Shown here one piece after another: positions 1-59,286 of a stretch of DNA of 59,286 nt (position 1 is the stretch's first letter; the number at the start of each line of letters is the position of its first letter). The stretch comes from a virus: positions 1 to 59,286 of IMG/VR virus record IMGVR_UViG_3300045994_000112. One strand, 5' to 3'. The translations under genes and the position numbers were made by a program. Under the pieces are notes generated by a model, which was given only the letters and a program-made list of their open reading frames with translations, made no database searches and was not told the DNA's origin.

Positions 1-105
1 GTCCAGAACCTTTGCGTAGGTAATGTGTGTCTTGGACACGGTATGGGTCTTGTTGTCGATCACGATAACAATGTTGTTACCTTGAATTATGAAGGGATAA
101 GACAT
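1..105 (-). CDS. rIIB-like protein, N-terminus only
   Basis: Reads in from its ATG at 105 and runs off the left edge, giving 35 residues beginning MSYPFIIQGNNIVIV. This start resembles the N-terminus of rIIB-like proteins of T4-related phages. It follows rIIA in the direction of transcription, the order seen in T4. An AAGGAAATT purine-rich site precedes the ATG. The identification rests on position and a short sequence, so it is moderate. Confidence 0.55.
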   Translation of the reverse strand, partial: MSYPFIIQGNNIVIVIDNKTHTVSKTHITYAKVLD

Positions 106-159
106 TTTGAATTTCCTTAAAAAGTTGTTGATAGTAGCAGTATATATTAAGATTGTTTA

Positions 160-432
160 TTAGTCAATCTGTTTCGTTTCCGTTAAGTATCTTGATCCGC
201 CTTCTGCAACCAACGCAGCTTTCACGACCAAAATATGTTGTAGCAATTCTGAATCTTCGCTTAGATCAAACTCAATTAAACGTCGTTTGATAGTTAAGTA
301 TGATTCGCATAGCATCTCTAAGTCAGCGCCTATTTGAATTCCATTGAGCACTAAGTTTAATTGTGTGAATATCTCAGCATCGTATTTAAGCCGATCAAAA
401 GAATCACGACTGGTTATTTCGTTTATTCTCAT
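160..432 (-). CDS. hypothetical protein
   Basis: Not recognised. The open frame reaches back to a TTG at 525, but the first ATG at 432 gives about 90 residues, MRINEITSRDSF onwards, ending in LTETKQID. It is a soluble, mixed-charge, largely helical-looking protein. It overlaps the 3' end of the small upstream gene (404-580) by 29 nt, which suggests translational coupling. It lies between rIIA and rIIB-like. Confidence 0.5.
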   Translation of the reverse strand: MRINEITSRDSFDRLKYDAEIFTQLNLVLNGIQIGADLEMLCESYLTIKRRLIEFDLSEDSELLQHILVVKAALVAEGGSRYLTETKQID

Positions 433-580
433 CTGCGCTCTGTTGTATACGAATTCTAAGTTGTTCCGTTTCGACTTGCATTTGTTCAATAATTGCCTTC
501 CGTTGTTCGTGAGGTAAGCTATCAAAATCTACCTTTTCAGTAGGAGAATCCCGAGTATTAAGCTCGTCCAATTTCTTCAT
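404..580 (-). CDS. small hypothetical protein coupled to rIIA
   Basis: A 58-residue frame starts at an ATG that overlaps the rIIA stop codon (ATGA), the usual sign of translational coupling. The product is highly charged and predicted helical (motif LPHEQRKAIIEQM, then a Q/E/R-rich tail). No family recognised. It competes with the TTG-started version of the next gene for the same DNA, and the coupled ATG start makes this frame the more likely one here. Confidence 0.55.
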   Translation of the reverse strand: MKKLDELNTRDSPTEKVDFDSLPHEQRKAIIEQMQVETEQLRIRIQQSADENKRNNQS

Positions 581-2787
581 TTTGCGTCAATAAGGTTAAT
601 GTATTCTGCAATTGCAGCGTGGTCGCTGCTCGAATTTAGGTGCTTCAACAGGGGATACTTTTTGTAAACGGCACCACATTCGCTTACAAATTTCTTTTTC
701 ATGTCATCAAGTGGGTTAGCCACATTGGGCATGTATGTTGCCAACAGTTTGGTCAAATAGTGCACTTGCGAGTTGATTCGCGTCACACCGTCAAAGTGAT
801 TAAACACTTTAACAAACAAACTATCTGGGGACACTGCATCCTTTACACTACGATTATAGCGCAAGAACGAATAAGAGTCAAGCTCTGAATGCAGTATTCC
901 CATCCAAAACTTGTCATCCAGCTTAGTCAATTGGGCCACAATCATGTCTTCCAAATTGACCCAGTTCTTCTTTACCTTCACTGCATCAATGTCCGCCTTG
1001 CGAACACCGTAAACGGTATGGTTCACAGTGCCTGGAATGTTTGCACGTTGCAGCCAATCCATCAAATCCTTCATGTCAATGTCAATGCTCACTGTGCCCG
1101 GAGCCTTGCCCGTGCAAAATTTGGATTTTGTCACAAAACCAGAAACTGGCATGTAGTAGTGAGTGGCCTTCTTGTCCAGCTTGTTCAAGTCACCAGCATC
1201 GCGCCACACCTTGTCATTGTAACGGTGACGGTTGTTACCACCACGATCTTCCAATTTCAGCAATGTAACTGGTCCACCAGCCTTTGCACCACCAGCACGG
1301 GCCTTTTGGGTCAGTGCAGATGCCTTGAACACTTGAGCAGCGGGCGGGTTATACATTTCCTTCAGGAACTTGGCAACCAGCATGTCCTTTTTCTTGTCCA
1401 CTTTGGACAGTACGTAGACATTCTGCGATGCGTGACGTTGCATTGTCACAGCAGTCTTCCAGTGATGCTTTGCACGTTCAGTAGCACCAACCACCAAGTC
1501 GTTTTCAACAAACATCGTGTCAGGTTGTGCAACAATGTTAAAAATTTCCTTGGAAGGATGTGTAGCGCCGGGAGCCACAGGCTGGGAACGGTCATACTCA
1601 ACACGAGCCTTAATGTTAGAGCAGGTGTTGTAATAGTGCGTCTTAGTGAACGCATTGATCTTGATGTTGTATTTCTTTTCCAAGTCCTTCACATCAAATT
1701 CAAATGTCTTTTCGCGGAAGTAACGGCTTGAGCTGGCCGCCAAGTCCACCAGCGGAAACTTTGTATCCGTCATGTACTTGCTCACAGCCGCAGTAAACAG
1801 TTCTTGACCATGCTTGTTTTTCAAATACGCTTGACGTGCATACAAGCAAGTCAGTGCGTCTGCTTCTGCCGCAACCTTAGTTGCCAGGATAGCGTTCAGT
1901 GCTACCAGCTTTGCCTTGATTGCCGCAATTGTTTCTGGCACGTAGGACAAGCCTTCACGCGATGCTTGGAACTTGATCTCACCAATCGCAAAGTGCAGTT
2001 CCAAACCGCAGCCCAGCAAGCCAGCGAGGTCACCCAAGTTGGAAGCAGAGTTAGGCACGTCAATTGGGTAAGGCACATTGCCCATTACAGCACGGGAACG
2101 TTCGCCGCTCAAGTAGTGCACGCCAGGCACAATGTCTTTTTCTTGGTACTTAGTGGTGTGGAATTCAAAGTGTCGCACGCCGCTGATCACAGGGCGCAGG
2201 GTAAACGTTTGATAAACGTAGCGAGCTTCTTGCTCAAACTTTCCAAAGTCGTAGCGGTCATTGACGGAGAACTTAACTTCAACGCCGTTGGGGTCAGTTG
2301 TCTCAGTCGTTTCCATTGCAGCAATACTTGGCACACCAACTTCGTTAATGAACGCAGTGTAAATGCCCTTCACGCCATCCTTGCACGTTGTAACAGTGAA
2401 GTTATCTGTGTAGGAGAATGGAGACTTGGAGCCTAGTCCCAACCCACCAATTTGGTCGTTGGACTCGCCCTTTGTGGACATGAAGTATGTCGTGTAGATT
2501 TTTGTGATTTGCGCATGGGCCAAGCCCACGCCGTAGTCACGGATGGAGAACCAAGGTTCCAGCTGATTGGGCAGATGCACGTCAAACGGCGTGTCCATCT
2601 TACCAGCGGATTGATGCGAGTCAACTGCATTGCAGGACAGTTCGCGGATAACGGCGCGGATCTTGTTAGCGTACAGGCCGCTGGACAAAATGCCAAAAGC
2701 TTCAGCTGATTGTTGAATACGGAATTCGCCAATCTCTCCTACGTTGGAGATGACAGCTTCATTCTTGGGAGCGGAGTTGATAATCAT
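577..2787 (-). CDS. rIIA: rIIA-like protein (GHKL ATPase fold)
   Basis: A 736-residue protein, close to T4 rIIA in size (725). The N-terminal third carries GHKL-type ATP-binding motifs: an N-box-like ELSCNAVDSH near residue 50, DYGVGL near 85 and a G2-like GGLGLGSKSPF near 113. In T4, rIIA is an early membrane-associated protein that, with rIIB, is needed for growth on lambda lysogens. It follows a small DUF1737-like gene (2788-2946) directly, its ATG immediately after that gene's stop. The promoter at 2977-3005 drives the pair. Confidence 0.88.
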   Translation of the reverse strand: MIINSAPKNEAVISNVGEIGEFRIQQSAEAFGILSSGLYANKIRAVIRELSCNAVDSHQSAGKMDTPFDVHLPNQLEPWFSIRDYGVGLAHAQITKIYTTYFMSTKGESNDQIGGLGLGSKSPFSYTDNFTVTTCKDGVKGIYTAFINEVGVPSIAAMETTETTDPNGVEVKFSVNDRYDFGKFEQEARYVYQTFTLRPVISGVRHFEFHTTKYQEKDIVPGVHYLSGERSRAVMGNVPYPIDVPNSASNLGDLAGLLGCGLELHFAIGEIKFQASREGLSYVPETIAAIKAKLVALNAILATKVAAEADALTCLYARQAYLKNKHGQELFTAAVSKYMTDTKFPLVDLAASSSRYFREKTFEFDVKDLEKKYNIKINAFTKTHYYNTCSNIKARVEYDRSQPVAPGATHPSKEIFNIVAQPDTMFVENDLVVGATERAKHHWKTAVTMQRHASQNVYVLSKVDKKKDMLVAKFLKEMYNPPAAQVFKASALTQKARAGGAKAGGPVTLLKLEDRGGNNRHRYNDKVWRDAGDLNKLDKKATHYYMPVSGFVTKSKFCTGKAPGTVSIDIDMKDLMDWLQRANIPGTVNHTVYGVRKADIDAVKVKKNWVNLEDMIVAQLTKLDDKFWMGILHSELDSYSFLRYNRSVKDAVSPDSLFVKVFNHFDGVTRINSQVHYLTKLLATYMPNVANPLDDMKKKFVSECGAVYKKYPLLKHLNSSSDHAAIAEYINLIDAK

Positions 2788-2946
2788 TTATTTCGATTCC
2801 TTAATCATTGCTTGAGCGTAAACGGAACCACCTTGGTCCTTTGCGACAGTAACACCACCTTGCGGTTTCCAACCGTTTTTCAACATCAGATTGACAACGT
2901 GGATAAGATCTGGCCCACTTGATGCCGCAGCTACAAAATATTCCAT
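2788..2946 (-). CDS. DUF1737-like small protein
   Basis: A 52-residue protein starting MEYFVAAASSGPDLIHVV with a central GWKPQGGVTV and ending YAQAMIKESK. This layout (short beta strand, helix, GWxPxGGV, then YxQAM) is that of DUF1737 proteins, whose role is unknown. It is the first gene after the early promoter at 2977-3005, and its stop abuts the rIIA start. Found from the intergenic sequence, not a long frame, but the match to the family layout is good. Confidence 0.75.
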   Translation of the reverse strand: MEYFVAAASSGPDLIHVVNLMLKNGWKPQGGVTVAKDQGGSVYAQAMIKESK

Positions 2947-2976
2947 TTATTGCCTTCGTTTACTTACTAAGCCACT

Positions 2977-3005
2977 ATTGTACATTAAAAGGATTTATTA
3001 CGCAA
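2977..3005 (-). promoter_or_regulatory. sigma70-like early promoter for the rIIA operon
   Basis: Minus strand: -35 TTGCGT, 17-bp spacer, -10 TACAAT, preceded by TTTAATG and followed by the shared leader CTTAGTAAG. The same module recurs upstream of other early-looking genes. Confidence 0.8.
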
Positions 3006-3201
3006 ATCTGTAGAACAGATAAGCGATCAGCGAAATCACACCCGTCGCTGAGCCCATGCAAATCAGCAAACCCAATGCAGGATCAGGCAACCAGCTCACG
3101 TAGCGTTGTTCAAGTTTTTCCATACGTTCCTCCGTCATTTGTTTCCGCACAGGGCAATCACGCCCTTGACGGCATTCGCCATATTCGTCGCAGCAATTCA
3201 T
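2998..3201 (-). CDS. small membrane protein with N-terminal cysteines
   Basis: 67 residues. The N-terminal half is hydrophilic with several cysteines (CCDEYGECRQGRDC), the C-terminal half is one transmembrane segment (LGLLICMGSATGVISLIAYLF). No family recognised. Its stop codon overlaps the -35 region of the next early promoter. It overlaps the upstream gene by 4 nt. Confidence 0.6.
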   Translation of the reverse strand: MNCCDEYGECRQGRDCPVRKQMTEERMEKLEQRYVSWLPDPALGLLICMGSATGVISLIAYLFYRFA

Positions 3202-3407
3202 TTCGTGCCCCAGTCAAAACGCCTGCGGGTTGCAAGTGTCCACACAGCGGCAATGTCGTCGACGCCCAGCATAACAGGGGTCACGCTACCAGCAGCATCC
3301 CATTTCCACGTTCCATTTTGGATTGAAAAAGAGTTGCACCAGAAGTCTTGGACATAGCCGCTCTTGTAAACGACACGGACTTTGAATTGAGTTTTGAGTT
3401 TGATCAT
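3198..3407 (-). CDS. hypothetical protein
   Basis: 69 residues, basic, with a beta-rich pattern (KVRVVYKSGYVQDFW). Not recognised. Start and stop overlap its neighbours by 4 nt on both sides, so it sits in a tight three-gene early operon (3613 to 2998). Confidence 0.6.
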   Translation of the reverse strand: MIKLKTQFKVRVVYKSGYVQDFWCNSFSIQNGTWKWDAAGSVTPVMLGVDDIAAVWTLATRRRFDWGTK

Positions 3408-3613
3408 GCTGAGAGTAGTTCCACAATGTGAGCGTTGATAACGGCCATTTCTTCGTTGGACACATAAAAATCTGATCTAGGATCATAATATGCACCCTCT
3501 TTGGTATCGTAATACAGGACGCGGCCAGAGAAGGAAAACGGGCCTTCAAGTCCCTTACGGAAGCCGTAAGTGTCACGCATGTTATCTACTTCGCGAACTG
3601 CTTTGTAACCCAT
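3404..3613 (-). CDS. hypothetical protein, first gene of an early operon
   Basis: 69 residues starting MGYKAVREVDNMRDTYGF. Not recognised. It is the first gene after the early promoter at 3643-3671 and overlaps the next gene by 4 nt. Confidence 0.6.
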   Translation of the reverse strand: MGYKAVREVDNMRDTYGFRKGLEGPFSFSGRVLYYDTKEGAYYDPRSDFYVSNEEMAVINAHIVELLSA

Positions 3614-3642
3614 TTCTAACTCCGTTTACTTACTAAGTCATC

Positions 3643-3671
3643 ATTGTACATTAAAGTCATTTAATGGTCAA
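3643..3671 (-). promoter_or_regulatory. sigma70-like early promoter
   Basis: Minus strand: -35 TTGACC, 17-bp spacer, -10 TACAAT, then the CTTAGTAAG leader. Drives the small-gene operon 3613-2998. Confidence 0.85.
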
Positions 3672-3709
3672 ATTTACTTTCACTCAGTATTTACGCATGT
3701 AAATACACG

Positions 3710-5620
3710 ATGAGCAATATTATCCCAATCATTCAAGAAGAAAAACCAGTTCCAGAATCTGTCGCAGATGTAGGCAGTTCCAAAGATTGGGCAATGGTTA
3801 AAACGATGCAAGACTTTGCACGTAACAAACCGCAAAAGAATTTGACCCCAGTCACAATCAATGCAGCAACAAGAAAAACCAAATTGGCATTGCTCGTGCT
3901 ACCAGAGTGGGGTGTTTACTTTCCGCCGTACAATCTGTCACGCCTTAGTGCAGTGGCACGCTCTGCTGGTTATGAAGTTAAGGTGTATGACGTAAACATT
4001 GACGCTTGGCACAAGTTGCGCAACCAATTGGATTTTGATCCGTGGGACCCATCAAAGGAATTCCTATGGGAAAAGGCAGGCACTTACCTTACGCAGTTGC
4101 ACCAACACCTTGAGCCTATCTACCATTCATTCATCGACCAGTTAGAAGAATATGAACCCGATGTGGTTGGTTTTACTTTGTACTACACAAACGAAATACC
4201 CACTAACAGGATGATGCGTGACTTGCAGAAGCGTTTACCTAATGCAAAGTACATCGTAGGTGGACCGCAAGCTAATACACCCAACCCAACCACAATGCGA
4301 CAGTTTGATTACATCGTGCAAGGTGAAGGCGAGCAGTTGTTACTCACTGTGCTGGATAGTATCGAAGAAGGTAAGACATTGGATAGCAAGGTATTGGTTC
4401 AACCGAAGACGGTTCGCCTGGACCTTGACTCTATGCCGTTCCCAGACTACACAGACTATGATATGTCGCTGTACACAATCCCAAATGGCAACAGTTCTGA
4501 GATTTCCAGAGGGTGTGTGGCGAAGTGTGTTTTTTGCACGGAAGTTCACTTTTGGAAGTACCGTGGTCGCCAGTCTGGATCTATTCTTGATGAAGTGCAG
4601 TATCAATACGATTCGTTTGGTTTGGACTTTATTTGGTTCATTGACTCGCTTGTAAACGGCAACTTGAAAGAGTTACATGCGTTTGTACTTGGGGTTGCAG
4701 AGCGCAAGCTTCCTATTCGCTGGCAAGGTTACGCACGATGCGACATACGCATGGATGCAGATTACTTTAGAGATCTTGCTAACGGTGGTTGTCACATGCT
4801 TAACTACGGTGTTGAGTCTGGATCGCAGCGAGTGCTTGATGTGATGCAAAAGAAGATTACCCGCCAAGCTATCGAGAATAACTTACGTGATGGCGCAGTT
4901 GCAGGTATTGCAAACTCCACAAACTGGATCATTGGCTTCCCAACTGAAAAGACAATGGACCTTGCAGATACTTTAACCATCTTGTATCGCATTCGCAATT
5001 ACAACCTAATCAATGTTTCTGGTGGTGTGTCAATGGTGCTATCGCCAGGTGCAGAGGTTACTGACAATCAAGACGCATTTGGCATTAGCCCACATTCCTT
5101 CCTTGGTGCATGGACCACAAAGGATCTCACTAACACTAAGCTACACAGGATGATTAGACAGAAGTCTTTCCAAATATTTGGGCAGCATTTAGGTTCAGAC
5201 AAGCCAGTAGATGGTCTTGCTCGCCCATCATTGCGTAAGCATTACGAGATTGAGTACGATGCGAGCAAGATGAAGGCGACAATTCCGTACGAGGAATTTA
5301 ACTATAACATCATTCCCGAGAGTATGGGCCCGTTCCAAGACTCGTTAGTCAATGAGATATGGCCACTGCTTCGCACATTTTGGCGCACAGTGGGTCCATA
5401 CAAAATTACTTTGCGTAATACGCCAGAGACAGATATGGCAGAGTGGGGGTCAAGACTTGCCGCAACTTACACATCAACTCACAAGTTTGAGATTGACGAG
5501 AACGGCAAGTGGGAAGCACATTTTGTTTTCAAGTTTGTGCACGACGAAGCTGCCTGCATACAGAACTTCGGCGACAAGAGCTTCGAACTTGATTGGTTCG
5601 GCTCGGGCTATTGGCTATAA
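3710..5620 (+). CDS. B12-binding radical SAM enzyme
   Basis: A 636-residue plus-strand gene. Residues about 60-230 look like a cobalamin-binding Rossmann domain (LPEWGVYFPPYNLSRLSAVA, VVGFTLYYTNEIPTN, YIVGGPQANTPNP). Residues about 265-280 carry the radical SAM cluster motif CVAKCVFC (CxxxCxxC) that binds the 4Fe-4S cluster. The C-terminal part is unassigned. Enzymes with this architecture do methylations and other radical chemistry on difficult substrates; the substrate here is unknown. A TAAATA box lies 4 nt before the ATG with no Shine-Dalgarno site, so a leaderless late mRNA is likely. Confidence 0.85.
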   Translation: MSNIIPIIQEEKPVPESVADVGSSKDWAMVKTMQDFARNKPQKNLTPVTINAATRKTKLALLVLPEWGVYFPPYNLSRLSAVARSAGYEVKVYDVNIDAWHKLRNQLDFDPWDPSKEFLWEKAGTYLTQLHQHLEPIYHSFIDQLEEYEPDVVGFTLYYTNEIPTNRMMRDLQKRLPNAKYIVGGPQANTPNPTTMRQFDYIVQGEGEQLLLTVLDSIEEGKTLDSKVLVQPKTVRLDLDSMPFPDYTDYDMSLYTIPNGNSSEISRGCVAKCVFCTEVHFWKYRGRQSGSILDEVQYQYDSFGLDFIWFIDSLVNGNLKELHAFVLGVAERKLPIRWQGYARCDIRMDADYFRDLANGGCHMLNYGVESGSQRVLDVMQKKITRQAIENNLRDGAVAGIANSTNWIIGFPTEKTMDLADTLTILYRIRNYNLINVSGGVSMVLSPGAEVTDNQDAFGISPHSFLGAWTTKDLTNTKLHRMIRQKSFQIFGQHLGSDKPVDGLARPSLRKHYEIEYDASKMKATIPYEEFNYNIIPESMGPFQDSLVNEIWPLLRTFWRTVGPYKITLRNTPETDMAEWGSRLAATYTSTHKFEIDENGKWEAHFVFKFVHDEAACIQNFGDKSFELDWFGSGYWL

Positions 5621-5998
5621 CTTGATCTGCAGATCGAAGTGATCGATGTGCGTGACAAAAATATGCTCAAGGTCTTGAGTCACGTAGTCTAACAACCGTG
5701 GGCTCTTGCTTGGAATTGTGTCAACAAGATGTTTCATTTTTTCTCTAATCTTGTCGTGCTCGGCCTTATGGCCTTCCAGGTATTTGTACCCTGACCCGGC
5801 CATTAACTGTTCTTCGTGTGCCAAGTGTCTTATTAACTCGTCTGTCAGCTCGTGTAGTAGTAGAGTGATCTCGCCAGTGTCTAGTGGATTTGTACGGCAC
5901 AGCATAACTATGACGTCCATCTTTTTAATGAGATCGAAATGCTCGTCGTCAATGATGGTGATGCCCGTGCGGTAATGGGCGAACCGTTCTAAGTTCAT
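5615..5998 (-). CDS. bacteriohemerythrin-like protein 1
   Basis: 127 residues, a single hemerythrin domain with the full di-iron ligand set visible: IDDEHF near residue 20, HLAHEE near 75, HKAEH near 95 and HIDHFD near the C-terminus. Hemerythrins bind O2 at a di-iron centre; in bacteria they serve in oxygen sensing, storage or delivery. It converges with the radical SAM gene, overlapping by 6 nt. A late promoter TATAAATA lies at 6055-6062. Confidence 0.88.
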   Translation of the reverse strand: MNLERFAHYRTGITIIDDEHFDLIKKMDVIVMLCRTNPLDTGEITLLLHELTDELIRHLAHEEQLMAGSGYKYLEGHKAEHDKIREKMKHLVDTIPSKSPRLLDYVTQDLEHIFVTHIDHFDLQIKL

Positions 5999-6054
5999 TT
6001 TGTGCTTTCGGGAGGTTTATGTTACTGCGGTTTTAGTTGAAGGTGCAGTGTAAG

Positions 6055-6062
6055 TATTTATA
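6055..6062 (-). promoter_or_regulatory. T4-type late promoter
   Basis: Exact TATAAATA on the minus strand, about 57 nt upstream of the hemerythrin ATG at 5998. Confidence 0.65.
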
Positions 6063-6101
6063 GGGCTCCCGCGAGCGTTATAGTAGCTTACATTGCCTTA
6101 A

Positions 6102-6494
6102 CTATTCCAATTTAATTTGCATGTCGTATTGGTCGATGTGGTCGAAAAAAACGAACTCTAAGTCGTTTGCTATGCGGGCAATGTGCTCGAAATCAAATTC
6201 TCTGTTGATCAAATCTTGTAAGTGTTTGCGTAACTCACCATGAGCATAACAGTGAGAAGCGACGAACTTGTAATTTGCATCACGCATTAACTGTTCTTCA
6301 TTGACGAAGTGCTCGTCAAGCCTTACGCTAATATCTACCAATGATTGCTTTATTAATTTAGCATCAGTTGGACGAATGCGGCACAGCTTTAGTACGCTGT
6401 CGCACATTTTAATCAAGGATAGGTGCTCGTCGTCTATTGCGGCGTATCCAGTCCTGTAATGAACAAATCTATTTTCAATCATCTCCCCACCCAT
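6102..6494 (-). CDS. bacteriohemerythrin-like protein 2
   Basis: 130 residues with all hemerythrin ligands: IDDEHL, HFVNEE, HCYAH and HIDQYD. It is a paralogue of the neighbouring 5615-5998 protein. Two starts are possible. MGGEMIENRF begins at 6494, only 5 nt after a late box CTAAATA, as in other leaderless genes here. The internal MIENRF at 6482 aligns better with the MNLERF start of the paralogue. Confidence 0.87.
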   Translation of the reverse strand: MGGEMIENRFVHYRTGYAAIDDEHLSLIKMCDSVLKLCRIRPTDAKLIKQSLVDISVRLDEHFVNEEQLMRDANYKFVASHCYAHGELRKHLQDLINREFDFEHIARIANDLEFVFFDHIDQYDMQIKLE

Positions 6495-6510
6495 CTTCCT
6501 ATTTAGCTGT

Positions 6511-6924
6511 TTATGCCACGGTCAGCCCGCCGTTGATTAGCTCAGTACGAGCCGTTTTCAGTTTGTCGGGATCAACGGTCAGTGTGACCCGTGTCCCGTT
6601 GTTTTTCATATCGTCCCACATATCCTTGGCTTCTTTGAGACCGTTACCTGTTACAGTGCGGATAGCTTTGATAGCTGCCACCGCATTTTGTGATTGTCCT
6701 GCCAATGGCGGCTTGTAACAAATGTGCAGCCTGGAATTGTACTCACCAGTGATCATTGCGAAGAAGATCTGGCCCTTAACTTCTGGATCAAGTGTATCCG
6801 CAATGGTTTCCCACAGTTGCAAACCGACGTCTGCACCATAAGCTTCAGTGATGGTACGCATAAACTGCATACCGTCAGTGATGATCGCTGTCTTGTGTTC
6901 TTCAGGAAGCATTGTGTTTACCAA
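6511..6924 (-). CDS. protein with ribosomal L7/L12-like C-terminal domain
   Basis: 137 residues. The C-terminal half (about 80-137) reads AVAAIKAIRTVTGNGLKEAKD followed by a DPDKLKTARTELINGG segment. This matches the bL12 C-terminal fold, whose KxxVIKxVRxxTGLGLKEAK helix binds translation GTPases. The N-terminal half is not the L12 stalk-binding domain and is unassigned. A role in recruiting elongation factors or in titrating them is inference. It sits directly downstream of the 6918-7355 gene (7 nt overlap). Confidence 0.7.
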   Translation of the reverse strand: MVNTMLPEEHKTAIITDGMQFMRTITEAYGADVGLQLWETIADTLDPEVKGQIFFAMITGEYNSRLHICYKPPLAGQSQNAVAAIKAIRTVTGNGLKEAKDMWDDMKNNGTRVTLTVDPDKLKTARTELINGGLTVA

Positions 6925-7355
6925 GAAATAGTGGTGTATCCGGAATCGCGCTGGTCGTAACCTTCAGACCAAACCACCTTAAAGCCCAGATTCTGGAGGC
7001 GCAGTTTTACAACATCGTCAAGTTTGCCAGCTTGGACGCTGTCCTGCCCTTTAGCAGCCGCACCTTGGACGCTTTCCAAAATCTTCGTGGTCTCTAATCG
7101 CTTGTAATCACCGTCAAGGGACCGTGCGTTGTCAGTCGCCAGTCGGGCTGTTTGTGCATTAACAGTGTATGGTGTCATTTTCTCAGTTCCTTTAATCATT
7201 GTAACATCTGTTATATAAGCCGTCTTTGGGTATTTGTCTTCCACTACCCGCCTGGCGCCCTCTGATGTATTTGCATACACCGTCATGCTATAGCAGTCGT
7301 TGGCGCAGGGGCCAGTTTCGTATTTCACTCTCCAGGCCTGTGTGTAATTACTCAT
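6918..7355 (-). CDS. hypothetical protein
   Basis: About 145 residues from MSNYTQAWRVKYETG. Not recognised. The N-terminal 60 residues (with PCANDCYSM and SEGARRVVEDKYP) look like a small alpha-beta domain. The longer frame further upstream overlaps the AAA+ gene and is not used. A second start, MTPYTVNAQTAR, lies inside with an AAAGGA site about 9 nt before it, so a shorter second product is possible. Confidence 0.6.
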   Translation of the reverse strand: MSNYTQAWRVKYETGPCANDCYSMTVYANTSEGARRVVEDKYPKTAYITDVTMIKGTEKMTPYTVNAQTARLATDNARSLDGDYKRLETTKILESVQGAAAKGQDSVQAGKLDDVVKLRLQNLGFKVVWSEGYDQRDSGYTTISW

Positions 7356-7356
7356 A

Positions 7357-8424
7357 TTATGCTCGCATACAAGTTGCTTTGGCCATGTGCATCCACTTTG
7401 CATCAAAGCTCTTGCGCAGTTGACCAATCTTGATCGCCATACGCAGGGACACTTCGCGCAGTTTTTCCTTGTTGATGTCCATGAACGCAATCACTTCGTC
7501 AGCTTGGGCCTTGTTCAATTCCAGATCGTCAAACAGGTGACCGTCATCGTGGATTTGCTTGATACGCATGATCTTGTCACGCATAGTATCCAGCGTCAGG
7601 TCCAGGTAGTGGCAACGCGATTGCAGTGCAGCCAAGTGATCAGCCAGCTTGCCCTTGAACTTGTCGAACTTCAAGTTGGAGATGAAGATGATCGAACCCT
7701 TGAAGTCGAAGCTGTCAGGGATGCCTTCTTTGTTCAAGTAGGAGGAGTCAGCCAACCAGGAAATCTTGCGGCGCTTGCCGGAGTCCAGTGCACCCTTGAG
7801 CAAGTTCAGCGAAACGTCGTCAAGCAGAACAGTGTCGCAATCGTCAAACACCAGCACGGAATCTTCGTCGCTATACTTGTAGAGCTGAGTGTACAGTGCA
7901 ACAGGAGTCACAGCGCCCTTGATCACTTCAGCACGGAGGCGAGCGCCAGGGTTCTTGACACGGTCAAACAACAGTGCCTTGTCGATGATTTGCTCAACGC
8001 CAAAGGACTTACCAACACCAGGAGGGCCAGACACAATCATAGCGCGGATGTTGCCTTCAACAACGGCTTCCGTCATCTCGTCCAGCATGGAGAAGCGTTC
8101 ACGGATACGGGCAATCACTTCGTCGTCAGTTTCAACTTCGTGCACAATAGCCACGTCGTCCTCTGCGGAAGCGAGTGCAATAGCGGAAGGGGTAAGCTCG
8201 ACGCCTGGAGCAGTCTGAGCAAGGTACTCATTGACAGTGGCGATGTTGAAGGCTTTGGGCGATGCAAGCATGATGCGGATGTTACGCTCCATCTTGAAGT
8301 AGGAACCGTCAACGGTAATGTAACCGCCTTTGGTGCCCATTTTGAAGGGCTTGACAAGAGGCAAAACAACGTTGGAAACGGGCTTACCTGCATACAAACC
8401 GGACAAAACGCGAACATAAGACAT
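7357..8424 (-). CDS. AAA+ ATPase
   Basis: 355 residues. Walker A GPPGVGKS lies near residue 135 and Walker B VLVFDDCD near 195, with a sensor-like IIFISNLKFD near 255. The N-terminal 110 residues are a separate region starting MSYVRVLSGLYAGKPV. Architecture resembles phage AAA+ or MoxR-like remodelling ATPases; the target is unknown. It is the first gene after the early promoter at 8456-8484, with SD AAAGGAG. Confidence 0.8.
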   Translation of the reverse strand: MSYVRVLSGLYAGKPVSNVVLPLVKPFKMGTKGGYITVDGSYFKMERNIRIMLASPKAFNIATVNEYLAQTAPGVELTPSAIALASAEDDVAIVHEVETDDEVIARIRERFSMLDEMTEAVVEGNIRAMIVSGPPGVGKSFGVEQIIDKALLFDRVKNPGARLRAEVIKGAVTPVALYTQLYKYSDEDSVLVFDDCDTVLLDDVSLNLLKGALDSGKRRKISWLADSSYLNKEGIPDSFDFKGSIIFISNLKFDKFKGKLADHLAALQSRCHYLDLTLDTMRDKIMRIKQIHDDGHLFDDLELNKAQADEVIAFMDINKEKLREVSLRMAIKIGQLRKSFDAKWMHMAKATCMRA

Positions 8425-8455
8425 GCAAACTCCTTTAATTACTTACTAAGCCACT

Positions 8456-8484
8456 ATTGTACATTAAAACCATTTAATGGTCAA
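8456..8484 (-). promoter_or_regulatory. sigma70-like early promoter
   Basis: Minus strand: -35 TTGACC, 17-bp spacer, -10 TACAAT, CTTAGTAAG leader. Drives the AAA+ gene. Confidence 0.87.
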
Positions 8485-8485
8485 A

Positions 8486-8734
8486 TCACGCAATAACAGT
8501 GATACGGCCCGGAAAATGCTTGTCCAGGAAGTGCAGCCCTTCGCGGGGTGCACCGAAATCTTGAGTGGAATCCACGGCCCGTGCTTCGCCGGACCAAACG
8601 CAAGCAATAGCCTTGCAATTGATGTAATTGCCACCGTCAAGCAGTGCAATTACCTTGCCAATCATGTAGCAGTCTTCACGGCCCGCAAAATCAAGTGCTT
8701 TGATAATGTCGCCAACTTTAACTTCTGCTGCCAT
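8486..8734 (-). CDS. hypothetical early protein
   Basis: 82 residues from MAAEVKVGDIIKALDFAG. The ATG at 8734 has a TTGGAG ribosome site 7 nt upstream; the TTG-started longer form is less likely. VKVGDIIKA and MIGKVIALL suggest a small beta-barrel. No family recognised. Driven by the early promoter at 8765-8793. Confidence 0.65.
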   Translation of the reverse strand: MAAEVKVGDIIKALDFAGREDCYMIGKVIALLDGGNYINCKAIACVWSGEARAVDSTQDFGAPREGLHFLDKHFPGRITVIA

Positions 8735-8764
8735 TTTCAACTCCAAGTAACTTACTAAGTCATC

Positions 8765-8793
8765 ATTGTATATTAAGTGGATTTAAATGTCAA
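8765..8793 (-). promoter_or_regulatory. sigma70-like early promoter
   Basis: Minus strand: -35 TTGACA, 17-bp spacer, -10 TACAAT, CTTAGTAAG leader. A consensus -35 and near-consensus -10. Confidence 0.87.
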
Positions 8794-8811
8794 AACAGAG
8801 CTAAATACCTA

Positions 8812-9684
8812 ATGAAAGCAAAAGAAATCATCACAGAAATCGAGCGTTTGAATTCCAGGGACTTCTCAGGCGGAAAAGAGTACCTTGGTTCTTCCATCCC
8901 TAAAAACGTACAGTGGAAGCCATTGCCAGGCGGGTCAGGTTTACAGTGGGGACTCGAAAAGTCTCACTACGGCAGCTTAAATGTCTGCATTATTGATGCA
9001 AGCCTTACTCCACCACCTCCTAAACCATTCGTGCCACCGGAGCGTATGGCATGGTGGGACAATGCAACCTACCAATGGAGAGTCAAAGCCGCAAAACAGG
9101 ATTGGGCAGAGGAGCAACAAGGCGGGAAGATTCAGTTAGTTGGTCGCTTATCATTACACCCACACAAGGGAATCTTTAAAAACGCATACGAAGTGCACAC
9201 CATTACTGTAGATGAAGATCGTCGTGGCATTGGTCTTGCATTAGCATTATACGGCATTGTCCTAACGCAAATGGGCGCAACATTAGTATCGGGCGATTCG
9301 CAAACACCGGGTGGACGTCGCAATTGGTTGAACATTGCAAGCGTTCCTGGTGCAGTGGTTAAGGGATTATTGCGTATAGGCGACGAAAACTTTGGCCCTA
9401 CCAAAGTATTACCCAAGAATGCAGGCCAATGGGAAAAGAATGACTATAAATCCTATTACGCAAACGCCGACAAAAAAATTGATATGCTAATGCAACTTGG
9501 CTTCCAGTACCTAGGCGAGAAAAAAGAATATAGCAGTGTAAATCATTTCTTCTCTTTTGACGTTAAGGCTGGCAAAGGTCCGTATGGCGGCCCAGAGCTT
9601 GCACCGGCAATCAAGAATCAGTTAAGCGGCATCTACGAAAAATACAGCACGTTACTATATGCACAGTGGACAGGACAACAATGA
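8812..9684 (+). CDS. GNAT-like N-acetyltransferase
   Basis: 290 residues. The core around residues 125-150 reads VHTITVDEDRRGIGLALALYG, a GNAT motif A with the R/Q-x-x-G-x-G/A acetyl-CoA loop (RRGIGLA). The N-terminus MKAKEIITEIERL is echoed in the next gene (MKTKEIITEANF), so the two share a leader-like segment. Substrate unknown. CTAAATAC lies 4 nt before the ATG, so probably a leaderless late mRNA. The stop overlaps the next ATG. Confidence 0.72.
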   Translation: MKAKEIITEIERLNSRDFSGGKEYLGSSIPKNVQWKPLPGGSGLQWGLEKSHYGSLNVCIIDASLTPPPPKPFVPPERMAWWDNATYQWRVKAAKQDWAEEQQGGKIQLVGRLSLHPHKGIFKNAYEVHTITVDEDRRGIGLALALYGIVLTQMGATLVSGDSQTPGGRRNWLNIASVPGAVVKGLLRIGDENFGPTKVLPKNAGQWEKNDYKSYYANADKKIDMLMQLGFQYLGEKKEYSSVNHFFSFDVKAGKGPYGGPELAPAIKNQLSGIYEKYSTLLYAQWTGQQ

Positions 9685-10442
9685 AAACAAAAGAAATCAT
9701 CACAGAAGCAAACTTTGACCCGGGCGTTAAGATAGCATTGAAAAAAGCTGGATACAAATTCCTTGGTGCAGGTCAAGACCAAGACGCATACTTGGCACCA
9801 GACGGTTCCATCTTAAAGATATTTGGTACAGGTCGAGGTGCAAAACCAGGCAAGGGTAACTACTCCAAAGCACAGCAATCGTTCATTGACTTTGCAGAGT
9901 ATTGCATGAAGAATGCCAACAATCCATTCTTGCCTACGTTTGGTGGTGTGGAACAGTTTGTGTTCAACGGTAACACTTACTTACAGATTAGCGTGGAACG
10001 TATGTTTGACTTCAGTAAGCAAAAAGCAAACTGGTTAGCTGACCAGCTCGAGTACTTGGCCGACAATGCAAAATACGGTAGCGCAGCAAATCAGCTTAAA
10101 GATATCAAACAAGAACTTGAGCCTCAACCTGGACTTACTGGTTACGACGCAGAGTACAGCGAGGATATGGCTAAGATGGTAGTGTACTTAGGTGGCGAAG
10201 AAAATTTAACACTGTTATTGAACACTCTTAAAGATTTAGTTAAAATCGCGGATAATCGCGGCTACCATCTTGACTTGCACGGTGGTAACTTTATGCTCGG
10301 CTCAGACGGACATATCGTTATCAGCGATCCATTCTTCACGGGAAGTTATCGTGGATCTGCTCACGCTCGTAAACCGATTGGTGGTTCTTCCCGCGACGGT
10401 TACTCCGACTCGAGGTACGACAGTAACTCTGACAGCTGGTGA
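9681..10442 (+). CDS. kinase-fold protein
   Basis: About 253 residues from MKTKEIITEANF. A catalytic-loop-like HLDLHGGNFM near residue 200 is followed by HIVISDPFF, matching HxDxHxxN...DP of protein-kinase and aminoglycoside-kinase folds. The N-terminal lobe has YKFLGAGQDQDAYLAPDGSILKIFG, consistent with a nucleotide-binding lobe. Substrate unknown. The start overlaps the stop of the GNAT gene (ATGA), so the pair is coupled. The 3' end overlaps the convergent gene below by 141 nt. Confidence 0.7.
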   Translation: MKTKEIITEANFDPGVKIALKKAGYKFLGAGQDQDAYLAPDGSILKIFGTGRGAKPGKGNYSKAQQSFIDFAEYCMKNANNPFLPTFGGVEQFVFNGNTYLQISVERMFDFSKQKANWLADQLEYLADNAKYGSAANQLKDIKQELEPQPGLTGYDAEYSEDMAKMVVYLGGEENLTLLLNTLKDLVKIADNRGYHLDLHGGNFMLGSDGHIVISDPFFTGSYRGSAHARKPIGGSSRDGYSDSRYDSNSDSW

Positions 10443-10832
10443 TAACTGAGACAACGGGATACCTGCATCAGTGTATCCTTGTGTAAGCAAATCTAAATAA
10501 TATTCGTCAGGTGCGTGGTACTCATGGTTGTCATCAGCCATGTAATACACCCACGCTTTATGCTTGCGTTTCTCTGTCTCTACCCAAACTTCTTTGCGAC
10601 TGTAGTAAACAGGGTAACCTTCCATGTAATCAAGCGATTGCATTTCCATTGCACCTACTTCCCACAGCACACCTCCCATATCAGTATCTGCAGCTTCTAT
10701 GTCTGCGTGATACTTGAAAACCAGCTTGTGGTTGCGAAGTGTGGCCTTGCCCATATAAATGGCACCGGGACAACGACGAGTCATTGACTCGATGTTTGTG
10801 TTCATCCCGTAGCCAAAATAAAAGGTTTTCAT
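10302..10832 (-). CDS. gamma-glutamylcyclotransferase-like protein
   Basis: 176 residues. The start MKTFYFGYGMNTN is the YGS/N-type substrate loop of the gamma-glutamylcyclotransferase (AIG2) fold, and LDYMEGYPVYYSR fits its later core. These enzymes release 5-oxoproline from gamma-glutamyl peptides. The recognisable domain ends near residue 130. The last 45 residues lie antisense to the kinase-fold gene, so this tail may be a chance extension under weak constraint. Confidence 0.72.
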   Translation of the reverse strand: MKTFYFGYGMNTNIESMTRRCPGAIYMGKATLRNHKLVFKYHADIEAADTDMGGVLWEVGAMEMQSLDYMEGYPVYYSRKEVWVETEKRKHKAWVYYMADDNHEYHAPDEYYLDLLTQGYTDAGIPLSQLSPAVRVTVVPRVGVTVAGRTTNRFTSVSRSTITSREEWIADNDMSV

Positions 10833-11488
10833 TTACGCTGATCTTCAGGCAGCATTTGCGGGTTAATGAAGGAAGAGTTGCCAAAACAAATAACATTTTC
10901 CACGTCAGTACGTTGCGATGTAATACGACTAGGGTACATTGCGTGATTGTCGATATCCTTCACAAACACTGCGGTAAAGTCGTTCCACCTACTGAATTGG
11001 TCAATTGGATTTGGGTCTTGGTGCGACACGTACGATTCTAGCAGCATGTTTTTACCATACCCATTTGCTTGTCCCCATTTTGCTAACGCATTACCGGAGT
11101 CTGGATAAAAGCGCCAGCAATCTACTGGGTAACGGTGGAACGGCCCATTAGACGGTGCGCTTAAGTAGAAAACGCCAGTAGGCTTTAATACCCGCATAAT
11201 GTCTAGGAATGACATCCAAAAGAATTCAGAGTGCTCAAAGCACGATGAACTAACAATAATGTCTGCACTGTTATCTTCAAATGGTAGATGGTACGGATCA
11301 GTTAAAATAACGTCTACACCTTTACCTGCGACGAAATCAACACCGACGTATTCGTGGTGCGGTGGGGCGACAGTTTTTAGCGATCCATTTACATCTTGTG
11401 CGCCGATGTCTAAAATTTTACCCGCAGGTAAGTGAGCGCAATATGTGTCGAAAAAGTATTTTCCATTTGTCATGGCTGTTGAGTGCAT
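10829..11488 (-). CDS. class I SAM-dependent methyltransferase
   Basis: 219 residues. Motif I GKILDIGAQDVNGSL lies near residue 20; YVGVDF, then VDVILTDPYHLPFEDNSAD and the later VLKPTGVFYLSAPSN follow the usual Rossmann order. Methyltransferase next to an acetyltransferase and a glycosyltransferase-like gene suggests glycan or small-molecule modification, which is inference. Overlaps the next gene downstream by 4 nt. Confidence 0.82.
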   Translation of the reverse strand: MHSTAMTNGKYFFDTYCAHLPAGKILDIGAQDVNGSLKTVAPPHHEYVGVDFVAGKGVDVILTDPYHLPFEDNSADIIVSSSCFEHSEFFWMSFLDIMRVLKPTGVFYLSAPSNGPFHRYPVDCWRFYPDSGNALAKWGQANGYGKNMLLESYVSHQDPNPIDQFSRWNDFTAVFVKDIDNHAMYPSRITSQRTDVENVICFGNSSFINPQMLPEDQRK

Positions 11489-11499
11489 GTTAGTCCTTG

Positions 11500-12021
11500 T
11501 TAATTTTGAGAAGCTGATTTGATAAATTCATCTATATCAGAGCGAAGAAGTAAATCAGCAAATTGTTCGATTTTATGTAATGGCCAGTCCCACCAAGCAA
11601 GTGACTGCAATGCATTAATTTGGTCAGCGGTAAATCTGTTTCTGATAAGTTTAGCAGGGTTACCGCCAACTATCGTATAAGGCGCAACGTCTTTAATTAT
11701 GTGGGCATTGGCTGCTACAATAGCGCCGTTACCAATCGTAACCCCTGACATAATTGTGACTCCGTACCCTATCCATACATCATTTTGTATTACTACATTG
11801 CCATTAGAATATCCATCGGGCTCAGTATTATGACCAAATCCATTTTTTATATTGAAAGGGTAAGTAGTTACTCGATTGTATCTATGATTACCCCCAAGTA
11901 ACACAGTTACCCCAGGGGCTATTGAGCAATAGTTGCCTATTTGTAAAGTAGCGCCCTGTTGCCAATCAAAGATTGAAATTCCCTCTGCACCGTATGTGCC
12001 TGGACCAACGTTAATATTCAT
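11500..12021 (-). CDS. hexapeptide-repeat acetyltransferase (CatB-like)
   Basis: 173 residues forming a left-handed beta-helix: IGNYCSIAPGVTVLLGG, then VVIQNDVWIGYGVTIMSGVTI and IVGGNPAKLIRNRF. The GNH near residue 45 and the VWIGYGVTI segment are typical of xenobiotic and sugar O-acetyltransferases. Together with its neighbours it may modify glycans. Its start touches the stop of the next gene. Confidence 0.85.
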   Translation of the reverse strand: MNINVGPGTYGAEGISIFDWQQGATLQIGNYCSIAPGVTVLLGGNHRYNRVTTYPFNIKNGFGHNTEPDGYSNGNVVIQNDVWIGYGVTIMSGVTIGNGAIVAANAHIIKDVAPYTIVGGNPAKLIRNRFTADQINALQSLAWWDWPLHKIEQFADLLLRSDIDEFIKSASQN

Positions 12022-12740
12022 TAATCTTTAACTGCTTGGCCGTTTGGACCAATCATTCCTTCTATTCCAATGTTTTGTAATTCGTGTATGTGCTGTGGTG
12101 GTAGCAGTTTGCAAAGCAAGTGCTCGATGTCAATGTATTGTCCCATGCCCACAGTGTTAGAGAAATCTTCCAGTGCATCACCATAAAACTGGATGATGTC
12201 GTCAAGCATCGCTGTGGGCCACGACCACAGACGCGACATATATTGCGCACGTTGGCCCGTAATGTGCCGTGGAAACTGTGATGGTCTCTTCTTGGCCAAT
12301 ACGATTTTATCCACTACTGCAGACTGCTCGTATGTAAGATGATCAAACATGTCGTTGATGACATAGCGACCAGAGATTTTGTGAATACGATCAACGCCCG
12401 CAAACTCATTGTCATCTTGCAGCATTTTGAGCGCGGCACCAAAGACCATTATTTCAGTACCGTTCTTAACGACATCCCAATTGTCTGTGCTATTGTACAT
12501 TGACTTGACTGATTCTTCATCAGTAAAATCAAGAAGCACATCTACTTCGTGTGTCAGTGTTTTTGTTTGCTGATCAGTAAGCGGAATGCCTGCCATCTCA
12601 ACAAGTACAATCTTTGCAGATGGGACTTTTTGTTTGATTGAGCGGATAGTGATTACTGTTTGCAGTAGCCTATCCGCAGGAGTGTAAACTCCAAAGCGAG
12701 TGTTAATCGCTGATGTGATAATAAAGCAGTGTTTTAACAT
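12021..12740 (-). CDS. putative glycosyltransferase-like protein
   Basis: 239 residues, MLKHCFIITSAINTRFGVY onwards. An N-terminal Rossmann-like strand, TIRSIKQKVPSAKIVLVEMAG and the later HKISGRYVINDMF resemble WavE-type and related phage glycosyltransferase-like proteins. No catalytic motif is certain. A TAAATA box lies 5 nt before the ATG (predicted leaderless late mRNA). It is followed by acetyltransferase and methyltransferase genes. Confidence 0.5.
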   Translation of the reverse strand: MLKHCFIITSAINTRFGVYTPADRLLQTVITIRSIKQKVPSAKIVLVEMAGIPLTDQQTKTLTHEVDVLLDFTDEESVKSMYNSTDNWDVVKNGTEIMVFGAALKMLQDDNEFAGVDRIHKISGRYVINDMFDHLTYEQSAVVDKIVLAKKRPSQFPRHITGQRAQYMSRLWSWPTAMLDDIIQFYGDALEDFSNTVGMGQYIDIEHLLCKLLPPQHIHELQNIGIEGMIGPNGQAVKD

Positions 12741-12748
12741 GCTTGTAT

Positions 12749-12898
12749 TTACTCTGCAGACTTGTCACCCAATAAAGATTTTACCTTGGCAAGTAGCTTG
12801 CGTTGAGTGTCGAATACAAACTCTTTTGTGTCATCTTCGGTTGTAACTACGAGAATGAAGCCGTTTGCAACTTTGCGAATTTCGATATTTTCTAGCAT
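12749..12898 (-). CDS. small hypothetical protein
   Basis: 49 residues, MLENIEIRKVANGFILVVTT onwards, ending LLGDKSAE. An AAGGAC ribosome site precedes the ATG. A beta hairpin followed by one helix is likely. No family assigned. It has its own sigma70-like promoter at 12922-12950. Confidence 0.65.
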   Translation of the reverse strand: MLENIEIRKVANGFILVVTTEDDTKEFVFDTQRKLLAKVKSLLGDKSAE

Positions 12899-12921
12899 GG
12901 ATAGTCCTTATGTAATGTACA

Positions 12922-12950
12922 AGTATAGCACGATTCTGTACAGAAAGCAA
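12922..12950 (-). promoter_or_regulatory. sigma70-like promoter
   Basis: Minus strand: -35 TTGCTT, 17-bp spacer, -10 TATACT, 24 nt upstream of the ATG at 12898. Confidence 0.65.
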
Positions 12951-12953
12951 CGC

Positions 12954-13475
12954 TTATTCGTTCATTTGCGACACATTTACTCCTGAATTCTTCAGGAATT
13001 TAATGCCTGTATCATCTCTGTACTGTTGCCCATAGACAAGGCGTGCAATGCCTGCGCCGTGCAATGCTTTGGCGCAGTCCATGCAAGGTGCATGAGTGAC
13101 AAACACAGTCGCGCCAGCAGAGGAGAACCCAGCCTTTAGCATCTTAGCGATGGCATTCATTTCTGCGTGTAGAACTTCGGGTTTGGTTTTTAGCGCATAA
13201 CGACCTTGCATCATTACACCATCTGCGTCAAGCTGTTCGCCTTCAAAGGGCCAACGCTCAGTGATCTCATCTGGATCAAGCCACCCACCGGCACCACGGT
13301 CCATCCAGACTCTGTCTTCGCAGTTGTTGTCCCATCCTTCAGGAGTACCATTGTAGCCAGGTACCATAATGTTGTGTGTTACGATGACACATCCAACCTT
13401 AAGTCGTTTAGCGTAGGAGTTTTCAGCGAAACGTTTTGCAACGTCCATGTATGTTTTGTTGAGTTTAGGGTTCAT
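12954..13475 (-). CDS. dCMP/cytidine deaminase
   Basis: About 173 residues from MNPKLNKTYMDVAKRFAENS. The zinc site is complete: HAEMNAI near residue 105 and APCMDCAKAL near 130. T4-type dCMP deaminase makes dUMP for thymidylate synthesis, and this protein has the same size and layout. The longer frame upstream reads through the tRNA-Arg gene and is not used. Confidence 0.9.
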   Translation of the reverse strand: MNPKLNKTYMDVAKRFAENSYAKRLKVGCVIVTHNIMVPGYNGTPEGWDNNCEDRVWMDRGAGGWLDPDEITERWPFEGEQLDADGVMMQGRYALKTKPEVLHAEMNAIAKMLKAGFSSAGATVFVTHAPCMDCAKALHGAGIARLVYGQQYRDDTGIKFLKNSGVNVSQMNE

Positions 13476-13484
13476 ATTTGAATT

Positions 13485-13559
13485 TGGTCCCGCTAGGCCG
13501 AATCGAACGACCATCTAAGGTTTAGGAAACCCCTGCATTATCCATTATACGATAGCGAG
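13485..13559 (-). tRNA. tRNA-Arg(CCT)
   Basis: Full cloverleaf with encoded CCA. Anticodon loop TTCCTAA gives CCT (AGG). T-loop TTCGATT. Confidence 0.92.
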
Positions 13560-13563
13560 AAAT

Positions 13564-13638
13564 TGGTCCGGGATAACGGAATCGAACCGCTGTTTAGAAG
13601 GTAGAAGCTTCCTGTATTTTCCACTATACGAATCCCAG
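13564..13638 (-). tRNA. tRNA-Arg(TCT)
   Basis: Full cloverleaf, encoded CCA. Loop CTTCTAC gives TCT (AGA). Adjacent to tRNA-Arg(CCT), so the two rare Arg codons AGA/AGG are served as a pair. Confidence 0.93.
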
Positions 13639-13678
13639 TGTTAGTGTATTATACTATTTATTGATTAACGAGTCAAGA

Positions 13679-14203
13679 TTAATATGTGCCGATTATTTGC
13701 CATCGGCAACCACGGTACATCAACCAGACGAACTCGTACGACCTATGCAGCTTGTGCTCTATTGTATCGGGGTTTAGTGACACGATTGTCACCTTTCGGT
13801 CATTCATGGGATGCCCCATTTCAGCTTTGATGATCATCACTTTTCCCTCTGGTGGATTCTCGGGTAATGTTACAGTGATGGAATCTTCGCAATTCACACC
13901 AATGTACATGTCCGTGACTAATGCTTGGTAGTCCGCGTCAATGATCGTGGTCCCAAGGATGAGGTTTGTTCCGCCCTCCGCTCCTGGAGGACCCGCAGGA
14001 CCATTATTGCCAGGGTCACCTTTAGGTCCTTGCGGTCCAGGTGGTCCAATGGGGCCAGTATCTCCAATAATTCCGATTGGTTCAATGCAAGGTGGGGCTG
14101 GTGGTTCATAAGACATAACCTTTGAAAAATTTAGTCGTCGCATTACAGACAATTTATAAATCTCTTCTTTGAGCTCCGTAATGCGTTGTTCTACATCGTA
14201 CAT
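13679..14203 (-). CDS. collagen-like protein
   Basis: 174 residues. A coiled-coil-like N-terminus ([17 protein letters not shown]) is followed by Gly-X-Y repeats from about residue 48 to 78 ([19 protein letters not shown]) and a beta-rich C-terminal domain. Such collagen-like proteins are common as phage tail or head-surface decorations and trimerise through the repeats. The neighbour 14205-14429 starts 2 nt away. Confidence 0.8.
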
Positions 14204-14204
14204 A

Positions 14205-14429
14205 TTAAATACGCCAGGTGCCGCCGTAAAACGGGGTTACGATTGGGTACGGAGTCGCAACTGGATAAGGTGACATCACAGGATACGGAATGTATTGTGG
14301 TGCGCAATTTCGATTGTGTCTTCCTGACATCAATGAATAGAAAAGAAAGTCGTTACAACCACGATGGCTGTGATAACTGTGATGGTGGTGATAACTGTGG
14401 TTGCGGTAACCTGCATAATCATAAGACAT
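14205..14429 (-). CDS. His/Tyr/Pro-rich small protein
   Basis: 74 residues of low complexity: an N-terminal HSYHHHHSYHSH block and a C-terminal run of PYPV/TPYPI repeats. Not a known enzyme. The His block could bind metal. An AAGGAG ribosome site precedes the ATG, and a terminator for the upstream gene lies just before it. Next to the collagen-like gene, a virion surface role is possible. Confidence 0.65.
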   Translation of the reverse strand: MSYDYAGYRNHSYHHHHSYHSHRGCNDFLFYSLMSGRHNRNCAPQYIPYPVMSPYPVATPYPIVTPFYGGTWRI

Positions 14430-14440
14430 ATTTTCTCCTT

Positions 14441-14475
14441 AAAAAAGGCCGACAATCATTTTGTGACTGCCGGCC
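14441..14475 (-). terminator. rho-independent terminator
   Basis: Minus strand GGCCG...CGGCC hairpin followed by six T. Ends the 15194-14502 transcript, just before the RBS of 14429. Confidence 0.75.
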
Positions 14476-14501
14476 CAAACTAAGCTAAATTAATAAATTA
14501 A

Positions 14502-15194
14502 TTAAGCAACGTTATTCGATGCCGAAGTTGTGTTAGCACCCATTGTACCGAAGTTTACGGTCTTTTGCGTAGCCTGTTGGAACTGGCTATGTAAAGCATT
14601 GATTTGGGAAGACAATGTATTTGCTTGCAAATTTGTCATTCCGTCTCTGTAGTAACGAGAGTCACCACGTTGTTCGATGATTTCAGCTTGACGTTCGGAT
14701 AGAACGCGATTCAATTCTTCCATCTTCAATGCATTGATCAACGCACGAGTTGAGTTTCCGTCGGCGACAAGTTGTTGACCGAGCAATGCTTGACCAAGAG
14801 CAATTGCTGCTGATGTCTTTGCGCCTTCAAGTGCTGTTGCTGCTTGTCCAGCTTGAGCTGCTTGGCTGATAGCACCAAGAGTATTTGCAAACTGCATGTC
14901 TGTACCAGCCTTAAGAGCTGCTAATGCTGTTGCATTGCTGAAGTTTTGCGACTGAGCTGCAATGAAATATGCGGTGTCTTGAGCAACTACACGGTCAGCT
15001 TCTGTACCTGTGCGGTCAGAATTTGCCCATGCTGCTGTCTTAGTTGCATCAATTACATCACTTGCTTCTTTTGCTGTTTCACGACGAATGTCTGCTGTGT
15101 TTTGTGCTGCTTCACGACGAATGTCCGCGTGATCTTGCATGATTGATGTTGTATCTAGTTGGCCCGATACGGTGCCTGTTACGATGTCTGCCAT
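14502..15194 (-). CDS. alanine-rich helical protein, possible virion component
   Basis: 230 residues, almost wholly helical and Ala-rich, with a short internal repeat ADIRREAAQNT / ADIRRETAKEA near residues 24-45. No family recognised. SD AAAGGA lies upstream and a terminator downstream, so it is its own transcription unit next to surface-type proteins. A structural role is inference. Confidence 0.6.
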   Translation of the reverse strand: MADIVTGTVSGQLDTTSIMQDHADIRREAAQNTADIRRETAKEASDVIDATKTAAWANSDRTGTEADRVVAQDTAYFIAAQSQNFSNATALAALKAGTDMQFANTLGAISQAAQAGQAATALEGAKTSAAIALGQALLGQQLVADGNSTRALINALKMEELNRVLSERQAEIIEQRGDSRYYRDGMTNLQANTLSSQINALHSQFQQATQKTVNFGTMGANTTSASNNVA

Positions 15195-15276
15195 TTTTAT
15201 TTTCCTTTAAAGTGTCTGCTTTTATATGCAGTACACTATTACTTAAAAGTTAAAATAACAGATTTTGTACGACTCG

Positions 15277-15291
15277 AGTATTACTAATACT
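15277..15291. promoter_or_regulatory. palindromic operator candidate
   Basis: AGTATTACTAATACT is a perfect 7+7 palindrome around one base. It lies between the LuxR-type gene and the 15194-14502 unit. A second site, GTACTAATACT, lies at 16060-16070 upstream of the LuxR-type gene itself. This is consistent with control of both by that regulator. Confidence 0.4.
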
Positions 15292-15297
15292 ACAGCA

Positions 15298-15996
15298 TTA
15301 AGCTTGTAATGCGTCCTGCGAAGCCAATGCTAACTGTGTGCGATTGCGAACACCGTACTCCTTAAGGATAGCAGATACATGAATCTTTACAGTGCTTTCT
15401 GTAATCTTCAGCATGTTGGCAATCGTCTTGTTTGGTAGACCACGGTGGCAAACCAAATCCATCACTTGCTGTTGACGAGCAGTTAAGTGAATGTTAGGGC
15501 GTACCAGTTTGGTTACTTTCTTGGACTGCATCAACTCGTCAATGATATCACGTGGCCACGATTGCTTACCAATCAACAATAGATTGATTGCAATCATTGC
15601 ACGGTCAATTCCGTAGCTTACAACGTGCGGCACCAATCCTGAAATGTCAAGATTCTTAAATTCTTTGATTAGTTCCAATGTGCAATCTTTTTCGATGCTG
15701 ATTGCAATTGCTGGGTTACAACCAGTGTTCATCTTAATCATCGTGCGTAGCATTGCAATGAACTCTGTCACTGATACACCAGTGTCCTTCGCCATGTCTT
15801 GATGAATCAAAACTAGCGTTGGATTGTGAACAAGTGCCATTTCGAGGCCAGCCCACGATTCTGCAACCTTGAGTTGAAAACAGGGACTATGAGTCATGGC
15901 CACTTTCGCTATCTCCGGAGTTATCCTGTGCCAGTCATATCGAAATACAACTATATGAGGGCGGATTTCAAGTTTGTCGGTATCTAAAATTGCCAT
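15298..15996 (-). CDS. LuxR-type response-regulator-like transcription factor
   Basis: About 232 residues from MAILDTDKLEIRPH. The C-terminal 60 residues are a clear LuxR/FixJ helix-turn-helix: LTARQQQVMDLVCHRG, then NKTIANMLKITESTVKIHV. The N-terminal part has the length and strand pattern of a receiver domain, but its phospho-acceptor site is not clear, so it may be a pseudo-receiver. The target may be the neighbouring helical-protein unit, whose upstream region has a palindrome. A phage-encoded two-component-type regulator is uncommon. Confidence 0.82.
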   Translation of the reverse strand: MAILDTDKLEIRPHIVVFRYDWHRITPEIAKVAMTHSPCFQLKVAESWAGLEMALVHNPTLVLIHQDMAKDTGVSVTEFIAMLRTMIKMNTGCNPAIAISIEKDCTLELIKEFKNLDISGLVPHVVSYGIDRAMIAINLLLIGKQSWPRDIIDELMQSKKVTKLVRPNIHLTARQQQVMDLVCHRGLPNKTIANMLKITESTVKIHVSAILKEYGVRNRTQLALASQDALQA

Positions 15997-16169
15997 GGTG
16001 TTTCCCTGTGCTTTATAATACTTACATTGTAATACGCACATTGCGTTATACGGTAAGTTGTACTAATACTTCAGTGTGCTATGTAATATAGTCAACACAT
16101 CTGTTATCACAGTATAGCAAGATATATGCGCAATCGTATGTACGGTTGTACACATAAGCAAAAATCATT

Positions 16170-16244
16170 TGGCCTGCCCTAGTGGAATCGAACCACTATC
16201 ATTGCGTTCGGAACACAATATCCTATCCGTTGGACGAAGGGCAG
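16170..16244 (-). tRNA. tRNA-Arg(CCG)
   Basis: Acceptor CTGCCCT/AGGGCAG, loop TTCCGAA gives CCG (CGG). CCA encoded. Confidence 0.92.
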
Positions 16245-16250
16245 TCATGA

Positions 16251-16285
16251 AAAGACCTACGTAGCTTGCGCCTTGAACGTAGGTC
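16251..16285. other. strong hairpin between tRNA-Arg and a Y-RNA-like element
   Basis: GACCTACGT...ACGTAGGTC is a perfect 9-bp inverted repeat with a short loop. No T run, so not an obvious terminator. Confidence 0.5.
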
Positions 16286-16292
16286 GTTGTTA

Positions 16293-16400
16293 ACTAGCAG
16301 AATGACTTTTACCTTTGTTATTTAACTTCGGGCATTTCGATATTGCTATCTAGACGGACGGTCCCGACTTGCTCGTTATTGCAGCAATCATTCTAAAAAT
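16293..16400 (-). ncRNA. Y-RNA-like element, divergent copy
   Basis: Closing stem AGAATGA/TCATTCT with the conserved TTGCTGCA strand after the 5' arm and TGCTAG after the 3' arm. Compared with the family consensus (AGGAT.../...ATCCT) the second G-C pair is A-T here, a compensatory change. It lies between tRNA-Arg(CCG) and tRNA-Gly(GCC). The interior has further hairpins with an ATCGAA loop. Confidence 0.6.
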
Positions 16401-16401
16401 C

Positions 16402-16475
16402 TGGAGCGGGATAGGAGAATCGAACTCCTGACTAAACCTTGGCAAGGTTTCGTTTGACCATTAAACTAATCCCGC
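16402..16475 (-). tRNA. tRNA-Gly(GCC)
   Basis: Acceptor GCGGGAT/ATCCCGC, loop TTGCCAA gives GCC (GGC). CCA encoded. Confidence 0.93.
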
Positions 16476-16570
16476 ATTTTGTTTATGTTAGGCTCCCTCG
16501 TCTCCTGAGAATTTAATCCCATTCGATAGCCGTGTACTCCTGGGGATAAACAAGCCCCGAGCATTAGTAT

Positions 16571-16783
16571 TTATTCCGCCGCTGCGGATTTACCAAATTC
16601 TTTCTTCTCACGCTTCACGATCGTGTTCTCAGCTACTTGCGCTTCGATCATCGAACGACGGAATGCCGCACGTTGTTCTGCATCCGTAAAGGAGTGCAGT
16701 GCAAGAATCCGCTTGTAAGTCTTCTTCAAGCGGAAGTTCTTGTTGGTAATCCGTGCCTTAGGGGCGATATTTTCTGTTGCCAT
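16571..16783 (-). CDS. small basic protein
   Basis: 70 residues, strongly basic (KARITNKNFRLKKTYKRIL), likely helical and nucleic-acid binding by charge only. AGGAAA ribosome site upstream. No family recognised. Lies alone between two tRNA genes. Confidence 0.6.
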   Translation of the reverse strand: MATENIAPKARITNKNFRLKKTYKRILALHSFTDAEQRAAFRRSMIEAQVAENTIVKREKKEFGKSAAAE

Positions 16784-16812
16784 ATTTTCCTATAAAGGTT
16801 GTTGAAAGTTGT

Positions 16813-16900
16813 TGGCGGAGCAAGTAGGACTCGAACCTACAGACCGCTTGCGCAGTCACAGATTAGCAATCTGTTCGTTTAACCCTTCACGCATTGCTCC
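16813..16900 (-). tRNA. tRNA-Ser(GCT)
   Basis: Class II with long variable arm, G73 as expected for Ser, loop TTGCTAA gives GCT (AGC). CCA encoded. Confidence 0.93.
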
Positions 16901-16948
16901 GTGTGTATGTATTATAGCTTGAATTGCCCTAAGGAGCAATCAGTTCGG

Positions 16949-17242
16949 TTAAACTACTACTGGAGCAGCTTCAATTACTGATCCAAGTGTTGAAATCGTA
17001 ATACTTGTTAACTCTGCTGGCGGATGATCCAGTACGAGTTGGTTAAGAGCAGCTACATATTCTTCAGCTGCGGCTTGATTGATCCAGTTCATTTGCCACG
17101 ACGTGGCTGACAATGGATGAGCAACGCCATCCGTTTTTCCTTCGGAAACCAGTCTAGCAATAGTCAATTGACGATGATGCACTAATGATGCGACTTGTTG
17201 TGCTACTGCCCAATTGGTAACAGTTTTTACAGTTAAAATCAT
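16949..17242 (-). CDS. hypothetical protein
   Basis: 97 residues from MILTVKTVTNWAVAQQ, preceded by AAAGGA at good spacing; the longer frame is not used. Ala/Val-rich and probably helical. Not recognised. Confidence 0.6.
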   Translation of the reverse strand: MILTVKTVTNWAVAQQVASLVHHRQLTIARLVSEGKTDGVAHPLSATSWQMNWINQAAAEEYVAALNQLVLDHPPAELTSITISTLGSVIEAAPVVV

Positions 17243-17261
17243 GATTAAATCCTTTGTTAAT

Positions 17262-25697: not shown

Positions 25698-26466
25698 GTT
25701 CTTCAAATAATGTTGGTTGTCCTTTTATCTTCTTACAAAAATGATTTGCTATTGCTCGATGCGTGTCAAAGCCAAATGTTGTGTATTCTTCTTTACCATA
25801 CGAGTTAACCATATCTTCTTTTATGTGTTTGTCTTCGTAGTCTATCTCTAAATCAAAATACGGCACACCCTCTGCTCTGCACACTTCACCAGCAAGTACC
25901 TTATTCTTGTAAAAATTGTAACTGTTTGACTTCCAGTCAATAAAGTCCCAATACTCTGGATACGGTATTGTTTGATTATCTTCAGGCGTCTTATACACTA
26001 ATCCTTGATACTTAATGGACGCAAATTCTCTGCGCAAGTATGTGGGCCAAATTACTAGCACTGCATCTATGGTGCCCTTTAATGCTTTGACGGTGTTCAC
26101 TACAATGCGAGATACAGAGTCGGCGCTGCCACCAGGCAAGCCCATGTTCATTACTTTGTGTTGCGGAAACATCTCTTGCAACTTAGAGATAAATGTTTGG
26201 TCTTTCTCAAGACAAAGTCCGAACACATTACTATCACCAAGGCACAAAATATTGTGTGTGTGTAATAACGACTCATCGTAATCAAACGTGCTATTGTAAC
26301 CTAAGTTGTTTATTGTGTATTCAACGTGCATGGGTTTGATCGTAGTGCCAGCAGCTTCTTTTAAGTTAATTCTATACGACGGGAACTCCCATGCAGGGGG
26401 AATCTGTTCCTTGAAGTACAAATTCCTGTGATGTGTTTTGTCTAAGTAATATTCAATCTTACTCAT
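25681..26466 (-). CDS. SGNH/GDSL-like hydrolase
   Basis: 261 residues. LCLGDSNVFG near residue 77 is a block I GDS motif with the catalytic Ser. MGLPGGSADS near 110 fits block II. TFGFDTHRAIANHF near the end fits block V (DxxH). Likely an esterase acting on glycan or lipid. Its ATG overlaps the stop of the PP-loop gene (ATGA). Confidence 0.68.
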   Translation of the reverse strand: MSKIEYYLDKTHHRNLYFKEQIPPAWEFPSYRINLKEAAGTTIKPMHVEYTINNLGYNSTFDYDESLLHTHNILCLGDSNVFGLCLEKDQTFISKLQEMFPQHKVMNMGLPGGSADSVSRIVVNTVKALKGTIDAVLVIWPTYLRREFASIKYQGLVYKTPEDNQTIPYPEYWDFIDWKSNSYNFYKNKVLAGEVCRAEGVPYFDLEIDYEDKHIKEDMVNSYGKEEYTTFGFDTHRAIANHFCKKIKGQPTLFEERCRSS

Positions 26467-27574
26467 TAAACTTCAACTTATACCCAATAGAGTTAAACTG
26501 TCGCATATTAAGCTTATCGGGTCCTTGCACTAAAAACTTGCCCGCAGCATCGTTTAAAAACTCTATATACCCACTGAGGTAATTATCGACTATTAATCGA
26601 TTACTGTTAAACAAGGATTGAAACCATCTCGCAGGACGGCCAGTATACTCTGATCCAGTAAATTTTCCTGATTCCGGAATGATGAGTGTCGTCGCAAAAT
26701 CTCCTACGTGCTGTATTGGACTTACATTTATGTCACCAAAGCGACCACATGCATTTATACTGTATTCGTGCCAGTGGAACTTAGTTGGGTGATGCATATC
26801 ATTGTAGTGCATTACATCTGCCGGAGATACCGCTGCTTGGCATTTTGATTTAATATAATCCAGCATCATATATGATTGCTTTATATGCAGCTCAGGTAAA
26901 TCAGGTGAGATATAAAAACAATCTATCCCCGAATATCCCATAATCTTCCCGTAATTGTTGTCAGCTTGATAAGAGTACACGCCGTCAGTGGTAATACGAA
27001 GTCTTGGCTTCTCAAATCCAACAATGGATATGTAATCATCTGTGCCTATAATTTTGCTCACATAATCGTAAGCAACACCATCGCCACCCAACATTCCAAA
27101 ATTTTGCTTGGCTCCTTTGGACCATATCCAGTCCGGGGAGTCATATGCTTCTAGCATCAGCTTATCGTAGTCATCTGATACAATTATTTTTGTTGTTTTA
27201 TCGTATAACCCAGCAGTAAATAAATCCATTACTTCCTTGTACACATCAGCTTGGTCTGGGCGACGTCGCAAAAACAATGCGTCGATGTGTATGTTGTTTC
27301 GCTCAAACACTTTGTAAATCGTGTAACTGTCAGTGCCCCCTGAAAATTGAAGCACTATTGGCTTACCTTTAGCCGCAATTTGGTGAGCTCTGATATCCAA
27401 TAATTCATCCCAAGATTGAGATGGGCGTTTACTCCAATCACATTTCGTAAACGCAGAATCGTACATGTTAAATCTCATGTCTAGATTGTTAGTCGCTGCA
27501 TGGTGCGCGGCAAGATATCGATTATCAAATCGAACAAACGGTGTTACATTCTCCATTCCAACTTCGTAATACAT
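26459..27574 (-). CDS. PP-loop ATP pyrophosphatase (asparagine synthase-like)
   Basis: 371 residues from MYYEVGMENV. VLQFSGGTDSYTIYK near residue 80 is the PP-loop SGGxDS, which binds ATP for adenylation. The family includes asparagine synthetases, QueC, TilS and amide-forming enzymes. Partner genes (sulfotransferase upstream, SGNH downstream, all coupled) suggest a biosynthetic or decorating operon. The start at 27574 overlaps the upstream stop (TAATG). Confidence 0.75.
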   Translation of the reverse strand: MYYEVGMENVTPFVRFDNRYLAAHHAATNNLDMRFNMYDSAFTKCDWSKRPSQSWDELLDIRAHQIAAKGKPIVLQFSGGTDSYTIYKVFERNNIHIDALFLRRRPDQADVYKEVMDLFTAGLYDKTTKIIVSDDYDKLMLEAYDSPDWIWSKGAKQNFGMLGGDGVAYDYVSKIIGTDDYISIVGFEKPRLRITTDGVYSYQADNNYGKIMGYSGIDCFYISPDLPELHIKQSYMMLDYIKSKCQAAVSPADVMHYNDMHHPTKFHWHEYSINACGRFGDINVSPIQHVGDFATTLIIPESGKFTGSEYTGRPARWFQSLFNSNRLIVDNYLSGYIEFLNDAAGKFLVQGPDKLNMRQFNSIGYKLKFNE

Positions 27575-28260
27575 TATGCGCCCTGCCAAAAAGTGGAATA
27601 CGATTCCTTGACCTTAGAATAGATGGAATCTATCTCGGCCAATAATTCTTTATTTGTCATTAACGAAGAGTAGTCTATGTCATTAGAGACAGTGCTAATA
27701 TCAAAGTCTGATTCAATGCAGCCGAAATGTTCTTTCAACATATCTTCCACATCATCAAAATCGCAATCTATAGTTGGTTTCCCGTACACTGACTTAATGT
27801 GGTCTTTGATCATGCCAAATACGATGTATCCACGTGCCAAGTAAAAGACTTTGTTAACGTCGAGTTTAAAATCGCGAATCGCAGGAGGGCTATTTTTAGG
27901 TCGATGCCACGATGAAGGGTTAGATCTATCCATGTACCCGTAGCTTAATACAGCATCATTGAAATTTTGTCTTGTGACAAAGATGATCTTGTCAAATTTT
28001 GAATAATCCAATAATCTATAATGATCAGTAATTGTTTTATTTTTTAAATCAATAAAATCATTGCCATTTATCTTAAGACAAAAGTTATCCTTTTTGTTTA
28101 CAGATTCAATCAACGGAGGGATGCATGAGAGATCGTTACCAGCGGCAATTCGTGCCTTAGTTAATAAATCGCTCAATCTAGTTAACCCAAACTTAGTTGA
28201 AAGAATTTCGCAGAGCATTGTGCTCTTGCTCCTAGGAGTGTAAACTATCAGTATATTCAT
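27574..28260 (-). CDS. sulfotransferase
   Basis: 228 residues. LIVYTPRSKSTMLCEIL at the N-terminus is the 5'-phosphosulfate binding loop of PAPS-dependent sulfotransferases (Stf0-like), and IIFVTRQNFNDAVLSYGY near residue 95 is the 3'-phosphate site. Likely sulfates a carbohydrate. AATAAATAC lies 5 nt before the ATG. Confidence 0.75.
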   Translation of the reverse strand: MNILIVYTPRSKSTMLCEILSTKFGLTRLSDLLTKARIAAGNDLSCIPPLIESVNKKDNFCLKINGNDFIDLKNKTITDHYRLLDYSKFDKIIFVTRQNFNDAVLSYGYMDRSNPSSWHRPKNSPPAIRDFKLDVNKVFYLARGYIVFGMIKDHIKSVYGKPTIDCDFDDVEDMLKEHFGCIESDFDISTVSNDIDYSSLMTNKELLAEIDSIYSKVKESYSTFWQGA

Positions 28261-28293
28261 ACTAGTATTTATTGGCTAGTATGCTGCTAAAAT

Positions 28294-28878
28294 TTATTGT
28301 GGTCCTAATGGTGATATGTCTGTGTCGTATGTTTTACCATCTACTTCGCGCCTGTCGCGTTCGCCATAAGCAGAATCACTCCATCCAGGAGCAGTGTCTT
28401 TAAAATCTCGTGCAATTTCTTCAATTGGACGACGTGGGCGGTTAGATGGGATACTGTATTCTTTTACATTCTCAAATACTTCAACTGTCTCGTTTGCTTT
28501 CCAGTAAACGCCCTCAACAATAATGTTGAACGAGTTGAATGCAATCTTCTTTATCGTTTCTTCTATTTGCGCCAGCTTGTTTGTTGTCTTGTGCTTGCTC
28601 AGTGCAAAATGTCTAGTAGTGTCAATCATTACAATAAAGTAGTGAGCACGTTCGTCTAACGCCATAAAGCGATAGCGATACATGCCGCTTACAATCTGAT
28701 AAGAAGAAAAGGCGTCTTGAATAGCTTTACGGAGCATCTGTTCACGATACTCTTTACGCTCTTCAAGAGTCATCTTGATAGCGTCCATGCGTGTCTCAGG
28801 TCCTGAATCTTCGTCGTCAGGCTCTGGCCATTTGCTTGGCTGCTTTTTCTTATTAAAAAGATTACTTAATGAAAACAT
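28294..28878 (-). CDS. helical protein, paralogue of 24955-25602
   Basis: 194 residues, sharing MTLEERKEYREQMLRKAIQ, GMYRYRFMALDERAHYF and VYWKANETVEVFE with its paralogue. Not recognised. The charged N-terminal extension differs between the two. Confidence 0.65.
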   Translation of the reverse strand: MFSLSNLFNKKKQPSKWPEPDDEDSGPETRMDAIKMTLEERKEYREQMLRKAIQDAFSSYQIVSGMYRYRFMALDERAHYFIVMIDTTRHFALSKHKTTNKLAQIEETIKKIAFNSFNIIVEGVYWKANETVEVFENVKEYSIPSNRPRRPIEEIARDFKDTAPGWSDSAYGERDRREVDGKTYDTDISPLGPQ

Positions 28879-28880
28879 GA

Positions 28881-29117
28881 TTAAAACGTGATTGGGTCTT
28901 TCGTTATCTTACGTAGCACCAAGTTGATGCCAGACAATGCTAACGATTGATATGTTGGGTCAATGATGAACCCGTAACGAAGTTGCAATAGCAAAACGCC
29001 TGCTGCGACTACGTTAGTCCATACTGTTTTAGAGCCGTACCACTTTTTACCAACTGCGTCGTCTAAGACTGCTGTAGTTACTGCTGCATTAATTAAATCT
29101 TTTGGAGTTGCTGTCAT
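28881..29117 (-). CDS. holin-like membrane protein
   Basis: 78 residues. KKWYGSKTVWTNVVAAGVLLL begins a first membrane segment, followed by a second weakly hydrophobic helix (SLALSGINLVLRKIT). This KxWYxSKTVWxN pattern is shared by small phage membrane proteins often annotated as holins. No lysin is adjacent. A late promoter CTAAATAC lies at 29140-29147. Confidence 0.6.
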   Translation of the reverse strand: MTATPKDLINAAVTTAVLDDAVGKKWYGSKTVWTNVVAAGVLLLQLRYGFIIDPTYQSLALSGINLVLRKITKDPITF

Positions 29118-29139
29118 ACTAGATCCTTGTTTTTATCTA

Positions 29140-29147
29140 GTATTTAG
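29140..29147 (-). promoter_or_regulatory. T4-type late promoter
   Basis: CTAAATAC, 22 nt before the holin-like ATG; AAGGAT in the leader. Confidence 0.6.
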
Positions 29148-29153
29148 CTTGCT

Positions 29154-29245
29154 TGGTACGAGCGGAGGGAATCAAACCCTCTCGAGGCAGCTAATCGGGC
29201 CGCATAGTGTTTATAAGGCACCACTGACTATCAAGTCTCGCTCGC
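29154..29245 (-). tRNA. class II tRNA-like with anticodon TAT
   Basis: Acceptor GCGAGCG/CGCTCGT, A73, CCA encoded, long variable arm (GCGGC/GCTGC). Most likely loop CTTATAA gives TAT (ATA, Ile), an anticodon not normally found in class II tRNAs. D arm is short and the anticodon stem has one mismatch. Confidence 0.6.
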
Positions 29246-29450
29246 ATGGGATTGGGAAGGCGTATGGAGTTTTACCCCGGGAATTGATCGGCTTTTATAG
29301 TCCCCACCTCGACGGACCACCGTACCCCTGTACTTCTTGCAAGAAACCATTGTTGCATAGTGTTTTTGTCAGATTATTATTCACTACATCACGACGCGAT
29401 GCCAACTAAATTGGCGCACTGCTCGATACCTTCTACGGCGGGCAACAAAT
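29246..29450. other. 205-nt spacer, nothing assigned
   Basis: No tRNA cloverleaf or credible coding frame seen. Contains a short palindrome (TTCTTGCAAGAA) near 29334. Confidence 0.4.
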
Positions 29451-29574
29451 ATAACAGGATCACTTTAATTGGCGGCTGCTCTACCGACTGAGCTACTCCC
29501 GATTGCTCGGAAGGAGGGATTCGAACCCTCGACAGGCTGCTTGGGTTTATTAAATGCTGGACTGATCCTAAAAC
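29451..29574 (-). ncRNA. Y-RNA-like element with sealed, permuted tRNA-like body
   Basis: Closing stem GGATCA/TGATCC, GTCCAGCA strand, CCTGTTAT end, then a TTTAAT/ATTAAA helix. Inside, read 5' to 3': T arm GAGGG-TTCGAAT-CCCTC, acceptor half CTTCCGA, a GCAA tetraloop, acceptor half TCGGGAG, then D arm GCTC...GAGC with GG. The order is a circularly permuted tRNA whose acceptor end is closed by a GNRA loop. This is the known layout of YrlA-type bacterial Y RNAs. Confidence 0.8.
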
Positions 29575-29651
29575 TGGTAGCCTCACTCTGACTCGAACAG
29601 AGGACCTATGCGTTATCAACACATTGCTCTAACCAACTGAGCTATGAGGCT
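29575..29651 (-). tRNA. tRNA-Ile(GAT)
   Basis: Loop TTGATAA gives GAT (ATC). CCA encoded. Confidence 0.93.
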
Positions 29652-29658
29652 ATCTAAC

Positions 29659-29734
29659 TGGTTGCAGGACTTGGATTTGAACCAAGGATGGCGAAGGCTT
29701 ATGAGACCCTGCTGGTGACCGGACCCTTCCTGCT
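29659..29734 (-). tRNA. tRNA-Met(CAT), irregular
   Basis: Loop CTCATAA gives CAT. Unpaired 1-72 (A-A), unusual D arm and long variable region. CCA encoded. Could be Met or Ile2. Confidence 0.75.
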
Positions 29735-29747
29735 ATAAAACTAAAAT

Positions 29748-29820
29748 TGGTTGCGAACCACAGAATCGAACTGTCCCTACGGGTTATGAGCCCGTTGTGC
29801 TACCATCACACTCGGCCGCG
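29748..29820 (-). tRNA. tRNA-Met(CAT), initiator-like
   Basis: Anticodon arm CGGG-CTCATAA-CCCG has the three G-C pairs of initiator tRNA, and position 1-72 is C-A as in bacterial tRNA-fMet. CCA encoded. Confidence 0.8.
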
Positions 29821-29822
29821 AA

Positions 29823-30001
29823 ATTGTTTTAAGGCTGACGTCTTCTACTGTGTACAGGAATCGAACCTGCCCCTCCGGACCTGCCGGTGTCAGCGCCTTG
29901 CGGACTTACACATCAATATCCGAAAGAGCGCGGTAACGCCGAGACGGATAAAGGAAAATTACAGACCTACTGACGATTACCGTCATCAGCCTTAAAACAA
30001 C
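29823..30001 (-). ncRNA. structured RNA, type II element a
   Basis: Ends form a perfect stem GTTTTAAGGCTGA/TCAGCCTTAAAAC. The interior has further hairpins and a T arm (GCAGG-TTCGATT-CCTGT) inside a tRNA-like fold with TGTGTA/TACACA acceptor-like pairing and no CCA. Same ends and T arm as 34678-34856. Confidence 0.6.
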
Positions 30002-30003
30002 TG

Positions 30004-30140
30004 TCTTATAAAAGTTCACTAAGATATAGGCCGATGCGTACTGGCATACGCAGACCGTTCGCCCTGCCAGGGACCGTAGTAGTTGCCGCTCATACTATGC
30101 GCGGCACTGGCTCCGTCTAAGATCACTTTTATAAAACAAC
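30004..30140 (-). ncRNA. structured RNA, type II element b
   Basis: Ends pair through ATAAAAGT/ACTTTTAT. Interior hairpins GCGTA/TACGC, GCCGC/GCGGC and a GCCAG/CTGGC closing helix make a multi-branched fold. No T-loop. Lies end to end with element a. Confidence 0.5.
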
Positions 30141-30161
30141 TATCAAACTATTTATACTAAC

Positions 30162-30263
30162 TGGCATGCCAGGGAAGGATTCCAACCTCACCTCCGTTGC
30201 GCTGCGGTGCTCTGGCTCGGTGTCGTACGATCGATATAACACCTTTCTTAAGCTACCTGACAT
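30162..30263 (-). tRNA. tRNA-like RNA, long and degenerate
   Basis: Acceptor ATGTCAG/CTGGCAT, G73, CCA encoded, T arm with loop TTGGAAT. The middle is not a normal D and anticodon arm (GGTGT/ACACC over a 15-nt loop). 102 nt. Confidence 0.45.
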
Positions 30264-30416
30264 ATAAGGTTTACGTTCGCGTCATGTGCAGCGGAATCTC
30301 CACTGCGACAATGTTCCTGCAATATCCGAGAAAGGCGGATAATTTATCGGGTTTCCCAGCAGTCACAATGCATGACATTGTAGCTTTTCTCTCTTGGCCG
30401 CTACTCGAACGTAAAT

Positions 30417-30497
30417 TGGTGGAAGTGGCGGGAATCGAACCCTGCATCGCCCCTAGGAGGCAGCCCCAGCTTGGCCCATTAGTGAGAACACTTAACC
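30417..30497 (-). tRNA. tRNA-like RNA, degenerate
   Basis: T arm with TTCGATT, acceptor 3' strand CACTTCC, A73 and CCA. The 5' partner is imperfect (AAGTG pairs, then a bulge). Anticodon uncertain, possibly CCT. Confidence 0.4.
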
Positions 30498-30573
30498 CGT
30501 CTACGTAGGACGGTGCGAGCATCACTGCCCAGTGCAGATTCTGCAGAATCTGCAGAATCTAAAGTATTCTCGC

Positions 30574-30618
30574 TGGTGGACCATACGGGAATCGAACCCG
30601 CATTATTTCCATTACACC
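30574..30618 (-). pseudogene. orphan tRNA 3' half
   Basis: T arm GCGGG-TTCGATT-CCCGT, acceptor strand ATGGTCC, A73 and CCA, but no matching 5' half. A long hairpin element (30619-30738) replaces it. Confidence 0.5.
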
Positions 30619-30738
30619 CCATATTGAAGTACACTGCTACTGTAACCTCATATAGTTACTTCCTACTTTACAGCATTAAGATCTAGTCGAGGATGAACTA
30701 CAACAACCGACGTCAACCAACAATGTACTTCAATATGG
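30619..30738 (-). ncRNA. structured RNA, type III element a
   Basis: Perfect 15-bp terminal stem CCATATTGAAGTACA / TGTACTTCAATATGG enclosing about 90 nt. Related stems at 33877-33986 and 36355-36436. Confidence 0.55.
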
Positions 30739-30796
30739 AGTATAGATTTATAATTTTGCACTTCCTGCTGATAATCGTCAGTGCGAACCGCTGCTC

Positions 30797-30871
30797 TGGT
30801 ACTCCATAGGAGAGTTGAACTCCTCTTTCCGGCGTGAAAGGCCAGCGTCCTAACCGATAGACGAATGAAGC
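30797..30871 (-). tRNA. tRNA-Glu(TTC)
   Basis: Loop CTTTCAC gives TTC (GAA). CCA encoded. Confidence 0.92.
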
Positions 30872-30974
30872 AAAAATATGTGGACCTAGTTTTCTGTTAT
30901 ATGGCCCATCGAACATTGTGACTTGAAGTCCTGCTTGACATTGTAGTGCAGGGAACTGTGTCGTCTTCAAATTC

Positions 30975-31196
30975 TTACTTAGAACTTGGTGTTATTACAC
31001 CAAAAATATGTGGCGTCCCATCAGCTACTTCCACTTTAATGTGGGATGGCTTATGCCAATTAAACCATGGAATTTCTTGTGTTGCGTTAGCAAGTGTTAA
31101 AAGATCAGTGATCTTCCATACTAACGCCATCGAATCGTCTGTTTCAAACGACTTGTAGTATTTGCCTTGTACGTAGACTTCGTATAATTGTGCCAT
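30975..31196 (-). CDS. hypothetical protein
   Basis: 73 residues, MAQLYEVYVQGKYYKSFETD onwards, a likely beta-hairpin then helix. Not recognised. CAGGAG ribosome site upstream and a TAAATAC late-type box 26 nt before the ATG. Sits inside the tRNA array. Confidence 0.6.
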   Translation of the reverse strand: MAQLYEVYVQGKYYKSFETDDSMALVWKITDLLTLANATQEIPWFNWHKPSHIKVEVADGTPHIFGVITPSSK

Positions 31197-31265
31197 ATAA
31201 CTCCTGTTATTGTTATACTGTATTTACACAGAAAAACAAGATCGCTATATGCTACGATAAAATGA

Positions 31266-31646
31266 TTAACGTTTCAGGCCTCTTGCTTCTCTACCACTGC
31301 CTTTGTTCTTAGCGACAAACGTATCTGTCTGACTGTGGCAGTTAGGGCAAAGTAAGCGTAAGTTAGCAGGCAAATCGTGCCCTGCATTGCCATCTATATG
31401 GTCCAACTGTAATGCTAACTCTTTTCCATTGTGATTTCCATCGTTCCCACACAACGCACATTTATATCCTGCTACGTGCTTAACGCAACGGTGCAAAGTT
31501 CTGCGGTTAGTGACTTCACCTTTGTAAAACTTAGGCAAAGTAATAGTATCAAATTGATGCTGCGCTTGGCAAGCATTGTTACAATACTTATTGGAGTGAT
31601 TTTTCTTTTCGGAATTTTCGGTTCCGCAATTTAGACATTTGAACAT
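31266..31646 (-). CDS. HNH homing endonuclease with zinc fingers
   Basis: 126 residues. An N-terminal CxxC...C...C zinc finger (MFKCLNCGTE, YCNNACQ) is followed by CALCGNDGNHNGKELALQLDHIDGN and LLCPNCHSQTDT, a complete HNH core (DH, then N, then CPNCH). It probably spreads by cutting phage DNA at or near tRNA genes. A TATAAATA late promoter lies at 31662-31669. Confidence 0.85.
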   Translation of the reverse strand: MFKCLNCGTENSEKKNHSNKYCNNACQAQHQFDTITLPKFYKGEVTNRRTLHRCVKHVAGYKCALCGNDGNHNGKELALQLDHIDGNAGHDLPANLRLLCPNCHSQTDTFVAKNKGSGREARGLKR

Positions 31647-31661
31647 AGTAGACCTCTGTAG

Positions 31662-31669
31662 TATTTATA
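31662..31669 (-). promoter_or_regulatory. T4-type late promoter
   Basis: TATAAATA, 16 nt before the HNH ATG. Confidence 0.6.
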
Positions 31670-31693
31670 CATCGCTCTACTATTTAAATTAAT

Positions 31694-31769
31694 TGGTGGA
31701 GGTGACAGGACTCGAACCCGCTACCTACTGGTTGCAAACCAGTCGCTCTCCCAGCTGAGCTACACCCCC
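31694..31769 (-). tRNA. tRNA-Ala(TGC)
   Basis: Loop TTTGCAA gives TGC (GCA); G3-U70 pair present. CCA encoded. Confidence 0.93.
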
Positions 31770-31823
31770 ACAGGTGTAAGTTACATTTTATTTATGCATT
31801 TGCTCATGCATAAAATTTTTATT

Positions 31824-31907
31824 TGGTGCCCCGGGGGAGACTCGAACTCCCACGCCTCTCGGCACTGGTTTCTAAGACCAGCGTGTCTACCATTCCACCA
31901 CCAGGGC
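31824..31907 (-). tRNA. tRNA-Leu(TAG), class II
   Basis: Long variable arm, A73, loop CTTAGAA gives TAG (CTA). CCA encoded. Confidence 0.93.
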
Positions 31908-31930
31908 TAAATTTCTTGTTTTTGTTTTTG

Positions 31931-32155
31931 TTACTTGTGTATCTGCTGCATGTCTGTCGCGCCCCAAAAATCATCATCGGCTATCAACGGTGAAGGCTCT
32001 GTGGCATCAAACCTGTCTTTAAATAACTCGTCTCCGAACGCTTCTAGCAACTCTGCAGGAACGGTCTCGAAGTCCATTTCCTCCATAGAGACAGAGTCAG
32101 CAAAATCTTGCTGCATGTCGTCTAATAGTTTTTGCTGTTTTTCGTTGTTTCGCAT
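31931..32155 (-). CDS. small acidic protein
   Basis: 74 residues, strongly acidic (EEMDFETVPAELLEAFGDELF), starting at MRNNEKQQ. Longer versions of the frame read through two tRNAs and are rejected. TATAAATA lies 5 nt before the ATG at 32161-32168, with no ribosome site, so a leaderless late mRNA is predicted. Unknown function. Confidence 0.6.
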   Translation of the reverse strand: MRNNEKQQKLLDDMQQDFADSVSMEEMDFETVPAELLEAFGDELFKDRFDATEPSPLIADDDFWGATDMQQIHK

Positions 32156-32160
32156 AAAAG

Positions 32161-32168
32161 TATTTATA
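32161..32168 (-). promoter_or_regulatory. T4-type late promoter abutting a start codon
   Basis: TATAAATA followed by 5 nt and ATG. Confidence 0.6.
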
Positions 32169-32174
32169 TGTTGT

Positions 32175-32253
32175 TGGCGCACCGTAGGGGATTCGAACCC
32201 CTGATCTCTACCGTGACAGGGTAGCGCATTAAGCCGGACTATGCTAACGGTGC
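32175..32253 (-). tRNA. tRNA-Asp(GTC)
   Basis: Loop CTGTCAC gives GTC (GAC); G73 as expected. CCA encoded. Confidence 0.92.
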
Positions 32254-32333
32254 AAAATTGGTGTGTATGCTCCCCGTCGGTGAATTTCTTCGCTGACCCG
32301 GTGCCCTCGCCGTTACATACTCTTAGGCAAATT

Positions 32334-32417
32334 TGGTGGAGAAGGATGGATTCGAACCATCGCGCGGTTAAGAACGGATTTACAGTCCGTCGGTATCGGC
32401 CACTCACCCACTTCTCC
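32334..32417 (-). tRNA. tRNA-Tyr(GTA)
   Basis: Class II, loop CTGTAAA gives GTA (TAC), A73, CCA encoded. Confidence 0.93.
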
Positions 32418-32426
32418 ATAACTGAA

Positions 32427-32555
32427 TTTGTTTATCGTTTATAGTATCCAAGCTGTAAACTGATGCATTACTGCACTGCCACACGCAACGGTTCGAAGGA
32501 CTGTGTCTTGGTCGACTAACCCTTCCGGCGGTATCCGTGTGCTCACATAAACAAA
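32427..32555 (-). ncRNA. structured spacer RNA closed by TTTGTTTAT stem
   Basis: 9-bp terminal repeat TTTGTTTAT/ATAAACAAA. The interior has a TTCGAA T-loop-like segment. Follows a tRNA-like CCA. Confidence 0.45.
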
Positions 32556-32558
32556 ACT

Positions 32559-32620
32559 TGGTGTAGTAATTGGGATTCGAACCCAACTGGTTTGCCATTT
32601 TACGACATAGTAATTACTCC
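32559..32620 (-). tRNA. truncated tRNA-like gene
   Basis: 62 nt: good T arm (TTGGG-TTCGAAT-CCCAA), acceptor GGAGTAA/TTACTAC with one mismatch, A73 and CCA, but no D arm. Confidence 0.5.
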
Positions 32621-32700
32621 ATATCGCTGTATGCCCCTTGGGTGATCAATTCCTACTCACACACAGGCACAAACTTGTCGACCAAACTTACCACAAAAAC

Positions 32701-32774
32701 TGGAGGCCAGGGATGGAATTGAACCACCCTAAACGGACTTGCGATCCGCTACATAAACGATCTGACACCTGGCC
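32701..32774 (-). tRNA. tRNA-Cys(GCA)
   Basis: Loop TCGCAAG gives GCA (TGC) with unusual C33; T73 as in Cys tRNAs. CCA encoded. Confidence 0.85.
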
Positions 32775-32783
32775 ATAAAACTA

Positions 32784-32834
32784 AGTAACTGGACGGTCGC
32801 TCTCTGACGGTTTCGCTCGTCGGATACAGTTACT
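32784..32834 (-). other. spacer hairpin AGTAACTG/CAGTTACT
   Basis: 8-bp stem closing a short RNA between two tRNA-Cys genes, with an inner GACG/CGTC hairpin. Confidence 0.45.
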
Positions 32835-32840
32835 AAAACT

Positions 32841-32916
32841 TGGAACGCTCATGGAGAATCGAACTCCATTTGACGCGGGTTTGCAATCCGCCGCCTATCC
32901 AACTGGCTCTGAGCGC
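32841..32916 (-). tRNA. tRNA-Cys(GCA), second copy
   Basis: Loop TTGCAAA gives GCA; T73. One A-C mismatch at 31-39. CCA encoded. Confidence 0.9.
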
Positions 32917-32926
32917 ATAAAAACTT

Positions 32927-32965
32927 TGGTCGGAGTACAAAGATTCGAACCTTATACACATAAAT
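32927..32965 (-). pseudogene. orphan tRNA 3' fragment
   Basis: Only a T arm (loop TTCGAAT), acceptor strand TACTCCG, A73 and CCA. No 5' half nearby. Confidence 0.5.
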
Positions 32966-33044
32966 TGGTCTCGGCGGCAGGATTCGAACCTGCGACATCC
33001 TGCTCCCAAAGCAGGCGGAGTGAACCGGGCTATCCTACGCCGAG
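32966..33044 (-). tRNA. tRNA-Pro(TGG)
   Basis: Acceptor CTCGGCG/CGCCGAG, loop TTTGGGA gives TGG (CCA). CCA encoded. Its 5' end overlaps the 3' end of the Vsr-like gene. Confidence 0.92.
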
Positions 33045-33638
33045 TATTTCTGCAATACGCTGTTCTATACGCTCTTTTGAGTCGATGCGGTAAACAGTGT
33101 ACCCTAAACTATTTAGTGCTGCATCGCGTTCTCGATCTTTATCGGAATCTTTATGCCATTGCGCACCATCTATCTCAATAATAACATTACCTATAACAAA
33201 ATCTGGAAAATACTTTCCTATTCGTTTCTGGTGTTCAAATTCGATACCTAACTTAGTTAAGTACTCATACGCAACCTTTTCAGGGTACGTCATTTTATTT
33301 CTATTTCCCGCAAGTCGCCTATTAGGATGTGTCTCGGGATGATCTATGTGTAATTGCTTCCTCCATTCGGATTTAGCTTTACGCATATCATCAGTCCATA
33401 TTGTGTTGGACGGCTTGCCCATCTTCACTGCTGACAATGCGGCTGCGTTATTTGCCACTCTACTATCAGTAGCTTTATTCAAACCTTTGTTCCACGATGG
33501 AACACCTTTTGTATGAGAGACATAGTTTCTATCTGGATTGCTTGGGCACAGCCTTTCGTGATTACGTAGTGAGTTCAAATTTTTGCACTCTTTTCCGCAA
33601 TACTTGCAATTCAAATTTATTACTTCGGTTATTCTCAT
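33030..33638 (-). CDS. Vsr/DUF559-like endonuclease with N-terminal zinc finger
   Basis: 202 residues. An N-terminal CxxC zinc finger (CKYCGKECKN) and a WNKGLNK linker lead to a C-terminal nuclease: MTYPEKVAYEYLTKLGIEFEHQ, then YFPDFVIGNVIIEIDGAQWH and RDAALNSLGYTVYRI. The PDF...EIDG(A/C)QWH pattern is the PD-(D/E)XK core of Vsr and DUF559 nucleases. As a free-standing homing endonuclease it fits the array. Its last codons lie within tRNA-Pro. Confidence 0.82.
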   Translation of the reverse strand: MRITEVINLNCKYCGKECKNLNSLRNHERLCPSNPDRNYVSHTKGVPSWNKGLNKATDSRVANNAAALSAVKMGKPSNTIWTDDMRKAKSEWRKQLHIDHPETHPNRRLAGNRNKMTYPEKVAYEYLTKLGIEFEHQKRIGKYFPDFVIGNVIIEIDGAQWHKDSDKDRERDAALNSLGYTVYRIDSKERIEQRIAEILGVG

Positions 33639-33648
33639 ATATTAAAAT

Positions 33649-33709
33649 ACAACAGGATTCGCTTTGTTTTACATATGAAAGTATAAAATTGCTGAAAGAA
33701 TCCTAAAAC
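33649..33709 (-). ncRNA. Y-RNA-like element, short
   Basis: Closing stem AGGATTC/GAATCCT, TTTCAGCA strand, CCTGTTGT end, with only a 30-nt loop and no tRNA-like body. Confidence 0.65.
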
Positions 33710-33783
33710 TGGCGGGCCGACAAGAACTCGAATCTTGACTGACGGTTTTGGAGACCGTAGTGCTGCCATTACACTATCAACCC
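33710..33783 (-). tRNA. tRNA-Trp(CCA)
   Basis: Loop CTCCAAA gives CCA (TGG), G73. CCA tail encoded. Confidence 0.93.
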
Positions 33784-33796
33784 ATATTACTATTTA

Positions 33797-33871
33797 TGGT
33801 GCATCGACTTGGAATTGAACCAAGACTCAACCGATTATGAGTCGGACGCTTTACCATTAAGCTATCGACGC
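33797..33871 (-). tRNA. tRNA-Met(CAT)
   Basis: Loop CTCATAA gives CAT. Full acceptor pairing, so elongator Met or Ile2. CCA encoded. Confidence 0.9.
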
Positions 33872-33876
33872 ATAAA

Positions 33877-33986
33877 CCATATAGAAGTGCATTAGTTTCC
33901 TAGCTTTCGGTAGACATGCCTGTCCTTTCGGGTAGCCCCTGCGTCCAGTTGCTAGGTACCCCAACCGTAAATACACTTCTATATGG
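33877..33986 (-). ncRNA. structured RNA, type III element b
   Basis: 13-bp stem CCATATAGAAGTG/CACTTCTATATGG closing about 85 nt. Same position-specific bases as element a, with compensated change at the centre. Confidence 0.55.
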
Positions 33987-33997
33987 CCACTGCAAAG

Positions 33998-34071
33998 TGG
34001 TAGGACTGGAGAGAATCGAACTCTCATAGACCGGTTAAAAGCCGGATATTCTGCCATTGAATTACAATCCC
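33998..34071 (-). tRNA. tRNA-Lys(TTT)
   Basis: Loop CTTTTAA gives TTT (AAA). CCA encoded. Confidence 0.93.
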
Positions 34072-34075
34072 ATAT

Positions 34076-34151
34076 TGGTCCATCGCCTCGGAATCGAACC
34101 GAGTATCCTCCGGGTAAGAGCCGGTTGCTTCGCCACTAAAGCTTGCAATGG
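34076..34151 (-). tRNA. tRNA-Lys(CTT)
   Basis: Loop CTCTTAC gives CTT (AAG). CCA encoded. Confidence 0.92.
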
Positions 34152-34282
34152 ATAGTACGTATTAAAATTATCTTTTACGTGCTATCCAGGACCATACATG
34201 GGATCTAGGATAACACTATATTTTCGCGGAGTCCCGTTTCATATAGTACCTTCTTTCATTAAAATTTAAACTAACACAAAAT
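34152..34282. other. spacer with two hairpins
   Basis: GGATAG-ACGT...ACGT-CTATCC (34150-34187, reaching into the tRNA-Lys 5' end) and ACTATAT...ATATAGT (about 34219-34247). No gene. Confidence 0.4.
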
Positions 34283-34356
34283 TGGGGGCGTCTGTTAGTG
34301 GCGTCTAACATCTCTCTGGTTACTGACCGAGCGTATTTCATTATACTAAGCTACCC
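34283..34356 (-). tRNA. degenerate tRNA-like gene
   Basis: Encoded CCA and a D-arm-like region, but poor acceptor pairing and a non-standard T arm (TGTTAG/CTAACA). Confidence 0.35.
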
Positions 34357-34361
34357 ATAAC

Positions 34362-34420
34362 TGGTGCAGAACCATACGGTTTTTATTCGGCCCAAGGTAC
34401 GACGCTTGAGGCAAACTGCA
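34362..34420 (-). tRNA. truncated tRNA-like sequence
   Basis: 59 nt with GCAG/CTGC ends, A73 and CCA. No canonical arms. Confidence 0.3.
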
Positions 34421-34423
34421 AAT

Positions 34424-34515
34424 TGGCGTCGGCGTTTGTGAGTAGTGCGGAGTCATTTCGCACGATAGCTACAAGGCTTTACCCGAAGGCAGTCGCCGTC
34501 TTTTACTCTACCGAC
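34424..34515 (-). tRNA. degenerate tRNA-like sequence with G73
   Basis: Acceptor GTCGG/CCGAC, CCA encoded, a GTGCG/CGCAC arm where a variable arm would be, but no TTCGA T-loop. Confidence 0.35.
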
Positions 34516-34521
34516 ATAACT

Positions 34522-34592
34522 TGGTGCACCTAAGGAGAATCAAACTCCTCTACGTTCGGCTTCAAATCCGACTCGCAATATCAATCTAGCGC
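34522..34592 (-). tRNA. atypical tRNA, anticodon TGA or TTG
   Basis: CCA encoded, T arm with TTTGATT loop, reduced D arm. The anticodon loop (ATTTGAAG) fits TGA or TTG. Confidence 0.5.
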
Positions 34593-34597
34593 ATAAC

Positions 34598-34671
34598 TGG
34601 AGCGGGGTAGGAGAATCGAACTCCTCGCTTTAGCTTGGAAGGCTAAGGTATTACCACTATACGAACCCCGC
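34598..34671 (-). tRNA. tRNA-Gly(TCC)
   Basis: Loop CTTCCAA gives TCC (GGA). CCA encoded. Confidence 0.93.
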
Positions 34672-34677
34672 ATTTAA

Positions 34678-34856
34678 ATTGTTTTAAGGCTGACGTTTGT
34701 GCTTGCGTACAGGATTCGAACCTGCCCATCCGGGTTTAAAGCCCAGTATGCTATCCACTACATCAACGTAATCTCCTTACCAACCATACTGCAATACTTA
34801 TGGACAGGAGTCAAACTTCAGACTGCTTCAAATTGCAGTTATCAGCCTTAAAACAA
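34678..34856 (-). ncRNA. structured RNA, type II element c, with tRNA-like body
   Basis: Same GTTTTAAGGCTGA terminal stem as 29823-30001, closing at TCAGCCTTAAAAC or one base shorter. Inside is a tRNA-like fold with anticodon arm CTGGG-CTTTAAA-CCCGG (triplet TTA, complementary to the TAA stop), T arm GCAGG-TTCGAAT-CCTGT, weak acceptor pairing and no CCA. Confidence 0.6.
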
Positions 34857-34866
34857 CTAACTAAAA

Positions 34867-35036
34867 TCATTACCAATAGCACACGGAATCGAACCGTAAA
34901 GTCTGTATTACTGACTGCGACCACGCCAAGCTCATGCATAAACCTTTATGCTATCTTGCTGTTACTGCCTGGGATTCCGAGCCCCAATGCGCCGAAGCCA
35001 GTCCCGTGAATGACTCAGTAACAACGGATAATGAAA
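34867..35036 (-). ncRNA. structured spacer RNA with T-arm
   Basis: Outer TCATTA/TAATGA stem, inner TGTTACTG/CAGTAACA stem and a T-arm-like ACGG-TTCGATT-CCGT. No CCA end. Confidence 0.45.
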
Positions 35037-35388
35037 ACTAACAAATATGACCTGCCGCTACGTTTGGACTCTTACCACAGTTTTTCTCGAGGGTACAAGC
35101 CCCGACGCTGTTTATGGCCTTTTCAGGAACATCACTGCAAAGAGCACCGCGGAAGGATGATGCCCTACTGTTTACTTTTCGGTTAATTACTCCGACTAAT
35201 TAGATGGGAATACGCGGCGCCTACTAGGAACTCAATGTTCCGTTCGACTTCTGTCCCCGGCAGCATCACCGCCGACACAATTTTTCATACCCTACTGGAC
35301 CGACTTTGCTCATCGTTTGTCAATCGCGTCTGCTTGAACTACCAATGCACATTTGATTGAAGACCGCGGCGAACCCACGGCTCGGCAC
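35037..35388 (-). other. 352-nt non-coding stretch, possible structured RNA
   Basis: No convincing coding frame or tRNA. GC-rich blocks suggest structure. It is bounded by an 11-nt direct repeat that also flanks the GIY-YIG gene, so it may continue at 35998-36185 in an unoccupied form. Confidence 0.35.
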
Positions 35389-35399
35389 CCATCTACTAT
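35389..35399. repeat. direct repeat left of GIY-YIG gene
   Basis: CCATCTACTAT, repeated exactly at 35987-35997. Confidence 0.6.
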
Positions 35400-35421
35400 T
35401 GAAAAATGGTATCTTAGTATA

Positions 35422-35952
35422 CTATTTCTTTGCCCATCGTCGTTTTGCTGACTCGGACATTCTTTTTATTGTTTCCTCTGATCTGGGCTTGCATTTGCGG
35501 CCCTTCATCGCTTCGGAAACTTTCCTCTTTTGTTCTTCAGATTTTGGTTTCTTAGCACCTCGACGCACTGCTTCACGCAGGGCCTCGGGGTAATTCTCCA
35601 ACATTCTTTTCGACTGTTTTGCTTTATGCTCTTCTGATCTTGGTTTTTTAGGAATACCTAAATCATTTACATATCGCCAACCACAGCCGCCGCCTAAAAC
35701 TATGTTATACACATCAGTTCTTTGCAAGAACTCTGCGTTAACATAATGCCTTTCAGCTTCACGCATTGAGGCTTCGTCTTCGAAGTATTCCAAAATCGTT
35801 TTCGAAAAATTCTCTTTACCAGATTTTGCTATTGCTTGTCTGATTATTTTTCCACTGCCCATATAACCATCATTTAAGTTCTTGGTTTTATGGACGCCGA
35901 CATAAATCATTCCGTTAGTAGTGTTCTTGATCTCGTACAAATAAAAATGCAT
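35422..35952 (-). CDS. GIY-YIG homing endonuclease
   Basis: 176 residues. MHFYLYEIKNTTNGMIYVGVHK is the GIY-YIG motif (YxYxIxN...xYVG), followed by a catalytic-like REAERHYVNAEF near residue 65. The C-terminal half has repeated NUMOD3-type modules (KPRSEEHKAKQSKRM, KPKSEEQKRKVSEAMKG, KPRSEETIKRMSES). T4 Seg endonucleases share this build. Flanked by 11-nt direct repeats. A late promoter TATAAATA lies at 35967-35974. Confidence 0.9.
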   Translation of the reverse strand: MHFYLYEIKNTTNGMIYVGVHKTKNLNDGYMGSGKIIRQAIAKSGKENFSKTILEYFEDEASMREAERHYVNAEFLQRTDVYNIVLGGGCGWRYVNDLGIPKKPRSEEHKAKQSKRMLENYPEALREAVRRGAKKPKSEEQKRKVSEAMKGRKCKPRSEETIKRMSESAKRRWAKK

Positions 35953-35966
35953 ATAGCCTCCTACTT

Positions 35967-35974
35967 TATTTATA
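35967..35974 (-). promoter_or_regulatory. T4-type late promoter
   Basis: TATAAATA, 16 nt before the ATG, with AGGAGG between. Confidence 0.65.
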
Positions 35975-35986
35975 CAAAATGTGTCG

Positions 35987-35997
35987 CCATCTACTAT
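35987..35997. repeat. direct repeat right of GIY-YIG gene
   Basis: CCATCTACTAT, exact copy of 35389-35399. Confidence 0.6.
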
Positions 35998-36185
35998 CTT
36001 ACTAACCTGTGTCTTAGTATTAGTCCCAGAGTATATTCACATGCACAGAGGACTGGGCTCCATGTGCTGCTACATGATTTGCAGGCCTGTTACAAAAGGT
36101 TCTCTAATGTCAGGTTCCTTTATCCGCTTATCCTAGTCCCGCTGGTGTCCGAAGGCCGTGCGCTAACCAAGATAAGTTTCAGCTA
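35998..36185 (-). other. 188-nt non-coding stretch
   Basis: No gene seen. GC-rich and probably structured; may be the other part of the 35037-35388 element. Confidence 0.3.
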
Positions 36186-36297
36186 ATCATATATAAACTC
36201 ACTCGCATCTGCCTTTTTGAGCCGCGTGTTCTATCCCTTAGCTTCGGCCTAGGACCAATCAGGATGTGCACATGTACACTAGAGCTTATATATGATC
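36186..36297 (-). ncRNA. structured RNA closed by ATCATATATAA stem
   Basis: 11-bp perfect terminal repeat ATCATATATAA/TTATATATGAT around a GC-richer interior. Similar in plan to the type III elements. Confidence 0.4.
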
Positions 36298-36354
36298 ACA
36301 ATCACTAAAACGCTTGCCGGCGTAAACGACCCCGGGGCGCTGATCGACTGTAAA

Positions 36355-36436
36355 TCATATTCAAACACATTATTTCCCCCGGGGCGTACCCCAGAGTTAA
36401 ATCATCCCTGATACAAACTAATGTACTTGAATATGA
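36355..36436 (-). ncRNA. structured RNA, type III element c
   Basis: TCATATTCAA...TTGAATATGA plus CATTA/TAATG, enclosing GGGG-TACG-CCCC. Base changes against elements a and b keep the stem paired. Confidence 0.5.
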
Positions 36437-36528
36437 CCCCTTATGCTTCGCAGCATCTTCACGATGTAGCGGACTGTTAAAGCGTATTGCCACAAACTTG
36501 GGCTCAGCACTGTCATCAGCAAAGGGAT

Positions 36529-36557
36529 ATCATAACCATTAAATTTTTAAAGAACAA
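36529..36557 (-). promoter_or_regulatory. sigma70-like promoter reading into the left tRNA block
   Basis: Minus strand: -35 TTGTTC, 17-bp spacer, -10 TATGAT. Confidence 0.6.
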
Positions 36558-36721
36558 GTATTGTCTGTTAGGTAAGTTAGATGGGAGATTTCCCTTACCC
36601 TGTTACTCTGTATCAGTCTACCCTAAAGTAGCATCAACCTGCGGCTCCCCGTGCACGAACAGACAAAAACTTTTTAACGAACATCTAGCAGCTAACTCGA
36701 TCATTTACTGCTTAAGTACCT

Positions 36722-36750
36722 ATTGTACATTAAAGTTAATTTAGTGTCAA
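36722..36750 (-). promoter_or_regulatory. early promoter, array cluster copy 1
   Basis: Minus strand: TTGACA, 17 bp, TACAAT; TTTAATG before the -10. Confidence 0.87.
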
Positions 36751-36818
36751 ACACTTTGTTTCTATCCCTTAGCAAGCTTAGGATTTCTTCACTTAGTGCT
36801 TTATCTAACTTAAGTCTT

Positions 36819-36847
36819 ATTGTACATTAAAACCTATTAAGCGTCAA
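36819..36847 (-). promoter_or_regulatory. early promoter, array cluster copy 2
   Basis: Minus strand: TTGACG, 17 bp, TACAAT. Confidence 0.87.
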
Positions 36848-36902
36848 CTTAGTTTGGCAATCTTTTTACTTACCGCCAACCACCTCATCAACTTAAGTAC
36901 CT

Positions 36903-36931
36903 ATTGTACATTAAAACGTTTATTACGTCAA
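36903..36931 (-). promoter_or_regulatory. early promoter, array cluster copy 3
   Basis: Minus strand: TTGACG, 17 bp, TACAAT. The -35 overlaps the end of the iscA gene. Confidence 0.87.
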
Positions 36932-37248
36932 ATCCTGAAGCTTTCGCCACATCCACAACGATCTCGCTCGTTTGGGTTGTTGAAGCGGAATCCCTCATTC
37001 AATCCTTCACGTACATAGTCCACTTCCATGCCTTGTAAATAGGCACAGCTCTTAGGGTCAACGAACAGTTTGCAGTCCTTGCATTCAATGCAAAGGTCTT
37101 CTGCTTGCGCTTCGTCTACGTACTCTAGCACGTATGCTAGTCCACTGCAACCTGTTGTCTTAACGCCAAGACGGATACCGGCACCTTTACCACGCTTTGC
37201 GATAACTTGCTGTATCTTTCTAGCTGCTTTATCAGTCAGTGACAACAT
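36928..37248 (-). CDS. iscA: A-type iron-sulfur carrier (IscA/ErpA family)
   Basis: 106 residues from MLSLTDKAARKIQQV. The three carrier cysteines are present: TTGCSGLAY near residue 35 and CGCGESF at the end. These proteins pass Fe-S clusters to apo-enzymes. The internal segment EDLCIECKDCKLFVDPKS has extra cysteines. It starts inside the end of the iscU reading frame, so the two are coupled. The phage has several Fe-S (radical SAM) enzymes that could need clusters. Confidence 0.9.
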   Translation of the reverse strand: MLSLTDKAARKIQQVIAKRGKGAGIRLGVKTTGCSGLAYVLEYVDEAQAEDLCIECKDCKLFVDPKSCAYLQGMEVDYVREGLNEGFRFNNPNERDRCGCGESFRI

Positions 37249-37625
37249 GCTTTGCCTTGTAATCTGCAACCGCTGCCTTGATAGCATCTTCTGCAAGAAT
37301 AGAGCAATGGATCTTTACTGGTGGCAGAGCGAGTTCTTCTGCGATTGTACTGTTTTTCAGGGACGCGGCTTCGTCCAGTGTTTTTCCTTTGACCCATTCT
37401 GTCACTAATGATGACGATGCAATGGCTGATCCGCAACCGTAAGTCTTAAATCGTGCATCAGTGATGATGCCGTCTACCACTTTGATTTGTAGCTTCATTA
37501 CATCGTCAACAACCGCAAGCTGGGGCACCAACCATCCCGGTCCCAACTTGCGCATCTCCTTTACCGAACGACCCTACGTTCCTCGGGTTTTCATAATGGT
37601 CAATCACAGCATTTGAATAAGCCAT
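37232..37625 (-). pseudogene. iscU: iscU scaffold gene with a frameshift
   Basis: The gene begins at the ATG at 37625 (MAYSNAVIDHYENPRNVGSFG...) after GGAGG and is an IscU of proteobacterial type, but the frame stops at 37506-37508 (APACGC then TGA). From there the rest of IscU (DVMKLQIKV, FKTYGCGSAIASSSLV, CSILAEDAIKAA) continues in another frame to 37232. The join would be in frame if the four bases TGTT after GCTTGCGGT were absent. So this copy looks broken, or needs a frameshift, right after the first ligand Cys. The downstream piece has its own in-frame ATG at 37555. Confidence 0.85.
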
Positions 37626-38208
37626 AATAACCTCCTTTTAAAAATCTTATTACGTGCATAGGTTGATAGCTATCCCACTTAGCACGATTGTCTGCACCCT
37701 TGAGGAACTGAATATTTTTCTTGCTCCCCAATACTTCAGCCGGTAGTCCTAATTCATATCCCTGTTTGTAGGGGACGACATGGTCTACTTGCCAATCTGT
37801 TTTTCTTTTACCGCAAGTGGGGACATATTCTCCTGCTTGCTTCATTGCCTTAATCGTTCTATAAGTTGCCTTGCGTACCATTCCCTTATACACTGCTAAC
37901 TCACTGTTAGCTGGTTTTTTAGGACGTCGATTATTAACTGCTCCGTCTCTATTGGGGTTATTGGTGAGCCACTTTTGACTCTGCTTTTCGTTTGGCAAAC
38001 CCTTGTTCCATCCGTGCCCTTTTTTAAGGCCGTCATGGTTTTGTTTCTCTTTTTGCTCTGCTGTTAGCTTAACCCCTTTGTTCCAAGCTTTATTACCTGG
38101 ACGATTAATAGGGTTTTTGCATGGCGCAGAGCAATAAAGCACATACCTGGGTTTAGTTTCAAACAGGTTGCCGCAAAACTTACAAACAGACGATATTCCG
38201 TATTTCAT
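37600..38208 (-). CDS. HNH-type endonuclease with zinc finger
   Basis: About 202 residues from MKYGISSVCKFCGNLF. An N-terminal CxxC...C zinc finger (YCSAPCKNP) and repeats of WNKG (AWNKGVKL, GWNKGLPN) lead to WQVDHVVPYKQGYELG and IQFLKGADNRAKW near the C-terminus, a degenerate HNH site (DH...). Its last codons overlap the iscU start. CATAAATAC lies 4 nt before the ATG (leaderless type). Confidence 0.72.
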   Translation of the reverse strand: MKYGISSVCKFCGNLFETKPRYVLYCSAPCKNPINRPGNKAWNKGVKLTAEQKEKQNHDGLKKGHGWNKGLPNEKQSQKWLTNNPNRDGAVNNRRPKKPANSELAVYKGMVRKATYRTIKAMKQAGEYVPTCGKRKTDWQVDHVVPYKQGYELGLPAEVLGSKKNIQFLKGADNRAKWDSYQPMHVIRFLKGGYYGLFKCCD

Positions 38209-38501
38209 ACAGTATTTATGTTGGTGCGCCCGTTTGCGAGTTTTTCCTGGCTCTTGTGCATCAAAGCACCGTACTTCAATGTGAACATGAATGTGTCGTC
38301 TGTTGCTACAGTGAACACAGCCCATGCTTTGTTAACTTTTCCCCAGCGGTAGTCTCGTTCACGTTCGTAATTGAACGTGTAAAAATCCGCATCTAATTCT
38401 GTCTCCATTGCCCACATCAAGATATCGTCTACGAATTCTTGGCGGGCATACTTGTGCTCATCCCTGTGAAGGTGGACGGGCATTTCGATTCTAACTTTCA
38501 T
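38205..38501 (-). CDS. hypothetical protein
   Basis: 98 residues from MKVRIEMPVHLHRDE with an AAAGGAG site 5 nt upstream. An alternating strand pattern and RERDYRWGKVNKAWAVFTVAT. Not recognised. It overlaps the HNH start by 4 nt. Confidence 0.6.
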   Translation of the reverse strand: MKVRIEMPVHLHRDEHKYARQEFVDDILMWAMETELDADFYTFNYERERDYRWGKVNKAWAVFTVATDDTFMFTLKYGALMHKSQEKLANGRTNINTV

Positions 38502-38571
38502 TTTCGCTCCTTTGTTTTTCAACAATGGGAAGCGGTGAAGTGTGGTAAATAAAACATTTTTGTTTCCTTAT

Positions 38572-38704
38572 TGGTGGAGCATTCGGGAGTTGAACCCGTC
38601 TCTTGGAACCTTTTGTCACCCTTGCGGGTCTAGCTTGATGATAAATCTCTGCTTGGCTTCTATCAACGTTCAGGATAGATTTGAGCCGACCTACACTATG
38701 CCCC
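38572..38704 (-). ncRNA. tRNA-like RNA with a long insertion
   Basis: Acceptor GGGGCAT/ATGCTCC with G3-U70 and A73 (alanine identity), T arm CGGG-TTCAACT-CCCG, encoded CCA, but 133 nt long. The middle has a TCTATC/GATAGA hairpin nested in GGCT/AGCC and an ACCC-GCAA-GGGT hairpin instead of D and anticodon arms. tmRNA-like in its ends, but no convincing tag reading frame. Confidence 0.55.
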
Positions 38705-38708
38705 GTAT

Positions 38709-38762
38709 TGGTGGTCGGCCCACAGAGTCATGACCTCTGAATGCGCCCGGGCAATGCCGACC
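38709..38762 (-). ncRNA. 54-nt tRNA minihelix-like RNA
   Basis: Perfect 7-bp acceptor GGTCGGC/GCCGACC, A73, CCA, and one arm CAGAG-GTCATGA-CTCTG. No D or anticodon arm. Confidence 0.45.
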
Positions 38763-38768
38763 GTAAAA

Positions 38769-38855
38769 TGGCGGAGAATAATGGAATCGAACCATCACCG
38801 CTTTCGCAGTGGGGACGCTTTCCAAGCGCCGTAACCCCCAGGGTACCTACTCTCC
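38769..38855 (-). tRNA. tRNA-Ser(GGA)
   Basis: Class II, G73, loop TTGGAAA gives GGA (TCC). CCA encoded. Confidence 0.92.
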
Positions 38856-38865
38856 TAAATTTAAT

Positions 38866-38955
38866 AAGCAGACTGAAATAATATGCTGGGTTCTTGCAAC
38901 CCTTCTTCTGGCTTAGTGTTCCTCATATCATGCCCGTTTCAGTCAGGCTCTGCTT
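38866..38955 (-). ncRNA. structured spacer RNA
   Basis: Nested stems AAGCAGA/TCTGCTT and ACTGAAA/TTTCAGT, inner hairpin GGGTT/AACCC. Between two tRNA-Ser genes. Confidence 0.5.
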
Positions 38956-38959
38956 AACT

Positions 38960-39049
38960 TGGCGGGGCGTAATAGAATCGAACTATCACCGGGTACTAGC
39001 CAGTGGGCGAGTTTTCAAGGCTCGTTAACTTCCAAAGTTCCTACACCCC
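38960..39049 (-). tRNA. tRNA-Ser(TGA)
   Basis: Class II, G73, loop CTTGAAA gives TGA (TCA). CCA encoded. Confidence 0.92.
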
Positions 39050-39063
39050 ATATTCATATTTAT

Positions 39064-39150
39064 TGGCGGATCATAATAGAATCGAACTATCACCGCTTTC
39101 GCAGTGGGTCGGTATTCGAAGCCGATTAACGCCCAGCGTACCTATGATCC
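39064..39150 (-). tRNA. tRNA-Ser(CGA)
   Basis: Class II, G73, loop TTCGAAT gives CGA (TCG). CCA encoded. Its 5' end overlaps the radical SAM gene's 3' end. Confidence 0.9.
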
Positions 39151-40346
39151 ATAATCTTTATCTTTTTAAATCCTGCATTAGTTGGATTCCCTGCTGGCTT
39201 TGCATTTTCTGGACATAAGCTGCAAGCAGGAATTTCATATAGCAAGTCATCAATAAACTTTTTAATTTTGGCAATCTCCCAATTTGGATTGCCGGGCTCG
39301 TAGCTACTAGCTACCGCCATTTGTTCTTTTGTTGCATCAACTGCAAACTGTGCACTAAATTCGCCAAATACTGCAACTGGGCCGCATTTCCAAAGTCTAC
39401 CTCTGGCAAATTGATATGCTTGCCACTCAACTGAAGTAAAGCAGCAATTTGAATGTGCTACTCTTCCGTTGCCAGTTTGGAATTTAACAGTTTGCCCCAC
39501 TTGCGTAAGCATAGTGTCATAAAACTTATATGAATCCATTACTAGCAATGATACGCCATTAGCATCAGTGATTTTATATCCATCCGAAATTGGTTTTGGT
39601 GGTGCAAAATTAAACAATGTAATACATTCGTCTTGAATGTATTGCGGTAAATTTTTAAACTCATCAGGTCTGTTACATGCTGGCCAATCGTTGGCTTTGA
39701 TGGAGTTGTATTTTTCAATCCATGCTGTGTTGCTAACTGCTCCCCAGTTTTCATCGAATGAGAATAACTCCTTGCATTCATCTTGAATGGCTGATGGCAA
39801 ACTCTTAAAGTCAGACCTAAAATTACATGTTGGCCAATCTGCTAGTTTAATTTGTTTGTATTTTATGTCCCACCGACTACCTATTACTTCTGGTGTCAGG
39901 GATGCATGTACATCAGCAGCAAAATTTGCGCTGCTCTTTACATACGGTGCAATTAAAAATTGATCTATTCCAGTCTGCGCATTTTGCATTACTTCATTGC
40001 TGTGTGCAGACATCCTAACTGACAATCTTGGGTTTTTAAGTCGCTCGTACAATTCTGGCCAACGCGAGAACTGTGTACCATTTGTTAATATTTCTACCTT
40101 TGATGTGGGCCATAGACCCATAACGCCGTCTACCCACAACAAAAAATCTGGATTAAGCATAGGCTCACCACCCAAAATTACTATGTGTTTAATGTCGACA
40201 ATGGCCGCCCACTTGGTATACTCGGCTGAATAATCAGCCCAGCGTTCGTGGCCCTTAAACGTAAAATTGTTAAACCTATTACAGTCAGTGCAATTCAAAT
40301 TACATACGTTTGTGATGTAAAAATCTGCAAACTCGATTTCAATCAT
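39126..40346 (-). CDS. radical SAM protein
   Basis: 406 residues. FYITNVCNLNCTDCNRF near residue 12 holds CxxxCxxC for the 4Fe-4S cluster, and IVILGGEPMLNPD near 55 is the SAM-binding GGEP. CSLCPEN near the C-terminus may be part of an auxiliary cluster. Repeated WPxCNRPDEF / WPTCNFRSDF segments lie in the middle. Substrate unknown. Immediately downstream of the HD-GYP gene. Confidence 0.85.
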   Translation of the reverse strand: MIEIEFADFYITNVCNLNCTDCNRFNNFTFKGHERWADYSAEYTKWAAIVDIKHIVILGGEPMLNPDFLLWVDGVMGLWPTSKVEILTNGTQFSRWPELYERLKNPRLSVRMSAHSNEVMQNAQTGIDQFLIAPYVKSSANFAADVHASLTPEVIGSRWDIKYKQIKLADWPTCNFRSDFKSLPSAIQDECKELFSFDENWGAVSNTAWIEKYNSIKANDWPACNRPDEFKNLPQYIQDECITLFNFAPPKPISDGYKITDANGVSLLVMDSYKFYDTMLTQVGQTVKFQTGNGRVAHSNCCFTSVEWQAYQFARGRLWKCGPVAVFGEFSAQFAVDATKEQMAVASSYEPGNPNWEIAKIKKFIDDLLYEIPACSLCPENAKPAGNPTNAGFKKIKIMDHRYAGR

Positions 40347-40991
40347 TTATTGATGTTTATATGTTTCTATATATTTTACCACATTGGTATCAAACCATTG
40401 TGGGTTTGCATGTAAGTAATCAATTGTTTTACTTAATGTCCACGGTGTTCTATAAGGGCGATTCGACATTAGTGCTTCCGCAACGTCACATGCCGCCAAT
40501 ATACGTATATTATGCGGAATTTGTTCCGCTGTCAATTTAAGTGGATAACCCGACCCATCTAATCGCTCATGATGCATATATGCAAAATCTACTAATGGCC
40601 ACGGTGATACTAAATTAGATAAAATAATTTTACCAATCGGCACATGCGTTTCCGCAATCATCCGCTCACCAGGAGTAAGTGGTCCAGCCTTAGAAATAAC
40701 ACTGTGGTGGACACCTATTTTGCCTATATCATGTATCAACGATCCAATTGTGACACCAATCATGTCATGGTATGATAACCCCATCTTGGATGCAACATGC
40801 GTTGCAATTTCTTCTGCAGAACACAAGTGATCACCTGTATGCGAGTCGTATGCTTGCATCATTGTGACTAGAGTTTCAAAGTGAGAACATATTGTTTTCA
40901 CTGTCATCTCATCAGGAGAATTACCCATGCTAGCCATGTAGTGCTGCAAAAACTCTTTACTTGCAAACATGGCTTTAGTATTAGGGTGCAT
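40347..40991 (-). CDS. HD-GYP domain protein (c-di-GMP phosphodiesterase type)
   Basis: 214 residues from MHPNTKAMFASKEF. SLIHDIGKIGVHHSV near residue 118 is the HDIGK metal site and YMHHERLDGSGYP near 165 is the HHExxDGxGYP motif that defines the family. HD-GYP enzymes hydrolyse cyclic di-GMP and control motility and biofilm. A phage copy could lower host c-di-GMP. Single domain, no sensor. CATAAATA lies 4 nt before the ATG. Confidence 0.9.
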   Translation of the reverse strand: MHPNTKAMFASKEFLQHYMASMGNSPDEMTVKTICSHFETLVTMMQAYDSHTGDHLCSAEEIATHVASKMGLSYHDMIGVTIGSLIHDIGKIGVHHSVISKAGPLTPGERMIAETHVPIGKIILSNLVSPWPLVDFAYMHHERLDGSGYPLKLTAEQIPHNIRILAACDVAEALMSNRPYRTPWTLSKTIDYLHANPQWFDTNVVKYIETYKHQ

Positions 40992-41001
40992 ACTATATTT
41001 A

Positions 41002-41075
41002 TGGTATCCCGTAGCAGAATTGAACTGCTGTTTTAACCATGTCAAAGTTACGCTCTACCATTGAGCTAACGGGAC
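41002..41075 (-). tRNA. tRNA-Val(GAC)
   Basis: Loop TTGACAT gives GAC (GTC). CCA encoded. Confidence 0.9.
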
Positions 41076-41081
41076 AAATTT

Positions 41082-41158
41082 TGGCATACCGGGAAGGATT
41101 CGAACCTTCATCACGCAATTTTGGAGACTGCTGTTCTGCCAATTGGAACTACCGATAT
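41082..41158 (-). tRNA. tRNA-Trp(CCA), second copy
   Basis: Loop CTCCAAA gives CCA, G73. CCA tail encoded. Confidence 0.92.
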
Positions 41159-41164
41159 ATAATT

Positions 41165-41252
41165 TGGCGGGTGAGAGAGGACTTGAACCTCCACGCCTTT
41201 TTCAAAACGTCAGTTTAGCAAACTGATGCGGCTACCATTTCGCCACTCACCC
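41165..41252 (-). tRNA. tRNA-Ser(GCT), second copy
   Basis: Class II, G73, loop TTGCTAA gives GCT. CCA encoded. Confidence 0.93.
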
Positions 41253-41255
41253 ATT

Positions 41256-41356
41256 AATCTTACTGTGAGGGCTAACCTCTCTAGCGCAAGTAGCACGTTC
41301 CGGTTTACGCCGGTTCGGTTGAGCAGGGTCCAGGTTGCTTGGGACTACTTATACTC
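41256..41356 (-). other. spacer RNA candidate related to 24107-24256
   Basis: Hairpin CCGG-TTTACG-CCGG plus GAGG/CCTC; shares core and one end with the 24.1-kb spacer. Confidence 0.4.
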
Positions 41357-41431
41357 TGGAGCCTTCAGCTAGAATCAAACTAGCGATTACTGATTACGAA
41401 ACAGTCGTGTTATCACTAACACTATAAAGGC
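41357..41431 (-). tRNA. tRNA-Thr(CGT)
   Basis: Loop TTCGTAA gives CGT (ACG). CCA encoded. Confidence 0.88.
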
Positions 41432-41439
41432 ATATTAAA

Positions 41440-41597
41440 TTAGAAGGTTGGATTTACGGTTTCGACACCGCTGCACCAACTTGTAAGACCGTAAGGGGGT
41501 CTTTCGGTAATATTCGGCCCACGTCGTCCGTCCGATATTTACCTATACACTGATATACGACCTGTCTACCAGTTGCTGTTCTACCAGCTGCTTCTAA
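41440..41597 (-). ncRNA. structured spacer RNA closed by TTAGAAG stem
   Basis: TTAGAAG/CTTCTAA terminal stem. Interior hairpins AAGACC/GGTCTT, GTTGG/CCAAC and CGGT-GTCGAA-ACCG with a T-loop-like sequence. Confidence 0.5.
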
Positions 41598-41600
41598 ACT

Positions 41601-41677
41601 TGGTGCACCCTCTCGGATTCGAACCGAGAACATTTAGTTTCTAAGACTAACCTGACTACCAATTGCAGCAAGGGTGC
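41601..41677 (-). tRNA. class I tRNA with Leu anticodon TAG
   Basis: Well-formed cloverleaf, loop CTTAGAA gives TAG (CTA), A73, CCA encoded, but a 5-nt variable loop where bacterial tRNA-Leu has a long arm. Confidence 0.88.
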
Positions 41678-41777
41678 ATATTCTGTGCTAGTTTACTCCT
41701 TACTAGCAAGTCCTATAAGTCGACTCTGCATTTAAGCCTGCAGAGCTTACTATGCCTATAGCGTAGGCTTAAAATAA

Positions 41778-42077
41778 TCAACACTCCGTAGCCGGGATTC
41801 TGTTCTATGCTAACATTAATCTTTGCCACAACCCGCACCTATAAGCAAAAGGTTCCCAAGTGCTGTTTGTGTTGCACACTATATCACGGTAGTGTTAACG
41901 ATAGCATTTTGTGGTGGAGTTTGCCAGGGGCTTTCACCTGGTTGCGGCCTGGAGCGCGAAGGCCCAGTTTCGTCCTATATGTTACGTGTTCAAACCCCAT
42001 TACAAAATACTATCTCCTACTCGCCCTTTGCGTGTGTCCCGAACTTCCTGACTTGCGCCCGTTAGCTCGAATGTTGA
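41778..42077 (-). ncRNA. rnpB: RNase P RNA
   Basis: About 300 nt. A 9-bp terminal helix TCAACATTC/GAGTGTTGA forms P1. Near the 5' end, AGGAAGTTCGGGA matches conserved region I (GGAAAGTCCGGG); near the 3' end, AGAACAGAATCCCGGCTA matches region V (ACAGAACCCGGCTTA). The two pair as P4 (TCGGGA with TCCCGG). In the middle, GGCAAACTCCACC matches GGTAAACTCCACC. The molecule is shorter than host type-A RNase P RNA, so peripheral helices are reduced. It would cleave tRNA 5' leaders, fitting its place inside the tRNA array. No protein subunit gene is seen here. Confidence 0.85.
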
Positions 42078-42081
42078 AATT

Positions 42082-42202
42082 TGGTGCAGCCCCGTGGATT
42101 CGAACCACGACCTCGTCCTTGTATAATGGAATGATTGTAGTGCTGTATTGTATCCTTGTCAGGATCGCTTTCTACGCGAGCTAACCATTACTCTAAGGCT
42201 GC
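42082..42202 (-). tRNA. tRNA with insertion in the anticodon arm
   Basis: Acceptor GCAGCCT/GGGCTGC, normal D arm with GG, T arm CGTGG-TTCGAAT-CCACG, A73 and CCA, but 121 nt. About 45 extra nt, including an ATCCT-GACA-AGGAT hairpin, lie in the anticodon arm (outer pairs CGT/ACG). The mature anticodon cannot be read without knowing the splice, if any. Confidence 0.6.
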
Positions 42203-42209
42203 ATTAAAT

Positions 42210-42284
42210 TGGCCGGTCCTAGAGGAATCGAACCTCTACCCACTGTTTCGAAGACAATGATGATATCCATTTCACTAAGGACCG
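42210..42284 (-). tRNA. tRNA-Arg(TCG)
   Basis: Loop CTTCGAA gives TCG (CGA). CCA encoded. Confidence 0.92.
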
Positions 42285-42289
42285 ATATT

Positions 42290-42365
42290 TGGTGGGTCGC
42301 ACGGGAGTCGAACCCGCCTGGTACTGATTAAGAGTCAGCTGCATCTGCCGCTTTGCTAACAACCC
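42290..42365 (-). tRNA. tRNA-Lys(CTT), second copy
   Basis: Loop CTCTTAA gives CTT. CCA encoded. Confidence 0.92.
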
Positions 42366-42373
42366 AAATTGTG

Positions 42374-42450
42374 TGGTGCCCCTGGTCAGATTCGAACTGA
42401 CATCCAAAACCTTTTAAGGATTCCCGCACTACCAATTAGCGTACAGGGGC
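42374..42450 (-). tRNA. class I tRNA with Leu anticodon TAA
   Basis: Loop CTTAAAA gives TAA (TTA), A73, CCA encoded, short variable loop. Confidence 0.85.
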
Positions 42451-42464
42451 GAAAATAATTTAGC

Positions 42465-42536
42465 TAGAACAATCGCCAGGATATGTTGACACATACCCCA
42501 GCAGGGATTCGAACCCCATACACGCCTGATGTTCTA
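42465..42536 (-). ncRNA. structured spacer RNA with T arm
   Basis: TAGAACA/TGTTCTA terminal stem enclosing GGGG-TTCGAAT-CCCT. No CCA. Confidence 0.5.
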
Positions 42537-42555
42537 TATTTTACGTGAGCCAAAA

Positions 42556-42667
42556 ATAACAGGATGTGGCGTCTATAGACCGGGACTCGAACCCTTGACG
42601 CACCCCCAGCGGGCCGGCCTCGCGAAGTATGGAGCGAGTTTTGAGTTTTGCTGCAATCATCCTAAAC
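42556..42667 (-). ncRNA. Y-RNA-like element with T-arm domain
   Basis: Closing stem AGGATG/CATCCT, TTGCAGCA strand, CCTGTTAT end. The body has GCGTC/GACGC enclosing GGG-TTCGAGT-CCC, and a CTCGC/GCGAG hairpin. T-loop present, no sealed acceptor stem. Confidence 0.65.
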
Positions 42668-42743
42668 TGGTACATCGGACTGGCTTCGAACCAGTGACAC
42701 CTAACTTTTCAGGCTAGTGCTCTACCAACTGAGCTACCGATGC
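42668..42743 (-). tRNA. tRNA-Phe(GAA)
   Basis: Loop CTGAAAA gives GAA (TTC). CCA encoded. Confidence 0.93.
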
Positions 42744-42748
42744 ATAAT

Positions 42749-42818
42749 ATAACAGGATCAACTTTTTAGTTTTCGAACAAAGAAAATTTTATTAAGTTTT
42801 GCTGAACTGATCCTAAAA
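42749..42818 (-). ncRNA. Y-RNA-like element, short
   Basis: Closing stem AGGATCA/TGATCCT, GTTCAGCA strand, CCTGTTAT end, A/T-rich loop of about 40 nt. Confidence 0.68.
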
Positions 42819-42819
42819 C

Positions 42820-42897
42820 TGGTACCCTAGGTCGGATTCGAACCGACACGATTCTCCTTTTGAGAGAGACGCCTCATACCAATTGGGCTACTAGGGC
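42820..42897 (-). tRNA. class I tRNA with Leu anticodon CAA
   Basis: Loop CTCAAAA gives CAA (TTG), A73, CCA encoded, short variable loop. Confidence 0.85.
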
Positions 42898-42906
42898 ATA
42901 ATAACT

Positions 42907-42982
42907 TGGTGCAACCTACAGGGATCGAACCTGTTTCATCGGCTTTTCAGACCGCTGCAATGACCACATTTGCTAAAGTTGC
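42907..42982 (-). tRNA. tRNA-Phe(GAA), second copy
   Basis: Loop CTGAAAA gives GAA. CCA encoded. Confidence 0.9.
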
Positions 42983-42996
42983 ATAATAAACTTAGG

Positions 42997-43070
42997 GGTG
43001 ACCGATGGGAGTTGAACCCATACTACCAGAGTCACAGTCTAGGTTGCTACCGCTACAACACGGCCACACC
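42997..43070 (-). tRNA. tRNA-His(GTG), no encoded CCA
   Basis: Anticodon arm CTAGA-CTGTGAC-TCTGG gives GTG (CAC); D arm GTTG/CAAC and T arm ATGGG/CCCAT are good. The acceptor has an internal loop and the ends extend into AACTTAGG/CCTAAGTT. The only tRNA-like gene here with a good anticodon but no CCA. Confidence 0.75.
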
Positions 43071-43086
43071 TAAGTTCACTAAAATT

Positions 43087-43160
43087 TGGCAGCCCGTGTA
43101 GGAATCGAACCTACGCTTACTGAGTCAGAGTCAGTTATTCTTCCATTAAACTAACAGGCA
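43087..43160 (-). tRNA. tRNA-Gln(CTG)
   Basis: Loop CTCTGAC gives CTG (CAG), G73. CCA encoded; T-T at 1-72. Confidence 0.88.
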
Positions 43161-43166
43161 ACAAAT

Positions 43167-43253
43167 TGGCTGAGGAAGTACGACTTGAACGTACACGCCC
43201 TTTACAGACACTGATTTCAAAGACCAGCGTGGCTACCATTTCACCATTCCCCA
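43167..43253 (-). tRNA. class II tRNA with anticodon TTG
   Basis: Long variable arm and G73 (Ser/Leu/Tyr-type body) but loop CTTTGAA gives TTG (CAA, Gln). CCA encoded. Confidence 0.85.
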
Positions 43254-43259
43254 ATAAAC

Positions 43260-43267
43260 TATAAATA
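43260..43267 (+). promoter_or_regulatory. T4-type late promoter
   Basis: TATAAATA on the plus strand, 27 nt before the exported-protein ATG. Confidence 0.7.
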
Positions 43268-43294
43268 ATATACATACATCATTAAGGTACGTAT

Positions 43295-43594
43295 ATGAAA
43301 AACTTTCTAGCTGCACTTTTACTCGTTCCCACTTTATCATTCGCTACGCTTGAGCATTTCAAGAAGGACGTAATCTGCGAAGACGAGGACAAATTAATGG
43401 CCGAATTAACTGGTCCTGAGTATCAGGAAGAAGTTGTCATTATCGGCAAAGGATCAGTAAACGTGTTAATCATTACGCTCAACAAAGAAACAGGATCTTA
43501 CTCTGTATTAGAAGTTAACGATGGTAAATTGTGCGGGCTAAACGTAGGCGATAATTTTACCATTAATTGGAAGAAAATGCCTACACAAAAATAA
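43295..43594 (+). CDS. exported small protein
   Basis: 99 residues with a signal peptide MKNFLAALLLVPTLSFA and likely cleavage near residue 17. The mature part is acidic with two cysteines (ICEDED, KLCGLNVG). Not recognised; a periplasmic role during infection is possible. It is the only plus-strand gene in the tRNA array and has its own late promoter. Its stop overlaps a Y-RNA-like element on the other strand. Confidence 0.75.
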   Translation: MKNFLAALLLVPTLSFATLEHFKKDVICEDEDKLMAELTGPEYQEEVVIIGKGSVNVLIITLNKETGSYSVLEVNDGKLCGLNVGDNFTINWKKMPTQK

Positions 43595-43663
43595 CAGGAA
43601 GAGGTTGTCGACTAAGACACCAAAAGTTTAAGTCTGTATTGTTTGCAGAACTCTTCCTAAAAC
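43591..43663 (-). ncRNA. Y-RNA-like element, short
   Basis: Closing stem AGGAAGAG/CTCTTCCT, GTTCTGCA strand, CCTGTTAT end. The stem has A-A and T-T runs in place of AT, still paired. Confidence 0.65.
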
Positions 43664-43918
43664 TGGCTTCGTCAACAAGACTCGAACTTGTGATGCGGGG
43701 TTAAAATCGCGTATGCTGGGTCCCCGTGTGTTTCCCAAAGTTACCCTCGTATCCCCTCAATGCCTTATCTCACTCTTCATGCATTTCAACCTGTTCCGCA
43801 CTTCCCGGACTCACAGTGTTTGGTTTTAAAGCCTACGCGATTGTTATCTACTTTGCACTACTAGCTGCCTTATCTCACCTACTCAATACTACTCTACCTT
43901 CCTCTACACTATAACGAA
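43664..43918 (-). tRNA. tRNA-like gene with ~180-nt insertion
   Basis: 3' part: T arm ACAAG-TTCGAGT-CTTGT, acceptor TGACGAA, G73, CCA. The only matching 5' strand (TTCGTTA) lies 250 nt away. The insertion is bounded by a strong AATCGCGTA/TACGCGATT helix and has a repeated GTGAGATAAGGCA segment inside. Confidence 0.45.
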
Positions 43919-43926
43919 ATAAAACT

Positions 43927-44001
43927 TGGTGCTCTCTGGCAGATTTGAACTGCCTTCTGTGGACTACAAAACCACTATTCTCCCGAGTGAACTAAGAGAG
44001 C
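43927..44001 (-). tRNA. tRNA-Thr(TGT), third copy
   Basis: Loop TTTGTAG gives TGT; T-T at 31-39. CCA encoded. Confidence 0.85.
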
Positions 44002-44006
44002 ATAAT

Positions 44007-44132
44007 ATAACAGGATGCCTTAATAGACGGCGTGAAGCCGTTGCTCTGCCATTAGAGCGTACTACGCGATGTGCGTGGTGTTGGAATCGAACCAACTGAT
44101 CTAAAAGATCGTTGCTGCAAGCATCCTAAAAC
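44007..44132 (-). ncRNA. Y-RNA-like element with sealed, permuted tRNA-like body
   Basis: Closing stem AGGATGC/GCATCCT, TTGCAGCA strand, CCTGTTAT end. Body in order: hairpin GATCT/AGATC, T arm GTTGG-TTCGATT-CCAAC, acceptor half ACCACGC, 5-nt loop, acceptor half GCGTAGT, D arm GCTC...GAGC with GG, then hairpin ACGGC/GCCGT. A second clear YrlA-type permuted tRNA mimic. Confidence 0.8.
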
Positions 44133-44207
44133 TGGTACCTCCTGAGAGAATCGAACTCCCATCCCAACGTTCGTAGCGTTGTACATTATCCATTATACGA
44201 AGGAGGC
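44133..44207 (-). tRNA. tRNA-Arg(ACG)
   Basis: Loop CTACGAA gives ACG (CGT; needs A34 deamination to read more). CCA encoded. Confidence 0.93.
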
Positions 44208-44213
44208 AAAAAC

Positions 44214-44287
44214 TGGTGGAGCTCTGGGGAATCGAACCCCAATGACTAACTTGCAAGGCTAGTATAATCCCATTATATGAGAACCCC
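44214..44287 (-). tRNA. tRNA-Ala(TGC), second copy
   Basis: Loop CTTGCAA gives TGC, G3-U70 present. CCA encoded. Confidence 0.92.
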
Positions 44288-44295
44288 GATAAATT

Positions 44296-44370
44296 TGGTG
44301 GAGGCCGGGGGTATCGAACCCCTCTAGACATGATCATTGCAAGTGAACACCGCAGCCCTCTGCTGCCCCC
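44296..44370 (-). tRNA. tRNA-Ala(TGC), third copy, irregular
   Basis: Loop CTTGCAA gives TGC, G3-U70 present; one anticodon-stem mismatch and an odd variable loop. CCA encoded. Confidence 0.75.
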
Positions 44371-44374
44371 ATTA

Positions 44375-44523
44375 TAGGTTTTGAGAGACCAACTATCTTT
44401 CTTAAGGACTCGCTGGCTTGTCTCGAATTAAGAGAGTTTATACAACCTTGTACAATTCTACTGGTGTGTCATGCTCAAGAAATAGGGCACTAGAATACAA
44501 GGGACTCAATCTCAATCGTCTAT
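44375..44523 (-). ncRNA. structured spacer RNA closed by TTTGAGA stem
   Basis: TTTGAGA/TCTCAAA terminal stem, inner TTGTAC-type palindromes and an ATTCGAGA segment. No CCA or cloverleaf. Confidence 0.4.
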
Positions 44524-44531
44524 CTCAAATC

Positions 44532-44605
44532 TGGTGCTGAATGCGGGAATCGAACCCACGTAAGCTACGTACCAAGCAGCTAGGTTACCACTACATCAAT
44601 TCAGC
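44532..44605 (-). tRNA. tRNA-Thr(GGT)
   Basis: Loop TTGGTAC gives GGT (ACC). CCA encoded. Confidence 0.9.
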
Positions 44606-44612
44606 TTGTCTC

Positions 44613-44687
44613 TGGTGGTACTGATGAGAATCGAACTCATTTCTTGCAGCGTATGAAGCTGGTGCATTACCTTAATGCTACAGGACC
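44613..44687 (-). tRNA. tRNA-Met/Ile2(CAT)
   Basis: Loop TTCATAC gives CAT. One mismatch in acceptor and one in anticodon stem. CCA encoded. Confidence 0.82.
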
Positions 44688-44696
44688 ATAATAACT

Positions 44697-44768
44697 TGGA
44701 GCGGGTGACAGGGTTCGAACCTGCATCTTTCGGCTTGGAAGGCCAAACGTATTCCACAAACCACACGC
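44697..44768 (-). tRNA. tRNA-Gly(TCC), second copy
   Basis: Loop CTTCCAA gives TCC. One acceptor mismatch. CCA encoded. Confidence 0.85.
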
Positions 44769-44821
44769 ATATAAGAGAATTTTTGACTCATTTCTGACCG
44801 CCCTCTTTACATGGCATAAAT

Positions 44822-44900
44822 TGGCTCCGCATCTGGGACTCGAACCCAGCTATACATTGATTAACAGTCAAGTCCGTGCACCTGGCTCGGATTCTGCGGA
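44822..44900 (-). tRNA. tRNA-Asn(GTT), second copy
   Basis: Loop CTGTTAA gives GTT, G73. CCA encoded. Tandem near-duplicate of the next gene. Confidence 0.88.
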
Positions 44901-44907
44901 ATAAAAT

Positions 44908-44986
44908 TGGCTCCGTGTGTGAGGATCGAACTCACCTAATCATTGATTAACAGTCAAGTCCTTGCACCATGCTTGGATTTCACGGA
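44908..44986 (-). tRNA. tRNA-Asn(GTT), third copy
   Basis: Loop CTGTTAA gives GTT, G73. CCA encoded. Confidence 0.88.
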
Positions 44987-44994
44987 ATAAAAGA

Positions 44995-45045
44995 TGCCAG
45001 CCACGAGGGGACTGCTGGCGTTAGTCACCGTCTTAATACTGGTGA
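44995..45045 (-). other. paired spacer hairpins
   Basis: GCCAGC/GCTGGC and GTCACC/GGTGAC in tandem. No T run. Confidence 0.45.
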
Positions 45046-45053
45046 CCAAAATT

Positions 45054-45141
45054 TGGTGGAACGTGTAGGATTCGAACCTACTACCCTTGGAAGGGCGCGA
45101 TGTTACAGACCGCTCTAGCACTCCAACTCTAGCGACGAACC
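45054..45141 (-). tRNA. tRNA-Tyr(GTA), second copy
   Basis: Class II, loop CTGTAAC gives GTA, A73. Two acceptor mismatches. CCA encoded. Confidence 0.82.
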
Positions 45142-45146
45142 AAATT

Positions 45147-45230
45147 TGGTGGAGACGTGTGGTTTCGATCCACTCCCATAATGGGCGAGTTTTACAGACT
45201 CGCTGCTGAAGCCATCAGCTTTCCATCTCC
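45147..45230 (-). tRNA. tRNA-Tyr(GTA), third copy
   Basis: Class II, loop CTGTAAA gives GTA, A73. T-loop ATCGAAA. CCA encoded. Confidence 0.88.
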
Positions 45231-45234
45231 AAAA

Positions 45235-45303
45235 ATAGCAGGATAGTTTTTACGGTTTTGATTAAAAGTCAAATGTAATTGTTTGCTGAACCTATCCTAT
45301 AAC
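45235..45303 (-). ncRNA. Y-RNA-like element, short
   Basis: Closing stem AGGATAG/CTATCCT, GTTCAGCA strand, CCTGCTAT end, small A/T-rich loop. Confidence 0.65.
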
Positions 45304-45378
45304 TGGCGCCGTAGACGAGACTCGAACTCGCCTGACTCACATCGACAGTGTGGTGCCCTCCCCGAGAGCTACTACGGC
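45304..45378 (-). tRNA. tRNA-Asp(GTC), second copy
   Basis: Loop CTGTCGA gives GTC, G73. CCA encoded. Confidence 0.9.
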
Positions 45379-45386
45379 ATATAACT

Positions 45387-45465
45387 TGGCGGCACGAAAC
45401 CAGCTGTGCACTTACGCTTCTTAGCTTCTCGTTCCTAGGAAACTTACGCTTGGGTCATCGCCCTA
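45387..45465 (-). tRNA. degenerate tRNA-like sequence
   Basis: Encoded CCA end and a TTTCG segment, but no reliable acceptor or arms. Confidence 0.3.
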
Positions 45466-45468
45466 ACT

Positions 45469-45542
45469 TGGTGTGAGATAAGGGAATCGAACCCTTGACT
45501 AAAAGTTGGCAACCTTTAATTTTACCATTAAACTAATCCCAC
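45469..45542 (-). tRNA. tRNA-Gly(GCC), second copy
   Basis: Loop TTGCCAA gives GCC. CCA encoded. Confidence 0.92.
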
Positions 45543-45550
45543 ATAAAAAC

Positions 45551-45624
45551 TGGTCAGGGTACAAGGAATCGAACCTTGGCCACGACGCCCCAAACGTCGC
45601 ATGATACCATTTCACCACACCCTG
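45551..45624 (-). tRNA. tRNA-Pro(TGG), second copy
   Basis: Loop TTTGGGG gives TGG. CCA encoded. Confidence 0.92.
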
Positions 45625-45633
45625 AAAATACAT

Positions 45634-45710
45634 TGGTCTGCGCTGAAGGATTCGAACCTTCGACCCCTCGGTTCCAGGCCGAGAACTCTACCAGACTGAG
45701 CTAAACACAG
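45634..45710 (-). tRNA. tRNA-Pro(TGG)-like, C33
   Basis: Loop CCTGGAA gives TGG with C at 33 instead of T. CCA encoded. Isotype tentative. Confidence 0.75.
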
Positions 45711-45720
45711 ATTAAAAACT

Positions 45721-45794
45721 TGGTACATCGTTGGAGAATTGAACTCCCATCAACGGTATGTAACACCGCTATTCTACCATTAAACTACCGATGC
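45721..45794 (-). tRNA. tRNA-Val(TAC), second copy
   Basis: Loop GTTACAT gives TAC. CCA encoded. Confidence 0.88.
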
Positions 45795-45802
45795 AAACTA
45801 AC

Positions 45803-45877
45803 TGGAGTCGCGTACGGGGATCGAACCCGCCTGAACAGGTTGAAAGCCTGTGGACCTCACCAAAAGTCAAACGCGAC
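45803..45877 (-). tRNA. tRNA-Glu(TTC), second copy
   Basis: Loop CTTTCAA gives TTC. CCA encoded. Confidence 0.92.
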
Positions 45878-45884
45878 ATAAACT

Positions 45885-45958
45885 TGGTACCCTGTCCAGG
45901 TAACGATCCTGGGTCTATCGGTTATCAGCCGATTGCTCTACCTTTGAGCTAACTGGGC
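45885..45958 (-). tRNA. tRNA-Ile(GAT), second copy
   Basis: Loop CTGATAA gives GAT; T-loop ATCGTTA. CCA encoded. Confidence 0.88.
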
Positions 45959-45966
45959 ACTAAACT

Positions 45967-46040
45967 TGGTACGGGATGTAGGGATCGAACCTACGCTCTC
46001 AGAGTCAAAGTCTGATATGCTACCATTACATAAATCCCGA
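45967..46040 (-). tRNA. tRNA-Gln(TTG)
   Basis: Loop CTTTGAC gives TTG (CAA). T-T at 1-72. CCA encoded. First tRNA of the array in transcription order. Confidence 0.88.
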
Positions 46041-46049
46041 TCAAAAAAC

Positions 46050-46252
46050 TTACCTACTGTGGCTACTCCTTAGTAGCATATAGATTCAGAGTCTATAGGT
46101 CCTGCAAATTTACTGCTTGCCACCCATGTACGTCAGTAGGTATTCAAAATAGCAGTTAGTAACCTTTGCAATGCCATTGCTGATTCAGGCACAACTGCTA
46201 TTTTGAATACCTAGCATTGCTGCTAGATATGTTGGGGTCTCTGTGCCCCAAC
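46050..46252 (-). ncRNA. array leader with very strong hairpins
   Basis: A 20-bp perfect inverted repeat (46138-46157 with 46193-46212, AATAGCAGTT core), an overlapping TACCTACTG/CAGTAGGTA pair, TATAGA/TCTATA and GTTGGGG/CCCCAAC (46231-46252). Upstream of the first tRNA in transcription order. Confidence 0.55.
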
Positions 46253-46365
46253 CAGGAGTCTTACTAATGTGTTCTCACCACACGTTCATGTTTCCTGTCC
46301 GCCCTTTTTACAGCTTAATTTATAGTGTTCTGCTAGGTCTACGTTACCTATCCACACTGCACATA
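46253..46365. other. 113-nt spacer, nothing assigned
   Basis: No gene or tRNA seen between the leader hairpins and the small gene at 46366. Confidence 0.4.
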
Positions 46366-46524
46366 TTAGCAGGCAATTAAACTGCCTTTATGCGACTTCT
46401 TTTTACATTGTAACTGCGCATTACGCATCAGCTTCTTCGCAATAAGCTCTTTGAACTTATCTTGTGTTAGCGTAAACGTTGCCAGCCACTCTGTTTGTTG
46501 TTTCAATTTTTTATCTGTTTCCAT
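46366..46524 (-). CDS. small basic protein
   Basis: 52 residues, METDKKLKQQTEWLATFTL onwards, with a KK-rich C-terminus. AAAAGGA lies 5 nt before the ATG. Helical and basic; not recognised. It lies directly before the tRNA array in transcription order. Confidence 0.55.
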   Translation of the reverse strand: METDKKLKQQTEWLATFTLTQDKFKELIAKKLMRNAQLQCKKKSHKGSLIAC

Positions 46525-46540
46525 TATTCCTTTTCACAAA

Positions 46541-46575
46541 ACAAAAAACCCTGGGGTCTTTCGACTTCCAGGGTT
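46541..46575 (-). terminator. rho-independent terminator
   Basis: AACCCTGG/CCAGGGTT stem followed by a T run on the minus strand. Separates the early-promoter leader region from the 46524 gene. Confidence 0.75.
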
Positions 46576-46603
46576 CTTGAGTTTCTGTAGTTTACATGCT
46601 ACT

Positions 46604-46786
46604 TTAGCATAAACCACTTCCCTCTCGAACCCTGCCCTTAATCTCCCCGCGTGTCACAATAGTTTCTGTACTCGCATTATACGAGCCGCTTGTAAAGCTA
46701 TTGGACAATGTCGCATCATGCCACATCGGTGCCACGGGCTGTATCGCCTGGACTGATTGTTGCAATGATAAGAGACTATGTTTCAT
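46604..46786 (-). CDS. possible small protein (weak)
   Basis: 60-residue frame, MKHSLLSLQQSVQ, downstream of an early promoter and upstream of a terminator. No good ribosome site and no family. Included because the unit promoter-frame-terminator is otherwise empty. Confidence 0.3.
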   Translation of the reverse strand: MKHSLLSLQQSVQAIQPVAPMWHDATLSNSFTSGSYNASTETIVTRGEIKGRVREGSGLC

Positions 46787-46843
46787 TTTGTTTACCGTTT
46801 TAACTGTTTAAAGTTGCCTTGTTTAATTAACTTACTAAGCACA

Positions 46844-46872
46844 ATTGTACATTAAACTGATTAATGTGTCAA
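46844..46872 (-). promoter_or_regulatory. early promoter, right cluster copy 1
   Basis: Minus strand: TTGACA, 17 bp, TACAAT, CTTAGTAAG leader. Confidence 0.87.
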
Positions 46873-46945
46873 CTGCTTCTGTTTATTTATCCTACCTCGT
46901 AACGCCGAATTATTTCTGCGTTACAAAGTCTTCTAACTTGTTACC

Positions 46946-46974
46946 AGTGTACATTAAATTAAATTTAACGTCAA
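46946..46974 (-). promoter_or_regulatory. early promoter, right cluster copy 2
   Basis: Minus strand: TTGACG, 17 bp, TACACT. Confidence 0.8.
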
Positions 46975-47057
46975 CTGCTTCTTCAATTTATTTATGCCAT
47001 TTCAAAAAACACTGCTTTTATGCGGGCTTTTTGAGCTTTTTGCATTTCCAAGTACGT

Positions 47058-47086
47058 AGTGTACATTAAAACGTTTATTGCGTCAA
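47058..47086 (-). promoter_or_regulatory. early promoter, right cluster copy 3
   Basis: Minus strand: TTGACG, 17 bp, TACACT. Overlaps the stop region of the 47083 gene. Confidence 0.8.
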
Positions 47087-48093
47087 CCCACCAATGCAGC
47101 CGAAAATTCTTTTCTTGTCCTGGCCTCGTACCACTGTGCAAGCTTGCCAGAACTTATGAACTCCCAGTTCTTCTCAAAACGTCCCTGGCATTCCTGCCAT
47201 TTCCGTTTCGCTAAGTCACCATTGTGCAATATCTCGTAATTAAAGTCAATAGCTGATACAACTCTAAGAGCCGAATCTTCAATTTTATCGTAAGAATGGT
47301 CAATAATGTCATCAAACATGTCAAAACCTATGTCACGCAAGAACTGCACAGTGCTGCAGGATGATAGGATGATTGGGAAGTTGAATGCCACAAAGCAATG
47401 CATTGTCTTCTCTGTCAGGTTGAATGCAGGTTCTTCAAACGTCGTTTCACCAACAATCTCTATTAGGCTGTTCGTGTACATTGCCCGAAGCGTGTTTTCA
47501 AAATTTGCTACATTGTTAACCGTACCTATGCCTTTATAGATGTCCGAATCAGAGGGTGTTAAACTGCAATACCCCATTTCCAATGCATCCCGGTGTTCGA
47601 CTGTTATAGCAGACAAGTCCCAAGGTACCGCGTCAAGAAATGTTTGGTGTTCCTTAATCAATGTTGTTACCACCGCAGGGCAAAGAGTGCCAGCAAGGTA
47701 ACTTGCCACTGTAGTACGATGGTGACGTGGATTGCGATTTAAGCTGATAACATGCTGTGGCGTAAAGTTCTTGTCACGAACTGGCTGCATCACTTGGTAC
47801 TGTGCAATTTGATTTAACCAATCCCCACCCATTCTTACTATACGGGCGTTTGCTAACACTAAATTTTCAACGCTCACACACACAATGAATTTATTTGGGT
47901 TTCTGGTTATCAGATGATCCAAAGAGTCATTGACTACGTCTTTCACACATAGTATGACCTGCCCTTCTGGCAAAATGCTAGGAATCAGATGCAAATGAGA
48001 TGACCATACATAATACGCAGGCCGGTCGCCAACTAATTCCAACATTAAATGAAATGTAAATTTATCAGTGGGTGGTTTTAATATCACCTGCAT
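47083..48093 (-). CDS. putative glycosyltransferase-like protein
   Basis: 336 residues from MQVILKPPTDKF. A C-terminal TEKTMHCFVAFNFPIIL, then FLRDIGFDMFDDIIDHSYD and ALRVVSAI, follows a pattern seen in fucosyltransferase-like and other surface-glycan proteins (EKT...P...GF..F...D.SYD). No enzyme motif is certain. It overlaps the upstream gene by 10 nt. With its neighbours it may decorate a sugar. Confidence 0.45.
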   Translation of the reverse strand: MQVILKPPTDKFTFHLMLELVGDRPAYYVWSSHLHLIPSILPEGQVILCVKDVVNDSLDHLITRNPNKFIVCVSVENLVLANARIVRMGGDWLNQIAQYQVMQPVRDKNFTPQHVISLNRNPRHHRTTVASYLAGTLCPAVVTTLIKEHQTFLDAVPWDLSAITVEHRDALEMGYCSLTPSDSDIYKGIGTVNNVANFENTLRAMYTNSLIEIVGETTFEEPAFNLTEKTMHCFVAFNFPIILSSCSTVQFLRDIGFDMFDDIIDHSYDKIEDSALRVVSAIDFNYEILHNGDLAKRKWQECQGRFEKNWEFISSGKLAQWYEARTRKEFSAALVG

Positions 48094-48680
48094 AGTAATC
48101 TTTGCGCTTTCTCGCTCTGCAATGCAAACCAATGTTCTTTAAATTGTTGTTGGGCATTCGTGCCATGGTCATACAGAAAATCTCGTAATTTGATATACCT
48201 AGTCACTGTGAATTCCCTATCAATCAAAGGTAGCATAGGGTCGACGTATTCATTACGCCAGTTAATACCGCTCGCTATAATGTTTCGAGGGGTATTGGGC
48301 ACTTTGCCATCATACTTACTCTGATTCGTAAACCAATATGCTTGTTTATCATATGCCATGCGCATCTGTGTGCGCAAATCAGTGTACAGTAGTATTTTAT
48401 TAGTTCCTTGTGCTAGGTTTTTATGCCACTCCACATTAGAGTAAAGAGGATTACAAATTAAAAACAGTTTAGGTTTATTACTGAATGCACCCAAGTCATT
48501 GGCCGGCTTATGCTCTGTACTTTTCCACATCTTGCGATTCGTCGCCAACGAGGGGGGAAATTGTGTGTCTATTAGCTCATGCAAATTGGCAGGTGTTTCA
48601 AAGTACCCACTTAGTAAAAAGTAATAGTACAAAAAGAATCCCGCTGAGCCACCTTGATACAAAATAGTCGTGTTAACCAT
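48084..48680 (-). CDS. sulfotransferase-like protein (paralogue family)
   Basis: 198 residues. MVNTTILYQGGSAGFFLYYYFL has the GGSAGFFL loop shared with 48673-49323 and 19562-20446, in the position of a PAPS P-loop. Otherwise unassigned. Overlaps both neighbours. Confidence 0.45.
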   Translation of the reverse strand: MVNTTILYQGGSAGFFLYYYFLLSGYFETPANLHELIDTQFPPSLATNRKMWKSTEHKPANDLGAFSNKPKLFLICNPLYSNVEWHKNLAQGTNKILLYTDLRTQMRMAYDKQAYWFTNQSKYDGKVPNTPRNIIASGINWRNEYVDPMLPLIDREFTVTRYIKLRDFLYDHGTNAQQQFKEHWFALQSEKAQRLLCR

Positions 48681-49323
48681 TGTTTACTCTGTGTTGCTTC
48701 CAATTTTCGTATAATGCAATTGCTTCTTGCGTCACTGGACGAATGCCTAACTTACCGCACAGCTTTAGGTACTCGCCAACGAAACTGTCCTTCGAATTTA
48801 GGATTGCTGTGAGGTCGATCGTATACATGTCGTATTTCTCTTTAAGCTGTATCCCTTGCGTGTACTCGTCACCCCTTGGTCTGCAACCTATGCGATCTGA
48901 TTCACGCCGCAACCACTCTCCATATTTTTCTAAATCCAAATCAACATACAGCATAGTCTTTTGTGGTAATGCTGTGATTTCGTTTTCAAATTTCGCAAAT
49001 TCAAATGGGTGTATTTGGTAAACGATTTTGTCATACTGCTCGCCCAAGTCTATTAGCGAAGCATACAGCGTGTGTTCGTATATTCCCGCCCATGCGTCGT
49101 GGAATGCTAACCAATCTCCAGTGTGATCATCGCGTACAGTATTGAAATAATACTGTGATCGCAAATCAATAGTTGGTTTTATTGTAGATTCACTCCAGGT
49201 CATCAATGTAGCTTTAGTCATAGTGGGCATTACATTTTCACTCAAAGTTATCAAGCGTAAAATGAAATTCCCGGCAAGCCCGGGAAAGTACAATATGAAA
49301 ACGTTGTCTACATTAGGGTGCAT
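48673..49323 (-). CDS. sulfotransferase-like protein (paralogue family)
   Basis: 216 residues. VFILYFPGLAGNFILRLITL near the N-terminus carries the same AGxF loop. CxKLGIRPVTQEAIALYENWK near the end matches CxVMGITPNIAAATELYTSWY of 19562-20446. Substrate unknown. Confidence 0.5.
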   Translation of the reverse strand: MHPNVDNVFILYFPGLAGNFILRLITLSENVMPTMTKATLMTWSESTIKPTIDLRSQYYFNTVRDDHTGDWLAFHDAWAGIYEHTLYASLIDLGEQYDKIVYQIHPFEFAKFENEITALPQKTMLYVDLDLEKYGEWLRRESDRIGCRPRGDEYTQGIQLKEKYDMYTIDLTAILNSKDSFVGEYLKLCGKLGIRPVTQEAIALYENWKQHRVNNG

Positions 49324-49591
49324 CGTCGTTGAAAATGGTAGACCATTTCCTAAGTTTCCCTAGCTTGGCAACGCCAGCTTGCAGAAGTTCTTCTTTATCT
49401 AAAACACCGTGGGCGACTAAAAGTTCAATCATGCACATAACGTCACCAGCTTCCTGTGTTAGGTTTTGCAGGTTGGAGCGGTCTTGCCATGACGAGTCTA
49501 ATCCCCAACGTGTGCACTTGCTTGCTGCCACTACCAACTCACCGCACTCTTCTTTGAGAATATCCAGAATTTCTTTGATCTTTGGTTCCAT
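49313..49591 (-). CDS. MazG-like NTP pyrophosphohydrolase
   Basis: 92 residues. EECGELVVAASK near residue 14 and TQEAGDVMCMIELL near 45 give the ExxE(12-28)ExxD metal site of the all-alpha MazG/dUTPase superfamily. In phages such proteins trim nucleotide pools or alter (p)ppGpp-related signalling. Start touches the stop of the upstream gene. Confidence 0.82.
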   Translation of the reverse strand: MEPKIKEILDILKEECGELVVAASKCTRWGLDSSWQDRSNLQNLTQEAGDVMCMIELLVAHGVLDKEELLQAGVAKLGKLRKWSTIFNDDAP

Positions 49592-51168
49592 TATCGTGTT
49601 GCTCGTCCGATGTCTTTTGTTGATGCTGTGCCAGCTTTCTTAGCTGCCAGCTCTGCTCGTTTCGCTGCTTTACCGCCGTTGTCTGCACCAATGTCAGTGC
49701 CGCCACCAACGATAGCAGTTGTTTTAGCTACAGATGCCTTCTTAGAGATAGGCTTAGAGCCTTCGCCTTCTGCATCGTCCATGTCAGATGCCTTAGCGCC
49801 GTTCTTCAAAATCTTGAATGTTAGGTTGCCCTTGCCTTGTGTACTCATGTACGCTTTGGAAGCATCAAGCAAAACACCAGTAACAGTTGAGGATGGGTAG
49901 ATAGCATTAAGCTGAATGTCAAAGAATTCTTTGTCTTGCGCAATGTTTGTGTACATTTGGACAAGAGCAGAGTTATTCAAAATCTCAGAAGCGGCGCCAC
50001 CAAATTTGGTATTCTCATTGACATAATCAGCAAGGCGGTAAGCCACTGTGCAAAGTGCATGTTCAATAGGAATGATCTTGGACATGTCCTTGGCTTTGCG
50101 CTTTTGGTACCAGCCATAAAGTCTTGGGCTTAGTAATGACTCCACATCTTCTTCTGGACCATGGCCCTTCAGCATTTTGATCTGACCAGCTTCGTCTGAA
50201 GTGATGATACCAAACTTAACGCCTAACTGCAACGGTGCATCAGTATGGCCCAGCTTGTCAATGATCTTTAGGATCTCAACTGCGTCCTTGTGCTTGGCAA
50301 GTAACTTCTCACCAGCTGGCGCAACTTGCAATTCTTCGATACAGCGTAGCAAGTTAACCACGGACGCAGATGCGCCGTTCTTGCCCTTAGAGCTTAACTT
50401 AATCTGTTTGCCGTCACTGTTAACTAGCAAGCTGTCGTATAAACCACCGCTTACGCTTTCGTTAAACGAGATAACGCAATCACTGTAATCTTTACCTGGG
50501 CCAAAGAAGATCTCAGATGCTTCTGCTGCATTGCCCTTAACTGGCAGGCCCATAACAAGAGACATTGGTTGAAGCATTTCACAGAAGTAATCACGGAATG
50601 CTTCAAGGTTCATTCCGCCGCGTGGCACTTTAGTTTGCCCTTGCATAAATGCTTGGATAGCAATTGCTTCCGCGGAACCATCGCCAAAGTGGGCAACGAT
50701 TTGGTCAGCGATAGATTGAGGCGTGTTACTCTTGAACTGAGTAAGGATGTCAGACGGCTTGTAGCCTGTTGCTTCCTTTTTACCCAATCCCGATGCCATT
50801 TTGAAGCCGCCGGGAATGTCAGTAGTTGCAAATGTGTTGTCAGTGCGGTTAGCAGAGATTGTTTTGAAGTATCTACCAAGGTAGTAGTCTTGGCCGCCCT
50901 CTACACGGAAGGTAGCAATACCAAAGCCCAATGTAGATGCATTAGGCTTGTTAACCCAATGGATGTTTAACCCAGTATCTTGAATAGCTTGCTGCATTTC
51001 CATGCCTGTTGGAAACTGCCCTTTCTCAGGGTAGAAATCCAACGTTTGGAACGTGATTACATCGCCATTGGCATTAGCAAACTTCTCCCCTTGTTGTCTA
51101 GCTGCTAGTCCACGACCTTCAATGATGAAAGCCATAGGGTCGTCCAATAAATTTAGTAAATCGCGCAT
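49591..51168 (-). CDS. large protein of unknown function
   Basis: 525 residues. A segment GGLYDSLLVNSDGKQIKLSSKG near residue 245 has a D-x(n)-K-x-S-S-K pattern that could be a PD-(D/E)XK-like nuclease core, but this is weak. The C-terminal 80 residues are low-complexity, Ala/Lys/Gly-rich. It lies with recombination and nucleotide genes. AATAAATAG late-type box and AAGGAT lie upstream. Confidence 0.5.
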   Translation of the reverse strand: MRDLLNLLDDPMAFIIEGRGLAARQQGEKFANANGDVITFQTLDFYPEKGQFPTGMEMQQAIQDTGLNIHWVNKPNASTLGFGIATFRVEGGQDYYLGRYFKTISANRTDNTFATTDIPGGFKMASGLGKKEATGYKPSDILTQFKSNTPQSIADQIVAHFGDGSAEAIAIQAFMQGQTKVPRGGMNLEAFRDYFCEMLQPMSLVMGLPVKGNAAEASEIFFGPGKDYSDCVISFNESVSGGLYDSLLVNSDGKQIKLSSKGKNGASASVVNLLRCIEELQVAPAGEKLLAKHKDAVEILKIIDKLGHTDAPLQLGVKFGIITSDEAGQIKMLKGHGPEEDVESLLSPRLYGWYQKRKAKDMSKIIPIEHALCTVAYRLADYVNENTKFGGAASEILNNSALVQMYTNIAQDKEFFDIQLNAIYPSSTVTGVLLDASKAYMSTQGKGNLTFKILKNGAKASDMDDAEGEGSKPISKKASVAKTTAIVGGGTDIGADNGGKAAKRAELAAKKAGTASTKDIGRATR

Positions 51169-51189
51169 GTTGTTATCCTTATAAGCTAT

Positions 51190-51948
51190 TTATTCGCGAA
51201 TACGGTAGAAGCCTTTGTCCAACCATGTTGTAAGAATGTCTTCTTGGCGCACGTAGTTGTTCTTGTTCAAGCTTTGCTTAATGGAGTCATTGACGAGCTC
51301 CATGTCAACTAGGTCGTGCCAGCTTGTTTTGTGTGGGTCCATAGGTGCATGTCCACTCTTGTATACTGCTGCATATAGCCACGGATCGTTCATATTCTTG
51401 TAGAAATATGCGTCTTTACAGTCGAAACCGTTAACTGCGAGCATGTAAATCAATGATGTGATGTTGTGGTTGTAGTATACCCCGCTTGGCGAGTTATTGT
51501 GCATACGATTGTAGAGATAGTGAATGTTCTGTGGCATTGCCATTACTAGCATACCATTCTCAGACATCGCATTGCTCCAACGCTGCAAAGTTTGCATAGG
51601 GTTAACTGCATACTGGAAGCTATCGTGACACCACATCAAATCCACTAAGCGAGGGAACAGGTTGTCTTCTTCAAAGTTACGTTGGATAGGTTTAAAGTTT
51701 GGTAGCTTCAAAATATCTTTGTTGATCTTAGACAAGTCCTCGTCCACTGCATACACAATGTAGTTATGTGGCTCTGGTGGTTCGTCACGTGTTTCTAGCG
51801 TAGCCCACCATTCTGCGTCTAGGCCTGCGCCACAACCCATGTCAGCGACTACAGTCAAACTGTCTAAGAAGCTGTCATATGCATAAAGCAGTTCCAAAAT
51901 TTGCATACTGTGATCATGCGAGTCATATGCGTTTCTAAATTTTTCCAT
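51190..51948 (-). CDS. SAM-dependent methyltransferase
   Basis: 252 residues. LTVVADMGCGAGLDAEWWA near residue 35 is motif I, NYIVYAVDED follows as motif II, LVDLMWCHDSFQYA fits motif IV. Target unknown. Overlaps the next gene by 14 nt. Confidence 0.78.
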   Translation of the reverse strand: MEKFRNAYDSHDHSMQILELLYAYDSFLDSLTVVADMGCGAGLDAEWWATLETRDEPPEPHNYIVYAVDEDLSKINKDILKLPNFKPIQRNFEEDNLFPRLVDLMWCHDSFQYAVNPMQTLQRWSNAMSENGMLVMAMPQNIHYLYNRMHNNSPSGVYYNHNITSLIYMLAVNGFDCKDAYFYKNMNDPWLYAAVYKSGHAPMDPHKTSWHDLVDMELVNDSIKQSLNKNNYVRQEDILTTWLDKGFYRIRE

Positions 51949-52189
51949 CTTTTAATACCTCAAAAACAATTTTTTCTTTTAGTCGAGTAAGCATAGGTGC
52001 TAAAGCTTCGCAAGCTTTCTTCAGCTCTTCGTCTGAAGTGCCCCATGCATATTCTTGATCTACTATATGTGCCAATGCGGAACATTTATCTTTAACAAGT
52101 TGGAGGCTCACAACGTCTTTTGGAACCCGTGCACGTTCGCAGAGGTTCCAATCGTCTAGTAATTCTCTAGCAAGTTCTTTATAGTCCAT
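51935..52189 (-). CDS. hypothetical protein
   Basis: 84 residues, helical and acidic, MDYKELARELLDDWNLCERA onwards. Not recognised. Coupled to the UvsY-like gene upstream (TAATG overlap). Confidence 0.6.
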   Translation of the reverse strand: MDYKELARELLDDWNLCERARVPKDVVSLQLVKDKCSALAHIVDQEYAWGTSDEELKKACEALAPMLTRLKEKIVFEVLKDGKI

Positions 52190-52641
52190 TAAACGGTTAC
52201 GTCTTCCATACCAGCAGTGCGTAAACGGACTACGTGCCCAGCCATATAAGACTTTGCCTCTAATCCTTTCATCACTCCTAAATACTTATTCCGCAGGAGA
52301 GCCACTTCATTTATTAATGTTTCATAATCAATGACTTCGTCTTCGCCGTCAACATACTTCTCTGCGTCCCTACTGGTAAGTGCACGAGCGTAACCTTCCA
52401 AATACTTCTGGAAAAACTTACGACGTATTTTACGAAGCTGAATGTTCATGTGTCCTAGCACAGCTTCAATTTCTTGTAGCTGGTAGAACCTATGCTCAGT
52501 TTGTCCTGGTAGCGCAGCAACGTTCTTCTCGACGTTTCCTTTTAAAGCTATCTCTCCTCGAGCACTGATTATCTCATCTTCGTAATACGCAATGAAGGCT
52601 GGTAGCTGCGAAAGATCCGCGACTACTTTGTTGTACCACAT
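52189..52641 (-). CDS. uvsY: UvsY-like recombination mediator
   Basis: 150 residues, all helical. RFYQLQEIEAVLGHMNIQLRKIRRKFFQKYLE and LTSRDAEKYVDGEDEVIDYE, then a KGLEAKSYMAGHVVRLRTAGM C-terminus, match the UvsY family of T4-like phages. UvsY loads UvsX on gp32-covered DNA. Finding it near uvsX and gp32-like genes supports the call. Confidence 0.75.
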   Translation of the reverse strand: MWYNKVVADLSQLPAFIAYYEDEIISARGEIALKGNVEKNVAALPGQTEHRFYQLQEIEAVLGHMNIQLRKIRRKFFQKYLEGYARALTSRDAEKYVDGEDEVIDYETLINEVALLRNKYLGVMKGLEAKSYMAGHVVRLRTAGMEDVTV

Positions 52642-53787
52642 TTACGCCACCCATTCTAAAAATGTTGACGGAAAAATATCTAAGCTCAAATCAGGTCTGC
52701 GATTAACAAACTCAGTTAGGAACTCTTTTAAATTTTGTCGCTGTAGCTGCGATGGTTCTGCTTTAATGGATTCCATAATTGGCCCTTTGATGCTATCAGG
52801 AAATAGCTGTATGTCTTCCATTATACGCTGTTTACTGGTATTGTCCAAGACATATGGCGCCATCATTGTTGGTTGATATGCAAAGGTAACTTCTATTTTC
52901 TTATGCCCAAACATCCTATAAAAGTCAGCAAATCCAAAAATTGTTAGGTTCGAGATGACTGCGTGAAACATGTAATCGACACCATGCTGATCAAGTATTT
53001 CCAACTTAGCCACAAAATCTGTCCACTCATTCCCATAACGATTGAACTCAAAAAATTTACCAGTTGCTTCTGCACTTACATTGATGTACAATTGGTTGAC
53101 TGACTGTAACTTTTCAGCTATCTTTTTAAATCGTGACATACTTACCCCAAACCCAGAGTACAGTTCAATCACCGCGTCATCAGCCAATACTAAATTTGCA
53201 AGCGTGTCAATTAACGCATTGTCAAGAAACGGCTCACCACCAGTGATGACAATTTTCTTAGCAGTGGGTGCTACTAGGGCGACTTCAGCTAGTAACTTCT
53301 GGTACTGTGCTTGTTCCTTGCGGTTGGGCTGGCTAGTTTTTATCAATATTTTATCTTTGGCCGTAGCGACAAACCTATCGTCGCTTGTACCAGTAATACT
53401 ATAATTACCATTATTGACTATATCTCGGCGCCAAGCTGAACTAAATTCTTTACAGCAATAAGTACATGTTAGATTACAATCGCTGCCAATAGTGATATCT
53501 ATTATTTCCGGCAGTAAAGTCAATTCCTCATGAGTACGTTTTTGTCCACCTTGGTATTGCCTGGGGCTTTGTGCGCCAACATCTTCAGCAGCCCAACAAT
53601 TTTGCTCACAGCTCGCATTGCGAACATTTTGTAGCATCATTGCACGTTCCGCGACATTGAGTGCGGTATTGTGCAACTCACCAGGATTTTCTTCTAGCCA
53701 TGAAAAATCCACCTTATGTGGCACTGCTGCGTGGCACGTATAGGTGGTTTTAGACTCCAGATCTATCTTCTGAAATCTAAATTTCAT
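52642..53787 (-). CDS. radical SAM protein
   Basis: About 381 residues from MKFRFQKIDLESKTT. DITIGSDCNLTCTYCCKEF near residue 100 holds CxxxCxxC, and KKIVITGGEPFLDN near 170 is the GGEP SAM-binding motif. Additional cysteines (CEQNCW) lie before the cluster. Upstream in-frame ATGs (53835 and beyond) lie within or before the terminator at 53796-53827, so the start after it is preferred. Third radical SAM gene in the window. Confidence 0.82.
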   Translation of the reverse strand: MKFRFQKIDLESKTTYTCHAAVPHKVDFSWLEENPGELHNTALNVAERAMMLQNVRNASCEQNCWAAEDVGAQSPRQYQGGQKRTHEELTLLPEIIDITIGSDCNLTCTYCCKEFSSAWRRDIVNNGNYSITGTSDDRFVATAKDKILIKTSQPNRKEQAQYQKLLAEVALVAPTAKKIVITGGEPFLDNALIDTLANLVLADDAVIELYSGFGVSMSRFKKIAEKLQSVNQLYINVSAEATGKFFEFNRYGNEWTDFVAKLEILDQHGVDYMFHAVISNLTIFGFADFYRMFGHKKIEVTFAYQPTMMAPYVLDNTSKQRIMEDIQLFPDSIKGPIMESIKAEPSQLQRQNLKEFLTEFVNRRPDLSLDIFPSTFLEWVA

Positions 53788-53795
53788 CGAGCAAT

Positions 53796-53827
53796 AATAA
53801 TCCCGACCGTCTAAGATCGGGATTATT
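53796..53827 (-). terminator. rho-independent-type terminator
   Basis: Perfect 11-bp stem AATAATCCCGA/TCGGGATTATT directly after the stop of 53828-54052. Confidence 0.8.
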
Positions 53828-54052
53828 TCACTCATCTTCGTTGTAATAGTCATCTTCGTCTTCGGCTGCATACTCGCGCATCGCCTTAGACAAGGTGGTG
53901 TCGCTACCGCCGAAGTCTTGCAACTCCTCATCAGACAACATATCAACCATTACGCTCATTACATTGTCTGCTGCCTCTTGGCGGTCCTTAGCAGGGATGT
54001 ACTGCTTAAGGATGGAGTATACTTCGTTCAATACTTCTACTTCGATGCTCAT
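53828..54052 (-). CDS. small acidic protein
   Basis: 74 residues, MSIEVEVLNEVYSILKQ onwards, with a very acidic tail EDEDDYYNEDE. Not recognised. CTAAATAT late-type box about 24 nt before the ATG. Downstream of uvsX. Confidence 0.65.
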   Translation of the reverse strand: MSIEVEVLNEVYSILKQYIPAKDRQEAADNVMSVMVDMLSDEELQDFGGSDTTLSKAMREYAAEDEDDYYNEDE

Positions 54053-54074
54053 TGATTTCTTTCAGTTTGGTTGA

Positions 54075-54082
54075 ATATTTAG
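54075..54082 (-). promoter_or_regulatory. T4-type late promoter
   Basis: CTAAATAT, upstream of 54052 and overlapping the uvsX stop. Confidence 0.5.
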
Positions 54083-55155
54083 TCCGCGACCAATTCAGCT
54101 GGCGCTTCTTCAAGTTGGGACTTGCCCATCAGGTGTGGGTGTGCTGTGATCTCAGCCATGATACGATCCAAGCAACCGTCGTCATTGCGTTCCCAGCCCT
54201 TGCGGAATTTCTTGATTGCAGTTCCATCTTGGCAAGTGTACACCAAGCTGTTGCCATCTTTCTTCAGCAAGTCCTTAGACTCAAACATGTCTGTCAGACC
54301 GCTGTATGGGTTCATACCTGTTTCGTAAGGGATCTTAACTTGGACTGATTCGAAAGGCTTTGCATAACGAGTCTTCATGATCTTGCAAGCTGCGCGAATA
54401 CCGCTCACTTCAGTAGTCTTGTTGCCATCTTCATCTTCCTTCAGCTTGAGCTTGCGCATAGCGACAACGATAGACGATGCGTAGATGAAACCTTGTCCAC
54501 CAGAGATTTTGTCATCTGGATCAAACATGTCTTGCGATGCGTATGTGTGGTTGGTTGCAACCAGACCCAAGTTCAAGTTACCGAACATATTGACGCAGTT
54601 ACGCACCAATGCGGTCAGCGCCTTAGGCTTACGTCCCATGTCACCCTTCATATCACCAGCATTGAACTGGTTAACGTCAGTTGGTGTCAGCAACATACCC
54701 AGAGAGTCGAGAATGAACAAAACCTTAGGACGGTCAAGTTCTGGCATCAACTTGTACTGTGCAACGAACTCGGAGATCATCTTTGCGACGTCGTCGATCA
54801 TTGCCATGTTGAGCTTCAACAGTTTGTCTTCTGATGTGTCAACGTTGAGAGCATGTAACCACTTTTCATCCAGTGCGTTTTCCGTATCAATAAGAATAGG
54901 AAATATGCCGGCCTTTTGTGCGTTGGCAACAAGGTTGCCAGAACAGATAAAGGACTTACCCGCACCGGATTCTCCAGCAAACACAGTTACCTTGCCCAGC
55001 GGAATACCGCGGTCGAAGGCGCCAGAGATTAGATAGTTGAGAGCGTAGTTATTAGTGCTTACCCAGTCAGTTGGGTCATTGAATCCTGTGCTAAGTCCTT
55101 CAATAGACTTAGTGATAGATTTACGAAATTTCGAGACGTCAAAAGGCTTTGCCAT
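54079..55155 (-). CDS. uvsX: UvsX recombinase (RecA family)
   Basis: 358 residues. Walker A FAGESGAGKSFI near residue 60, Walker B VLFILDSLGMLL near 145, and an L2-like GGQGFIYASSIVVAMR near 220. T4-type UvsX drives strand invasion for recombination-dependent replication. Located between gp32-like and UvsY-like genes, with its own promoter at 55177-55206. Confidence 0.92.
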   Translation of the reverse strand: MAKPFDVSKFRKSITKSIEGLSTGFNDPTDWVSTNNYALNYLISGAFDRGIPLGKVTVFAGESGAGKSFICSGNLVANAQKAGIFPILIDTENALDEKWLHALNVDTSEDKLLKLNMAMIDDVAKMISEFVAQYKLMPELDRPKVLFILDSLGMLLTPTDVNQFNAGDMKGDMGRKPKALTALVRNCVNMFGNLNLGLVATNHTYASQDMFDPDDKISGGQGFIYASSIVVAMRKLKLKEDEDGNKTTEVSGIRAACKIMKTRYAKPFESVQVKIPYETGMNPYSGLTDMFESKDLLKKDGNSLVYTCQDGTAIKKFRKGWERNDDGCLDRIMAEITAHPHLMGKSQLEEAPAELVAD

Positions 55156-55176
55156 GATTGTTCCTTTGTTTTAGAT

Positions 55177-55206
55177 ATTATAGACAGAATAAGGGTAGGC
55201 CGTCAA
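55177..55206 (-). promoter_or_regulatory. sigma70-like promoter for uvsX, inside a terminator
   Basis: -35 TTGACG lies in the terminator loop, 18-bp spacer, -10 TATAAT after it. Confidence 0.75.
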
Positions 55207-55220
55207 GCACTACCCTTATT
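55188..55220 (-). terminator. terminator of the gp32-like gene
   Basis: AATAAGGGTAG/CTACCCTTATT, 11-bp stem right after the gp32-like stop. Confidence 0.8.
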
Positions 55221-55226
55221 ATTTGA

Positions 55227-59286: not shown

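What the first reader, a model, noticed from the sequence alone, without database searches (positions are those of the whole stretch)
44007..44132. Second sealed tRNA mimic with extra hairpins
Same order as 29451 (T arm, acceptor, short loop, acceptor, D arm) but with two more hairpins flanking the body and a different sequence. Two independent bodies on the same stem type argue for function, not chance. The ACGGC/GCCGT hairpin carries TCA in its loop, but an anticodon role is unlikely in a sealed RNA.
Basis: partly seen in the sequence, partly recalled or inferred. Interest (0 to 1): 0.75.

Follow-up and report, generated by a model that had tools for sequence, protein, structure and literature searches.

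The report
Phage Y RNAs mimicking tRNA parts
The sealed tRNA look-alike is real: it is one of about twelve small RNAs in this phage that share one paired-end handle, which the phage's own Ro60-like protein probably holds, and several of them display imitation tRNA parts.

Summary
The minus-strand RNA at 44127-44012 is a permuted, capped tRNA body (T arm, acceptor 6/7 bp with 5-nt cap, D arm, two extra hairpins) closed by a 7-bp end stem. It is not a tRNA gene. It is best read as a Y RNA of the YrlA kind, although far below Rfam's YrlA cut-off (15.3 vs 69 bits). The window encodes a Ro60 homolog at 20501-21913: the first seven Foldseek and first ten VIA matches are all Ro60 or TROVE entries. 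The end stem plus CAGCAA motif is a shared handle, present about twelve times in the window, all on the minus strand. It also sits in the leader of the Ro gene (29 of 43 leaders). A model trained without the window finds five window copies, and hits 11 of 14 named phages with this Ro against 0 of 9 without. Many short members carry anticodon-arm mimics (37 of 107, shuffled 1.7). Likely function: Ro-bound tRNA mimics that tether or decoy tRNA-acting enzymes (inferred). New variant of a known kind.

The parts
44012..44127 (-). the RNA of the finding: handle plus permuted, capped tRNA body with two extra hairpins (116 nt)
44121..44127 (-). handle, 5' strand AGGAUGC
   Evidence: 3 of 7 pairs with compensatory changes
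44112..44120 (-). handle motif UUGCAGCAA
   Evidence: CAGCAA invariant in 13 of 13
44098..44110 (-). 5' extra hairpin, in the place of a variable arm
44080..44096 (-). T arm
44061..44079 (-). capped acceptor: ACCACGC-ACAUC-GCGUAGU
   Evidence: 5 of 7 pairs with compensatory changes
44043..44058 (-). D arm
44027..44041 (-). 3' extra hairpin, in the place of an anticodon arm (UCA in the loop)
   Evidence: 4 of 5 pairs with compensatory changes
44012..44018 (-). handle, 3' strand GCAUCCU, followed by GUU
29456..29569 (-). second handle RNA with permuted tRNA body (114 nt)
20501..21913 (-). Ro60 homolog (DUF2828 + DUF7788; 470 aa)
21928..21964 (-). handle in the leader of the Ro gene (37 nt), 3' strand ends 14 nt before the ATG
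   Evidence: (E=5.6e-4)
21972..22220 (-). handle RNA with large structured body (249 nt)
22232..22396 (-). handle RNA (165 nt); motif CAGCC
22408..22537 (-). handle RNA (130 nt), stem GGGATAG/CTATCCC, T-arm-like hairpin; placed by eye
33654..33704 (-). short handle RNA (51 nt)
   Evidence: E=9.5e-8; RF01414 E=2.3e-5
42561..42663 (-). handle RNA, stem 6 of 7 (103 nt)
42754..42814 (-). short handle RNA (61 nt)
   Evidence: E=2.4e-9
43596..43658 (-). short handle RNA (63 nt)
   Evidence: E=0.029
45240..45298 (-). short handle RNA with Lys anticodon-arm mimic UUUGA-CUUUUAA-UCAAA (59 nt)
   Evidence: (E=1.3e-11)
16299..16394 (-). probable handle RNA, stem AGAATGA/TCATTCT (96 nt)

Best explanation
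The RNA is a Y RNA: a ligand of a Ro60-type protein that the phage itself encodes. Shown here: one terminal handle (7-bp end stem, then UNNCAGCAA on the 5' side, CUGUU at and after the 3' side) is shared by about twelve minus-strand RNAs of the window and by RNAs of many other phages that carry the same Ro protein. Inferred: the RNAs are cut from the tRNA polycistron (7 of 12 begin 5-8 nt after a tRNA). The phage Ro ring binds the handle. The inner body, here a whole permuted tRNA and elsewhere a single arm, faces outward and is recognised by tRNA-acting proteins. Most likely this either tethers such an enzyme to Ro, as in the Ro/Y RNA/PNPase machine of Deinococcus, or soaks up tRNA-cleaving host nucleases that would otherwise destroy phage and host tRNAs. 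The handle in the Ro gene's leader, beside the ribosome site, suggests that free Ro represses its own translation until enough RNA has been made. Likelihood: Ro ligand about 0.8; decoy or tether of tRNA enzymes about 0.5; autoregulation about 0.6.
For: Ro60 fold: Foldseek's 7 matches with E<=0.001 are all Ro60 (Deinococcus Rsr 7e-7, Thermus phage phiLo Ro60 7e-7, human, Xenopus; 'Xenopus' for 2i91/1yvp is recalled); VIA Z 16.1-11.3 for ten Ro/TROVE entries, next 9.0; vWA motif DVSGSM in the consensus. YrlA layout: Rfam YrlA aligns full length to the RNA and at E=2.3e-6 to its sister. Covariation. Model R1, trained without window sequences, finds five window handles. Association with Ro: handles in 36 of 40 Ro loci, 97 hits against 10.3 in Markov copies, versus 29 of 120 other loci, 44 hits against 20.3; Ro in 11 of 25 handle contigs against 1 of 25 longer control contigs, Fisher p=0.001; R1 at E<=0.01 in 11 of 14 Ro phages and 0 of 9 others. 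Leader handle in 29 of 43 Ro genes, Markov 0.16. tRNA mimicry by short members: 57 of 107 have a 5-bp/7-nt hairpin against 12-21 for other loop sizes, 37 with U33 and R37 (shuffled 1.7); in 31 named-phage copies 9 against 0.55; loops equal to this phage's own Lys, Thr and Tyr anticodon loops. Literature: PMC7790460 (passages) suggests the YrlA tRNA-like domain as competitive inhibitor of an anticodon nuclease; PMC12282133 (passages) proposes Y RNAs near the Rsr gene of a Listeria phage.
Against: No binding or expression data for this phage. Rfam YrlA scores 15.3 bits, E 0.7, far under its cut-off of 69. Pfam TROVE finds nothing in the window. The model has mean pLDDT 76 and pTM 0.71, low in 174-194, and the Foldseek TM-scores for Ro60 are 0.35-0.53. 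14 of 25 handle contigs show no Ro (fragments). 3 of 14 Ro phages have no R1 hit at E<=0.01 (CP30A, EfV12, LeBron), and 10 of 13 named-phage leaders lack the handle by this descriptor. About two thirds of short members have no canonical anticodon arm. Window copies at 33654 and 44012 have close homologs in a sister contig (L135/L359); L135:2507 was in R1's training set.
Confidence: 0.78

Rival explanations
1. It is a circularly permuted tRNA gene that is cut in the cap and re-joined at the handle to give a working tRNA reading UGA.
For: All tRNA elements are there in permuted order; the last hairpin has UCA in its loop; relative L344 has a regular CAU anticodon arm in that place.
Against: The loop in that place varies in length and sequence among relatives, and L327 lacks the hairpin; the handle, which would be discarded, is the best kept part and is shared with 37-63-nt RNAs that have no tRNA body.
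Confidence: 0.04
2. It is a free decoy for tRNA nucleases or modification enzymes, and the handle only protects the ends; Ro has nothing to do with it.
For: tRNA mimicry of several kinds; an end stem protects RNA ends in general.
Against: The handle tracks the Ro gene and sits in the Ro leader; an end clamp would not need CAGCAA.
Confidence: 0.1
3. The handle is a recognition site of another protein or a processing signal (for an RNase, an RNA ligase, or packaging), and the link with Ro is by gene neighbourhood only.
For: 7 of 12 window copies start 5-8 nt after a tRNA, so a processing role is conceivable; in Dictyostelium, RNAs with the same terminal plan bind an RRM protein (PMC7919456 passages).
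Against: Copies in the Ro leader and tracking of Ro in unrelated phages are not expected of a general processing signal; tRNA-bearing phages without this Ro lack it (0 of 9).
Confidence: 0.07
4. Decayed tRNA remnants or chance folding in a tRNA-rich stretch.
For: 56 ARAGORN tRNAs in the window supply tRNA-like pieces.
Against: z -4.25, compensatory changes, 0.010 descriptor hits per Markov copy.
Confidence: 0.01

Closest known systems
YrlA, the bacterial Y RNA that mimics tRNA (Rfam RF02553)
   Same: T arm, capped acceptor-like stem and D arm in that order inside a long end stem; partner is a Ro60 protein; reported in bacteria and mycobacteriophages (stated in PMC12282133, passages; original paper not held)
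   Different: Score far below the family cut-off; handle is UNNCAGCAA/CUGUU, not the AUGCU/ACUUG of the Rfam consensus; extra anticodon-like and variable-like hairpins; about a dozen RNAs share the handle instead of one or two (usual number recalled); short members carry single arms
Deinococcus radiodurans Y RNA with Rsr (Ro/Y RNA/PNPase machine)
   Same: Ro60 fold of the partner (2nvo); end stem as Ro site (PMC4726728 passages), tRNA-like outer part (recalled)
   Different: Phage-encoded, multi-copy, set in a tRNA array; no PNPase among the 30 window proteins scanned with Pfam
Phage Ro60 proteins (Thermus phage phiLo Ro60, PDB 9l5y; mycobacteriophage 'Ro-like RNA binding protein'; Listeria phage CKA15_055)
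   Same: Homologous protein: 677 of 50,697 phage records match by tblastn
   Different: No handle family with a leader copy turned up for these in the papers searched
Dictyostelium Class I RNA (Rfam RF01414)
   Same: Short variable stem joining the ends, 11-nt motif with T3, C6, C9, A10, A11 beside its 5' strand, end CUGU, variable rest, 42-65 nt, many genes (PMC7919456 passages); the Rfam model finds three window handles (best 30.5 bits, E 2.3e-5)
   Different: Below the cut-off of 41.5; eukaryotic; known binder is an RRM protein; the paper reports no such RNA outside dictyostelids

Membership tests
YrlA (RF02553) | score at or above Rfam's gathering cut-off of 69 bits | tested here: not met
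   15.3 bits for 44009-44127, 35.5 bits for 29475-29537
YrlA (RF02553) | T arm, capped acceptor-like stem, D arm in that order inside an end stem | tested here: met
Y RNA (broad sense) | ends paired into a roughly 7-bp lower stem with a distorted, conserved stretch next to it | tested here: met
   7 bp then CAGCAA, invariant in 13 of 13; Ro site described in PMC4726728 (passages). The vertebrate bulge pattern itself was not compared
Y RNA (broad sense) | a Ro60-type protein in the same genome | tested here: met
   20501-21913
Y RNA (broad sense) | binds that Ro protein | not testable with these tools
   indirect only:
Ro60/Rsr protein | helical-repeat ring plus vWA domain like Ro60 | tested here: met
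   model: Z 16.1-11.3 against ten Ro/TROVE entries
Ro60/Rsr protein | match to Pfam TROVE (PF05731) | tested here: not met
   no candidate in the window; it matches DUF2828 and DUF7788 instead
Dictyostelium Class I RNA (RF01414) | end stem, 11-nt motif beside it, CUGU end | tested here: met
   for the short members:
Dictyostelium Class I RNA (RF01414) | score at or above the cut-off of 41.5 bits | tested here: not met
   best 30.5; at E<=0.1 in 8 of 14 Ro phages and 1 of 9 others, none over the cut-off
tRNA (RF00005) / permuted tRNA gene | recognised by tRNA finders, or a kept 7-nt anticodon loop | tested here: not met

The most novel reading that the evidence does not exclude
Phages with a DUF2828-type Ro60 run a modular system: one Ro-binding handle displays a set of imitation tRNA parts (anticodon arms of Lys, Thr, Tyr, Arg, Asn, Met and Ser type, T arms, whole permuted bodies) against tRNA-cleaving defences, with Ro expression tied to the RNA supply by a handle in its own leader. 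The handle is the same RNA class as the Class I RNAs of Dictyostelium, which would then be Y-RNA-like ligands of a Ro-like protein.
Probability: 0.3. Interest if true: 0.93.

Novelty: new variant of a known kind. Interest (0 to 1): 0.84.

Why it matters
Y RNAs are usually met singly or in pairs (recalled). A phage that carries about a dozen, sharing a handle and differing in the tRNA part shown, would turn the open question of what bacterial Y RNAs are for into a testable one: each body predicts which tRNA-acting enzyme it meets. It also gives a consensus by which unannotated Y RNAs can be found in the several hundred phages with this Ro protein, suggests a simple feedback for Ro, and offers a partner hypothesis for the Class I RNAs of social amoebas.

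Tried and rejected
Permuted functional tRNA (rejected: anticodon loop not kept, handle kept). Tandem-tRNA artefact: neighbouring tRNAs can imitate a capped acceptor, and two of the four window descriptor hits are of that sort; the two free ones are not. Search for a parent tRNA: none convincing. A first wide DNA pattern for relatives gave many chance matches; a stricter one gave none. phmmer of the Ro protein against PDB sequences gave nothing; only the fold comparison did. T4's stable RNAs rnaC and rnaD were looked at: rnaC ends in a T-arm-like hairpin, neither shows the handle, and T4 has no R1 hit. The three handle RNAs upstream of Ro in Listeria phages LP-064 and cka17 cannot be equated with the very abundant transcripts of CKA15 (region 26,236-26,727 in the paper) without that genome's coordinates; for this I say only 'consistent'.

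Limits of the counts. Alignment A4 holds 47 of the 108 short elements, picked by eye for a clear handle and hairpin (61 left out); its end-stem pairing was required by the descriptor, so only the inner helix and the hit counts test anything. A3 holds 13 sequences; one duplicate (L257) was dropped; its end-stem and acceptor pairing were partly selection criteria. The 107 short elements include five from the window, chance hits and related sequences, so they are not independent. One search compares contigs of different total length (1.08 and 2.54 Mb) and its two sets were chosen by me. The leader count used 29 of the 40 Ro loci (the rest near-identical, cut short or without a clear start), 13 named phages (Aeh1 left out, start unclear) and the window; the 29 hits are 25 viral loci, 3 named phages (DLP6, ZZ01, CP30A) and the window. 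In some searches the Ro-positive phages were chosen through the Ro search; two R1 training sequences come from DLP6 and ZZ01. Pfam was run on 30 window proteins only. Protein alignment A1 used 20 sequences. The Markov copies are first-order, not exact dinucleotide shuffles; the shuffles keep single-base make-up only.

Full report
What is there. The RNA lies on the minus strand, 44127 to 44012, 6 nt after the end of tRNA-Arg and 11 nt before tRNA-Thr. It is not called as a tRNA. Its energy is 4.25 sd below shuffles. Relatives were found in viral contigs. In 13 aligned copies 97.7% of pair cells are standard pairs, 12 of 28 pairs show changes on both sides, and sliding the partner by 1-3 columns drops pairing to 31.8-42.0%. 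The two hairpins that no search criterion demanded are kept with different sequences.

What it belongs to. Rfam's YrlA model, the bacterial Y RNA that imitates tRNA, matches the sister RNA at 29475-29537 with E=2.3e-6 and lies over the full length of this one, but only at 15.3 bits; both are under the cut-off of 69. Y RNAs bind Ro60 proteins. Pfam's TROVE model finds none in the window, but the 470-aa protein at 20501-21913, matching DUF2828 and DUF7788, is one by fold: an AlphaFold2 model from 20 aligned sequences (pLDDT 76) has Ro60 structures as its seven Foldseek matches with E<=0.001 and Ro60 or TROVE entries as its first ten VIA matches, Z 16.1 to 11.3 against 9.0 for the next. Homologs occur in 677 of 50,697 phage records, some already named Ro-like.

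The handle. The end stem is not private to this RNA. AG plus five bases, up to five more, then CAGCA or a close variant, closed by the complementary bases and CUG, occurs repeatedly on the minus strand of the window. I count twelve copies from 37 to 249 nt: nine by the strict descriptor, one more with motif CAGCC, one with 6 of 7 pairs, and one placed by eye. None overlaps an ARAGORN tRNA. The strict descriptor finds ten places in the window, nine on the minus strand and one on the plus strand, against 1.37 per Markov copy on both strands (200 copies, maximum 5). Seven of the twelve start 5-8 nt after a tRNA. A covariance model made from 47 short copies of other contigs and phages finds 45240-45298 (E 1.3e-11), 42754-42814 (2.4e-9), 33654-33704 (9.5e-8), 21928-21964 (5.6e-4) and 43596-43658 (0.029) in the window.

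The handle tracks the Ro protein. 36 of 40 Ro loci carry at least one copy (97 hits, Markov 10.3) against 29 of 120 loci chosen by a tRNA pattern (44 hits, Markov 20.3). Of 25 contigs that carry handles, chosen without regard to Ro, 11 hold the Ro domain; of 25 longer control contigs, one. In named phages the model hits, at E<=0.01, 11 of 14 with the Ro domain and 0 of 9 without. The Ro gene's own leader carries a handle in 29 of 43 cases, its 3' strand mostly ending 11-24 nt before the start codon; Markov copies give 0.16. In the window it is AGGTTAT...GTAACCT at 21964-21928.

What the handles carry. Besides the two permuted bodies, short members carry single hairpins. Of 107 short members, 57 have a 5-bp stem with a 7-base loop; loops of 4, 5, 6, 8 or 9 bases occur in 12 to 21. 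With U at the second and a purine at the sixth loop position, as in tRNA, there are 37 (shuffled 1.7). In 31 copies from named phages, 9 do (shuffled 0.55). Loops such as CUUUUAA, CUUGUAA and CUGUAAA equal the anticodon loops of this phage's own tRNA-Lys, -Thr and -Tyr. 45240-45298 of the window is a Lys-type arm. Most short members do not fit this form; some look like D loops or T arms, which I did not test.

How it may work. Shown: structure, sharing of the handle, link with Ro genes, leader copies, tRNA-like bodies. Inferred: Ro binds the handle; bodies meet tRNA-acting proteins; the leader handle lets free Ro hold back its own synthesis. In Deinococcus a Y RNA tethers Ro to PNPase, and the authors of PMC7790460 (passages) suggest that the YrlA tRNA-like domain may compete for an anticodon nuclease. 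A set of different tRNA parts on one handle fits a decoy or tether role better than a general one. PMC12282133 (passages) reports that a Listeria phage Ro homolog was detected in purified virions and that non-coding RNAs near its gene are among the most abundant phage transcripts; its authors already propose Y RNAs. Two related Listeria phages have three handle RNAs directly before the Ro gene, consistent with this, not proof.

Known or new. Y RNAs, their tRNA mimicry, and Ro homologs in phages are known (PMC12282133, PMC7824862, PMC7765460: passages seen). I found no paper on a handle shared by many phage RNAs, on anticodon-arm members or on the leader copy (searches, in an open-licence library that lacks the main Y RNA papers and reviews). 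The plan of the handle equals that of Dictyostelium Class I RNAs (PMC7919456 passages): the Rfam model of that class picks three window handles and, at E<=0.1, 8 of 14 Ro phages against 1 of 9 others, T4. Whether this is common descent or a like solution is open. The window's Ro homolog belongs to a family that also has plant members: the record of phage Aeh1 notes similarity to an Arabidopsis protein.

Verdict. New variant of a known kind.

Noticed in passing
window 21972-22220, minus strand; like regions before the Ro gene in L136, L138, L140, L143, L144, L160, L162, L163: A handle RNA of about 250 nt with conserved stretches (such as GAACTGAACCGATATACTGGGGATGGGG in relatives) and no Rfam match to its body; body unexplained.
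   Followed up: partly
window 34699-34773, minus strand: ARAGORN calls a tRNA with anticodon TTA (reading UAA stops), a possible ochre suppressor.
   Followed up: no
L404 7923-8041 and L405 54-296 (Cronobacter phage S13): Features annotated tRNA-Ser (121 nt) and tRNA-OTHER (113 nt) overlap handle or YrlA-like RNAs; probably misannotated Y-type RNAs.
   Followed up: partly
L001, L002, L003, L005, L006 (phages CcrPW, RcXuper, Gilson, Alone3, RHph_TM30): Unannotated YrlA-like RNAs in phages without the DUF7788 Ro domain and without this handle; their partner is unknown.
   Followed up: no
L004 (Microbacterium phage FuzzBuster): YrlA-like RNA directly before a gene annotated 'Ro-like RNA binding protein', with no DUF7788 match: perhaps a second Ro type.
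   Followed up: no
T4 record NC_000866, 132052-132103: A Dictyostelium Class I model hit (E 0.0024) in a phage without this Ro; chance or an orphan.
   Followed up: no
L415 909-1172 (T4 rnaC and rnaD): The old T4 stable RNAs 'species 1 and 2' lie in the tRNA array; rnaC ends in a T-arm-like hairpin. Neither has the handle.
   Followed up: partly
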